36,802 bases of DNA, taken from the IMG/VR virus record IMGVR_UViG_3300022833_000027, positions 1 through 36,802 of that record; one strand, written 5' to 3'. Position numbers and translations under genes: made by a program. This DNA is from a virus. Of the stretch, positions 1 to 36,802 are shown one piece after another; within the stretch, counting starts at the first letter, position 1, and each line of letters starts with the position of its first letter. The notes below the pieces were generated by a model. That model saw only the letters and a program-made list of their open reading frames with translations. It was not told the DNA's origin and ran no database searches.

Positions 1-575
1 TCGGTCGGCTCTTTGGCCCATCGCTCATAGACGAACCGAAAACCCTCTGGCGTCGTATAAGCCGACACGCGATTAAACGGGCGCTTGATGCCTTCGGGCT
101 TTTGCCGGTTCCGCGCGATGATCTGGTTCCAAGCCTTTCGCGCTTGCTCCGTCTTGAGCGTATCTAGCTCGTCAACGTGCGCGCGATAGGTTTCGTACCC
201 AACAATTCTTTCGGGATTGTCCATTGTGCGCAGGACAAAGTCCCCAAACCGTGGCCAACTGGTGTAGATGATGTTTTCGGATTTGTTCCATTTGTGCGGC
301 ACCCCGATGCGTTCAAGCCTGGCGCAAATACGTGGCGCGGTGATCAGGCGAACAAGGTCGTAGGTGGGCGCATACATGCCAATCAACGCCGTTGCGCTGT
401 GTGCCGCGTCCCCGATTGCTGACCAGACCATAACCTCAGACTTGCCAGCGCCAAAGCCCGCAACAAACGCAGGGTGCTTCGCTTCCGACAACAGAAACCG
501 TTCTTGCGGTTCAGTCAGGCTCAGTTGGATCAGGTTTCGCGCGGTCAATTTGCCACCCATCAAAATGATGCACAT
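1..575 (-). CDS. terL: Terminase large subunit, left copy, cut by window start
   Basis: This is the N-terminal 191 codons of a phage DNA-packaging ATPase/nuclease; the rest lies beyond base 1. It translates a Walker A (GFGAGKS) around residue 40 and a Walker B (VDELD) around residue 134, both also in the full copy at 34096-35382. Differences from that copy are nearly all silent. The start used is the ATG at 575; an ATG five codons later (560) is equally possible. It overlaps the end of terS in another frame, the usual terS-terL arrangement. Confidence 0.9.
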   Translation of the reverse strand, partial: MCIILMGGKLTARNLIQLSLTEPQERFLLSEAKHPAFVAGFGAGKSEVMVWSAIGDAAHSATALIGMYAPTYDLVRLITAPRICARLERIGVPHKWNKSENIIYTSWPRFGDFVLRTMDNPERIVGYETYRAHVDELDTLKTEQARKAWNQIIARNRQKPEGIKRPFNRVSAYTTPEGFRFVYERWAKEPT

Positions 576-900
576 CAACTGCGCCTGTGCTTTCGACCAC
601 ATCCTTCTGGCCAAGGTGCTGCTTGCCAAGCCAAATAAGGATCGACGGCACGCCCTTTTCAGCGGCCTTCCACTGATTTCTGCGCAGCGATGCCTTGCCG
701 TGGCTCATATTCTTTTTAATAAGGTCGGAGAAAGAAGTGCCGTTGTGCTTTTTAAGCGCAAAGTTCAGCGTTTTGTCGGTCACCTCAAAGATGTCGCAGA
801 TTTCGTCCTGCGTGCATTGAATCCGCGCCATGCCTTCAATGGTCTTAAACTGTTCGTCGCTCAAAGTGAAAGGCGGTCGGCCTGTAGGTTTTTTGGTCAT
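511..900 (-). CDS. terS: Terminase small subunit-like protein, left copy
   Basis: A 129-residue protein directly upstream of and overlapping terL. The middle (about residues 18-50) reads as a helix-turn-helix, with DEICDIFEVTDKTL as the likely recognition part. That fits the DNA-recognition role of small terminase subunits, which choose the packaging start and load DNA onto TerL. The assignment rests on size, HTH and position. It differs from the right copy at about six residues of 129. Its ATG is preceded by a GGCGGGAAGCC hairpin element that also supplies the Shine-Dalgarno-like purines. Confidence 0.8.
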   Translation of the reverse strand: MTKKPTGRPPFTLSDEQFKTIEGMARIQCTQDEICDIFEVTDKTLNFALKKHNGTSFSDLIKKNMSHGKASLRRNQWKAAEKGVPSILIWLGKQHLGQKDVVESTGAVDVHHFDGWQIDRAKPDPTEPD

Positions 901-901
901 C

Positions 902-934
902 GGCTTCCCGCCCTTTCGTTAGGGCGTCCCGCCC
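902..934 (-). repeat. Two hairpin repeats (GGCGGGANGCC) between mom and terS
   Basis: Elements at 902-912 and 922-934 (plus-strand gggcgtcccgccc is a perfect 5-bp stem with a 3-base loop). The first lies just ahead of the terS ATG; the second covers the last codons and stop of mom. Further copies are at 2146-2156, 2171-2181, 2431-2441, 35710-35720 and 35730-35742. Confidence 0.7.
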
Positions 935-1617
935 GTTGTAGAATTTGGAGCGTGTGGATCGGTGCTGCCCCGTCGCCCTGCTGACTGGTCGTCAGTGGTC
1001 GCCTGCTTCACACGCTTAGGGTATGGCTTAGATAGTGGCGCAATCTGCGCCCGCATGGCGTCGTCTAGTGGCATTAGGTAGCGGTGTTTTCCCGGGACTT
1101 CAACAACGGTTGCGTTAATGTCAATTTTCCGCGCGCCATGAATGTTTTGCACCAATCCTTTTGCGCCTATTGATCTTGGATGTGTCAATTTTCCCAAAAT
1201 CATATAAAACTTTGCAGCGCTGCCTTGCCCATTGTAAACCCAATTGCCAGCTTGATAGATGCCGCCATGATGCCCTTGTGATTGATCGGCAAACGATACG
1301 ATCATCCGCAGATTAGAATTTGCCTTATGCAAAAAATTCATTGCCAATGATGCGATTCGCGAAACCGCATTTTCATGCTTGGTCAATGCGATTCGAACCA
1401 ATTCGACACATTCATCTTGACCCAAGCTATACGGCATTCCAAGATTTGGCGTTGCACCGCGACCAAATATCACAACGCCAATAAATTTACCTTTTTCCCA
1501 TGCGCCGACTTTGACCAATTTCCCCACAGGCAAGCATTTGCTATAATGCCAGTTGACGCAGGCATACTTCGCCGCCGCATGTGTCGCCCAGTCTATGCGC
1601 AAATCAGCCTTGCCCAT
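919..1617 (-). CDS. Mom-family DNA modification protein, left copy
   Basis: A 232-residue protein resembling the phage Mu Mom family (GNAT-like fold), which modifies adenine in phage DNA so that host restriction enzymes cannot cut it. Visible family-like elements are WHYS (23-26), a GAWEKGKFIGVVIFG strand region (38-52), and a SFADQSQGHHGGIYQAGNW block (108-126) with Asp111 and Tyr121 ten residues apart. It starts inside the end of the ParB-fold gene and ends with GGTP encoded by a hairpin repeat. The outer parts match the right copy almost exactly while the core differs strongly. Family assignment is from memory of motifs; activity is inferred. Confidence 0.7.
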   Translation of the reverse strand: MGKADLRIDWATHAAAKYACVNWHYSKCLPVGKLVKVGAWEKGKFIGVVIFGRGATPNLGMPYSLGQDECVELVRIALTKHENAVSRIASLAMNFLHKANSNLRMIVSFADQSQGHHGGIYQAGNWVYNGQGSAAKFYMILGKLTHPRSIGAKGLVQNIHGARKIDINATVVEVPGKHRYLMPLDDAMRAQIAPLSKPYPKRVKQATTDDQSAGRRGSTDPHAPNSTTGGTP

Positions 1618-2143
1618 GTTCTCGCAAATCCCATTCTGCTGCGCAATGCGGGCATGTCACCATTTTCGGCGCAAGTTCGTCTAGCTTGCCTTGATCGTCT
1701 TCAGTGCCGGGCGCAAAATCTGGTTCGTCAAACAAACGAGCCATTTCGTCAACATCAAATCCCGTCAGTGACAGGTCAAAGTCCAACGCGTCCAGTTCGC
1801 CCAACTCAACCTTGAGCATCGCGTCGTCCCAGCCTGCGTTTAGCGCCAGTTTGTTGTCTGCAATCACATAGGCTTTCTTCTGCGCGTCGGTCCAGCCATC
1901 GGCGACCATGCACGGCACGTCTTTGATGCCCAGCTTTTGCGCGGCCAAGATCCGGCCGTGGCCTGCAATCAATCCGCCATCGGCTTCGATCAGAACCGGC
2001 ACTGTCCAGCCCCATTCTTTGATGCTGGCTGCGATCTGCGACACTTGCTCGGCGCTGTGCGTCCGGCTGTTGCGCGCATATGGGATCAAGTCAGCAACCT
2101 TGCGGCGTTCGACTTTATCCGCTGGCCATTTCTGATCTGCCAT
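1604..2143 (-). CDS. ParB-like N-terminal domain protein, left copy
   Basis: A 179-residue protein with the ParB/Srx fold signature: LIPYARNSRTHS (19-30) followed by GGLIAGHGRILAA (56-68). Such domains occur in phage DNA-modification modules, often beside or fused to methyltransferases; here the partner is the Mom-like gene, which overlaps its 3' end by 14 bases. The C-terminus has a CPHC half zinc ribbon (from about 162). A role in DNA recognition, or in helping the Mom-like protein, is inference. It is not a plasmid partition gene: there is no ParA. A hairpin repeat sits a few bases before its ATG. Confidence 0.85.
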   Translation of the reverse strand: MADQKWPADKVERRKVADLIPYARNSRTHSAEQVSQIAASIKEWGWTVPVLIEADGGLIAGHGRILAAQKLGIKDVPCMVADGWTDAQKKAYVIADNKLALNAGWDDAMLKVELGELDALDFDLSLTGFDVDEMARLFDEPDFAPGTEDDQGKLDELAPKMVTCPHCAAEWDLREHGQG

Positions 2144-2145
2144 CA

Positions 2146-2181
2146 GGCGTCCCGCCTTTGCTATCGTTAAGGCATCCTGCC
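2146..2181 (-). repeat. Two hairpin repeats upstream of parB
   Basis: Elements at 2146-2156 (ggcgtcccgcc) and 2171-2181 (ggcatcctgcc). The second differs from the first in both arms in a way that keeps the stem paired (cg to ta). The first sits 2 bases before the ParB ATG, where a Shine-Dalgarno would be; read on the minus strand it offers GGCGGGA. A third copy at 2431-2441 has a G-U wobble version. Confidence 0.7.
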
Positions 2182-2235
2182 CATAGAAAGACCCGCCTTG
2201 TTTATGGGCAGAACTTTGGTCTTGTAGATGCGCGA

Positions 2236-2315
2236 AACCGATTGCGGGATTTGAACCCGCGACCTTCCGTCCCTCGTCGGGCTGCGGCTGCTCTCATCCT
2301 CTGAGCTAAACCGGA
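2236..2315 (-). tRNA. tRNA-like RNA or pseudo-tRNA without a standard anticodon arm
   Basis: Read on the minus strand it has a canonical T arm (GCGGG, TTCAAAT, CCCGC), a canonical D arm (GCTC, AGAGGATGA, GAGC) with T8-A9, and a 7-position acceptor stem with six pairs. The region between D and T arms is about 28 bases, contains a GCAGCC tandem repeat, and has no U33, so no normal anticodon loop can be drawn; a short stem with a GACGA loop is possible. No CCA is encoded. The stem continues beyond the tRNA body through gcgcga (2230-2235) pairing with tcgcgc (2317-2322). It could be a decayed tRNA or a structured leader element. A tRNA finder may still report it. Confidence 0.5.
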
Positions 2316-2458
2316 GTCGCGCCTCATGATGTGTGATTATGCGACTTCCAATAATGGCTGCAACCCTGATACAAGGCCAATCACACAACAACAAACTCAA
2401 CTAGTAACCCGCCAGGGGGCGCATCGTTAAGGCATCCCGCCCGTTGGTTGGCATAATA

Positions 2459-2570
2459 GCTTGCGCACGGTGCCTGCCTGCGAATTAACGCGACACCGTG
2501 ACAATTGCGGCTGGGTAATCCCTGCCCGCGAATGCGGCGATGATACCACAAGCGGACAGGGTGCGCAAGC
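2459..2570. repeat. 10-bp inverted repeat around the late leader start
   Basis: gcttgcgcac at 2459-2468 is the exact reverse complement of gtgcgcaagc at 2561-2570. The right arm contains the -35-like hexamer of the minus-strand promoter candidate. Looping or repressor binding would be natural roles, but that is inference. Confidence 0.55.
2540..2568 (-). promoter_or_regulatory. Promoter-like site for the late leader
   Basis: On the minus strand TTGCGC (2568-2563), a 17-base spacer and TATCAT (2545-2540) give a sigma70-type match. It would start a transcript just before the tRNA-like fold and parB. The same -35 form recurs at 13155 on the plus strand, and TTGCGG at 4032. Confidence 0.5.
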
Positions 2571-2573
2571 GGG

Positions 2574-2747
2574 TCATAACGCTCTAGTAATCTCCACTCT
2601 AACGACGTCGCAGCGGCGGCGAAAAATTGGTGTGAAATCAAAGGATGAAACCGACACACCCAGCCCATTTTTGAAAGCTCCTCGTATTGATTTGTTCAGT
2701 TCGTAAACCGCGCGATTGATTTCGTCTGCATGCTCTTGGTCTGTCAT
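2574..2747 (-). CDS. Small hypothetical protein, 57 aa
   Basis: A 57-residue protein beginning MTDQEHADEINRAVYELN. Its ATG overlaps the stop of the preceding gene as ATGA, the linkage used throughout this operon. The N-terminal half is acidic and probably helical; the C-terminal half is basic (IFRRRCDVVRVEITRAL). No family recognised. It is the last gene of the middle block, and its 3' end touches the promoter-like site of the late leader. Support is coupling, codon use like the neighbours and a complete frame. Confidence 0.65.
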   Translation of the reverse strand: MTDQEHADEINRAVYELNKSIRGAFKNGLGVSVSSFDFTPIFRRRCDVVRVEITRAL

Positions 2748-2944
2748 TCTGTGATTCCTTGTTTTGCCTTCGGTCGCCCCAATGGCAAGTCCTTAGCGGC
2801 TGCGGCGGCTACGTCAGCGGCGTATGCCTCGACCTGGGCGGCTACCTTTGCAGCGTATGCCACTGGAACCCACCCCGTAGGCAGCGCCTTAAACCCTGCG
2901 GCCTCTAGCCGGCGCTTGCGGCGGTTGCGCTCGGCGGCGGTCAT
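2744..2944 (-). CDS. Small alanine-rich hypothetical protein
   Basis: A 66-residue protein starting MTAAERNRRKRRLEAAGF, with an Ala-rich probable helix in the middle. The ATG overlaps the previous stop as ATGA. The MTAAERN start is shared with the next two genes upstream, so the start region appears to have been copied; after that peptide the sequences differ. A longer frame begins 12 codons earlier, but the coupling and shared start favour 2944. Function unknown; the basic N-terminus could contact nucleic acid. Confidence 0.65.
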   Translation of the reverse strand: MTAAERNRRKRRLEAAGFKALPTGWVPVAYAAKVAAQVEAYAADVAAAAAKDLPLGRPKAKQGITE

Positions 2945-3366
2945 GTCGTTGCCGTGGCGCGGTATGCGGAAATTGCCCAATAAAGATTCTTCACTTCTAC
3001 ATCGCAGGCATTGTAAAAGTTTTCGTCAGTCAGATCGTCCGCCACCTCGGCCATCGCATCCGCCGCCTGCACTCGCTTGCGCAGCCGTTTAATCTCGGCC
3101 TGCGCGGCTTCTAGGGCGTCGGCGGCGTTGTGCATGTCGATTAGAACCCTCCCCGTCGTGTAGCCGGGTGAAGTCCTTGGGTGGGGCGCAATCGACGGCT
3201 CGTCACCCCATGAGGCAAGGTATTTATCATAGGCGACACGAGCGATGTTCTGCGCGTCTGGCTGGGCGGCATCCGGCATGTCCCGTTCGTGCTCCATTGG
3301 GCTGCGGCGGCTGTTTGGTATGTCAGTCATGCGCTTGTCTCCTATGTTTCGTTCGGCAGCGGTCAT
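2941..3366 (-). CDS. Hypothetical protein with shared N-terminal module (A)
   Basis: A 141-residue protein starting MTAAERNIGDKR and continuing MTDIPNSRRSPMEHERDM. The second methionine (ATG at 3330) has a good AGGAGA ribosome site, so two starts may be used. The C-terminal part contains a probable coiled coil (residues about 85-110, ALEAAQAEIKRLRKRVQAAD) and ends AISAYRATATT, a tail form common in small phage proteins near Lar-type genes. The first 35 residues nearly equal those of the next gene, but the rest does not. Function unknown. Confidence 0.65.
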   Translation of the reverse strand: MTAAERNIGDKRMTDIPNSRRSPMEHERDMPDAAQPDAQNIARVAYDKYLASWGDEPSIAPHPRTSPGYTTGRVLIDMHNAADALEAAQAEIKRLRKRVQAADAMAEVADDLTDENFYNACDVEVKNLYWAISAYRATATT

Positions 3367-3761
3367 TCGATTGCATCCTGCGCAAGGGCGGCGCGGGCTG
3401 GCTGTGTCGTGAAGCTGTCTGGGGTGTAGTCCCCATCGCAAACAGCATCCATCAAGACCATCAGTTCCGCCAACGCCTCCCGCAGCTTGGAACTCTCGGA
3501 CAGTGCGGCGTCGTAAAGATCGGCGCGGACGTATTCGGTGCCTGTCTCATCATGGCCGCAGTAGCTGTCAGGGTGCGAAACCTCTATTTCGTCAATCCAA
3601 CTTGGTTCATTGTTCACGGTTTCTATCGGCATCGCCCAAATCCGTTCCGGCGCGTCTGTCTGTGCATCCGGCATGTCCCGCTCATGTTCCATAGGACTGC
3701 GGCGGCTGTTTGGAATGTCAGTCATTGGCTTGTCTCCTGTGTTTCGCTCGGCGGCGGTCAT
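3363..3761 (-). CDS. Hypothetical protein with shared N-terminal module (B)
   Basis: A 132-residue protein starting MTAAERNTGDKP, then MTDIPNSRRSPMEHERDM as in the neighbouring gene. The start at 3761 has a near-perfect Shine-Dalgarno (AAGGAGG) and overlaps the previous stop as ATGA. An internal ATG at the MTDIPN point also has AGGAGA in front. The body carries PERIWAMPIETV and EYVRADLYDAAL, features of a widespread but uncharacterised phage protein type, followed by a helical region. Acidic overall. Function unknown. Confidence 0.65.
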   Translation of the reverse strand: MTAAERNTGDKPMTDIPNSRRSPMEHERDMPDAQTDAPERIWAMPIETVNNEPSWIDEIEVSHPDSYCGHDETGTEYVRADLYDAALSESSKLREALAELMVLMDAVCDGDYTPDSFTTQPARAALAQDAIE

Positions 3762-3967
3762 GCTGCCTCCTTTTCTGCGCGCGCCTTGCGGATGCGGTTC
3801 ATCATGCGCTTGTATTCCATGATGCGCTTTGCAGACTCAATAACAGTCAACGTGTAGTCCGTCGCTCCTGGAGTTTTGTCCTTGATTATGACCATGTTTA
3901 CTGCGTTGTCAGTGTAGAATGTTGAGCCTGAGTGAAAAGATGCGATAAGATTTTGCGCTGCGGTCAT
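3758..3967 (-). CDS. Small hypothetical protein, 69 aa
   Basis: First gene after a promoter-like site. Two ATGs are in frame, at 3973 and 3967; the second is better spaced from GGAGA and gives MTAAQNLIASF, similar to the MTAAERN starts that follow. The C-terminus is strongly charged (ESAKRIMEYKRMMNRIRKARAEKEAA), probably one helix. The gene ends in AAGGAGGCAGC, which doubles as the ribosome site of the next gene. No family recognised. Confidence 0.6.
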   Translation of the reverse strand: MTAAQNLIASFHSGSTFYTDNAVNMVIIKDKTPGATDYTLTVIESAKRIMEYKRMMNRIRKARAEKEAA

Positions 3968-4003
3968 TGTCATTCTCCGGTGTGTGCTTCGTTGCTATGC
4001 CTT

Positions 4004-4032
4004 CTTATAGCGTGACGCGACACAGGCCGCAA
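4004..4032 (-). promoter_or_regulatory. Promoter-like site for the middle small-gene cluster
   Basis: On the minus strand TTGCGG (4032-4027), 17 bases, TATAAG (4009-4004). It lies between the NusG-like gene and the first small gene, and would start a transcript about 35 bases before that gene's ATG. Confidence 0.55.
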
Positions 4033-4055
4033 GCATAATCGACATGCAAAACGAA

Positions 4056-4646
4056 TTAATCTGCGCCCTCTACGTCAAACGCGTCGAACACGACCGGCAT
4101 TCCCCGATCCGTCCTTGCCGCAACCCGGTTAGCATCAACCATCCGATCGAACGTAACCAGCATATCCTTGAGCGGCCCGCTAATCGCCCGCAGGCGCTGC
4201 CCCTCGTTGTATTGCGTGACTTCATCGCGGCTAGCGCTGTTGATGCGCTGAGCGGCCCTATATGCGCTGTCAGCGTCATCCATGAACCCTTGCAGGCCAA
4301 GAATGCCACCGCCGCCGATCAAATCGCGCTTAGACACGGCCATAATCGTGCTGGACAGGTGCTCAATCTGCGTGGCCGCAAAATAGTTGTGATCGTCTAG
4401 GTCCATTACGATGTAATTCGGCAGGGCTGGCACGTCAAACGCGGTCCAATCCCGATCGCCCGAAAGTCGCTTGAACTCCATCCGCTTGCCGCACCACGCG
4501 GTTATGCCCATCTGGCGCAGCTCCTCAACAACCCACAACTGCTTGCGGATCCAGTTTACCCCCACAGGCTTGCCTTCTTCCTTTGCGACGGGGGCGTGCG
4601 TGTCGCGGCATTGCCCGCCTGAAACGTATCCTAGATATTTCGTCAT
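4056..4646 (-). CDS. Phage NusG-like transcription elongation/antitermination protein
   Basis: A 196-residue protein with a NusG-type layout. The N-terminal domain (about 31-105) has QLWVVEELRQMGITAWCGKR, a VPALPNYIVMDL strand (72-83) and a region ending TIMAV. A KOW-like motif follows at about 148-165 (NEGQRLRAISGPLKDMLVTF). NusG proteins bind the RNA polymerase clamp and alter pausing and termination. The ATG at 4646 has AAGAAAGG in front and overlaps the upstream stop as ATGA; a longer frame to 4760 is not needed. It is the last early gene, just before a promoter and the late region, the place where a late antiterminator would be expected. That role is inference. Confidence 0.75.
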   Translation of the reverse strand: MTKYLGYVSGGQCRDTHAPVAKEEGKPVGVNWIRKQLWVVEELRQMGITAWCGKRMEFKRLSGDRDWTAFDVPALPNYIVMDLDDHNYFAATQIEHLSSTIMAVSKRDLIGGGGILGLQGFMDDADSAYRAAQRINSASRDEVTQYNEGQRLRAISGPLKDMLVTFDRMVDANRVAARTDRGMPVVFDAFDVEGAD

Positions 4647-4843
4647 GCTTTGCCTTTCTTGTTCCATGGCGTCCAAGGCGTCCACGCGACGTCTACTGCG
4701 TCCAGCACCCCAAGCGCTATGGCCGCTTGTCGCAATGCCAGCGGCGTATGTTCCCGGCATAGCGCGGCGTTGGCGATCAACAGCGGGATGTCGGCGGGCT
4801 TGCCTTGCAGCGCGGCAATGGTGGCGCGGCGTGTGTCAGTCAT
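4643..4843 (-). CDS. Small hypothetical protein
   Basis: A 66-residue protein starting MTDTRRATIAALQG and ending WTPWTPWNKKGKA. The start was chosen at 4843 because it overlaps the previous gene's stop by 8 bases and has a purine-rich leader; the open frame extends further upstream without ribosome-site support. Its last codons (AAGAAAGGCAAA) form the ribosome site of the NusG-like gene. No family recognised; the middle looks helical. Confidence 0.6.
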   Translation of the reverse strand: MTDTRRATIAALQGKPADIPLLIANAALCREHTPLALRQAAIALGVLDAVDVAWTPWTPWNKKGKA

Positions 4844-5030
4844 TCCCTGCATCCCCTGTTGCGTTGATTGCCTTGCGCAGCGCCGTTGCCGCTTGCGTGT
4901 ATCCCGGCCAGGCGCTCTTGCGCTCATACAATGCGACACGGCGTTCTGCGTCATGCGCGGGGAAAGTATCAATCCACAATCCATCTAAGGTGATGTTTCC
5001 GCCATTGGCCGTGGCTGTGAAGGCGGTCAT
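4836..5030 (-). CDS. Small hypothetical protein, 64 aa
   Basis: A 64-residue protein starting MTAFTATANGGNITLDGLWI. The beginning looks like beta strands (TANGGNITLDGLWIDTF) and the rest helical (DAERRVALYERKSAWPGYTQAATALRKAI). The ATG overlaps the HTH gene's stop as ATGA. No family recognised. Position in a tightly coupled run and matching codon use support it as a real gene. Confidence 0.6.
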   Translation of the reverse strand: MTAFTATANGGNITLDGLWIDTFPAHDAERRVALYERKSAWPGYTQAATALRKAINATGDAGND

Positions 5031-5515
5031 GCGCGCACCGCGTTTTTGCTTGGCGCGGAAAGGCTGACTTTGACCTTGGTAGCCGTGACCATCGCAATCG
5101 CATCTTTTATTGTGTATTTGGATTTGCGCAGCGTATTTACGTCTGCAATTTGCAATTTAGTTAGGCCAGCCATGGGGTCAACTGGCGCAACAGCGACTGG
5201 CCTGACGTCTCTCAAACGCGGCGGGGAACCTACTCTGATTGCCGCGCTGGCTAACGCTGTTCTGCCAACGCCCAAAACTGCTGCGATTTGATTTCTAGTC
5301 ATCGGGCCATCCCACAGCGCTTGCACCTCTGGCGTCCATTCCACGGCTAAACGGTGCGGACGCGGGCGATCGACGGCAGGTCGTAGGCCAAGGCGATCCT
5401 GCCGGTATCGCACGCCGGAAATTGACATGCCAAGAACGGCTCCGATTTCAATTCTTGTTTTACCATCAAGCGTCATCTCCACAATCGTGTTTGTCTCTGT
5501 TATGCTCTGCTTCAT
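5027..5515 (-). CDS. Protein with two helix-turn-helix-like segments
   Basis: A 162-residue basic protein. The first HTH-like stretch lies around residues 11-44 (DGKTRIEIGAVLGMSISGVR). A second one around 70-97 (MTRNQIAAVLGVGRTALASA) follows a WTPEVQALWDG segment that recalls GcrA-type and Myb-like regulators. A DNA-binding regulatory role is likely; the target is unknown. The start overlaps the previous stop as TAATG. It lies in the distal early operon near the NusG-like gene, so a part in the early-to-late switch is possible. A third helical stretch (TIKDAIAMV) may add contacts. Confidence 0.6.
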   Translation of the reverse strand: MKQSITETNTIVEMTLDGKTRIEIGAVLGMSISGVRYRQDRLGLRPAVDRPRPHRLAVEWTPEVQALWDGPMTRNQIAAVLGVGRTALASAAIRVGSPPRLRDVRPVAVAPVDPMAGLTKLQIADVNTLRKSKYTIKDAIAMVTATKVKVSLSAPSKNAVRA

Positions 5516-5667
5516 TATGCAATCTCCCGATCGTCTGCGTTAATAATAAGCGCCTTCGCGGCGTCTACGTCGTCCGGCATACACCACCCTGCGACATGAA
5601 CGTATCCGGCTTTGACCATCATGCGTTGATGCTGGCGCTTCTGCGCGCGGGTTGTCTTGTCAATCAT
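5515..5667 (-). CDS. Small hypothetical protein, 50 aa
   Basis: A 50-residue protein starting MIDKTTRAQKRQHQRMMVKA. A basic N-terminal helix is followed by GYVHVAGWCMPDDVDAAKALI. The sequence AGYVHVAGWCMP resembles the AGFKALPTGWVP stretch of the gene at 2744-2944 (basic helix, then a turn with a Trp), so the two may be distant relatives. Start overlaps the upstream stop as ATGA with GGGGGG in front; stop overlaps the next start as TAATG. Confidence 0.65.
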   Translation of the reverse strand: MIDKTTRAQKRQHQRMMVKAGYVHVAGWCMPDDVDAAKALIINADDREIA

Positions 5668-6056
5668 TGCTGCCCCCCTGTCATATAGGCGACCATGCGC
5701 CGTGTTGCTTCAATGTGGCCGTGATCCGGCCCGTATGCTGCTCGCCATGCTTTAGGTTCTCGATGGATCGCAATCTTGCTGGTGTCAAAGTTGCCCTGGT
5801 GGCAGCCATCGCAGAGTGGAATGCAATCCGAGTCTGGCGTTTTTCGGGTGCCACCACGATCCATGATGCAGTGGTGCGCCGTGGTCGTGGATAGCTGCGT
5901 TAGCCCGTAGGTATCGCAGATGACGCATGGCAACGAACGGACTTGGCCCATGTATGCTAGATCCGCCTGCCCATGCGCGCTTGCCCGCTTTGCCGTGCGC
6001 TTTGCAGACACCTGGCGCATTGCCTTTGGCTTGCTTGTAAAGCCGGTGCGTTTCAT
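5664..6056 (-). CDS. HNH-type nuclease, Ref/DUF968-like
   Basis: A 130-residue protein with a basic N-terminal tail, then PCVICDTYG (about 43-51), AHHCIMDRGGTRKTPDSDCI, PLCDGCHQGNF and a closing YGPDHG region. The paired CxxC/CxxC cysteines and the His-rich middle are the HNH/Ref pattern found in phage recombination regions beside NinB. The P1 Ref protein is a RecA-dependent nuclease; a similar recombination role is inferred. Start at 6056 has GGAAGG in front and an ATGA overlap with ninB. The open frame extends ten codons further upstream, without support. Confidence 0.75.
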   Translation of the reverse strand: MKRTGFTSKPKAMRQVSAKRTAKRASAHGQADLAYMGQVRSLPCVICDTYGLTQLSTTTAHHCIMDRGGTRKTPDSDCIPLCDGCHQGNFDTSKIAIHREPKAWRAAYGPDHGHIEATRRMVAYMTGGQQ

Positions 6057-6451
6057 CGCGCCTTCCTTTCCTTTTGCTCTGACCATGCAATGCCGTGACG
6101 GTCGCCGTATTCTTGGATGACCGTTATCAGATCGGCCATATGCTTGACCGATAGCTTGCTTGATTTAAACCCGACAGGAAAAGGCCCGCTGCCGTCTAAA
6201 CCTTCTGCAAATTGGCACTGGTGGCCCAGCGATTGCATGAATGCACATTTCCAAGTTTCAGGAACCCACTTGCGGCCTTCTGGCTTGGCCCTAGACACGT
6301 CAGACAACAAAACCCACATAAGCGCGTTTTGGTCTGCGTTGCGCGTTTCCGCCTTGATTGTTATAATTGCCCTATCCGGTGCCTTGGCGATCATTTCGCA
6401 TGCTAGGCGGCGCTGGGCGTCACCAATAAGTCGGATTGTATGGCCGCTCAT
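6053..6451 (-). CDS. ninB: NinB recombination protein
   Basis: A 132-residue protein of the NinB (lambda Orf) family. Recognisable are TRNADQNALMWVLLSDVSR (37-55), the GRKWVPETWKCAFMQSLG block, FPVGFKSSKLSVKHMADLI and VIQEYGDRHGI near the end. Lambda Orf/NinB binds single-stranded DNA and SSB and helps load recombination proteins in place of RecFOR. It fits with SSB and the ERF annealing protein in the same operon. Length is normal for the family. Start is linked to the previous small gene by an ATGA overlap. Confidence 0.92.
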   Translation of the reverse strand: MSGHTIRLIGDAQRRLACEMIAKAPDRAIITIKAETRNADQNALMWVLLSDVSRAKPEGRKWVPETWKCAFMQSLGHQCQFAEGLDGSGPFPVGFKSSKLSVKHMADLITVIQEYGDRHGIAWSEQKERKAR

Positions 6452-6609
6452 TTTAGCGTTTCCTTGCGCCGGTCCTTAGCTGCGATAACCTCCGGCAAGT
6501 TCTTGTAGGTCACGCCGATATTAGCTTCCCAATATCGGCGCAGTTCTTCGGAAGTTTCGCAGGCATAGATGCGGGTTAATACGTAGGCTGTGCCTTTGAG
6601 CGTGGTCAT
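6448..6609 (-). CDS. Small hypothetical protein, 53 aa
   Basis: A 53-residue protein starting MTTLKGTAYVLTRIYACE, with a probable helix SEELRRYWEANIG in the middle and a basic end. Start overlaps the upstream stop as TAATG; its stop overlaps the ninB start as ATGA. No family recognised. The position between a coiled-coil protein and ninB suggests a recombination or replication accessory, which is only context. Confidence 0.7.
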   Translation of the reverse strand: MTTLKGTAYVLTRIYACETSEELRRYWEANIGVTYKNLPEVIAAKDRRKETLK

Positions 6610-7304
6610 TAATACGCCTCCTTAGCCGTCCACGAACGCACAACCGCGTGAGGAATATCCTTGTGATTGCGCGCAGCATAGGCCTCTGCAAACGCAGCCA
6701 TCGCTGGCTTGTCGTTTGTCGCAATCCAATTGACCAGCGCCCGCATGTCTGCGATTTCGTGATGCTGAACAGTTCGCATCCCCTTAACGGTATCCTTCTG
6801 CGCGGCGCTGGCTGCTTTACGTGCTTCCATTGCTGCAGACTGCGCTTGTGCAGCTTCGCGCTGGGCTTCGATGTTCGCCGTGTCAGCCGCCGCCGCCTTC
6901 GCGTTGGCTTCGCGTTCAGCGTCTTGTGCCGCCTGCCATGCCGCCTTGCGCGCTGTTTCTTTTTCCGCTGCCAGTTTGGCCTTGAATGGTGCAACCGCAG
7001 CGACAAGCGTTCCTTGCAGCAGGTCAGCGTCGTCTGTGTAAACCTTGACTGCGGCAACCTCAGCTTTCCACGCCTTGTGAAGCGGGTCGGTTCGCTCTTT
7101 CGCCGCCTTAGTCAGATCGGCGCGGTATGTTTTGAACCCCTTGATAAGTTCATCAACCGCGTTCATCTGCGCTTCGTCCGTAACGCTTTCGCCGTCGGAC
7201 CAGTTTTGCGCCTCGCTGATTATGTCATCATATTGCGCCGTCACAACTTCGATTGGATCGGGCGGGCTGTTTCCGCCGATCACTGCGCGCGTGTTGTCGG
7301 TCAT
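6609..7304 (-). CDS. Coiled-coil protein of the recombination operon
   Basis: A 231-residue protein. Residues about 1-110 are mixed helical (ELIKGFKTYRADLTKAAKER). About 110-180 is an Ala/Glu/Lys/Arg-rich coiled coil, and the C-terminal 50 residues form a compact part (LVNWIATNDKPAMAAFAEAY). Similar proteins sit next to ERF or RecT and SSB genes in many phages without a known function. Its ATG overlaps the stop of the homing-type HNH gene, so that gene appears to be inserted between this gene and erf. Identification is by layout only. Confidence 0.7.
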   Translation of the reverse strand: MTDNTRAVIGGNSPPDPIEVVTAQYDDIISEAQNWSDGESVTDEAQMNAVDELIKGFKTYRADLTKAAKERTDPLHKAWKAEVAAVKVYTDDADLLQGTLVAAVAPFKAKLAAEKETARKAAWQAAQDAEREANAKAAAADTANIEAQREAAQAQSAAMEARKAASAAQKDTVKGMRTVQHHEIADMRALVNWIATNDKPAMAAFAEAYAARNHKDIPHAVVRSWTAKEAY

Positions 7305-7870
7305 TGCGCCGCCTCGCCATGATTTTTGTGGAAGCCGTATTTCAATTCAGCCGCCGCGCGGACGGTTATCGCTTCTGATTTTTCAATGAAATTTCCGAGG
7401 TTCTTACATGATCCTTCAACGCAAATTTGAGCTCGCCACTTTGATGTTTGTTTAATCCAATAAACGCCAGTAACACCGCTAGTGTTATTCAAAGACATTG
7501 GTAAGTTCTTATGGTTTTCTTGGTTCGTGACTTCGCGCAAGTTCTCAATTCGATTATCTTTTTTGTCGTGGTTTATGTGGTCTATTTGGTCGGTCGGCCA
7601 TTTATCGTAAGCAATTGCCCAAATAACGCGATGGGCGAAGTAGTGTTTACAAAAAATTCTACCACACAAATAATTTTTCGAACTGTCTGAGGTTAACGCT
7701 TCATTACCAGCGTGCCTATTATTCCAAGCGAAAGCGTTATGATCGGCGGCCTGTTTGCCGTCCGTAAAAAACGCCACGTCGCGCTTGCGCCAAAACAGCT
7801 TGCCAGTTTTTGGTTCATACCGCAACAGCTTGTGCAACGTATCAATTGTTGGTAAATCTGGTTTTATCAT
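7301..7870 (-). CDS. Free-standing HNH homing endonuclease with AP2-like domain
   Basis: A 189-residue protein. The HNH core is about 79-115 (AHRVIWAIAYDKWP, then DHINHDKKDNRIENLR), followed by SGVTGVYW (131-138) and KWRAQI, the start of an AP2/ERF-type DNA-binding domain. Such genes are mobile and cut intron-less or element-less alleles. The gene is clearly more AT-rich than its neighbours and interrupts an otherwise tightly coupled operon, leaving a 102-base gap upstream. Its stop nevertheless overlaps the next ATG as ATGA. Confidence 0.88.
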   Translation of the reverse strand: MIKPDLPTIDTLHKLLRYEPKTGKLFWRKRDVAFFTDGKQAADHNAFAWNNRHAGNEALTSDSSKNYLCGRIFCKHYFAHRVIWAIAYDKWPTDQIDHINHDKKDNRIENLREVTNQENHKNLPMSLNNTSGVTGVYWIKQTSKWRAQICVEGSCKNLGNFIEKSEAITVRAAAELKYGFHKNHGEAAQ

Positions 7871-7972
7871 AGTGCAAATGTCCTTGCATATTGATTGGGC
7901 GGCTTGAGTGTTTCAGCACTTTCCGCCCATTTTTTTAACGCGCTATAGGCATATTGTCAAAATACTTTTCAA

Positions 7973-8593
7973 TCATTCTGCGCGATCGCTTTGGAATTTC
8001 AATTTTGCATCGTCTTTGGCGTCGATCACGGGTTGAACGTGCTGCAATTCTTTCGGGATATTCTTCCATATTCTAATTAAATCATCCATGTCATCTGCGC
8101 CAAACAGCATATCCTTTGCTTCTGATACGGCTTGATCAGATGGGCCTTTAGGTGCTTGCTGCGCCTTCGGTAGTGCCTTGGCCGCGTCGTTGCCGTCGTC
8201 ATCCTCTGGCGCAATGCCTGACATGCTCATAAGCCCATATCGGCGCGCGTATGTAACTGCCGAGCCATAACCCTGCATGTCGTTTTTCTGCACGATCAGC
8301 GGAACTCTGCATTTCAGGACTTCGCCGCTAGGGCCGTGAATTAGCATGGTCTCAACGTATCGGCCCGTTTCATCTTCGCCCGTTGGCTGAATGACAGCAA
8401 TGCCAGACTCGTTTAGCGCGGGCAAGCATGCCTCAGTAACGCTGGCGAGGTCTGCATATTTGCTTTTGAAATGCGGGTTGTTTGCAGACTTTAAAGCCTT
8501 GCCCATCTTTGCCTGCGCAGATGCTAGGGCTGTGGCGATGTTGCCAAACACTTGCGCCTTTGCTTTGTTTTCTGTTATGCTGTTGTCAGTCAT
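7973..8593 (-). CDS. erf: ERF-family single-strand annealing protein
   Basis: A 206-residue protein. The N-terminal part matches the ERF family: FGNIATALASAQAKMG, ALKSANNPHFKSKYADLASV and the GYGSAVTYARRYGLMSM motif, followed by an acidic linker EDDDGNDA. ERF proteins anneal complementary single strands during phage recombination and genome circularisation. The start at 8593 has GGGAGA in front; an in-frame start seven codons earlier is weaker. SSB is the next gene upstream, its usual partner. The C-terminal third is variable and may bind other proteins. Confidence 0.92.
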   Translation of the reverse strand: MTDNSITENKAKAQVFGNIATALASAQAKMGKALKSANNPHFKSKYADLASVTEACLPALNESGIAVIQPTGEDETGRYVETMLIHGPSGEVLKCRVPLIVQKNDMQGYGSAVTYARRYGLMSMSGIAPEDDDGNDAAKALPKAQQAPKGPSDQAVSEAKDMLFGADDMDDLIRIWKNIPKELQHVQPVIDAKDDAKLKFQSDRAE

Positions 8594-8619
8594 TGCGGTT
8601 CTCCCACCGTTCATGATTA

Positions 8620-8656
8620 GGGCCGGGACTGTGGATTTGACGATCCTGCCCGGCCC
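8620..8656. repeat. GC-rich inverted repeat between ssb and erf
   Basis: gggccggg (8620-8627) pairs with cccggccc (8649-8656), an 8-bp stem with a 21-base loop. No clear T-run follows on the minus strand, so it is more likely an attenuating or processing hairpin than a full terminator. It separates the erf gene (and the NinB block) from ssb. Confidence 0.5.
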
Positions 8657-8693
8657 CTTCTTTGTCGCATACGTCAGCTAGATATGCAATAGA

Positions 8694-9101
8694 TTAAAAT
8701 GGCAAATCGTCGAGGTCCGCGCTATCTTGGCGTGTGCTGCTGTTGCCACTAGACGATTGCCCGCCGCCATTGCCTTGATCGTACCCGCCGCCAGACCCGC
8801 CGCCGTTGTCAGGCTTGCCGCCCATCAAGGTTACGTCCTGAACGTTCAGTTCAAGATAAGTCTTGCCGTCGTGTTCCCGGGTCTGCAATTCGCCAGAAAC
8901 GCAAACCTTGCTGCCCTTTGTCAGGTATTGCGCCAGGGTCTCGCCGCGCTTGCCCCACATCGAACATCCGATCCACTGCGTCTTTTTTCCATCCTTGCCG
9001 CGCTGTTCAACTGCGACGTTAAAACCGGTCACGGTTGTCTGCCCTGCGTTGCGCACCACGGCGTCTGCGCCGATGTTGCCTGCGATTACTGCGTTAAGCA
9101 T
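8694..9101 (-). CDS. ssb: Single-stranded DNA-binding protein
   Basis: A 135-residue SSB. The OB-fold covers about residues 1-92 (LNAVIAGNIGADAVVR, FNVAVEQRGKDGKKTQWIGC, YLTKGSKVCVSGELQTR, KTYLELNVQDVTLMGG). A Gly/Ser/Asn-rich linker and the acidic tip DLDDLPF follow; the tip is the docking site for replication and repair proteins. The GCAGGAGGAAAT ribosome site is the strongest in the window and is built into the last codons of the preceding gene. The protein coats single strands during replication and ERF/NinB recombination. Confidence 0.97.
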   Translation of the reverse strand: MLNAVIAGNIGADAVVRNAGQTTVTGFNVAVEQRGKDGKKTQWIGCSMWGKRGETLAQYLTKGSKVCVSGELQTREHDGKTYLELNVQDVTLMGGKPDNGGGSGGGYDQGNGGGQSSSGNSSTRQDSADLDDLPF

Positions 9102-9103
9102 GT

Positions 9104-9400
9104 TTAATTTCCTCCTGCGATTGCGGTTTTGGTTTCGATGATTATCTTGCCCTTGTGGCTTTTCACCTTGAGCAGCGCCGGGGCCTTCATGTGCGAAGTG
9201 TCAGCGTCAGGTTCAAAAACCAGCCCGGCCTTGACGAGCATCTGCATCATGGTCCGCATAGGTTCGCCTTGGTCAAAGTCGCCTTGAGTGAGCAGGTCTG
9301 CGCCGCATTTCGGGCATGGCTTGCCGATAAGGTGCGCCCCATAATCCGGCTCGTTGCCCTCGTAATCGCACCAGTCAGCATCGCATTTCAAATATTCCAC
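9104..9400 (-). CDS. Small zinc-ribbon hypothetical protein
   Basis: A 98-residue protein starting at a GTG preceded by GGGGGAA. Residues about 6-36 hold CDADWCDYEG and PCPKCGADLL, a two-cysteine-pair zinc ribbon. The C-terminal part has KAPALLKVKSHKGKIIIETK, probably beta strands. It ends in AIAGGN because the ssb ribosome site is part of its coding sequence. Family not recognised; a nucleic-acid or protein-contact role is plausible for a ribbon beside ssb. Confidence 0.65.
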   Translation of the reverse strand: MEYLKCDADWCDYEGNEPDYGAHLIGKPCPKCGADLLTQGDFDQGEPMRTMMQMLVKAGLVFEPDADTSHMKAPALLKVKSHKGKIIIETKTAIAGGN

Positions 9401-9402
9401 GA

Positions 9403-9636
9403 TTAGTTTCCCCCTGCAATTGCGATTTCATACATGTCCAGCAACGCATCAGCCTCTACCACAGCGTCCCGGTCCTTCTTGCGGCGGGCAATTACTGCGT
9501 TAAACGTTGGCAGGTCGTAGCCAAACGATTTGACCTCTACGTTCAGTTCCTTAATGTCGTCAGCTGCGTCGGTTTTAACTAATTCCAGCCGCTCCCTTCG
9601 TTCCACATATGCGGTCAGTTGTGCATTGTCGGTCAT
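9403..9636 (-). CDS. GapR/DUF2312-like DNA-binding protein
   Basis: A 77-residue, mostly helical protein with the GapR-type pattern: YVERRERLELVKTDAADDIKE, then VKSFGYDLPTFNAVIARRKKDRD, then ALLDMYEIAIAG. GapR is an alphaproteobacterial nucleoid protein that binds overtwisted AT-rich DNA ahead of replication and transcription and stimulates topoisomerases. A phage copy in the replication operon may help DNA synthesis. The start at 9636 gives an ATGA overlap; an ATG three codons upstream is less likely. It supports an alphaproteobacterial host. Confidence 0.8.
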   Translation of the reverse strand: MTDNAQLTAYVERRERLELVKTDAADDIKELNVEVKSFGYDLPTFNAVIARRKKDRDAVVEADALLDMYEIAIAGGN

Positions 9637-9821
9637 TCTTTGCATCCTAATTTTGGCATTGCTATTTTGCTGTCTAGTTGCTGCGAGACCTTTGCCACTC
9701 CATTGCTTGCTTTCTTGACCAGTTCGTCAAAAAAGTGCATGTCTTTTTTGTAAATCCATCCCGAAGCATGACAGAAGCCTTGTGACTCTAGCGCGCGCTT
9801 TTTCTTTTTGCGGTCACTCAT
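9633..9821 (-). CDS. Small hypothetical protein, 62 aa
   Basis: A 62-residue protein starting MSDRKKKKRALESQGFCHASGWIYKK. A basic first helix is followed by a short GF..ASGWIYKK turn; the same layout (basic helix, AGF/AGY, then a Gly-Trp) appears in the genes at 5515 and 2744. The start lies 8 bases inside the end of the ParB-like gene. No family recognised; a small nucleic-acid-binding protein is possible. Confidence 0.65.
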   Translation of the reverse strand: MSDRKKKKRALESQGFCHASGWIYKKDMHFFDELVKKASNGVAKVSQQLDSKIAMPKLGCKE

Positions 9822-10590
9822 AACCAGTCACCCGAAGCTCGCTGGCCATGTGCAGCCTTTTAACTGGCTGCCCAACAATAAACTTTTCCCAAGCACCAAT
9901 GACAAAAAGTTGCCGCTCAATTGGTAGCATGTGCCGGCCTGAAGCGGCGTCACGAAAAAAACGCTCTCGCAAGGCATGTGCCGGGCATCCATCAAAGCTG
10001 GGAACTCCTGTCTTGATGACATTGGCAAATGAAAGCGCTCTCCATTTATATCCGTTGCGTGTCGCGATATAAAGCAAAGCACCAACCATAACCCGCAGCT
10101 TTGGAACAACTATGCTAAAACTTTCGCGGCTGGCTTCTACGATTCCCGGCGATAATTCAATAAATTCAAAAAGCTCTTGCGCTGAAGCGTGTGTTCTTTT
10201 CGCCGTTCCCGGCTTTAAAGTCATAAGAATCCGAGCAATTGCGGCTAAATTTCCGGCGCTTTTATATCCGTAGAATGTCAAAACGTCTGACTGAGTGCGG
10301 CTTGAACCCATATCAATCGTTTTAGTGCTTTCAGGTGCCACGCCACTAACAACGATTGACGAAAACGAAACGCCCGCTTTCATGCCTGCTGTTAGTCGAT
10401 GATGACCGTCAATTAGAACGCCGTTTACATCAAATATAATGCTTTCGCCGTTCTGCATCCACTTGTCGGACGCCATGTCGCGAGCGTAAGCCATGACCTT
10501 GGTTTGCTTTAGGTTACGGTTGCCGATGCTGCTGGCAAGCATGCCTTTGGCACGCTCTGGTGTGATGGTTTGGATTGATGTTGTAATCAT
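9814..10590 (-). CDS. ParB-fold (DGHHRL) phage protein of the replication operon
   Basis: A 258-residue protein with ITPERAKGMLA near the N-terminus and GVLIDGHHRLTAGMKAG at about 57-72, the conserved turn of ParB/Srx-fold proteins. The remaining 180 residues are helical and carry no domain I recognise. Proteins of this layout are common in phage replication regions and are annotated only as ParB-like or hypothetical. It follows the helicase-primase gene after a 76-base gap with AAAGGGAG ahead of its ATG. It is distinct in sequence and layout from the ParB-fold gene of the modification module. Confidence 0.7.
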   Translation of the reverse strand: MITTSIQTITPERAKGMLASSIGNRNLKQTKVMAYARDMASDKWMQNGESIIFDVNGVLIDGHHRLTAGMKAGVSFSSIVVSGVAPESTKTIDMGSSRTQSDVLTFYGYKSAGNLAAIARILMTLKPGTAKRTHASAQELFEFIELSPGIVEASRESFSIVVPKLRVMVGALLYIATRNGYKWRALSFANVIKTGVPSFDGCPAHALRERFFRDAASGRHMLPIERQLFVIGAWEKFIVGQPVKRLHMASELRVTGYE

Positions 10591-10666
10591 TGCAAATCTC
10601 CCTTTGCTATGCCACTTGTTCCATACATTGCCGCGCGGGGCAAGATCTTATTTCAAATATTTTATA

Positions 10667-12103
10667 TCATTTTCCCCCGCCGATCTGCGCCAGCGTCTCG
10701 TGCTTGCCGTAAGACATGCCCGCCTCGTTAAAATCTAGCTTAACGGAACCCTTGCCGAACCCGTAAAGCTGGCTGTCACGCACCTTCCATGTCGTCAGGC
10801 GGACGAACTCTGAACCGTCGTCGCTGGTCTCTTGGTGAACTGAAAACCCTAAGCTGGGCTTGTTCGAAAATGCTGCGCTGTCTGCGATGTCGTAACCGGT
10901 AGGGCTGCGCGGCTTGCCGTCGGTCATCATCTTTCTCGGGTGAGCGATCAAACAAATATGCGTGTCGTACTGTTCAGCCCAGACGCGGATCTGCTGCAAG
11001 GCAAAGTTGATGTAGTTTGTCAGGCTTTCCCCAGGTGCAGGTAAATGCTCAATCTCGTTCCAAGGATCGACCACGATAAACTTGCAACCGTCGCGCACCG
11101 CCAGCGTGTAAATCATATCGCGGAGCCAACCTAAGTTGTGGCCCTCTGGGATGTCGTCAAAGGTCCGATGCACAACCCTAAAATTTGCGTCTAGGGCGCG
11201 TGCAACTTGTTTCTGTTCAGCTTCGTGCAAATCGTCCCAAGCCCGAGCAGTTCGCAGGCGGCATAAGTGATCTCGCGTGCGGTATGGGTGGGTTTCAAAC
11301 GACAGAAACCCGACCTTGATGTCTTCATTCACGGCCAAATGATAAGCGGCAAACGTCGTTATCGTGGATTTACCAGACCCCGGCGTTCCTGTGCCAACCG
11401 ACATAGCCCCGACCTCAAACGCTAAAACATAATCTAATTCTGGAACGCCAGTCCGCAAAACGCGGCGCGTTGGCAGCGGGGGCATGTCAGAAATACCCGT
11501 GATGTATCCGCCCGTCGGGTCAATCAACTTGGCTTCGGACATGCAGCGGCATATCTCGCTTTCACCGAGCTTAACCAGCACGTCGTTTGCGTCCTTGCAC
11601 CCGTCCGGCCAAGTGACATATCTGACTTCGTGGCCTTTTAGGATGTTCGCCACAGCGCGTGGCAGGCCCCTTCCAGCGCTGTCAGCATCTCCGGCCACTA
11701 TGACTGCGGACGAACGGCGCAACGCCTCTTCTGCACCCAGCAGACAAGCGCGCTTGTCGCCCTTTTCATCCCATCCGTCAGGCACCGACACGACGCGGCC
11801 AAATCCGGCCTGCATGATTGAAAGGCAATCAATCTCGCCTTCGGTAATTATAACCGGGCCGTCGCCTGATTTTAAACAGTCCTCGTTGTAAAGGCCGCGC
11901 GACACGTCTTTAGTTGACCGGAAATCCTTGCCTTCAACCGTCCGCCATTTAGCGGCGTAAGGCTTGCCGTTGCGCAGATACGGAAACACGACCGCCGCTC
12001 CCTGCATCCCGGGGTGATCCTTGCGAACTACCCCCATCCCGTCTGTCAAAGCAGGCACGAGGCCCCGGACCTGTTCGAGCCACTGGCTTGCATCCATCGT
12101 CAT
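10667..12103 (-). CDS. Toprim-helicase part of a T7 gp4-type primase-helicase
   Basis: A 478-residue replication protein. The Toprim domain has the catalytic ITEGEID (86-92) and GDADSAG (138-144). The RecA-like helicase domain has GTPGSGKST (239-247) for ATP binding and FIVVDPWNE as Walker B. A later CLIAHPRK fits the conserved His motif of DnaB/gp4 helicases. The start MTMDASQW follows GGGAG; the open frame continues back to 12157 and overlaps the zinc-ribbon frame. T7 gp4 carries zinc ribbon and Toprim on one chain, so this is either a split gene or joined by a +1 shift. Confidence 0.92.
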   Translation of the reverse strand: MTMDASQWLEQVRGLVPALTDGMGVVRKDHPGMQGAAVVFPYLRNGKPYAAKWRTVEGKDFRSTKDVSRGLYNEDCLKSGDGPVIITEGEIDCLSIMQAGFGRVVSVPDGWDEKGDKRACLLGAEEALRRSSAVIVAGDADSAGRGLPRAVANILKGHEVRYVTWPDGCKDANDVLVKLGESEICRCMSEAKLIDPTGGYITGISDMPPLPTRRVLRTGVPELDYVLAFEVGAMSVGTGTPGSGKSTITTFAAYHLAVNEDIKVGFLSFETHPYRTRDHLCRLRTARAWDDLHEAEQKQVARALDANFRVVHRTFDDIPEGHNLGWLRDMIYTLAVRDGCKFIVVDPWNEIEHLPAPGESLTNYINFALQQIRVWAEQYDTHICLIAHPRKMMTDGKPRSPTGYDIADSAAFSNKPSLGFSVHQETSDDGSEFVRLTTWKVRDSQLYGFGKGSVKLDFNEAGMSYGKHETLAQIGGGK

Positions 12104-12299
12104 CGTAAAATCTCCCGCCCATAAATGCGCAGTGCCAGCAGCACCACTGAATCCCATCTGCTTTGAACGTCACCGACAAGCAACGATCTTTTTTGTTTTT
12201 GCGGGTGTGGCTGCACTGCGGGCAAGTTGCTCGCTGCGTCCCACTGAATTGCCGAACCGTGATTCCAGCATCGTGCAAAATTTCGTAGCTCGTCGGCAT
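11949..12299 (-). CDS. Primase zinc-ribbon domain in a separate, overlapping frame
   Basis: A 116-codon frame whose first about 65 residues are a primase-type zinc ribbon: GTQRATCPQCSHTRKNKKDRC and QWCCWHCAFMGG. These cysteines would read the template signal for primer synthesis. After about residue 68 the sequence becomes low-complexity and looks like out-of-frame Toprim coding sequence, so the functional part probably ends near 12100. ATG at 12299 has GGGGGCAGG in front. The Toprim-helicase continues in the +1 frame; TTTTAC near 12110 could allow slippage, or the two may be separate chains. Confidence 0.75.
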   Translation of the reverse strand: MPTSYEILHDAGITVRQFSGTQRATCPQCSHTRKNKKDRCLSVTFKADGIQWCCWHCAFMGGRFYDDDGCKPVARTGPGPRACFDRRDGGSSQGSPRDAGSGGRVSVSAQRQALRR

Positions 12300-12326
12300 G
12301 ACCTGCCCCCATGAATTTACCGCCCA

Positions 12327-13022
12327 TCATCCACGCTCCGGGATGAAGCCAAACGCACCCGCAAACTGTCCGCCGGGTTTTGGCTTTTGCTGTTGGTCGC
12401 CTGGCTTAGGCGGGTAAACTGTTTTCCACCCGTTTTGGATTGCAGTTTCAACCGCGTCTTTCGGGCTTTCCATGCTGCCCAGCTTCTTTGCAAAAAGCGT
12501 TATCGCGTGTTCAGTCATCGCCGATTTCAGGGCCTTGCGGTGCGCCAGCCATTGCCCAGATAATTCATCGCCAAGAACACAATCCAAAGCGCATCGCGCG
12601 CTATCTTTATATTCTATTCTATTCTCTTCTATTCTGCTTGAAGCATTAGCTTGAGGCGGCTTGTTTCTTTGCAGTGACTTAGCAGCGTTTTCAGCTCGTG
12701 TTCGTCCACCACTCGCACCCCTTTCGGATGCTGAAACACTCGCGAACCCACGCTGAACCAACTCCGAACGCGCTCTGAAATTCCAAATCTGACCATTCTC
12801 AACTGTGATCTTTTTGGCATCTAAAAGTGCAGCAACAAGCGATCTTGCCTTGCGCGTTGAACACCTAAACAGGCCCGCCAAAACTCGGTCTATGTTTGGA
12901 ACAGGGGCGTCGTGTTTGTGGATTGCGTTTACAATTCTAAGGTATGCGGCCTCTTGCTCTAGGGTCAGATTGGCAGTGCCAAAGTCCCATGCCGCGGGGT
13001 CCATCTTGTAAAAGCTGCTCAC
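12327..13022 (-). CDS. DUF1376-type replication initiation protein
   Basis: A 231-residue protein. The N-terminal 85 residues match the DUF1376 winged-helix pattern (FYKMDPAAWDFGTANLTLEQEAAYLRIV, then LAGLFRCSTRKARSLVAALL). The middle is a low-complexity linker, and the C-terminus has a helical region that could bind helicase, as in lambda O/P-like proteins. It likely marks the origin region; no clear iterons were seen inside it. The start is a GTG overlapping the preceding stop as GTGA. Part of the middle (about 12600-12660) is AT-rich and could be an AT-rich unwinding element. Confidence 0.8.
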   Translation of the reverse strand: MSSFYKMDPAAWDFGTANLTLEQEAAYLRIVNAIHKHDAPVPNIDRVLAGLFRCSTRKARSLVAALLDAKKITVENGQIWNFRARSELVQRGFASVSASERGASGGRTRAENAAKSLQRNKPPQANASSRIEENRIEYKDSARCALDCVLGDELSGQWLAHRKALKSAMTEHAITLFAKKLGSMESPKDAVETAIQNGWKTVYPPKPGDQQQKPKPGGQFAGAFGFIPERG

Positions 13023-13126
13023 TTTATGACCTCGCCATCGGCAATGCGACGGGCAATATCAGCCGCCAGATCGCCAATGGATTTCCACGGCGTCGGTGCG
13101 TTTGTAATTGGTGATTTGTATGTCAT
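13019..13126 (-). CDS. Very small protein, 35 aa, heading the replication operon
   Basis: A 35-residue protein starting MTYKSPITNAPTPWKSI and continuing GDLAADIARRIADGEVIK. It has a textbook AGGAGG ribosome site and a GTGA overlap with the DUF1376 gene, so it is probably translated and couples that gene. Similar tiny proteins before phage replication genes have no known role. Confidence 0.65.
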   Translation of the reverse strand: MTYKSPITNAPTPWKSIGDLAADIARRIADGEVIK

Positions 13127-13154
13127 CTTCGGCCTCCTGTTTGGGCCAAGCCTC

Positions 13155-13183
13155 TTGCGCATATAGTTGGGCAATGATATAAA
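13155..13183 (+). promoter_or_regulatory. Plus-strand promoter-like site opposite the replication operon start
   Basis: TTGCGC (13155-13160), a 17-base spacer, TATAAA (13178-13183). This is one of the best sigma70-type matches in the window. It points away from the DUF1376 gene towards a terminator about 55 bases downstream. The complementary strand of its -10 area also reads TATCAT (13180-13175), possibly part of a leftward promoter for the replication operon. Confidence 0.55.
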
Positions 13184-13189
13184 GGCTTA

Positions 13190-13270
13190 GCATGTTTGAA
13201 CGCTTGCACGATACCCCGCCTCTCCGGCAAAAGCAAGGCCCGCTAGATCACTCTGGCGGGCCTTTGTTAT
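13190..13270 (+). ncRNA. Candidate short antisense/OOP-like RNA
   Basis: The predicted transcript runs from about 13190 to the T-rich end of a hairpin near 13270, about 80 bases. No credible protein is encoded: the ATG at 13192 would be leaderless and its frame runs on into the antisense of the HNH gene. The layout (short terminated RNA made against the direction of the adjacent replication gene) resembles lambda OOP RNA beside gene O. It is inferred from promoter and terminator only. Confidence 0.35.
13237..13262. terminator. Bidirectional rho-independent terminator
   Basis: ggcccgc (13237-13243) pairs with gcgggcc (13256-13262), 7 bp with a 12-base loop. TTTGTTAT follows on the plus strand and TTGCTTTT on the minus strand. 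It ends leftward transcription from the HNH gene and would end the rightward short RNA. Confidence 0.75.
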
Positions 13271-13836
13271 GCGTAGGCGCGCTGCCATTCTCTCTGACTA
13301 TTGAACTTGCCGCGATGTTCTACGCCATCCCAGACCATGCGCCACGCGCCCCACGTTGCCATTTTGCGCGGGTTTGGCATGACTGGAATGCGGGATCGGT
13401 CAACTGACACGAGGTCGCACAGTTCAGCCGTGCCTGAGAATATTCGACCAGAACCATCACGCAATACCGCGCACCCGTGGCTCATGATCTGGCGCACGTG
13501 ATCGGATGACACCTCTTTTTTACGCGCCCTAATGCGAAGCAGGCCCGAATGGATGAACGCATGGCAAGCATGGCAAAGCGGCACAATCTCGATCAGCGTT
13601 GCAGCGCCCTTGGCATAGTCAATCCTGAATATCTCGTGAGCCTCTAGCCACGCATGGAACAGCGCATCACGCTTGTGAACCCCGCACGCCGCGCAATGGA
13701 AGTCTGTGGACGCATATACCGCGCACCGTTTTTCGTCCCATGCGGCTTTTCCCATGATTGTTCTAGGGTTTAATCCATGAAGCGGCTTTGGAATGTTCGG
13801 CGCTGATAATAGATTCGGCCTAAAATTTTGTGTCAT
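13267..13836 (-). CDS. HNH endonuclease-like protein
   Basis: A 189-residue protein. Residues about 48-98 contain CAACGVHKRDALFHAWLEAHE, then EIVPLCHACHAFIHSGLL: paired CxxC motifs around a His-rich centre as in HNH nucleases. The C-terminal half (HGCAVLRDGSGRIFSG, WGAWRMVWDGVEHRGKF) is a separate domain of unknown role. It is the last gene before the terminator at 13237-13262. A 20-base gap separates it from the VRR-NUC gene. The HNH cysteines are clear; activity is not demonstrated. Confidence 0.75.
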   Translation of the reverse strand: MTQNFRPNLLSAPNIPKPLHGLNPRTIMGKAAWDEKRCAVYASTDFHCAACGVHKRDALFHAWLEAHEIFRIDYAKGAATLIEIVPLCHACHAFIHSGLLRIRARKKEVSSDHVRQIMSHGCAVLRDGSGRIFSGTAELCDLVSVDRSRIPVMPNPRKMATWGAWRMVWDGVEHRGKFNSQREWQRAYA

Positions 13837-13856
13837 ATTGGCCTCCCAACCATTTG

Positions 13857-14141
13857 TTATGCGGTGCCGTGTCTTACAGCCGTGGCGAATGCAACAGCCT
13901 CGTCGTTGTCGCGGATTACAATGGCATGGCCTGGCCAGTCCCGAAAGAACTCAACCTGTTTAGGCCGCATAGGTGCCTTGGGGCCGTCCTTAACTTCGAC
14001 AAGGTATGTCCTGCCGCCGTAGCCGACAACAGCGTCTAGCGGCAGGTCTAGGGGGTATACGCTCAGGCCGTGCGCCCGCAGGATTGCAAACACGCTTGCC
14101 TCGTTGGCATCGCGCTTGGCCTTCATTGGGGGGCGTCTCAT
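13857..14141 (-). CDS. VRR-NUC / PD-(D/E)XK nuclease-like protein
   Basis: A 94-residue protein with the compact phage VRR-NUC pattern: an N-terminal helix (NEASVFAILRAHGLSVYPL), DAVVGYGGRTYLVEVKDG with the catalytic D..ExK residues (about Asp36, Glu49, Lys51), and KQVEFFRDWPGHAIVI. Such proteins cut branched DNA or serve as Holliday-junction nucleases. Length is normal for stand-alone phage forms. Start overlaps the upstream stop as ATGA. It belongs to the first early transcription unit. Confidence 0.82.
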   Translation of the reverse strand: MRRPPMKAKRDANEASVFAILRAHGLSVYPLDLPLDAVVGYGGRTYLVEVKDGPKAPMRPKQVEFFRDWPGHAIVIRDNDEAVAFATAVRHGTA

Positions 14142-14344
14142 GCCCCGCCCCCGATCACGTCGAACACGTCTGCTGCGGTATCCGCCGGCGGGACTTGGTA
14201 CGTTGTCATTTGATCAGATCGCCAGGCAATGCCGTCTAGCGTGCGGTCGTTGCGGCTGACAACCGACACAGTGGCCGCGCGGCTGCGGGCAACTGGCGCA
14301 GGCGGGATTGCGAACGGGGCGGGGCGTAGAGTTGCGGGGGTCAT
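14138..14344 (-). CDS. Small hypothetical protein, 68 aa
   Basis: A 68-residue protein starting MTPATLRPAPFAIPPAPVARS, Pro/Ala-rich at first, then AATVSVVSRNDRTLDGIAW and an acidic end (DTAADVFDVIGGGA). Linked to both neighbours by ATGA overlaps. No family recognised. The Pro/Ala-rich start may be unstructured. Support is coupling and continuity of the operon. Confidence 0.55.
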   Translation of the reverse strand: MTPATLRPAPFAIPPAPVARSRAATVSVVSRNDRTLDGIAWRSDQMTTYQVPPADTAADVFDVIGGGA

Positions 14345-14601
14345 AGCGTTGTTTCCTTGTGTCGGCCTTGCGCGCTGCGAAGTAGTTCGCCGTCCACGCG
14401 CCCCGCAAGAAACGATTCGCGGACGAAATCCGGATCCATGCCCGCAAGATTGCAGACGGTGTGGAAGTCTTTACCGGTTTTAGTCATCCATTTGATAGAC
14501 GCTTTTTTGGCTCGAGAGTTTTCGAGTGTGTCGCCGGTAAACGTGGCGTCGATCATTGCTTGCATCAGAACGTGCTGCCATAGTTTGTTTTCCGGGGTCA
14601 T
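14341..14601 (-). CDS. Conserved-looking hypothetical phage protein, 86 aa
   Basis: An 86-residue protein starting MTPENKLWQHVLMQAMIDAT. The layout (KLWQHVL, then a basic helix, then FHTVCNLAGMDPDFVRESF) is one I associate with uncharacterised phage and prophage proteins having a C-terminal HTH-like stretch (TVCNLAGMDPDFVRE). It may bind DNA, but no function is known to me. Starts at an ATG that overlaps the ribbon-helix-helix gene's stop. Confidence 0.65.
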   Translation of the reverse strand: MTPENKLWQHVLMQAMIDATFTGDTLENSRAKKASIKWMTKTGKDFHTVCNLAGMDPDFVRESFLAGRVDGELLRSAQGRHKETTL

Positions 14602-14753
14602 TGCGGCTCCTTTAGCGCATAGCGCTTTGCCAGTTTCTCGATGGCTTCCCGCACGATTGCGGAAATGTCCTTGTCTGTAGCCTCGGCAAGGCGGCGCGCC
14701 TGCTCGTGCTGCTCGGGTGTGACCCGTACTTGAATATATGATGTTTTTCTCAT
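14598..14753 (-). CDS. Ribbon-helix-helix (CopG/Arc-type) regulator
   Basis: A 51-residue protein. SYIQVRVTPEQHEQARRLAE followed by TDKDISAIVREAIEKLAK is the ribbon-helix-helix layout: one DNA-reading strand and two helices, working as a dimer. It is the first gene of the leftward early operon and faces the rightward operon across an 86-base intergenic region with an inverted repeat. It is therefore the best candidate for a local repressor or switch protein. There is no strong Shine-Dalgarno, so weak translation or a leaderless start is possible. Too short for many gene callers. Confidence 0.8.
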   Translation of the reverse strand: MRKTSYIQVRVTPEQHEQARRLAEATDKDISAIVREAIEKLAKRYALKEPQ

Positions 14754-14770
14754 GTCGTCACATTGTCATA

Positions 14771-14808
14771 ACATTTGTATTGACGCAAGCGCTTTGACGT
14801 GCAAATGT
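14771..14808. promoter_or_regulatory. Divergent control region with inverted repeat
   Basis: acatttg (14771-14777) pairs with caaatgt (14802-14808); a palindrome aagcgctt (14787-14794) lies close to the centre. TTGACG occurs at 14780 and 14794 as plus-strand -35 candidates, although the matching -10 sequences are weak. The region separates the ribbon-helix-helix gene from the plus operon and probably holds promoters for both plus operators. Confidence 0.45.
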
Positions 14809-14839
14809 CAGGACAGAACAAATTAACCGGAGAGAGCCA

Positions 14840-14959
14840 ATGAACCGCAAAGAATACAACGCCGAAGTTTACGCCGCTGTCATAGATGGCGCTTTATGTA
14901 TCATGGGCTGCATCGTTGTGTTTGCGCTTGCCATAGCCGCCGCCGTGGTGCTGCTATGA
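14840..14959 (+). CDS. Small single-span membrane protein
   Basis: A 39-residue protein starting MNRKEYNAEVYAAVIDGA. Residues about 17-39 (LCIMGCIVVFALAIAAAVVLL) form one hydrophobic span reaching the C-terminus, with a charged N-terminal part. GGAGAGAG precedes the ATG, and its stop overlaps the Lar-like start as ATGA. Function unknown; it opens the only rightward operon. Confidence 0.65.
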   Translation: MNRKEYNAEVYAAVIDGALCIMGCIVVFALAIAAAVVLL

Positions 14960-15390
14960 CCGATAAGATTGAACTTCTGCCATGCCCGTTCTGCGGTGGT
15001 GATGCGGCAATACGAGATGATAAGTATGGTCTGGAAGGGGTTTTTTACGGGTGCAATACGTTGGGATGTGATGGTAGCTCCCTATGGGAGGCCAGTGGTG
15101 CAGAAGCTATAGCCGCATGGAATACCCGGGCCGATAGCGCCGAGGTCATCTCCCTGCGCGCCGAAGTTGCTAAATGCCACGCCAATATCAACCTTAAAGC
15201 CGACTTCATCGACGCAACGATAAATCAGGCTGCTGCAGATAATGAACGGATCGACGCCCTGCAGGAAGCGGCGGATTCGATGGCGGAACTGATTGAGCCA
15301 TATGTTGGCTGCGTCGTCGCAACCGAAGGCGGGAACTCATACGCACTTTGCGCCGCCCTAGCCGCATACCGCGCCACAGGTGCCGCATGA
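14956..15390 (+). CDS. Lar-family (restriction alleviation-like) protein
   Basis: A 144-residue protein. The first 55 residues match the Lar zinc-finger type: LLPCPFCGGDAAIRDD, FYGCNTLGCDGSS, WEASGAEAIAAWNTRA, with CxxC and CxxxxC pairs. Rac Lar eases EcoKI restriction by favouring modification; many phage relatives are untested. The second half is a long coiled-coil-like region (SLRAEVAKCHANINLKADF) ending AALAAYRATGAA, a tail similar to the gene at 2941-3366. With the Mom-like gene it suggests two anti-restriction layers, but that is inference. Confidence 0.8.
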   Translation: MTDKIELLPCPFCGGDAAIRDDKYGLEGVFYGCNTLGCDGSSLWEASGAEAIAAWNTRADSAEVISLRAEVAKCHANINLKADFIDATINQAAADNERIDALQEAADSMAELIEPYVGCVVATEGGNSYALCAALAAYRATGAA

Positions 15391-15611
15391 ACGCCCGCAG
15401 CGCCCCGCTAGGCCCGCCCGACGTTGAGGCGTGGTGGGAAAACCGGCATCACAGCGTTGCTGATATGTTTGGCGATGCGCCCATAGAAACGCAGGCGCAG
15501 CTTGATAGCCGCCTTTCCGCAATGCAACGCACCCCCGGCGATGACTGGTGGCTGAAAGGCTGGGCTAACCCGCTGGAATACGGCCGCAACGGGCGCGGCT
15601 GGGGCGATTAA
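15387..15611 (+). CDS. Small hypothetical protein, 74 aa
   Basis: A 74-residue protein starting MNARSAPLGPPDVEAWWENRHHS, rich in Trp and Gly, ending NPLEYGRNGRGWGD. Its ATG overlaps the Lar-like stop as ATGA. No family recognised. The middle (IETQAQLDSRLSAMQRTPGDDWW) is probably helical. Real by coupling and operon position. Confidence 0.6.
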   Translation: MNARSAPLGPPDVEAWWENRHHSVADMFGDAPIETQAQLDSRLSAMQRTPGDDWWLKGWANPLEYGRNGRGWGD

Positions 15612-15633
15612 TTTAACAATGGAGTATGACAAA

Positions 15634-15852
15634 ATGCAACACGCACTACAAACCGACTTAAACCACGAACTAAACGCCCGCATTGAGGAATGGATTGCCG
15701 ACAACCCCGATGCGACGGTGGCCACGGTTGAATACGCGATTATCGACGCTGGCAATGACTTTGCCGCCCGTGTGTCGATCGCCCGCGATGAGGCTGACGA
15801 ACTCGGAGACTGGCTGTTTGAACAACATCGCGACCAGAAGTTGACGACATGA
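15634..15852 (+). CDS. Small acidic helical protein
   Basis: A 72-residue acidic, mostly helical protein starting MQHALQTDLNHELNARIEEW. The ATG at 15634 is about 10 bases after GGAG; an in-frame ATG at 15619 lacks a ribosome site. Its stop overlaps the next ATG as ATGA. No family recognised. The negative charge (EADELGDWLFEQ) would suit a protein-binding or DNA-mimic role, but there is no direct sign of either. Confidence 0.6.
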   Translation: MQHALQTDLNHELNARIEEWIADNPDATVATVEYAIIDAGNDFAARVSIARDEADELGDWLFEQHRDQKLTT

Positions 15853-16052
15853 ACTTGTTTCCGCCGGGATATGAAAGACACCAGCGCACCGCGCCTGATG
15901 AACTTGCCCGCTTTGCTGAGTTGCGCACGGGCAAAATGGCAGATCCTACCCCGCCGCCTGTGTCGCTCGGCAGGGCGTTACTGACATACGCCTGCGCCGC
16001 CGCTATTGTGCTGGCAATCATTGCGCTGATTGACCTCGCCGCACGCCACTAG
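15849..16052 (+). CDS. Small membrane-anchored protein
   Basis: A 67-residue protein. A soluble part with HQRTAPDELARFAELRTG is followed by a C-terminal hydrophobic span (about 45-63, LTYACAAAIVLAIIALIDLA) and a short tail AARH. A tail-anchored membrane protein of unknown role. It is the last gene of the rightward operon; the bidirectional terminator follows 28 bases later. Confidence 0.6.
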   Translation: MNLFPPGYERHQRTAPDELARFAELRTGKMADPTPPPVSLGRALLTYACAAAIVLAIIALIDLAARH

Positions 16053-16080
16053 CACAATCGGCCGCAGCACAAACTAAAAA

Positions 16081-16108
16081 CCCCGCCGCCCAGTTAAGGA
16101 CGACGGGG
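16081..16108. terminator. Bidirectional terminator between convergent operons
   Basis: ccccgccg (16081-16088) pairs with cgacgggg (16101-16108) with one mismatch; ATTTTTG follows on the plus strand and GTTTTTAG on the minus strand. It ends the rightward operon and the long leftward late transcript. Confidence 0.8.
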
Positions 16109-16135
16109 CATTTTTGGGCCTGCGGTAAGCAAGGT

Positions 16136-16336
16136 TTATTGTCGGAGTGCGGCGGCGTCAAAAGTGGCGATAAGTATTCGCCCGGTGCGGCGCATGTCCG
16201 ACACGTTTTCACTGCCAAGGCTGGCCGCGTGTTTTGTCATCAGCGGTTCAAGAACCGTTGTCATCGCGCTGTCGTTTGCCACGACTCCGCAAGAACTCAA
16301 GATCGCCGCTGCCGTCAGGATTGCCAGTGTCCGCAT
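16136..16336 (-). CDS. Outer-membrane lipoprotein, probable o-spanin
   Basis: A 66-residue protein with a lipoprotein signal: MRTLAILTAAAILSSC, lipobox LSSC, Cys16 as the lipidated residue. The mature part is short (GVVANDSAMTTVLEPL, then a helix). The 5' half overlaps the 3' end of the inner-membrane spanin candidate in a different frame, the Rz/Rz1 arrangement. o-spanins fuse the outer membrane to the inner membrane at the end of lysis. Start at 16336 has GAAAGG in front. Last gene of the late unit. Confidence 0.6.
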   Translation of the reverse strand: MRTLAILTAAAILSSCGVVANDSAMTTVLEPLMTKHAASLGSENVSDMRRTGRILIATFDAAALRQ

Positions 16337-16463
16337 TGGTCGCCCTTTCAATGGTATCTGCGCGGGATTGCGCCTCTTTGGCTGTCTTGCTGGATCTGCC
16401 GGTTATATACGCCGCAAAGATGCCCAGCAAAGACACAACGCAGCCGACGATAAAGGCGGTCAC
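16248..16463 (-). CDS. Inner-membrane protein, probable i-spanin (Rz-like)
   Basis: A 71-residue protein starting at a GTG that overlaps the holin's stop as GTGA. The N-terminal span (TAFIVGCVVSLLGIFAAYI) is followed by a basic, helical periplasmic part (SSKTAKEAQSRADTIERAT) ending DLEFLRSRGKRQRDDNGS. That is the layout of small phage i-spanins. It overlaps the lipoprotein gene by about 90 bases. Identification rests on topology and context. Confidence 0.6.
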   Translation of the reverse strand: MTAFIVGCVVSLLGIFAAYITGRSSKTAKEAQSRADTIERATNADTGNPDGSGDLEFLRSRGKRQRDDNGS

Positions 16464-16657
16464 GTTGCGCCTCCGCGCAGCTTCGCATAGCGGGACGACG
16501 CGAACGCAATGCCAGCCGCCGCCAAGCCGCCGATCACGTCAATCAAGGTATCAACGTTGAGCGTTATTACGTGGGACGCGGGGTCATAGGTGCCGCCAAG
16601 CCATGCCGCGACAGGCACGGCGGCGATATAGACGAGCATTCGGATTGCTAAAAACAT
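16460..16657 (-). CDS. Holin-like protein with two membrane spans
   Basis: A 65-residue protein with spans at about 5-20 (IRMLVYIAAVPVAAWLG) and 38-55 (LIDVIGGLAAAGIAFASS) and a basic tail. Size, topology and position between endolysin and spanin genes fit a class II holin, which opens the inner membrane at a set time. The stop overlaps the i-spanin start. A gap of 11 bases separates it from the endolysin gene. Confidence 0.72.
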   Translation of the reverse strand: MFLAIRMLVYIAAVPVAAWLGGTYDPASHVITLNVDTLIDVIGGLAAAGIAFASSRYAKLRGGAT

Positions 16658-16668
16658 GGACTATCCTT

Positions 16669-17301
16669 TCATGTTGCGGGATCGTATTCGTTCAGCAGCA
16701 GGCGCAGAGCGGCCACACAGGCGGCAAGTCTTTCCTCAGCCGCTAGTTCCGCCGCGTCAACGGGATGCACGTCAGGGCCGCGCGTCACCGCCGCTGTGGC
16801 GTCCATTAGCGCAGCGGCGCGCACGTCAGAAACGCGACGGGTCCAGCCCTTGCTAAATGTTGACCACGTGGACAAGCGGCGAAGAAATGTCATGCGGTCA
16901 TTGCACAGTTGATTGACGATCCAAGCCGCATCCATCGCGCGAACCTTGGCCAGTGTAATTGGCCCGATCTTGCCGTCGGGTGCAGCACCGACAATTTCTT
17001 GCAGATAAGTTGCCGATCGAAACGGCCCGCTGTTGACGGCAAAGTCAAACGCAGCGTGGTCAACACCGTCCGGCAGGTCGTCAGCTTTCACGGCGTCCCA
17101 ATACTGCGCTTTGTAAACCGCAACCGCCTGTGCTTCGGTCAGCGCCTTTAGGTCTGCAACCGTGGCTTTGGCGTTGATAAAATTCCGGTAGGTGCCGATT
17201 GTAATGCCGCGATTAGTTGCCCCGCCGGGGTCGCGCGGATCATTTACATAACCGCCTTCATGGTGTAAGGTGCGGGGAATGCAGATTTCAGCGCGCGTCA
17301 T
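16669..17301 (-). CDS. Endolysin, glycoside hydrolase family 108 muramidase
   Basis: A 210-residue protein with the GH108 signature HHEGGYVNDPRDPGGATNRG; Glu15 is the expected catalytic acid. PDGKIGPITLAKV then starts the C-terminal substrate-binding (PG_binding_3-like) part. It cleaves the sugar backbone of peptidoglycan. No signal peptide at this start. GAGG precedes the ATG at 17301. The frame stays open for another 64 codons to an ATG at 17493 overlapping the upstream stop, and the extra peptide (CFRDADQSLCARAYSRR, then FGPAHCERSW) looks protein-like rather than random. Confidence 0.9.
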   Translation of the reverse strand: MTRAEICIPRTLHHEGGYVNDPRDPGGATNRGITIGTYRNFINAKATVADLKALTEAQAVAVYKAQYWDAVKADDLPDGVDHAAFDFAVNSGPFRSATYLQEIVGAAPDGKIGPITLAKVRAMDAAWIVNQLCNDRMTFLRRLSTWSTFSKGWTRRVSDVRAAALMDATAAVTRGPDVHPVDAAELAAEERLAACVAALRLLLNEYDPAT

Positions 17302-17489
17302 GGCTTGCGTCCTCTTTAATGTGATGTAATAAAACCGCCAAGAGCGTTCACAGTGCGCAGGACCAAACAGCGAAACCCAAGCGGACCAGAACAGCGACGA
17401 ATGGCGGCGCGAGTAGGCGCGGGCGCATAGCGATTGGTCCGCGTCACGAAAGCAAAGGCGATGTATCCTGCGCGATACAGTCGGGCGTG

Positions 17490-18605
17490 TCATACCCCGA
17501 TGCGGGCGCGGCTAACCTCGCCTGCATCATGGTCCAGCACGATGCTGACTAATGCACGAGACGCGCTGTAGGCGTGAGAGTATGCGTGAACATCTTTGGG
17601 AATGATCGTGCCGACACTTTCAAATGTCATCCCTCCGACCTCTTTTTTAGTGGCATGATGCACATGCCCAGACAACGCCAGCCTGTGACTTGTGCGGCCC
17701 CATAGCTCCGGCCACTCAGCTGCGGCGAATGTTACCAGACGTTCAGGTTTGGCCCGGTCGCCGTGGTGCAACAGCACCATGTTCCGGCCAAACTCGTAGC
17801 AATAGAACTCGCCCGCGCTGGTGATGACTTCCACCCCCGGCGTGTCGCGGTAGTGTTCGGCCAGTGCCAAGGTGACGGCGTGGTGGGCTGTGATGTCGTG
17901 ATTGCCCCGGCACCCGCGATAGATCACTAGCGGATACTTGGCCCGCAGCGCGTCGATCGCCCATCGCATAGCGGCAACGGCGCGGCGCAGGATCATGAAA
18001 TAGCGCGTGTCCGCGTCTAGCTGGTGGCCTGACTGTGGCGTAACGTTGCGCTGGTCGTCAGTGTGCGTAAGATCTCCTAGCTGCGCGAGCACGGCAACAC
18101 CGGCGGCGGGCGTAACGCTGACCAGCCGACCGAACGTTGCAGAAAACACAACCCCGGCTTTCTTGCTGTCCCAATCAACGCCCGTTTCCTCTTCGTCCGC
18201 CAGCATCCCCATGTGCAAGTCAGCGACCGGGAATATTGCGCACAACTCTTTTGCCGCCGCAGGGGCAATGATTGTTGCAGCAGGGGCGCAATCTTCCAGC
18301 CCATCCTTGAGCGCTGACACGATGTCGCCCGGGTCGCGTGCATCATCCGGCGCACGCCAATACACGCTGTCGCTGGTGCCGTCTGCGTTCTTGACCTTGC
18401 GCCAGCCAGCCTTTGCAATGCCAACGTCTAGGCCGCTGTGCAGGATCGCCTCGCGCTGCCCTTTCGGCGCTTCCTGCCACCTTGCCGCGCGCTCTAGGCG
18501 ACTGCGCAGGCTCTTGCCGTCAATCCCCAGCGCCCTTGCCGCTGCCCGTTGCGATCCATGTTCTGCCACGGCGTCTATGGCCGCTTGCTGTTCTGCGGTC
18601 AGCAT
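17490..18605 (-). CDS. Metallophosphoesterase with N-terminal HTH
   Basis: A 371-residue protein. Residues about 4-38 (GSQRAAARALGIDGKSLRSRL) form a helix-turn-helix. The calcineurin-type catalytic motifs follow in order: DLHMG (129-133), GDLTH (177-181), GNHD (234-237), HHGD (280-283), GHVHH (313-317). It should bind two metal ions and hydrolyse phosphoesters, perhaps nucleic acids or nucleotides. Such HTH-phosphoesterase proteins occur in phage late regions with unknown role. It sits between tail and lysis genes. Confidence 0.88.
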   Translation of the reverse strand: MLTAEQQAAIDAVAEHGSQRAAARALGIDGKSLRSRLERAARWQEAPKGQREAILHSGLDVGIAKAGWRKVKNADGTSDSVYWRAPDDARDPGDIVSALKDGLEDCAPAATIIAPAAAKELCAIFPVADLHMGMLADEEETGVDWDSKKAGVVFSATFGRLVSVTPAAGVAVLAQLGDLTHTDDQRNVTPQSGHQLDADTRYFMILRRAVAAMRWAIDALRAKYPLVIYRGCRGNHDITAHHAVTLALAEHYRDTPGVEVITSAGEFYCYEFGRNMVLLHHGDRAKPERLVTFAAAEWPELWGRTSHRLALSGHVHHATKKEVGGMTFESVGTIIPKDVHAYSHAYSASRALVSIVLDHDAGEVSRARIGV

Positions 18606-18820
18606 GACGTTTCCCCCGCTTTGAGCCGGGAAACAGCCGCGCCGATGATGCCGTATAGCGTCAGCAGGTCAGGGATACGCTCCCCCGCGATCTGCGTTTG
18701 GCCAAGGAACAGCGCAAGGCATAGGCTGTGCAGTTGCAACGGGTCGTCTGTCTCAAGTATGCAAATGCCGTCATTGTAAACCGCAAGCCCGCGCGTGTCC
18801 GTGGCTTCGTAGTGAATCAT
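18599..18820 (-). CDS. Small hypothetical protein, 73 aa
   Basis: A 73-residue protein starting MIHYEATDTRGLAVYNDGICI, probably beta strands, then a helical part (DPLQLHSLCLALFLGQTQ) and a C-terminal helix. Its end overlaps the metallophosphoesterase start. No family recognised; it may act with that enzyme because the two are coupled. Confidence 0.6.
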   Translation of the reverse strand: MIHYEATDTRGLAVYNDGICILETDDPLQLHSLCLALFLGQTQIAGERIPDLLTLYGIIGAAVSRLKAGETSC

Positions 18821-19101
18821 CCGTCAACCCCCGGCTTTTTTGCTGCGATGATGTTGCCAGCGTTGCCAGCAGAAACGACGCACGTCTGCCCGCCTGGTGC
18901 CGTCATCAGCGCCGTAAATGTACCGCCGGGGCTGAACCAAAGCTCTAGCATGTTGCCGCCCTGATCTAGCCCGACAAACCGCTGTTGTTCTCGGAACTGA
19001 TTGGCTAGAAACTTTGCCATTTCATCATGTGGCAAGCATGGCGCAATGGCAAATGCCGGGAACCCAAACGCAATAAACGCAACGGAAAGGAATAGTCGCA
19101 T
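18817..19101 (-). CDS. Exported small hypothetical protein
   Basis: A 94-residue protein with an N-terminal signal peptide (MRLFLSVAFIAFGFPAFA). The mature part begins IAPCLPHDEMAKFLANQF and contains ELWFSPGGTFTALMTAPGGQTCVV. Two cysteines (in APCLP and QTCVV) could form a disulfide in the periplasm. Start at 19101 has GAAAGG in front; the frame is open further upstream without support. Function unknown; an envelope-related late role is plausible. Confidence 0.65.
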   Translation of the reverse strand: MRLFLSVAFIAFGFPAFAIAPCLPHDEMAKFLANQFREQQRFVGLDQGGNMLELWFSPGGTFTALMTAPGGQTCVVSAGNAGNIIAAKKPGVDG

Positions 19102-19103
19102 AT

Positions 19104-19379
19104 CTAAGCACCTTTCATCTTTGCAAACGCGAACGCAATGCCAGCAGAAACAACTATCCAAAACACCCGTTCAACAAATCTTAGAGTTTGCCCGTTGCTA
19201 CCCGCCTGCGTTTCTATTGCCAGCAGCCGCGCGCCCTGTGCCGATCGGTCTTTGTCGATTGCGTCCAGCCGGTTAAACAAAGTAACCATTCGTTCCTCAA
19301 CCCGCGCAAGTGCGACAATAGCTTCGCCCATCTGGTCCAGCTTGGCTTCTATGCGCGCGAGTCTAGCATCTTCAGACAT
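19104..19379 (-). CDS. Coiled-coil protein with C-terminal membrane anchor
   Basis: A 91-residue protein. About residues 1-60 are heptad-like (RLARIEAKLDQMGEAIVALARVEERMVTLFNRLDAI). A hydrophobic segment (FVERVFWIVVSAGIAFAFA) lies near the C-terminus. Proteins of this type are found in phage lysis regions and are sometimes called holin-like or DUF7201-like; the function is not known. Start overlaps the upstream stop as TAATG. Confidence 0.65.
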   Translation of the reverse strand: MSEDARLARIEAKLDQMGEAIVALARVEERMVTLFNRLDAIDKDRSAQGARLLAIETQAGSNGQTLRFVERVFWIVVSAGIAFAFAKMKGA

Positions 19380-19822
19380 TAAAACAGATTTCCGGTGTAA
19401 AGTCTCAATGCAATGACGCGTTTGCATTCATCAAAGGTTTTGCCCGTAGAATACAAAGACGATGACAGGACTTTTGCGTATTTGTCCAGCTCGTTTGGTT
19501 CGTCGGTGAAGCCCGCTGCGTATGCTGAAGCCTCTGCCTTGAATCTAAACCATGCCGAGAAACGATACAACGCCCCCATCACGCCAACCGAAAGAAACAT
19601 TGCGTAATAGGAAACAAATGGCGCAAAATTTGCAAGCGCAAAAATAACGGCTGCCGAAAATAGCGTGACCGCCCACCATTGTTTAACGTGGTGTAGCTCA
19701 TGGGTTAGCATCTTTGCCGGGTAGTCGTGCGGCAGCATCACAACAAACGCTGCCGACTTTCCTGTTGTTCCGCTCGGTCTGCGCTCAAAGATCAAAGCCG
19801 GTGGGGAAAAGTTGGACTTCAT
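19379..19822 (-). CDS. Membrane zinc metallopeptidase-like protein
   Basis: A 147-residue protein with HELHHVKQWW at 41-50, the HExxH zinc motif of M48/M56-type peptidases. Two or three hydrophobic segments follow (VTLFSAAVIFALANFAPFV, YYAMFLSVGVMGALY). FKAEASAYAAGF further on may hold the third zinc ligand (Glu in KAEASA), as in M48 enzymes. It lies between the tail fibre and lysis genes. A phage peptidase might process an envelope or tail protein; the target is unknown. Confidence 0.7.
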   Translation of the reverse strand: MKSNFSPPALIFERRPSGTTGKSAAFVVMLPHDYPAKMLTHELHHVKQWWAVTLFSAAVIFALANFAPFVSYYAMFLSVGVMGALYRFSAWFRFKAEASAYAAGFTDEPNELDKYAKVLSSSLYSTGKTFDECKRVIALRLYTGNLF

Positions 19823-19864
19823 TCTGGCAATTCCTTTAGTTTGCTTTGGTTGGGGCCAGCATTA

Positions 19865-19879
19865 GCCAAGCCCCTTGGC
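19865..19879. repeat. Short hairpin between tail-fibre and peptidase genes
   Basis: gccaag (19865-19870) pairs with cttggc (19874-19879) with a 3-base loop. There is no T-run, so it may stabilise the mRNA end rather than stop transcription. Confidence 0.4.
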
Positions 19880-19885
19880 ATGCGG

Positions 19886-21679
19886 TCAAGCGCCTATGCG
19901 CAGGACCTGCAAGCGTGAATACGCAGCAGATGCGTTTAGGTTTACAGTTGCGCCGCTACCTTGGAACATGAGGATTTGCAAAGTATCGCCTACCTCGCAG
20001 AATACAATCTTATCAATAGTCGCATATTCTGAACTCATTAGGTTTGGTCCATAAGTTGTATCTGAACCACCTGCTGAAAAAGATTGGGTAAGTCGCAGTT
20101 GGAAAAACGAACCCGTCGTAATAGCTGCTGACCGAACTTGGCACTTAACAAGATAATAACCGCGCTCTTTTACAGTTACAATTCCAGCAGAATATTTTAG
20201 GCGTCCAAAGTCGTTTTTATTCTGGGCGGCTGTTGCGCCAAAAGGCACAAGCGTTGCAGTGTTGTTTGGAATTGGCGTGGTGGCGTTTGCTCGGAGAAGC
20301 AATCCGGTGGGCAGCCTGCTGCTAAATAGCTTATTGAACGGCAGGCTGTCACAGAACACGTTTTCTTTTGCCGTGTTGTAAAGGTAGCAAGCAAGCTGAC
20401 CTTGAATGCGAATGTTGCTTACATCACCTTCGGTCGCTGGAACCAAAGAGATAGCGGCCAAGATCGGTGCTGTGCCGTTTACACCATCGTTATATGTGCC
20501 GCTTGTGCCGCCGTTCTCAAAATAGCACCCATCAAACGATATTCCTTTGCCTGCTGGGATTTTTACAAACTGCACAACGTAGACACCGCCTGTTTGATCT
20601 GTGAAACCATACACATCAGCGGCATTGCCTGGAACGTATATAATATCTTGTACAGAACCGTCAAAAGTGCCTTCAAACGAGGTCCCAGAAAAACTAACGC
20701 CAGTAGGAAACGCCACAATCTTTTGCGTTCTGAATGAATAAAGCGTCCCAGCAATAGACCCCCCCAAGAAAGACAGGGCGTTAGCATCATCGACGAGAAG
20801 TAGTCCCGTTCCGCATTTACTTGTGATAAAGTTGTCGCAAACGCCGTAGATTGAGCCAGTATTTGTCGTCGCATTACGTGCATACTTTAAAGCAACGCCA
20901 CGTCCAAACGTGGTCAGGCACTCGGCTTCGACGTTCTTTAGGTGGGTGTGTAGCGCGCCATTTATGCTTATGATTGCACCAAATGCAGCCGTTCCAATTT
21001 CATAGATTGAAATGTCTTCAATCCCGTGCATACCGCGCTGTGGGCCTTCAAACGTAACACAATCCTGCCCAACTCCTGCCGTAATAAGCAGGGATGTACC
21101 TGCTCGGGTAAGCGGTTCGTTAACATAGAAAACCCTGTGGCTCTGTCCAATACCACGAACTGTTACGCCACTTTTTAAAATGAAGGGGGTGGAAGGGTAT
21201 GAACCCCCGCCAAACTCAAGAATGCCGCCGCCGTTTGCATCCAGAAAGTTGATGGCGGCTTGGATGTTTGCTCCGTTTGCTGCTTCTGTGGCCGAAACAT
21301 TAATGTTAAAACTTTCTGCAACCAGTATGCCACCTGTGACAACAACGTACAGCTTTACCCCACCAGAGGTCGTCAAATGCTGATTGGTAGCGCCAGCGGC
21401 AGCAACTTCGTAAGAAAAATTTTCCTTGCGAGCAGTTACAACAGAACCAACTGTTACGTTTGTATAATTTAAAGTTGTATCATTAAGAAGGCTTGTTAAG
21501 TCCAAAAATGCACTTTCCACAAGTCCGGCGTTTAAATAATTTATAAAAACATTAAGCTCTGGTCCATTTGTTAATGTTAGCCAGTTTAAAAAATCGTTTA
21601 CGTTTGTGTCAAAGGCGTCATTGGCCTGGCCTTTGGATGGCAAGACATCGGGGTAAAGTGTAACTGTTGGGGTGCTCAT
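19886..21679 (-). CDS. Tail fibre/receptor-binding protein with beta-helix
   Basis: A 597-residue protein in three parts. The first about 125 residues probably attach to the tail. About 125-440 is a pectate-lyase-like beta-helix: ATEAANGANIQAAINFLDANGG, GILEFGGGSYPSTPFILKSG, VTVRGIGQ, then repeated short strands. The last about 130 residues resemble a C1q/jelly-roll end domain (IVTVKERGYYLVKCQV, SFFQLRLTQS). Such proteins bind and sometimes degrade host surface sugars. Parts are more AT-rich than the core genes, as expected for an exchangeable host-range gene. Confidence 0.85.
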   Translation of the reverse strand: MSTPTVTLYPDVLPSKGQANDAFDTNVNDFLNWLTLTNGPELNVFINYLNAGLVESAFLDLTSLLNDTTLNYTNVTVGSVVTARKENFSYEVAAAGATNQHLTTSGGVKLYVVVTGGILVAESFNINVSATEAANGANIQAAINFLDANGGGILEFGGGSYPSTPFILKSGVTVRGIGQSHRVFYVNEPLTRAGTSLLITAGVGQDCVTFEGPQRGMHGIEDISIYEIGTAAFGAIISINGALHTHLKNVEAECLTTFGRGVALKYARNATTNTGSIYGVCDNFITSKCGTGLLLVDDANALSFLGGSIAGTLYSFRTQKIVAFPTGVSFSGTSFEGTFDGSVQDIIYVPGNAADVYGFTDQTGGVYVVQFVKIPAGKGISFDGCYFENGGTSGTYNDGVNGTAPILAAISLVPATEGDVSNIRIQGQLACYLYNTAKENVFCDSLPFNKLFSSRLPTGLLLRANATTPIPNNTATLVPFGATAAQNKNDFGRLKYSAGIVTVKERGYYLVKCQVRSAAITTGSFFQLRLTQSFSAGGSDTTYGPNLMSSEYATIDKIVFCEVGDTLQILMFQGSGATVNLNASAAYSRLQVLRIGA

Positions 21680-22584
21680 AATTCTTCAGCCTCAATTGTT
21701 GCTTTGGAAAATCCGACGCCAACAGCCGTTGGGTTTGCGGACGATAAAGTTCCGTAGATTGTAAATTCTGGGTATTGATCGTTTGCAGAAAAGACTGCGC
21801 CGATTCCATCAATGTCTTGCACCAACCGCCAGAAAGCATCAGCCTCATAGTTCAAAAGCGTTGTGCTGTAAGAAACCACAGATGATGTCGTTCGTTGAAG
21901 TAGTGAGGTTAAGGTGCCTTCGGTTTTTTTGAACGACCGGCTTTTAAGCGTCTTTGATGTTCCTGTACCGACAACGCCAAAACTTGAAACAAGGCCGAAT
22001 GCAATTGTTCCGACCTTTGCCGTGTCGCCCGTGTTTGTTATTGTGATGTCGATGGAAGCACCTTGCGGTATGTTTACCTGAAAATTAACAAACTTTCGTT
22101 CGCGTGACTGCTGGATAAACATCCAGCGCCAAAGTGAACCCTCATAATCGGTTGCGTCCTTAAGCGTTTTTGAAATGTTTGCCGCATCGCCAGTTGTGCT
22201 GACCGTTGCAACGATTGAAATCGTGGCCGCTTGCAAGCCAAACATAGCAATCCCGCCAATTCGGGTTAGACTTTCAATAGTGTATGTAATTGATCCCGCG
22301 TTAATAGTCTTAGTTTCAACAACGCGAAATTTATCAAAACCAACTTGCCGGTCAAACGCGGCAAACCTATTGGCAGGCCCCGCGTCAAACCAATCCGTTG
22401 CCGTGTCGCTTGGCTCTTGGCTTGTGCTTGCCGCGCTAACTTCAAACAGCCGCTCCCCTACCCGCCTTTGCGTTCCAAGCGGGTAGGTGCCAGCAGTCCA
22501 TGCCGTTTCTAATGCCACGTTTGATGCCGTAATGTTGGCATCAGCAACGACCAGCGGCACAAGTATTTTTAGGGGGCTGCTCAT
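21676..22584 (-). CDS. Putative tail tip or adaptor protein
   Basis: A 302-residue protein starting MSSPLKILVPLVVADANITA. The opening strand, ERLFEVSAASTSQEPSDTATDWFDAGPANRFAAFD and later beta-rich regions are typical of phage tail-tip or fibre-adaptor proteins that I know only as tail proteins. It lies between tape measure and fibre genes and overlaps both by 4 bases. The role in joining the fibre to the tail is inferred. Confidence 0.65.
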   Translation of the reverse strand: MSSPLKILVPLVVADANITASNVALETAWTAGTYPLGTQRRVGERLFEVSAASTSQEPSDTATDWFDAGPANRFAAFDRQVGFDKFRVVETKTINAGSITYTIESLTRIGGIAMFGLQAATISIVATVSTTGDAANISKTLKDATDYEGSLWRWMFIQQSRERKFVNFQVNIPQGASIDITITNTGDTAKVGTIAFGLVSSFGVVGTGTSKTLKSRSFKKTEGTLTSLLQRTTSSVVSYSTTLLNYEADAFWRLVQDIDGIGAVFSANDQYPEFTIYGTLSSANPTAVGVGFSKATIEAEEL

Positions 22585-25301
22585 GCTGCGGCATCCAATG
22601 TTAGGGCGTTGCTGAAATCAGTATTTTCTGCCGTTTGCCTAGATGAATTAGCGGTTATTTCTGATGTAGACTGTAGCATATCTATGCGCGCATTCAAGGC
22701 TTTCAGCTCCGCAAGCATTTCGGCTTGGGATTGCTGCGGGCTGTATTCAATACCGCTTGATGCGCGGGCCAAGCCGCGTCTAAAATCAACACCAGTGGCG
22801 AAGTCGTTTTCGTTTATTGAAGAAAACAAGGCCGCTTGCGCTTGTGCCGCAGCTTTTGCAGCCTCTTCCGCAAGTGCATTGGTTTTTTCCTGAGCAATAG
22901 ATGCGTCTTCAAGGTTAAAGATTTGTTTTAGAATTGCCTTGTTAAGGTCGTTGGTCGCATTCATCTGCGCTTTACGCTGTCGTGCTAGCAGCTCTTCGCC
23001 TTTTCCTTGCAATTCCAGAACCCGGTTTTGCAGGTTGTAACGCTCTGAAGAAACCGCAAGCAATTCGTTCAGGCTGGAAATGCCGGGAACAACCGCCGCA
23101 AACGCGTCACCCATCTTTGCAAGCTCTGCGGTCACGGCACTCATTTTCTGCTCTTCGGTCAAGCCATTTAGAGAAATCCTGAATCCAAAGGAAAACTTGC
23201 TGAAAGCGTCCGCGCCAATCCCCAAGCCAGCCGCAGCGGAAAGAACTGACTTTTGGATGCCGTCGATTGCGTTAGTAAGCGGTGACGCTGCGGCGGCGTC
23301 AAGTTGGCTTGTGCTTGTGCTTGTCCTCGACGACAGGCCAAAGAATCTGGACGTTTTGGTCTTGCTGAAACTTTCGACAACGGAGTTCATTCCCTTGACG
23401 GTAAGCTGCAAGCCTTGGTCGAGCAATTTTGTAGACTTGCCAAAAAACTTAAACACCCCGACAACAGCCAGCAAAGGCAAAGCAATAGCGCCAGCCGCAG
23501 CGGCAAGGCTGCCAAGGCTTCCCGTCACCGCGCCGAGCGTAGCGCCGATCTGACCAACACCAGCGCCAATACCGCCAGACATGAAGGCGCTCGCTGTGCC
23601 GGACAGGCTGCCCGCGAACACGCTGCCCAATGAACCAATTCCGGCCAGAGATCCACCAAGGCCGCCTGCGCCGCCTGTGGCCGCAGATGCCGCAGTTCCC
23701 ATCGCGCTTCCGCCCATGCCCAACGACAGCATAATCTTGTTCTTGATCGCAAACGAAATCATCTGCTTTATCGTGGCAACAAATATATCCTTGATTGACT
23801 TTAAGCCGCCAGTAAATCCGTCAACCATGTTGTCCACGGCCTTGCCGATGCCATCTACGATAAAACCCTGCATGGTGTCGGCATAGCTTTGAGTTGCTTT
23901 CTCTGCGTCTGTTAGTGCTGGGGTCAGTTTGTCAACACCGCCTGCAGCGCTTTTTGCGCCAGCGGCTAACTTGTCTAGCGCCGCCGCGGTCCCATCGCTT
24001 TCGTCGGAAGTTTCGGCAATAGTAATCTTGAGCGCGTTTGCGGCTGCAGTTGCTGCATAGGCCGCAGCTTCAGTTTCCAAAAATGCCTTATTTAGGTTTT
24101 GCGTAATTTCCGCAGAAGCGCCCATTAAATTTGTGCCAAAAAGAGAATTTATTCCGTCTGCGACAACATAAGTAAATTCAATAAATTCGTACGCCATGCT
24201 TCCAAGCGCGGATATGAAATAAGCCTTCATGTTTAAAGACGCCGCTTTAACCTGCAGCGCTACCATACGAAAAGTGTCGCCAAAACTTTCGGTCTGTGCC
24301 CTTGCCTTAATAAGCTGACCAACAACCAGACCAAGGCCAACAATAACAACGCCAATACCGGTTGAAATTAGCGCAGCTTTAAGACCTTGCAGCGCGCCGA
24401 TCAGTGAAAAGGTGGCCAAGCGTGCAGTAACCATTGCCGCAACATAACGAACGCCAAAGGCAACTGCTGCAACAGAGACAACACCCGCCAGAAACTCAAG
24501 GTTGCCAGACAGCAAAATGATGACCTCGGCAAGTGCGCTGCTTGCGCCAAGGAACGAATCGGCCTGCCCGACAAATAGCGTGAAACTTGTGCTTAGGACG
24601 GTCAGCGCTTGTGATACCGTTGGCACCGTGTTGCCAAATGCAGCCTCTAGCGCCTCAGACGATGACAGAATTGCGTTGAAAAACTCGCGGCTGGAAACCT
24701 CCCCGGCAATGACCATGTTGCGAAGCTGGCCAACAGACCCTGCTGCGCCCTCAATGGCGTTGGCTGCGGCCTGTGCGATTGGAAATGCGCCCTCAAGGAT
24801 GCTGTTAAATTCTTCGGCCCGTACGGTGCCGCCAGACATAGCTTGCGAAAGCTGAAGCAAAGCGCCAGACGCTTGCGCTGCGCTGCCGCCTTGTTGCGCC
24901 AATGCAAGGCCAACATTTTCTGTGAATAGCAAAACTTGTTGCTGCGATGCGCCCAAGTCTTTTGCCGCAATGCTAATCCGTTGGTAGAGCTGTGCAGTGG
25001 CCTCAAGTGGCGACCTAGTGCGCTTTGAAATCTCGCCGATTTGATTAATTTTTGCCGCAACGTCGTCAGCCTCAAAGCCCAGGACCCGCATACTGTTGGC
25101 CATGCTTGCATATGCCTGCGAAGCGGAACTGACGGCCCTTGCCGCAGCAAAGGCTCCGCCAAACAAAGCCAGCGCGCGCGTTGCCGATACAATAGCGCCA
25201 TTCATTGCCTTGGATGTCTTGCCAAAGCTCTTAACGTCACGCTCGCCACGCTTTAGACCAGAAGTGTCAAGACCAATCACAAGGTTTGCAAAGTCTGCCA
25301 T
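22581..25301 (-). CDS. Tape measure protein
   Basis: A 906-residue protein, the longest in the window. The N-terminal about 230 residues match the phage tape-measure domain (LVIGLDTSGLKRGERDVKSF, SPLEATAQLYQRISIAAKDL, GTVRAEEFNSILEGAFPIAQ). About 260-340 and 560-640 are hydrophobic and Gly/Ala-rich. The rest is helical and ends in a coiled coil (MLAELKALNARIDMLQS). It sets tail length; by the usual 0.15 nm per residue the tail would be roughly 135 nm. It indicates a long-tailed phage. Confidence 0.93.
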   Translation of the reverse strand: MADFANLVIGLDTSGLKRGERDVKSFGKTSKAMNGAIVSATRALALFGGAFAAARAVSSASQAYASMANSMRVLGFEADDVAAKINQIGEISKRTRSPLEATAQLYQRISIAAKDLGASQQQVLLFTENVGLALAQQGGSAAQASGALLQLSQAMSGGTVRAEEFNSILEGAFPIAQAAANAIEGAAGSVGQLRNMVIAGEVSSREFFNAILSSSEALEAAFGNTVPTVSQALTVLSTSFTLFVGQADSFLGASSALAEVIILLSGNLEFLAGVVSVAAVAFGVRYVAAMVTARLATFSLIGALQGLKAALISTGIGVVIVGLGLVVGQLIKARAQTESFGDTFRMVALQVKAASLNMKAYFISALGSMAYEFIEFTYVVADGINSLFGTNLMGASAEITQNLNKAFLETEAAAYAATAAANALKITIAETSDESDGTAAALDKLAAGAKSAAGGVDKLTPALTDAEKATQSYADTMQGFIVDGIGKAVDNMVDGFTGGLKSIKDIFVATIKQMISFAIKNKIMLSLGMGGSAMGTAASAATGGAGGLGGSLAGIGSLGSVFAGSLSGTASAFMSGGIGAGVGQIGATLGAVTGSLGSLAAAAGAIALPLLAVVGVFKFFGKSTKLLDQGLQLTVKGMNSVVESFSKTKTSRFFGLSSRTSTSTSQLDAAAASPLTNAIDGIQKSVLSAAAGLGIGADAFSKFSFGFRISLNGLTEEQKMSAVTAELAKMGDAFAAVVPGISSLNELLAVSSERYNLQNRVLELQGKGEELLARQRKAQMNATNDLNKAILKQIFNLEDASIAQEKTNALAEEAAKAAAQAQAALFSSINENDFATGVDFRRGLARASSGIEYSPQQSQAEMLAELKALNARIDMLQSTSEITANSSRQTAENTDFSNALTLDAAA

Positions 25302-25348
25302 GTTTTAATCCTTGAAATGTTTGCGGCCCACCGGTCAGGGCGGGCCGT

Positions 25349-25780
25349 TTATTGCGCAGACTTGCGGTCGGCTGGCGGTATAGAAAACGGGCTTGTGCCT
25401 TCGTTCATGCCAGAGACAAACGCCTCTGACATTTTGCGCAAGAGCTTGGCTTCCCAAGGCTCAATGTCTGCCATTGTTAGCGATGCGTAGGCGGCAAGGT
25501 CTACCCAATCAAGCGCCAGAAAACCGCCCATCGCCGCAGACTTTATTGCGCCCGCTTCCATTAAGACATTAAGCAGATATTCGCCCGCGTCCAGCTTCAC
25601 AAAGGGCGCGGGCGTCTTGCTTAGATTGTGACGCATCAACCGGCTTTCCCTTGGCCGCTCTGTCTTGTCGCCTTTTATCTCGATGATGGCGTTTAACCAC
25701 CCCATTTGATGCGCGGCAAGGGTTAGCCGCTTTTGTCGTTTCCCAAGCGGTTCGCCTGCTTGGAAGCGTATTCGCTGCAC
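25349..25780 (-). CDS. Tail assembly chaperone extension (gpT-like, made by -1 frameshift)
   Basis: Open frame in the -1 register relative to the upstream tail chaperone, overlapping it by 58 bases. It lacks its own ribosome site. Fusion at the GGGAAAC heptamer gives a protein of about 294 residues running to 25349, the lambda gpG/gpGT arrangement. Content is helical (QMGWLNAIIEIKG, KLDAGEYLLNVLMEAGAIKS, WEAKLLRKMSEAF). It should load the tape measure protein for tail tube assembly. The T part is probably translated only as a fusion. Confidence 0.85.
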   Translation of the reverse strand: MQRIRFQAGEPLGKRQKRLTLAAHQMGWLNAIIEIKGDKTERPRESRLMRHNLSKTPAPFVKLDAGEYLLNVLMEAGAIKSAAMGGFLALDWVDLAAYASLTMADIEPWEAKLLRKMSEAFVSGMNEGTSPFSIPPADRKSAQ

Positions 25781-26232
25781 TGCTTGGCAAACGGGTTGTT
25801 CAGCATGGCATAAACTGGATCGCCGTCTTTGTTTAAGACAGCCTCGCCGTCCTCGTCCTCTTTGACGCCCATTTCGGGAAACGTCAGATTGAGAAACCAG
25901 ATCGCGTCATCTGCGGTCGCGGGCTTGTCGCCGTTGTTGACGTTTTCAAAACCAATAATGAACGGCGCAGCAGCTTCGCAAAGTTGATTGTGAACGTCCT
26001 CCATCACGCGCGCATCGTCGCCCTCGTCTTTGCCTTTGGCCTTTTTGGACATCATCGCAGCCTTTTGCGCCGCCCGCATTTTGGCTTGCATAGAAGCGGA
26101 CGCGGTGCCGCGCAGGATAACCCGGCAGGGCTTGTCGCCGTCCATCATCGGCTCGCCCGTCCAAGCGTCAAGAATCTGCATCGGTGATCCGGCTTCAGCT
26201 TTTGCGCGGCTGTCAAATTTATTGAAATCCAT
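25723..26232 (-). CDS. Tail assembly chaperone (gpG-like)
   Basis: A 169-residue protein starting MDFNKFDSRAKAEAGSPMQIL. GEPMMDGDKPCRVILRGTAS and a charged helical middle (MSKKAKGKDEGDDARVMEDV) are typical of tail chaperones before the tape measure gene, as is FLNLTFPEMGVKEDED. AAAGGAAA lies ahead of the ATG. Near its end the codons TTG GGA AAC form a -1 slippery site, so part of the ribosomes continue into the extension at 25349-25780. Confidence 0.85.
   Translation of the reverse strand: MDFNKFDSRAKAEAGSPMQILDAWTGEPMMDGDKPCRVILRGTASASMQAKMRAAQKAAMMSKKAKGKDEGDDARVMEDVHNQLCEAAAPFIIGFENVNNGDKPATADDAIWFLNLTFPEMGVKEDEDGEAVLNKDGDPVYAMLNNPFAKQCSEYASKQANRLGNDKSG
25738..25744 (-). promoter_or_regulatory. 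-1 programmed frameshift heptamer GGGAAAC
   Basis: The minus strand reads GGGAAAC with codons (TT)G GGA AAC in the chaperone frame, the X XXY YYZ form, 27 bases before the gene's stop. Shifting back one base gives GGG AAA CGA and joins the extension frame. Lambda uses GGGAAAG at the same place. Confidence 0.88.
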
Positions 26233-26314
26233 GATATTTTCCTTTGGTCCTGGTTCATAGCGAGGGTGACGGGCGAACCAATCCACGCCACCCCCTACCG
26301 CCTAAGCGGATTAG

Positions 26315-26809
26315 TTATGTGGGCTCGACGTCATTAACAGTGAAGTCGTTCTGTTTAAAGTTGATCGTGCCGCCTTCAAAAGACGTGTCATCTTTTGGGT
26401 TAAGCGCAAAGGTGTGAAGATATCCCTGCGCGTAGGAAACCACGTCGCCAGCAACAGGCGCTGGGCCGTCGCCCGTGTCGGTTCCGGAACCGCGCACAAT
26501 CTTGAGCGTGTACAGGCCAGATTGCGAGTTTGCAGCGGTAATTGCGGTTGCAATGCCGGTGTCGGTGCCGTCGCCGTGGAATGTAAACGTCGTATCGTTG
26601 CCGGTGGCCGCGCCCTTAACTCCAGACGTAAAGCCGGTGCCAAGGTCCGAAACGTCGATGTTGGCGTGCGTTACGCCAAACGACGGCAGCATTTGCGTGC
26701 CCTTGAGCTGCACAAAGGTCAGTGCTTCCATGCCTGTTTTGTTGTTGTTCGCTGGAACGCCAGGAACGCCAAAGAGGGTCAGGCCAATTTGATTTGATGT
26801 AGTTGTCAT
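26315..26809 (-). CDS. Major tail tube protein
   Basis: A 164-residue beta-rich protein: MTTTSNQIGLTLFGV, TDTGIATAITAANSQSG, TLKIVRGSGTDTGDG and DDTSFEGGTINFKQNDF. Length, strand pattern and position just upstream of the tail chaperones and downstream of the tail terminator fit the tube-forming protein of siphoviruses. AAAGGA precedes its ATG, and a strong hairpin lies upstream (26834-26865), as expected for a highly expressed gene. Confidence 0.85.
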   Translation of the reverse strand: MTTTSNQIGLTLFGVPGVPANNNKTGMEALTFVQLKGTQMLPSFGVTHANIDVSDLGTGFTSGVKGAATGNDTTFTFHGDGTDTGIATAITAANSQSGLYTLKIVRGSGTDTGDGPAPVAGDVVSYAQGYLHTFALNPKDDTSFEGGTINFKQNDFTVNDVEPT

Positions 26810-26833
26810 GCTTGGAATCCTTTCAAGCGATTA

Positions 26834-26865
26834 GACCCCTCGGCGGGGCTGTTGTCTAAGGGGTC
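26834..26865. repeat. Hairpin upstream of the major tail gene
   Basis: gacccct (26834-26840) pairs with aggggtc (26859-26865), 7 bp with an 18-base loop. There is no T-run on the minus strand. It could act as an mRNA processing or stability element for the tail tube transcript. Confidence 0.5.
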
Positions 26866-26905
26866 GCCGCTTTGCCAACAATGGCACCCGCGCCGGTGGG
26901 TATTT

Positions 26906-27082
26906 CTAAGCGCGGTGCCAGCCGATCTTAAGCCAGGCGTCCACGTCTTTTTCGAGCGGCGTTGCACCGGCTCCGGCCTTGTTGGTCAGGCTTGCGCGAG
27001 ACAGGTCGCGGGGCATTAGTGCCGCCTGCAGTTCTTCCGTCACTGCGTCATCTGTAAGGCTTGGTGTGTATTGCTTTTTCAC
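26906..27082 (-). CDS. Small hypothetical protein between tail terminator and tail tube genes
   Basis: A 58-residue protein beginning at a GTG that overlaps the upstream stop as GTGA, preceded by CGGAG. Sequence starts MKKQYTPSLTDDAVTEELQAA and ends WLKIGWHRA. Helical and mildly basic at the end. The surrounding open frame extends further upstream without a ribosome site. Function unknown; it may be a minor structural protein. Confidence 0.6.
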   Translation of the reverse strand: MKKQYTPSLTDDAVTEELQAALMPRDLSRASLTNKAGAGATPLEKDVDAWLKIGWHRA

Positions 27083-27486
27083 GACAGGCTCCGATACTCT
27101 ATGTAAATGGGTGTTTCCCAACGCTGTTCCTCCTCGCGACCGCTGCGAATTGTGGTGCCAACGATTGTGACTTTTGTACCGTTGGCTTCCAGAATTTGCG
27201 CGCGCTTGAAATAATCAGAAATCGTACCGGCCTGCTTGCGGGTGACAATGTCGTAGACGTCCAGCGGAGCAACCAAGGTAACAATCAAAAAGCCTTGGCG
27301 CGTGTAAACCTGGTCAGACAAGCCCAGCGGGACGTCATCGTTTCGCAAGTGCTGTATGGTCAGGTGTTCGCCTGCGGGCTTGTTCCCGCCCTTGCGCGGC
27401 CATATCGCCGTGTAACCAAGCCCGGCAATCATAACCTCGGCCTGCACGTTTAGCGCCTGCGTGATATTGCTATCAATGTCACTCAT
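27079..27486 (-). CDS. Tail terminator-like protein (DUF4128 type)
   Basis: A 135-residue protein: QALNVQAEVMIAGLGYTAIWP, EHLTIQHLRNDDVPLGLSDQ, FLIVTLVAPLD and ISDYFKRAQIL. The alpha/beta plan and position between the gp10-like connector and the tail tube gene match tail terminator (gpU-like) proteins, which cap the tube and join it to the head. Start overlaps the upstream stop as ATGA. Confidence 0.78.
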   Translation of the reverse strand: MSDIDSNITQALNVQAEVMIAGLGYTAIWPRKGGNKPAGEHLTIQHLRNDDVPLGLSDQVYTRQGFLIVTLVAPLDVYDIVTRKQAGTISDYFKRAQILEANGTKVTIVGTTIRSGREEEQRWETPIYIEYRSLS

Positions 27487-27923
27487 TGTCTGCGAATCTC
27501 CGCGCCAATTCTTTTCACCGTAGATGCAAACTCTTGCACCGTTAGCGTGACCATTCCAGCAGGGGCTTGGCCGCTATATCCCTCTTCCAGCCGCACCGCA
27601 TAGGGCAGGTTGTTAGCAATATAAATGACATCACCAGCCTTTGCCGAGTCTGCCGTGCCCTTGGATTTGGCAACGGTTGCCTCATAAACTGGCCCCTTAC
27701 TGCCCGCCCGCTCCCCGATGGTTTCTGTGCCTTGATAGGCAACAGTTCCAGATGGAACGGAACCAATAGATACCTGCCAATTTGAACGAAAGCGCCCCGT
27801 ATCAACAGGGCTTTTAAAAACAACGCTTTTTAATATTTCCAGAGATACTTTGCGGACAATCTTGTCCATCTTGTTAACCGTCTTGCGCTGAAACTTGTTT
27901 ATGTCGTCCTCAAAGCTACCCAC
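27483..27923 (-). CDS. HK97 gp10-like neck/tail completion protein
   Basis: About 146 residues from a GTG at 27923; an ATG at 27933 is an alternative. VSLEILKSVVFKSPVDTGRFRSNWQVSIGS with the SPVDTGRFRSNW block is typical of gp10-like proteins. NNLPYAVRLEEGYSGQAPAGMV near the end also matches. These join head and tail. The first 50 residues are basic and helical. Confidence 0.82.
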   Translation of the reverse strand: MGSFEDDINKFQRKTVNKMDKIVRKVSLEILKSVVFKSPVDTGRFRSNWQVSIGSVPSGTVAYQGTETIGERAGSKGPVYEATVAKSKGTADSAKAGDVIYIANNLPYAVRLEEGYSGQAPAGMVTLTVQEFASTVKRIGAEIRRQ

Positions 27924-28296
27924 GACACACCATGTCATAAAGCGCGGTCTGCCCGCCCGACGCCACGCGCCCAAGAATTTTGATTGTCAGTGTGCCGCGG
28001 TCGCAAATTACTTTGTCGTTAAGCGTGACCTCGATTGATGCAGGCTCAACAATAACTTGATAATCACCCGCTTGAATGTTGGTGCCGTCGATGCGCCGCT
28101 CTGCCACCTCAAAGACCGCCATGCGCACAGACACGGGCGCAGGTGTAACGCCCGCAGTGCCGCCTGTTGGGTCTGTAGGCCCGCCGCCAGAAGCCTGTGG
28201 CGTCGGTTGCTGAATGGTGCCCGTCTGTATGACGTCAGGCTGCTGTGCGGCCAGCTTGTCAAAAGCGCCTGTCACTTGGCTTGCAATGCTAGCCAT
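27916..28296 (-). CDS. Head-tail joining region hypothetical protein
   Basis: A 126-residue protein. A helical start (MASIASQVTGAFDKLAAQQ) is followed by a Pro/Gly/Thr-rich linker (about 27-54) and a beta-rich second half (SVRMAVFEVAERRIDGTNIQ, DYQVIVEPASIEVTLND, RGTLTIKILGR). It probably acts as a head closure or connector protein by position, but no family was recognised with confidence. It ends overlapping the gp10-like start. Confidence 0.65.
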   Translation of the reverse strand: MASIASQVTGAFDKLAAQQPDVIQTGTIQQPTPQASGGGPTDPTGGTAGVTPAPVSVRMAVFEVAERRIDGTNIQAGDYQVIVEPASIEVTLNDKVICDRGTLTIKILGRVASGGQTALYDMVCRG

Positions 28297-28787
28297 TAGC
28301 CGCGCCTCATGCTGACCATGCCGGGACCGCCCCGGATGTACCCAAGCAACAGGCCATCAACTGCAACAATGCGGGGCTTGCCAGTCGGCAGTGTCTCGCT
28401 GTCAATTGTGATTGGACCGACCTTGATGCTTTCGCTTGTGCTGCTGTTCACAATCGTTGCAAACGGCTCAATGCCGCCCTGCAAAATGTATGCCACTTCA
28501 AACTGCGCATAAATAATCTTTTGCGGAATTGAGTCAGGGTTTACTGGCCAGTCGTTTACGAGGTCATTAACCAAACGCGGCCATGCTAGTTGCTGAAACT
28601 GATATTGCTGCGAGCCGATAAACATATACTTGCGATCAAGAAATTTTGCCGCCTTGCGCAAGTTTATCTCGTTCGACGCTTCTGTCGCTTCTAAAGTAAA
28701 GCCCTGATCAATTGCATAGGACTCATAACCCGCAAGCGTTCCGTAGCTGTCAGCGGTCACGCCGCCGATGGTGGTATCAAGTGCCAT
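28296..28787 (-). CDS. DnaT-like head-tail connector protein
   Basis: A 163-residue protein matching the phage connector group annotated as DnaT-like: TADSYGTLAGYESYAIDQG, NLRKAAKFLDRKYMFIGSQ, QLAWPR and IYAQFEVAYILQGG. LLGYIRGGPGMVSMRRG closes it. It probably sits on the portal ring and links head and tail; despite the name it need not bind single-stranded DNA. First gene after the coat protein; overlaps the next gene by one base. Confidence 0.78.
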   Translation of the reverse strand: MALDTTIGGVTADSYGTLAGYESYAIDQGFTLEATEASNEINLRKAAKFLDRKYMFIGSQQYQFQQLAWPRLVNDLVNDWPVNPDSIPQKIIYAQFEVAYILQGGIEPFATIVNSSTSESIKVGPITIDSETLPTGKPRIVAVDGLLLGYIRGGPGMVSMRRG

Positions 28788-28823
28788 TGCAGCGCCCCTT
28801 GTTTGTCAGAATAACCTTTGTGA

Positions 28824-28847
28824 AGGGGCGAACCGAAGCCCGCCCCT
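28824..28847. repeat. UUCG-capped hairpin after the coat protein gene
   Basis: On the minus strand AGGGGCGGGC pairs with GTTCGCCCCT around TTCG: 10 bp counting G-U pairs. It lies 9 bases... after the coat stop in the direction of transcription and lacks a T-run, so it may protect the coat mRNA or slow polymerase rather than end transcription. Confidence 0.6.
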
Positions 28848-28856
28848 CTGCAAAAA

Positions 28857-30014
28857 TTAGCCTTGCAGCGTGGCGACAAAATCGCCTTTCCAGACCTTCG
28901 CACCGTAGAAAGTGGTGATGTCCAGCATCGACTTGCCGTAGCCTTTGTACATCGCCATCTCATAGACCAGACCAGAGAACGGGTCTTGGACGGTCAGGCG
29001 ATCGGCAGCCATGTCGCCGCCCTGTGGCATGGCAGGCGGACGCACAACCAACTCGGCCGCAGCGCGGTGAAACGCGAAGTTGCCGACATAGTTGTTGCCA
29101 ACTGTGATTGCGTTGTTGTCTGCAATCGCAACGCGGATGCCGGGTCCTTGGATCGTCAAGTTGCCAGACGCGCCGACGAAACCAGTGGCCACGACATACT
29201 TGTTTGCAGAGTCAGCTGCAAAAGTAATAACATCGCCAGATTTGTAGCCGGTTGCACCTGCGGTCACGGTATCAACCGCAATAGTGGTATCGCCAACTGC
29301 CAACGCGCCGTTGGTTAGACCATTTGTGGCTGTGCCTTTGACGTGCGACACGATGCCGTTGCTTTCCTTCAGCATCAGGCCCTGCAAGTTCAGCAGTTCG
29401 CCGCGACGTAGCAGATCTTCACCGCCAGACTCGTTTACCTTCTGCAATTGCGCTAGGTTGCGCAGCTTGGTGCCGGCGGCTGTGTTGATCGCCAGAGTCG
29501 CTTGGCCGTCCAGCGGCATTCCGTTGTCCACAAGAATCTGGCGCGCCTCAGCAATCACGTCAAAGTTGGTGCCGAATGGAGTCGTGCCAGCGGTGCCAAC
29601 TGCGCGCGATGCGCCTTGATAGAGTGTTAGCGCAGCGTAGTTTTCGATCTTGTTAGTGATACCGCGCATTGCCTGCGCGATCTGGTCGCCGTAGATGGTC
29701 TCGTACCCTGCGCCGTTGTTCAGTTTCAAGATGTCTTCGCCGGTGTACGGGATCTTGACGTTGGCCACCTTGTCGATTGTCGCGGTCTTGTTATCGACGG
29801 TCTGGTCATCGCCTTCTGGGATGGTCATCGACGGGGTGTAAGATTCGTTCACGAGCGAAGACCGCGTGAACGCAGACCGCACAACGCCGCCGAACGCAAC
29901 GCGCTCAGTCCCAGCGTTTACGGTCATGGAGGGGATTACGCCGACGAGTTCGCGACCGACGATGTCGGCGGCTTTGTAAATGTCTGCTGCGAGGTTGTCA
30001 AAAACGTTTGCCAT
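28857..30014 (-). CDS. Major capsid protein, P22 coat (gp5) type
   Basis: A 385-residue protein with the P22-type coat pattern: MANVFDNLAADIYKAADIVG, a long middle with DQIAQAMRGITNKIENYAAL, TLYQGASRAVGTAGTTPFG, ELLNLQGLMLKESNG, and a C-terminal FHRAAAELVVRPPAMPQGGD followed by RLTVQDPFSGL. Residues about 235-300 form the inserted I-like domain (VGDTTIAVDTVTAG). It forms the icosahedral head with the scaffold gene immediately upstream. The combination with a siphovirus tail is known in several phage groups. Confidence 0.93.
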   Translation of the reverse strand: MANVFDNLAADIYKAADIVGRELVGVIPSMTVNAGTERVAFGGVVRSAFTRSSLVNESYTPSMTIPEGDDQTVDNKTATIDKVANVKIPYTGEDILKLNNGAGYETIYGDQIAQAMRGITNKIENYAALTLYQGASRAVGTAGTTPFGTNFDVIAEARQILVDNGMPLDGQATLAINTAAGTKLRNLAQLQKVNESGGEDLLRRGELLNLQGLMLKESNGIVSHVKGTATNGLTNGALAVGDTTIAVDTVTAGATGYKSGDVITFAADSANKYVVATGFVGASGNLTIQGPGIRVAIADNNAITVGNNYVGNFAFHRAAAELVVRPPAMPQGGDMAADRLTVQDPFSGLVYEMAMYKGYGKSMLDITTFYGAKVWKGDFVATLQG

Positions 30015-30038
30015 GTTCAGTTAGTCCTTTTGTGGGGG

Positions 30039-30749
30039 TCAGCCTTGAATGCCGCCGCCTGATTTTGAGTGATTGGCACGCTCGCTTTGCGACATTGCGT
30101 CGAACTGCGCTCGCGTTACCGTTGGCTTGTCAGGCGTCCCGCCAGTCGATGCCGGTGGCTTCCCGCCCCCGCCTTTGCCTGCGGCCAAGACAAAATCAGA
30201 ATTGTCATCGTCCGCCGCAAGTTCCTTAGCCAAGTCGGCCAAGGTCGCACCGTGATCGGCACCGCTGCCAATCATGGGCTTTCCGTCCGAGGTCATGATC
30301 TTTGCAGAACCGTCCTCGTGAAACTGTATGCGGTCCATGTTAAATTGAGCCATTTTGTCAATCACGCTAGGCTTAAACCCGGCTTTCGCGAGTTCCGCTT
30401 TGAGGTCAGACGACGCGCCGCGTTGCATCATTTTGCTGATCCGGTCATTTGCGCCGGTCAGCTTGCCTTCGTAGTCAGCCGCCATTGCGTCCAGCTTGGC
30501 TTGCGCATCATCCGCGCCCTTGCCGGTGCCCTTGGCCTTGTCGGTTAGCTCGGCAATCTTGGCGTCAATATCTGCCGGGGTGCCGTACTTGCTGTAGGCC
30601 GCTGCGTTGCCGCGCTCCTTAGATAGAGCCGTCTTGAGGCCCGCAACGTCTTCCGGTGCGGCCAGTGCGCCTAGATCAAGGTGGCCGTCTGCTACGTGGC
30701 CTTGCAGCCACTCCGGCAACGTGGTGGCGTCTGATACTTCAATTTTCAT
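30039..30749 (-). CDS. Capsid scaffold protein
   Basis: A 236-residue, highly charged, helical protein: EWLQGHVADGHLDLGALA, KTALSKERGNAAAYSKYG, a coiled coil (DAKIAELTDKAKGTGKGADD), DLKAELAKAGFKPSVIDKMA and a Gly/Pro-rich basic end. Typical of scaffolds that guide coat assembly and leave before packaging. Directly upstream of the coat gene. GCGGGAAG precedes its ATG; a terminator lies 48 bases further upstream. Confidence 0.85.
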   Translation of the reverse strand: MKIEVSDATTLPEWLQGHVADGHLDLGALAAPEDVAGLKTALSKERGNAAAYSKYGTPADIDAKIAELTDKAKGTGKGADDAQAKLDAMAADYEGKLTGANDRISKMMQRGASSDLKAELAKAGFKPSVIDKMAQFNMDRIQFHEDGSAKIMTSDGKPMIGSGADHGATLADLAKELAADDDNSDFVLAAGKGGGGKPPASTGGTPDKPTVTRAQFDAMSQSERANHSKSGGGIQG

Positions 30750-30796
30750 GGTTTCAGCTTCCCGCTGTTGTGGTTCGCATCCCGCGAACGTGGAAA

Positions 30797-30816
30797 AACC
30801 CCGCCGAAGCAGGGTT
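30797..30816 (-). terminator. Rho-independent terminator upstream of scaffold
   Basis: The minus strand reads AACCCTGC-TTCG-GCGGGGTT: 8 bp with a UUCG tetraloop, followed by TTT. It would stop transcripts from the portal region and the moron genes before scaffold and coat, so late expression needs read-through, antitermination or a promoter I could not identify. Confidence 0.85.
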
Positions 30817-30848
30817 GTTTAGAGTGTGGTCGTTGGGTGGTAGGTTAT

Positions 30849-31229
30849 CTAAAAGTCGTGAATCATGTCATTTGTTGCCTCTCGCCATATATCGTTTTGT
30901 GACCTAAAGATTTGATCTCCTAGAAGTTTTTTTTCAGGATAAGCCCAAAACAATATGCTTTTGTTGTCATGTGCTATTCTAAGTTTTACAAATTCATCAG
31001 TCATCTTATATATAGGATGTGAAAATGCAATCTTAAACTCGTTGAAAAAGCACTTCTTTGATGAACAGCTTATAAACGATTCAAATCTACAATTAAGAGA
31101 CTTAGATATTTCAAGCGAAAACGTAGTCCATTTTTTCTCAATGTATGAAGATGAAAGTAATCTTCCGGCTCTTTTTGCTACCCCATATTCAAATTCGTAC
31201 TTACGTCCGCCCCAGCCACGGCCCAACAT
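30849..31229 (-). CDS. AT-rich moron gene, unknown 126-aa protein
   Basis: A 126-residue protein starting MLGRGWGGRKYEFEYGVAKRA. The body (KKWTTFSLEISKSLNCRFES, FEFVKLR-like strands, ILFWAYPEKKLLGDQIF) matches no family I know. It is strikingly AT-rich, around one third GC by eye after its first 30 codons, against about 55% around it, with unusual codons. Its ATG overlaps the upstream stop as TGATG. Flanked downstream by a strong terminator, it looks like a recently gained accessory gene. An open frame extends further upstream without support. Confidence 0.65.
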   Translation of the reverse strand: MLGRGWGGRKYEFEYGVAKRAGRLLSSSYIEKKWTTFSLEISKSLNCRFESFISCSSKKCFFNEFKIAFSHPIYKMTDEFVKLRIAHDNKSILFWAYPEKKLLGDQIFRSQNDIWREATNDMIHDF

Positions 31230-31456
31230 CACTCGTCGCCCAGCATTTTGACAACGCGCCCATGCTCTAGGGTTAGGTTCTCTGCGGCGAAAACCCTCAT
31301 ATCCCATTCTTGTCTTATGCTTTTATGCAATTCACCAGAAAGCCCGACCAATGCATTAGCTTGGCCAACGTTCATTCTCCCTTCGCAGACCGCTTCCATT
31401 GCGGCCAGCAAAAGCGCTCTATGGTCGCTCGGACTAGTTATTTTATTGGTTTTCAT
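31229..31456 (-). CDS. Small hypothetical protein of the moron cassette
   Basis: A 75-residue helical protein starting MKTNKITSPSDHRALLLAAMEAV. EGRMNVGQANALVGLSGELHK could be an HTH-like or four-helix part. Proteins of this kind appear as hypothetical genes in many phages. GGGAGGG precedes its ATG. GC is near normal, unlike the following AT-rich gene. The longer frame to 31477 has no ribosome site. Confidence 0.65.
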   Translation of the reverse strand: MKTNKITSPSDHRALLLAAMEAVCEGRMNVGQANALVGLSGELHKSIRQEWDMRVFAAENLTLEHGRVVKMLGDE

Positions 31457-31548
31457 ATCTCTGCCCTCCCAAGGCAACCCATTTTGTGAACCGGGCAGGC
31501 TGGATGGGGGCCAGCTTTTCGGCGTATCCGCCTATCCCTTTGCAAGCC

Positions 31549-32631
31549 TTAAAGCATTGCCCTCAATTCTGCAAGCGTTAACTCGCGCCCGTTGCCGTCG
31601 ACTAGATCCCGGAACTTGATCTTGCCGTCGCGCCAGAGTTGCGCGCGTCCCACGCCCAGCTTGTCGTTTTGCTCTGCCACGTCGCGACGGGATAGCCAGC
31701 CTTCAAACGTCGTGTCGGCTGCTACCTCCCCATCCATGCCTGCCCGCGTGGATGCTGGCACTTCGTCTATGTCAAACCCTAGCTCGCGGAACGACTTGAG
31801 CACCGGGACCGACGTGCTGCGGCATCCCCAATGCAAATTTCCCGGCCCGCCGCCCCAAGGCAGCTCGTGCCCAATCGGCTCGTGCGTATCAACCGTATAT
31901 GTCAGACCGTCGCGAACAGCGCATAGCACTGTGGTTCGCAAATCAATTGTTGATACCCACTGCAACGATTTGATGATGTCTTCGTTGCCCTCGTAAAGCG
32001 ATTGCCGCGACTTCTGCGACACGGCCTGCGTTGCTGATCGAACCAGGCTTTCGGCATTGCGCCGGGAAATCTCCATAAACCCCTGAACGGGCGAGCCGTT
32101 CTGCGTCCCGCCGCGAACAGCGCGGATCAGGGATGCGTTTGTCTGCCCCTCGGCAATGCCCAGCCGCATAGCGTCCGTAAAGCGTTGTAGCGTGTCGCCA
32201 GCCTGCCGGGATAGCCAATCCGATACCGGCGCGCCCTCAATCAGCACGCCGTCCACAATCGCAGCCAGTTGACCGCGCGTGATTGACGTTGTGATAAAGT
32301 CAAAGCCCAGCGCCTTGTTGATTGACGATGCAGCAAACGTGGTTTCAACGTCTGCCAGTTCACGCAGTTCGCCGATCAGCCGAGTGCTTTCCCCGCGATA
32401 AGCTGCGCGAATGGTTTCCTTGACCTGGCTCAACAGCTTTTCCAGCCGCGCCGCCTGTCGAGATGGTGCCGCAATGCCCGTTGGGTCAATCTTGGCAAGC
32501 TGCGCCACGATGTCGCCTTCGAGTTCTTTGAGAAACCGCGCTGCGTCCCGCAGCTGACCAGCCGTCAGCCGTTGCAGGTCCAGCGCGCGGCCCGTGATAG
32601 CGTCAAGGATTTCATCGTTTACGCTTGCCAT
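31549..32631 (-). CDS. Head morphogenesis protein, Mu F / SPP1 gp7-like
   Basis: A 360-residue protein. The first 220 residues are helical (LDLQRLTAGQLRDAARFLKE, TRLIGELRELADVE). The Mu F-type block follows: RNAESLVRSATQAVSQKSRQ, WVSTIDLRTTVLCAVRDGLT and LPWGGGPGNLHWGCRSTSVP with Cys and His as in the family. These minor head proteins bind the portal and affect the first DNA to enter. The C-terminus has GWLSRRDVAEQNDKLGVGRA. It lies between portal and scaffold as usual. Confidence 0.9.
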   Translation of the reverse strand: MASVNDEILDAITGRALDLQRLTAGQLRDAARFLKELEGDIVAQLAKIDPTGIAAPSRQAARLEKLLSQVKETIRAAYRGESTRLIGELRELADVETTFAASSINKALGFDFITTSITRGQLAAIVDGVLIEGAPVSDWLSRQAGDTLQRFTDAMRLGIAEGQTNASLIRAVRGGTQNGSPVQGFMEISRRNAESLVRSATQAVSQKSRQSLYEGNEDIIKSLQWVSTIDLRTTVLCAVRDGLTYTVDTHEPIGHELPWGGGPGNLHWGCRSTSVPVLKSFRELGFDIDEVPASTRAGMDGEVAADTTFEGWLSRRDVAEQNDKLGVGRAQLWRDGKIKFRDLVDGNGRELTLAELRAML

Positions 32632-32635
32632 TAGG

Positions 32636-32689
32636 TCACTTCTTTGGCTTGGGTTTACGCTTTGTCGGTGTCTTTGTGCCGTATGCCAT
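32636..32689 (-). CDS. Very small basic protein after the portal
   Basis: A 17-residue frame, MAYGTKTPTKRKPKPKK, with GGAGG seven bases ahead, starting right after the portal stop. Very basic. Tiny basic frames at this position occur in related phages; whether it is a protein product or only couples translation to the next gene is unknown. Confidence 0.45.
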   Translation of the reverse strand: MAYGTKTPTKRKPKPKK

Positions 32690-34099
32690 TTATGCCTCCA
32701 GTCCTAGGGGTTCGCCCGTCATCATCGGCGACGCCGACGCAATGCGGTCAGCCTCGTCTTGCGGGTTCAGGTCGCTGGCAACCATGCCGCGTCGTGCAAG
32801 CTCGCGCAGGAACGTTTCGCGGCTCATGTTGCCCGACTGCACAGCCTGCAACAGAACCGCCATCTCTTGCGCAGACATCATGCCGGCTGCGAATTCCTTG
32901 TTGACTGTCACGGTCGGCGTTACGTCATCGCGGCCAGCGTATTGCAGCATATAGATCATCGCCTGTTCAAGCGCGTCTTGCAGCGAATCAGCCGTCATAG
33001 CCAGCTGCGACGTTTCCTTTTCAGCATCAAGCGCGGCCCCGGTGGCGCTTTCAGACGACACGCGGGCGACAGTCAGTTGCAGGCCCAGCGTTTCCATCTG
33101 AAATTCAAGGTCTTTAAGATCTTGCCGTCCGGCGTCGATTGCGCGACCCGAATGTTCAACCCACTTTAGGTCAGCCGCCGGGTCGTTGGCCGTGGTCATC
33201 TGGCCAACGCTAATTGTGATCGGCTCGTCGTCTTGGCGGCCCGAACCGAACAGGATCGGCACCCTCGCAAAGTGCAGCACGTTTCGCTGATCAGATTGTG
33301 ACTGCCAATGCGCGATGTTGCAATCCGCCAAGTCGTCAAGCATAGGTTCGCCCGTAAAGAACCCGGTGCGGTTTGCATAAAACGGCACTAGCGTGATGTC
33401 ATCCATGTCGCTCATAGTCGGCTCTGCAAAAAGCACATATTCGCCATCGCCGCCTTCGCGCTTGCGATAAAGCCGGGTCATAACGCCGCCGACTTCCATG
33501 CGGTCCAGCACGCGAACCTGGTCTATTTCGACGCTTTTGAATTCGTCCTTGGGATCTTGCTCAGTAACGGACTCCATCAGCCGCAGTTGCGCCAGCACTG
33601 TGACGTTGCTAACAAGCTCTGTGCGCCAGCCTAGCACGTCCTCAACGCGAATGTGCGACAGGTACGGGCGCAGGCCCATAGACGCCACAGCGGCCCGCGT
33701 TACCTGCTCCGGGCGGGCTGGTGCGTCCACTAGGATATAAGCAATGCCAGAGGACAACCCGTCCTGAAAAACGTCGCGCGCAAACGTGGATAAATCCCGT
33801 CCGGCAAGGTCAATGTTCTTGGCCCATTCTGCAATGTCGTCTGGCGTTTCATCAGCAAGCTCAACCGGCCTGCGAAAGACCCGGCCAGTCATGTCGCGGA
33901 TTGCCTTCTTGTAGCCGTTGAACAGCCACGACATCGCCAAACGCTCGTCGTATGTCTCCTGCGATTCAGCCGTGAACTTTGGCAAATAAGTTGTGCTTTT
34001 GCGGCGCATGCCCTGCGTGCCGCCCATCAAAGCGCGACCACGGGCGGACGCTTCCACCATCTGTGCGACAGCTTTTGATCTTGCAGCGACTGCGGTCAT
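32690..34099 (-). CDS. Portal protein (DUF4055 type)
   Basis: A 469-residue protein with the DUF4055 portal layout: MRRKSTTYLPKFTAESQETY, YDERLAMSWLFNGYKKAIRD, MTGRVFRRPVEL, SSGIAYILVDAP, RPYLSHIRVEDVLGWRTEL, EPMLDDLADCNIAHWQSQSD and PITISVGQMTTAND. It forms the dodecameric DNA gate at one capsid corner and docks terminase. ATG overlaps the terL stop as ATGA. Length is normal. Confidence 0.92.
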   Translation of the reverse strand: MTAVAARSKAVAQMVEASARGRALMGGTQGMRRKSTTYLPKFTAESQETYDERLAMSWLFNGYKKAIRDMTGRVFRRPVELADETPDDIAEWAKNIDLAGRDLSTFARDVFQDGLSSGIAYILVDAPARPEQVTRAAVASMGLRPYLSHIRVEDVLGWRTELVSNVTVLAQLRLMESVTEQDPKDEFKSVEIDQVRVLDRMEVGGVMTRLYRKREGGDGEYVLFAEPTMSDMDDITLVPFYANRTGFFTGEPMLDDLADCNIAHWQSQSDQRNVLHFARVPILFGSGRQDDEPITISVGQMTTANDPAADLKWVEHSGRAIDAGRQDLKDLEFQMETLGLQLTVARVSSESATGAALDAEKETSQLAMTADSLQDALEQAMIYMLQYAGRDDVTPTVTVNKEFAAGMMSAQEMAVLLQAVQSGNMSRETFLRELARRGMVASDLNPQDEADRIASASPMMTGEPLGLEA

Positions 34100-35382
34100 A
34101 AACGTAAACTCCGAGATTCAAATGTGGGCTTCACGACGGGCATTTCATACGCCAGCGGATACCCTGCTGCGTCATTTTGATGGTCGAGTCCCGTCTTCTT
34201 ATCAGGCTCGCCGTTAGCGTCGTATGCCTGCTGCTCAAGGCAACGGGCAGTCTCGGGGCATGTATCGGGATTGACAAACACGCGCTTGTTCTGGAACGCC
34301 ATGTTCACGGCTAGGATCCGGTCCTTAACGCGGGGGTTCGACGGCTTGGCGCGGATTGTAAAACCTGCGCCGCGCAACAGCCCGATGTCAGAGATCGATG
34401 CGCCCTTGCTGCTGGCGTTAGCGCCGCTGGCGTCGGGATAGATCGTAACGTGGTGTCCAGCCCAGCGGTCCTTGATCGTGTCAATCATCGCCGGGGTGTC
34501 TCGCCCGCCCTTGATTTCGTCAACGCAGTGCCAATCGTTCTCGCGCAGGACGTAAGCGCAAGCGGCCATGTTGCCGACGTTAAAGTCCATACCCAGCTTG
34601 ATCGGCTCGCCGGGTTGCAGCGTCTCGCGGCTGCGGTTTACTTCGCGGTCGTATGACGTGTAAACGCTGCCCGATGTTAAGTTTACAAAGCGCCCCTCGA
34701 TGTAGGCGTCAATCAATCCAGCCGGGTAGCTGTTGCGCAAGTTTTCAACATAGTCGGTTGGCAAAGTTGGATTGCTGTATGTCGGGGCTTGGAAATATTC
34801 GTAGCCTTCGGTCGGCTCTTTGGCCCATCGCTCATAGACGAACCGAAAACCCTCTGGCGTCGTATAAGCCGACACGCGATTAAACGGGCGCTTGATGCCT
34901 TCGGGCTTTTGCCGGTTCCGCGCAATGATCTGGTTCCAGGCCTTTCGCGCTTGCTCCGTCTTAAGCGTATCTAGCTCGTCGACGTGCGCGCGATAGGTCT
35001 CGTAACCAACAATCCTTTCGGGATTGTCCATTGTGCGCAGAACAAAGTCCCCGAACCGTGGCCAGCTGGTATAGATGATGTTTTCGGACTTGTTCCACTT
35101 GTGCGGCACCCCGATGCGCTCAAGCCTGGCGCAGATACGCGGCGCGGTAATTAGGCGAACAAGGTCGTAGGTGGGCGCATACATGCCAATTAATGCCGTG
35201 GCGCTGTGTGCCGCGTCACCAATTGCAGACCAGACCATAACCTCAGACTTACCAGCGCCAAAGCCCGCGACAAACGCAGGGTGCTTCGCTTCCGATAACA
35301 GAAACCGTTCTTGCGGTTCAGTCAGGCTCAGATGAATCAGGTTTCGCGCGGTCAATTTGCCACCCATCAAAATGATGCACAT
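34096..35382 (-). CDS. terL: Terminase large subunit, complete right copy
   Basis: A 428-residue packaging motor protein. Walker A is GFGAGKS (40-46), Walker B with catalytic acid VDELD (134-138). The C-terminal RNase H-like nuclease has KLGMDFNVGN and IYPDASGAN as acidic motifs. It pumps DNA through the portal and cuts the concatemer. ATG at 35382 chosen; 35367 is an alternative, and an upstream TTG extends the frame without support. The left-end copy (1-575) is its near-identical counterpart. Confidence 0.95.
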   Translation of the reverse strand: MCIILMGGKLTARNLIHLSLTEPQERFLLSEAKHPAFVAGFGAGKSEVMVWSAIGDAAHSATALIGMYAPTYDLVRLITAPRICARLERIGVPHKWNKSENIIYTSWPRFGDFVLRTMDNPERIVGYETYRAHVDELDTLKTEQARKAWNQIIARNRQKPEGIKRPFNRVSAYTTPEGFRFVYERWAKEPTEGYEYFQAPTYSNPTLPTDYVENLRNSYPAGLIDAYIEGRFVNLTSGSVYTSYDREVNRSRETLQPGEPIKLGMDFNVGNMAACAYVLRENDWHCVDEIKGGRDTPAMIDTIKDRWAGHHVTIYPDASGANASSKGASISDIGLLRGAGFTIRAKPSNPRVKDRILAVNMAFQNKRVFVNPDTCPETARCLEQQAYDANGEPDKKTGLDHQNDAAGYPLAYEMPVVKPTFESRSLRL

Positions 35383-35707
35383 CAACTGCGCCTGTATTTT
35401 CGACCACATCCTTCTGGCCAAGGTGCTGTTTGCCAAGCCAAATAAGGATCGATGGCACGCCCTTTTCAGCGGCCTTCCACTGGTTTCTGCGCAGCGATGC
35501 CTTGCCGTGGCTCATGTTCTTTTTAATAAGGTCGGAGAAAGAATTGCCGTTGTGCTTTTTAAGCGCAATGTTCAACGTCTTATCCGTTACCTCGAAGATG
35601 TCGCAGATTTCGTCCTGCGTGCATTGAATCCGCGCCATGCCCTCGATTGTCTTAAACTGTTCGTCGGTCAGGGTGAAAGGCGGTCGGCCTGTAGGTTTCT
35701 TGGTCAT
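35318..35707 (-). CDS. terS: Terminase small subunit-like protein, right copy
   Basis: A 129-residue protein, counterpart of the gene at 511-900 with about six substitutions (for example Ile for Phe in TDKTLNIALKKHNG). The HTH-like stretch DEICDIFEVTDKTL is unchanged, so the packaging-site specificity should be the same. Overlaps terL by 65 bases. A GGCGGGACGCC hairpin lies directly before its ATG, whereas the left copy has GGCGGGAAGCC. Confidence 0.8.
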   Translation of the reverse strand: MTKKPTGRPPFTLTDEQFKTIEGMARIQCTQDEICDIFEVTDKTLNIALKKHNGNSFSDLIKKNMSHGKASLRRNQWKAAEKGVPSILIWLGKQHLGQKDVVENTGAVDVHHFDGWQIDRAKPDSSEPD

Positions 35708-35709
35708 CA

Positions 35710-35742
35710 GGCGTCCCGCCCTTTCTTTAGGGCTTCCCGCCC
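35710..35742 (-). repeat. Two hairpin repeats between mom and terS, right copy
   Basis: ggcgtcccgcc (35710-35720) and gggcttcccgccc (35730-35742). Compared with the left copy the two sequence variants are swapped between the two positions. Confidence 0.65.
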
Positions 35743-36419
35743 GTTGTGGAATTTGGAGCGTGTGGGTCGGTGCTACCCCGCCGCTGTTCAGGCTGGACGC
35801 CTGTCATCGCTTGCTTCACACGCTTAGGGTAAGGTTTTGATAAAGGTGCAATCTGTTTGCGCATTGCAGCGTCAAGGGGCATTAGGTATTTATGCTTATC
35901 GCCAGCCGGGACTTTTTCAACTCTAGGATCAGAATGTTTTAGATTTGGGAATGATGTTCGCAATGCCTTCGCATGCCATATCTTTCCCCTGAATTTCAAT
36001 GATGGGACACCCTTCATTGATCCCTCATAAAGCCAATTCCCGGCCTGATATACACCACCATGATGGCCTTGTGATTGATCTGCATAGCTAACAACCAGAC
36101 GCAAACCCGGCTGACTATCTGTCAAGAATCTCAAAGCAAGCCTAACAATTCTTGATACTGGCGATTTATGCCCTCGCCTCAATGCGATTCTCGTCAATTC
36201 GACAGCTTCATTTATCGTTATGTTATATGGTGAGCCTATCTGCGGATTTGCCCCATGCCCGAAGACAACAACCCCCATAAATTCGCCGCTTTCCCATGCG
36301 CCCAAAGCTACACGCTTCTGCAAGCTGCTTGGCAAGCATTCCGAATAATGCCAATTCTGACAAGCATACTTTGCAGCCGCATGTGTTGCCCAGTCTATGC
36401 GCAGATCAGCCTTGCCCAT
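35727..36419 (-). CDS. Mom-family DNA modification protein, right copy (different core)
   Basis: A 230-residue protein. It shares the first 20 residues exactly with the left copy and most of the last 35 (KPYPKRVKQA, RGSTDPHAPNSTTGG). The core keeps family motifs but is only about half identical: WHYSECLPSS, GAWESGEFMGVVVFGHGA, ELTRIALRRGHKSPVSRI, and SYADQSQGHHGGVYQAGNW with the same Asp-to-Tyr spacing of ten. Insertions and deletions give a slightly different length. Both copies appear intact, so they are alleles or paralogues of one function rather than gene and pseudogene. Confidence 0.7.
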   Translation of the reverse strand: MGKADLRIDWATHAAAKYACQNWHYSECLPSSLQKRVALGAWESGEFMGVVVFGHGANPQIGSPYNITINEAVELTRIALRRGHKSPVSRIVRLALRFLTDSQPGLRLVVSYADQSQGHHGGVYQAGNWLYEGSMKGVPSLKFRGKIWHAKALRTSFPNLKHSDPRVEKVPAGDKHKYLMPLDAAMRKQIAPLSKPYPKRVKQAMTGVQPEQRRGSTDPHAPNSTTGGKP

Positions 36420-36802
36420 GTTCTCGCAAATCCCATTCTGCTGCGCAATGCGGGCATGTCACTATCTTAGGCGCAAGCTGGTCTAGCCTTCCTTGATCGT
36501 CCTCAGTGCCGGGTGCAAAATCTGGTTCGTCAAACAAACGAGCCATTTCGTCAACATCAAATCCCGTCAGTGACAGGTCAAAGTCCAGCGCCTCCAGTTC
36601 GCCCATCTCAACCTTGAGCATCGCGTCATCCCAGCCCGCATTCAGTGCTAGCTTGTTGTCAGCGATCACATAGGCTTTCTTCTGCGCGTCGGTCCATCCT
36701 TCGGCGACCATGCACGGAACGTCTTTGATGCCCAGCTTTTGCGCGGCCAAGATCCGCCCGTGGCCTGCAATCAATCCGCCATCGGCTTCGATCAATACAG
36801 GG
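36406..36802 (-). CDS. ParB-like protein, right copy, cut by window end
   Basis: The C-terminal 131 codons of the ParB-fold protein, from the VLIEADGG stretch with GGLIAGHGRILAA to the CPHC half-ribbon. The N-terminus lies beyond 36802. About seven conservative changes relative to the left copy (for example AEGW for ADGW, VEMGELEALD for VELGELDALD). It overlaps the mom-like gene by 14 bases as in the left copy. Confidence 0.88.
   Translation of the reverse strand, partial: PVLIEADGGLIAGHGRILAAQKLGIKDVPCMVAEGWTDAQKKAYVIADNKLALNAGWDDAMLKVEMGELEALDFDLSLTGFDVDEMARLFDEPDFAPGTEDDQGRLDQLAPKIVTCPHCAAEWDLREHGQG

Follow-up and report, generated by a model that had tools for sequence, protein, structure and literature searches.

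The DNA analysed here, referred to as the window, comprises the whole of an IMG/VR virus record (36,802 bp). Each of its ends carries terL, terS, mom and parB in that order on the minus strand, and positions 1–1992 align with 34808–36794 at 84% overall identity. The genes at the two ends are as follows.

1–629, minus strand: terL of the left allele, cut by the contig start
511–900, minus strand: terS of the left allele (phrog_309, E 9e-8; dS 0.24)
919–1617, minus strand: mom of the left allele (A, mom1), 232 aa (PF25680, E 3e-46)
1604–2143, minus strand: ParB-like gene of the left allele (phrog_620, E 4e-59; ParB_N, E 4e-5), overlapping the mom start by 14 nt; dS 0.27 versus the right copy
34096–35436, minus strand: terL, complete (Terminase_6C, E 2e-12)
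35318–35707, minus strand: terS of the right allele
35727–36419, minus strand: mom of the right allele (B, mom2), 230 aa (PF25680, E 7e-40)
36406–36802, minus strand: ParB-like gene of the right allele, cut by the contig end

The first 116 bp of the contig repeat 34808–34923 exactly, and the other contig end falls inside parB. Two separate terL copies are found in the window only, as compared with 13 related records that each have a single place for terL, split by an insert in one of them (L143). Because of the 116 identical bp and the single terL place in relatives, the simplest reading is that the contig ends represent two alleles from the population, both belonging to a single site of a circularly permuted ~34.8-kb genome, where the assembler would have walked from one strain's allele round to that of another. 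The initial annotation had placed both mom-like genes correctly but took them for two copies in one genome, which, on the same two observations, they very probably are not. The presence of both genes on one contig is what a true duplication of mom inside one phage genome would produce; since, however, they lie at the two contig ends in the same gene context, we regard duplication as very unlikely. A scan of genome contigs for the host of the virus returned no close relative.

Two terL genes of other records may be mentioned here. In L143 (G009), the terL match at 25464–27629 is split by about 900 bp within a 723-aa frame and is intein-like. In L132 (4010–5257; also L128–L131 and L133), terL is chimeric, with a C-terminal half nearly identical to that of the window, while its N-terminal ATPase half and terS have been exchanged and the site is without a modification gene.

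Both mom products match the Mom family over profile positions 1–202 of 202. The best Foldseek match of mom A is Mu Mom (8bv8, E 7.5e-12, TM 0.65–0.73), with a GNAT-type fold, and the nearest solved folds after it are CoA-dependent GNATs, not FemX-type transferases. For Mu Mom itself, acetyl-CoA plus iron has reportedly been proposed. In the AlphaFold model of mom A, residues 1–203 are ordered, and residues 204–232 have a pLDDT of about 33. S86 aligns with S124 of Mu Mom, the S124A mutant of which is described as inactive, and this serine is nearly invariant in 56 sequences. Thus the window proteins share family, fold, this serine and motifs with Mu Mom; they differ in that Mu Mom comes with the com regulator and has no linked tRNA-Gly, whereas the window Mom stands behind a ParB-like gene and is accompanied by a tRNA-Gly-like RNA. 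Both alleles keep every family-invariant residue, in line with the earlier observation that the two cores share motifs. The two alleles thus give no sign of the proposed difference in modification type or target, although a change of type at this site is indeed seen in other phages, as described below.

Sequence comparison of the alleles reveals an abrupt change at both ends of mom. In 60-bp steps, terL, terS and parB are 85–100% identical between the window ends, and their differences are mainly silent (dN 0.008–0.02, dS 0.22–0.27). The two moms match at 60% of residues overall and have the first 20 residues in common; between them dN amounts to 0.35 and synonymous sites have reached saturation (pS 0.58–0.95 over codons 21–210 and still 0.68 in codons 191–210). 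A two-change-point fit delimits the divergent block at 1561–973, with a mismatch of 0.397 inside versus 0.064 outside and a lnL gain of 151.6, as compared with at most 13.7 in 50 shuffles. The breakpoint intervals, 1575–1558 and 977–964, correspond to mom codons ~15–20 and ~214–218.

973–1561, minus strand: exchanged segment of allele A, with its counterpart in B at about 35781–36363

About 200 of the 232 mom codons have therefore been exchanged, and since the breakpoints lie near both mom ends and the Pfam Mom match spans 5–201, this is almost the whole Mom domain.

The phylogenies of the two neighbouring genes are in conflict. The ParB tree groups both alleles with L191 and L276 (contigs L098 and L101), whereas the Mom tree places the right allele next to L197 (contig L084; support 99/96), in a clade of six members (100/100). 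Under AU tests, joining the two alleles in a single clade is rejected for Mom (lnL difference 202, p 2e-5), and so is a single clade of the mom2 group for ParB (p 1e-4). Over codons 16–160, the mom2 core is 97–98% identical in DNA to that of L084, a phage in which the N-terminal part of parB is 66% identical to the window and terS and terL are unrelated. Recombination at mom is well supported by the dS step, the breakpoints, the tree conflict and this recent match. Divergence of the core in place, by fast evolution without recombination, we consider next to impossible: purifying selection at both ends could mimic conserved ends, for which we found no direct support, but it does not account for a rise in synonymous divergence from 0.2 to saturation within a few codons, for the near-identical core between unrelated flanks, or for the disagreement of the trees. 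The initial annotation had predicted exchange of a core between fixed ends from the identical N-termini and the mainly silent flanking differences; these observations hold, as does the stepped, non-uniform divergence when identity is plotted along the locus, and recombination is upheld, while restriction of the exchange to the core is not.

The ParB C-terminus and the mom start are similar in both alleles and in L084. The overlap of these two genes may have served as the 5′ anchor of the exchange and the mom tail as its 3′ anchor, so that homologous recombination would replace mom from the parB/mom overlap to its own 3′ end. Three genes of the window are plausible candidates for the machinery that recombines such diverged sequences:

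6053–6451, minus strand: NinB/Orf-like recombination mediator (phrog_72, E 3e-21)
7973–8614, minus strand: Erf-family single-strand annealing protein (PF04404, E 5e-25; phrog_2324, E 6e-39)
8694–9101, minus strand: single-strand binding protein, SSB (PF00436, E 4e-17)

Much of the genome is mosaic among the near relatives, and the mom site is therefore one of several exchange sites.

The exchange at this site extends beyond alleles of mom. The closest phages by terL (L099 and L100; 99%) are without mom. Their ParB N-domain is the same but forms a fusion with an N6/N4-type methyltransferase, and the same terS comes next. In more distant relatives, the site holds a C5-methyltransferase, a TAGT glycosyltransferase or an ABC-GNAT system. 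Across 137 distinct ParB N-domains, a set in which Mom is over-represented, as mom had been used to collect some of its members, the occupants are Mom in 85 cases, N-methyltransferase in 44, TAGT glycosyltransferase in five, C5-methyltransferase in two and ABC-GNAT in one. Among 80 loci collected with ParB alone, the distinct and classified ones comprise 36 N-methyltransferases, 22 Moms, three glycosyltransferases, two C5-methyltransferases and one ABC-GNAT, the others being duplicates, cut off or unclassified. Examples of the classes are supported by Pfam. About 30 class changes are needed on the ParB N-domain tree (shuffled mean 44.9), and when Mom and N-methyltransferase are taken singly, starred branches force at least five for each. 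The position between the ParB-like gene and terS is one at which DNA-modification genes replace one another. We also considered that the terS type might covary with the type of modification, and discarded this idea, as near-identical terS genes accompany mom1, mom2 and the methyltransferase fusion.

As in other mosaic phage loci with exchangeable modification genes, a module is replaced between conserved flanks in the company of an Erf-type recombinase; what distinguishes the present case is a single site, marked by a ParB-like domain, with at least five enzyme classes. Phage DNA-modification enzymes that are interchangeable can be catalogued readily by following this domain. In cultured phages (Enterococcus phiEf11, Arthrobacter and Microbacterium phages), a ParB-like gene likewise adjoins Mom, with overlaps of 8–14 nt in phiEf11 and the Microbacterium phages, and these pairs are at most ~52% identical to the window. 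Where such phages have a tRNA-Gly, it is annotated as a mere neighbouring tRNA in some and goes unnoted in others.

Some occupants of the site have unusual companions. In L217 (491–1748), the ParB-fused N6/N4-type methyltransferase is followed by an AdoMet decarboxylase gene (PF02675, E 9e-26) in the same exchange site, and decarboxylated AdoMet could be an aminopropyl donor for DNA modification. The ParB-fused methyltransferase of L219 (3391–5072) is found also in L220, L246 and L270; in L219 and L246 the next gene encodes a pyridoxal-phosphate-type enzyme, with a PALP Pfam match in L219. TAGT-type glycosyltransferases (PF20691) lie directly behind the ParB-like gene in L228 (3301–4200) and L119 (588–1466).

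The last ~29 codons of mom overlap a second feature, an RNA element resembling tRNA-Gly, which is present in both alleles.

946–1016, minus strand: tRNA-Gly-like element A, 71 nt (covariance model R1, 84.7 bits, E 5e-15)
1009–1015 and 950–956, minus strand: acceptor strands of element A, with discriminator U at 949 and CCA at 946–948
986–990, minus strand: anticodon-type loop of element A, with ACC at 987–989
35754–35824, minus strand: tRNA-Gly-like element B (R1, 91.2 bits, E 2e-16; fold z −2.16), with anticodon-type UCC at 35795–35797

The predicted fold consists of an acceptor stem, an anticodon-type hairpin and a T-arm, and RNAalifold returns the same structure. Over 36 distinct sequences, 99.0% of the cells for its 17 pairs are standard, with double-sided changes in 12 of the pairs; covariation is 0.538, as compared with 0.163 after shuffling (reached in 0 of 500 shuffles) and at most 0.071 for slid structures. 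All 53 copies of 69–71 nt have 5′ GCG, the acceptor end CGC, U73 and CCA, and 51 of them form all seven acceptor pairs. The centre of the hairpin loop is ACC, UCC or CCC in 51 copies, and xNCCx occurs in the loop region of all 53. Bacterial glycyl-tRNA synthetase recognizes G1:C72, C2:G71, G3:C70, U73 and the anticodon NCC. The acceptor-end elements of this set are present in 53 of 53 copies, where C70-G71-C72-U73 is partly so by construction, since the 3′ end was located by CGCT, and the 5′ strand, the CCA and the loop are independent of that anchoring.

This element explains the nearly identical C-termini that had been remarked on in the two moms. The similarity is real, but what is conserved is RNA rather than protein, because the CCA end occurs in each of the three mom reading frames (42, 18 and 4 loci); conservation of the tail as a protein feature was dropped for this reason and because the tail is disordered in the AlphaFold model. 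A pac site or an attC site in the mom tail was likewise set aside, given the covarying cloverleaf. A hand-written cloverleaf scan proved too permissive to serve as evidence, 98 of 450 random windows passing its shape criteria.

The window copies and other short copies have no D-arm, and most short copies have a 5-nt loop in place of the 7-nt anticodon loop with U33. ARAGORN and the Rfam tRNA model do not detect the window copies. Longer versions with a D-arm exist in L051, L061, L093, Shade and others, and ARAGORN or Rfam detects the tRNA-Gly of L097, Wyborn and the Microbacterium phages. The elements make up an RNA family missed by standard tRNA finders and Rfam.

The link of this RNA to Mom is strict. 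Of 56 further Mom loci searched with the covariance model, 55 have a single match each, which lies at the 3′ end of mom, and an exact pattern for the 3′ half found 81 sites in 2.9 million viral contigs, 81 of them directly behind Mom. A search of methyltransferase and glycosyltransferase loci together with related ones, 585 kb in total, yielded Mom-linked matches only (the two window copies, the mom of L189 and the divergent Mom of L269), so that the methyltransferase and glycosyltransferase versions of the site are without the element there. A further 298 kb of divergent Mom loci gave 47 matches, nearly all at Mom ends, among them matches in two MAGs, one from Bacillota (L308) and one proteobacterial (L309). 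Canonical or near-canonical forms occur as well: L097 has a tRNA-Gly above the Rfam threshold immediately after mom; the annotation of Salinibacter phage B2_17 shows a tRNA-Gly where mom ends, as do those of Microbacterium phages Bush, Appa and Blett, in which it is on the opposite strand; and Arthrobacter phage Wyborn has an unannotated one at this place (ARAGORN). In Arthrobacter phages Shade and TaeYoung, the mitochondrial mode finds a cloverleaf with UCC at the mom end, and Pseudanabaena phage Pan3 has a weak tRNA-Gly there. The RNA lies outside the mom ORF in L097, L308, L309 and B2_17. No linked tRNA-Gly was found at the distant moms of Mu, SP-049, JD024, S-SSM6a, PM87, phiSHEF2, API480, RaK2, F89 and EauM-23, nor at those of phiEf11 and L037; reading of the mom 3′ ends of phiEf11 and Mu revealed no obvious element.

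Phages often carry tRNAs, and with near-canonical tRNA-Gly at the mom end in some relatives, the element could be an ordinary translation tRNA, or the remnant of one used as an integration site, that lies next to mom by chance. This seems improbable to us, as the RNA is always of the glycine type and always accompanies Mom, whereas versions of the site with a methyltransferase or glycosyltransferase never have it, and as most copies are without the D-arm and the 7-nt anticodon loop while all stems covary. Against an integration site in particular, the window proteins that were scanned included no recognizable integrase.

What could a glycine tRNA do at the end of mom? According to PMC3874153, which cites Swinton 1983, the product of Mu Mom is a glycinamide derivative of deoxyadenosine, and GNAT-fold enzymes that use aminoacyl-tRNA are known, among them FemX and the Gly-tRNA-dependent Orf11 (PMC12945691). 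From the glycinamide adduct of Mu and the tRNA-Gly-like RNA linked to mom, we infer that the donor for Mom is probably glycyl-tRNA and that these phages supply an RNA dedicated to this role. The RNA would be cut out of the mom transcript and charged by the host glycyl-tRNA synthetase, and Mom would take the glycyl group from it for adenine N6. As direct glycyl transfer would yield an isomer of the Mu adduct, a rearrangement would be needed; a Smiles-type rearrangement through a five-membered ring, starting from glycyl on N6, would give adenine-NH-CH2-CO-NH2, the adduct of Mu. Copies without a D-arm and with a 5-nt anticodon loop, which are the majority, would be poor in translation and might thus be reserved for Mom, while moms without a linked RNA would use host glycyl-tRNA.

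The proposed pairing resembles that of FemX/FemA-type enzymes and Orf11 by analogy, in that a GNAT-fold enzyme would go together with a glycine tRNA ill-suited to translation. Staphylococcal non-proteogenic tRNA-Gly serves FemX-type cell-wall enzymes. They differ in that the substrates of FemX/FemA-type enzymes and Orf11 are cell-wall precursors or small molecules and that of Mom is DNA, and in the number of GNAT domains, which is two in the former and one in Mom. Against the donor role stand the CoA-dependent GNATs as nearest folds, the published models of Mu Mom, which invoke an acyl-CoA donor (PMC7824862), and the distant moms without tRNA-Gly.

The main rival to the donor role is that the RNA controls mom expression, through cleavage of the mom 3′ end by RNase P or during maturation, or through glycine sensing. 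It overlaps the mom ORF in most copies, and processing would therefore remove the mom stop codon. However, a cleavage signal has no need of the glycine identity elements and the NCC loop, which are kept exactly, and the RNA lies outside the ORF in the four cases named above and on the opposite strand in the Microbacterium phages. We regard control of expression as unlikely, although less so than an ordinary tRNA.

On balance, we favour by a small margin over even odds (a probability of roughly 0.55) the full reading that Mom enzymes are aminoacyl-tRNA-dependent DNA modifiers, that a glycine tRNA unfit for translation is encoded at the mom end, as a dedicated donor, by phages of several bacterial phyla, and that the enzyme and partly the donor RNA form a cassette which is exchanged for other DNA-modification systems, all of them behind a common ParB-like loading domain. 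In the open-licence literature we found no earlier report linking Mom with glycyl-tRNA, tRNA-Gly, aminoacyl-tRNA or glycinamide. The mechanism behind the Mom adduct has been open since the Mu product was described in 1983, and a glycine tRNA that stays with mom in phages unrelated to one another points to the donor. If true, this would to our knowledge be the first DNA base modification known to depend on aminoacyl-tRNA.

A few further elements and repeats were observed. The Mom of L269 (3630–4391) is 22% identical to mom1 and has its tRNA-Gly-like element at 4290–4366, inside the ORF. L209 (same as L328) has two equal-scoring elements, at 1311–1381 and 2022–2092, exactly 711 bp apart, which possibly reflect a tandem cassette or an assembly effect. 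In the window, a tRNA match of 41.2 bits (Rfam), unreported by ARAGORN, lies just upstream of parB at 2236–2315 on the minus strand, and among the small genes downstream of parB there is a 115-bp direct repeat, 86% identical, at 3252–3366 and 3650–3761.
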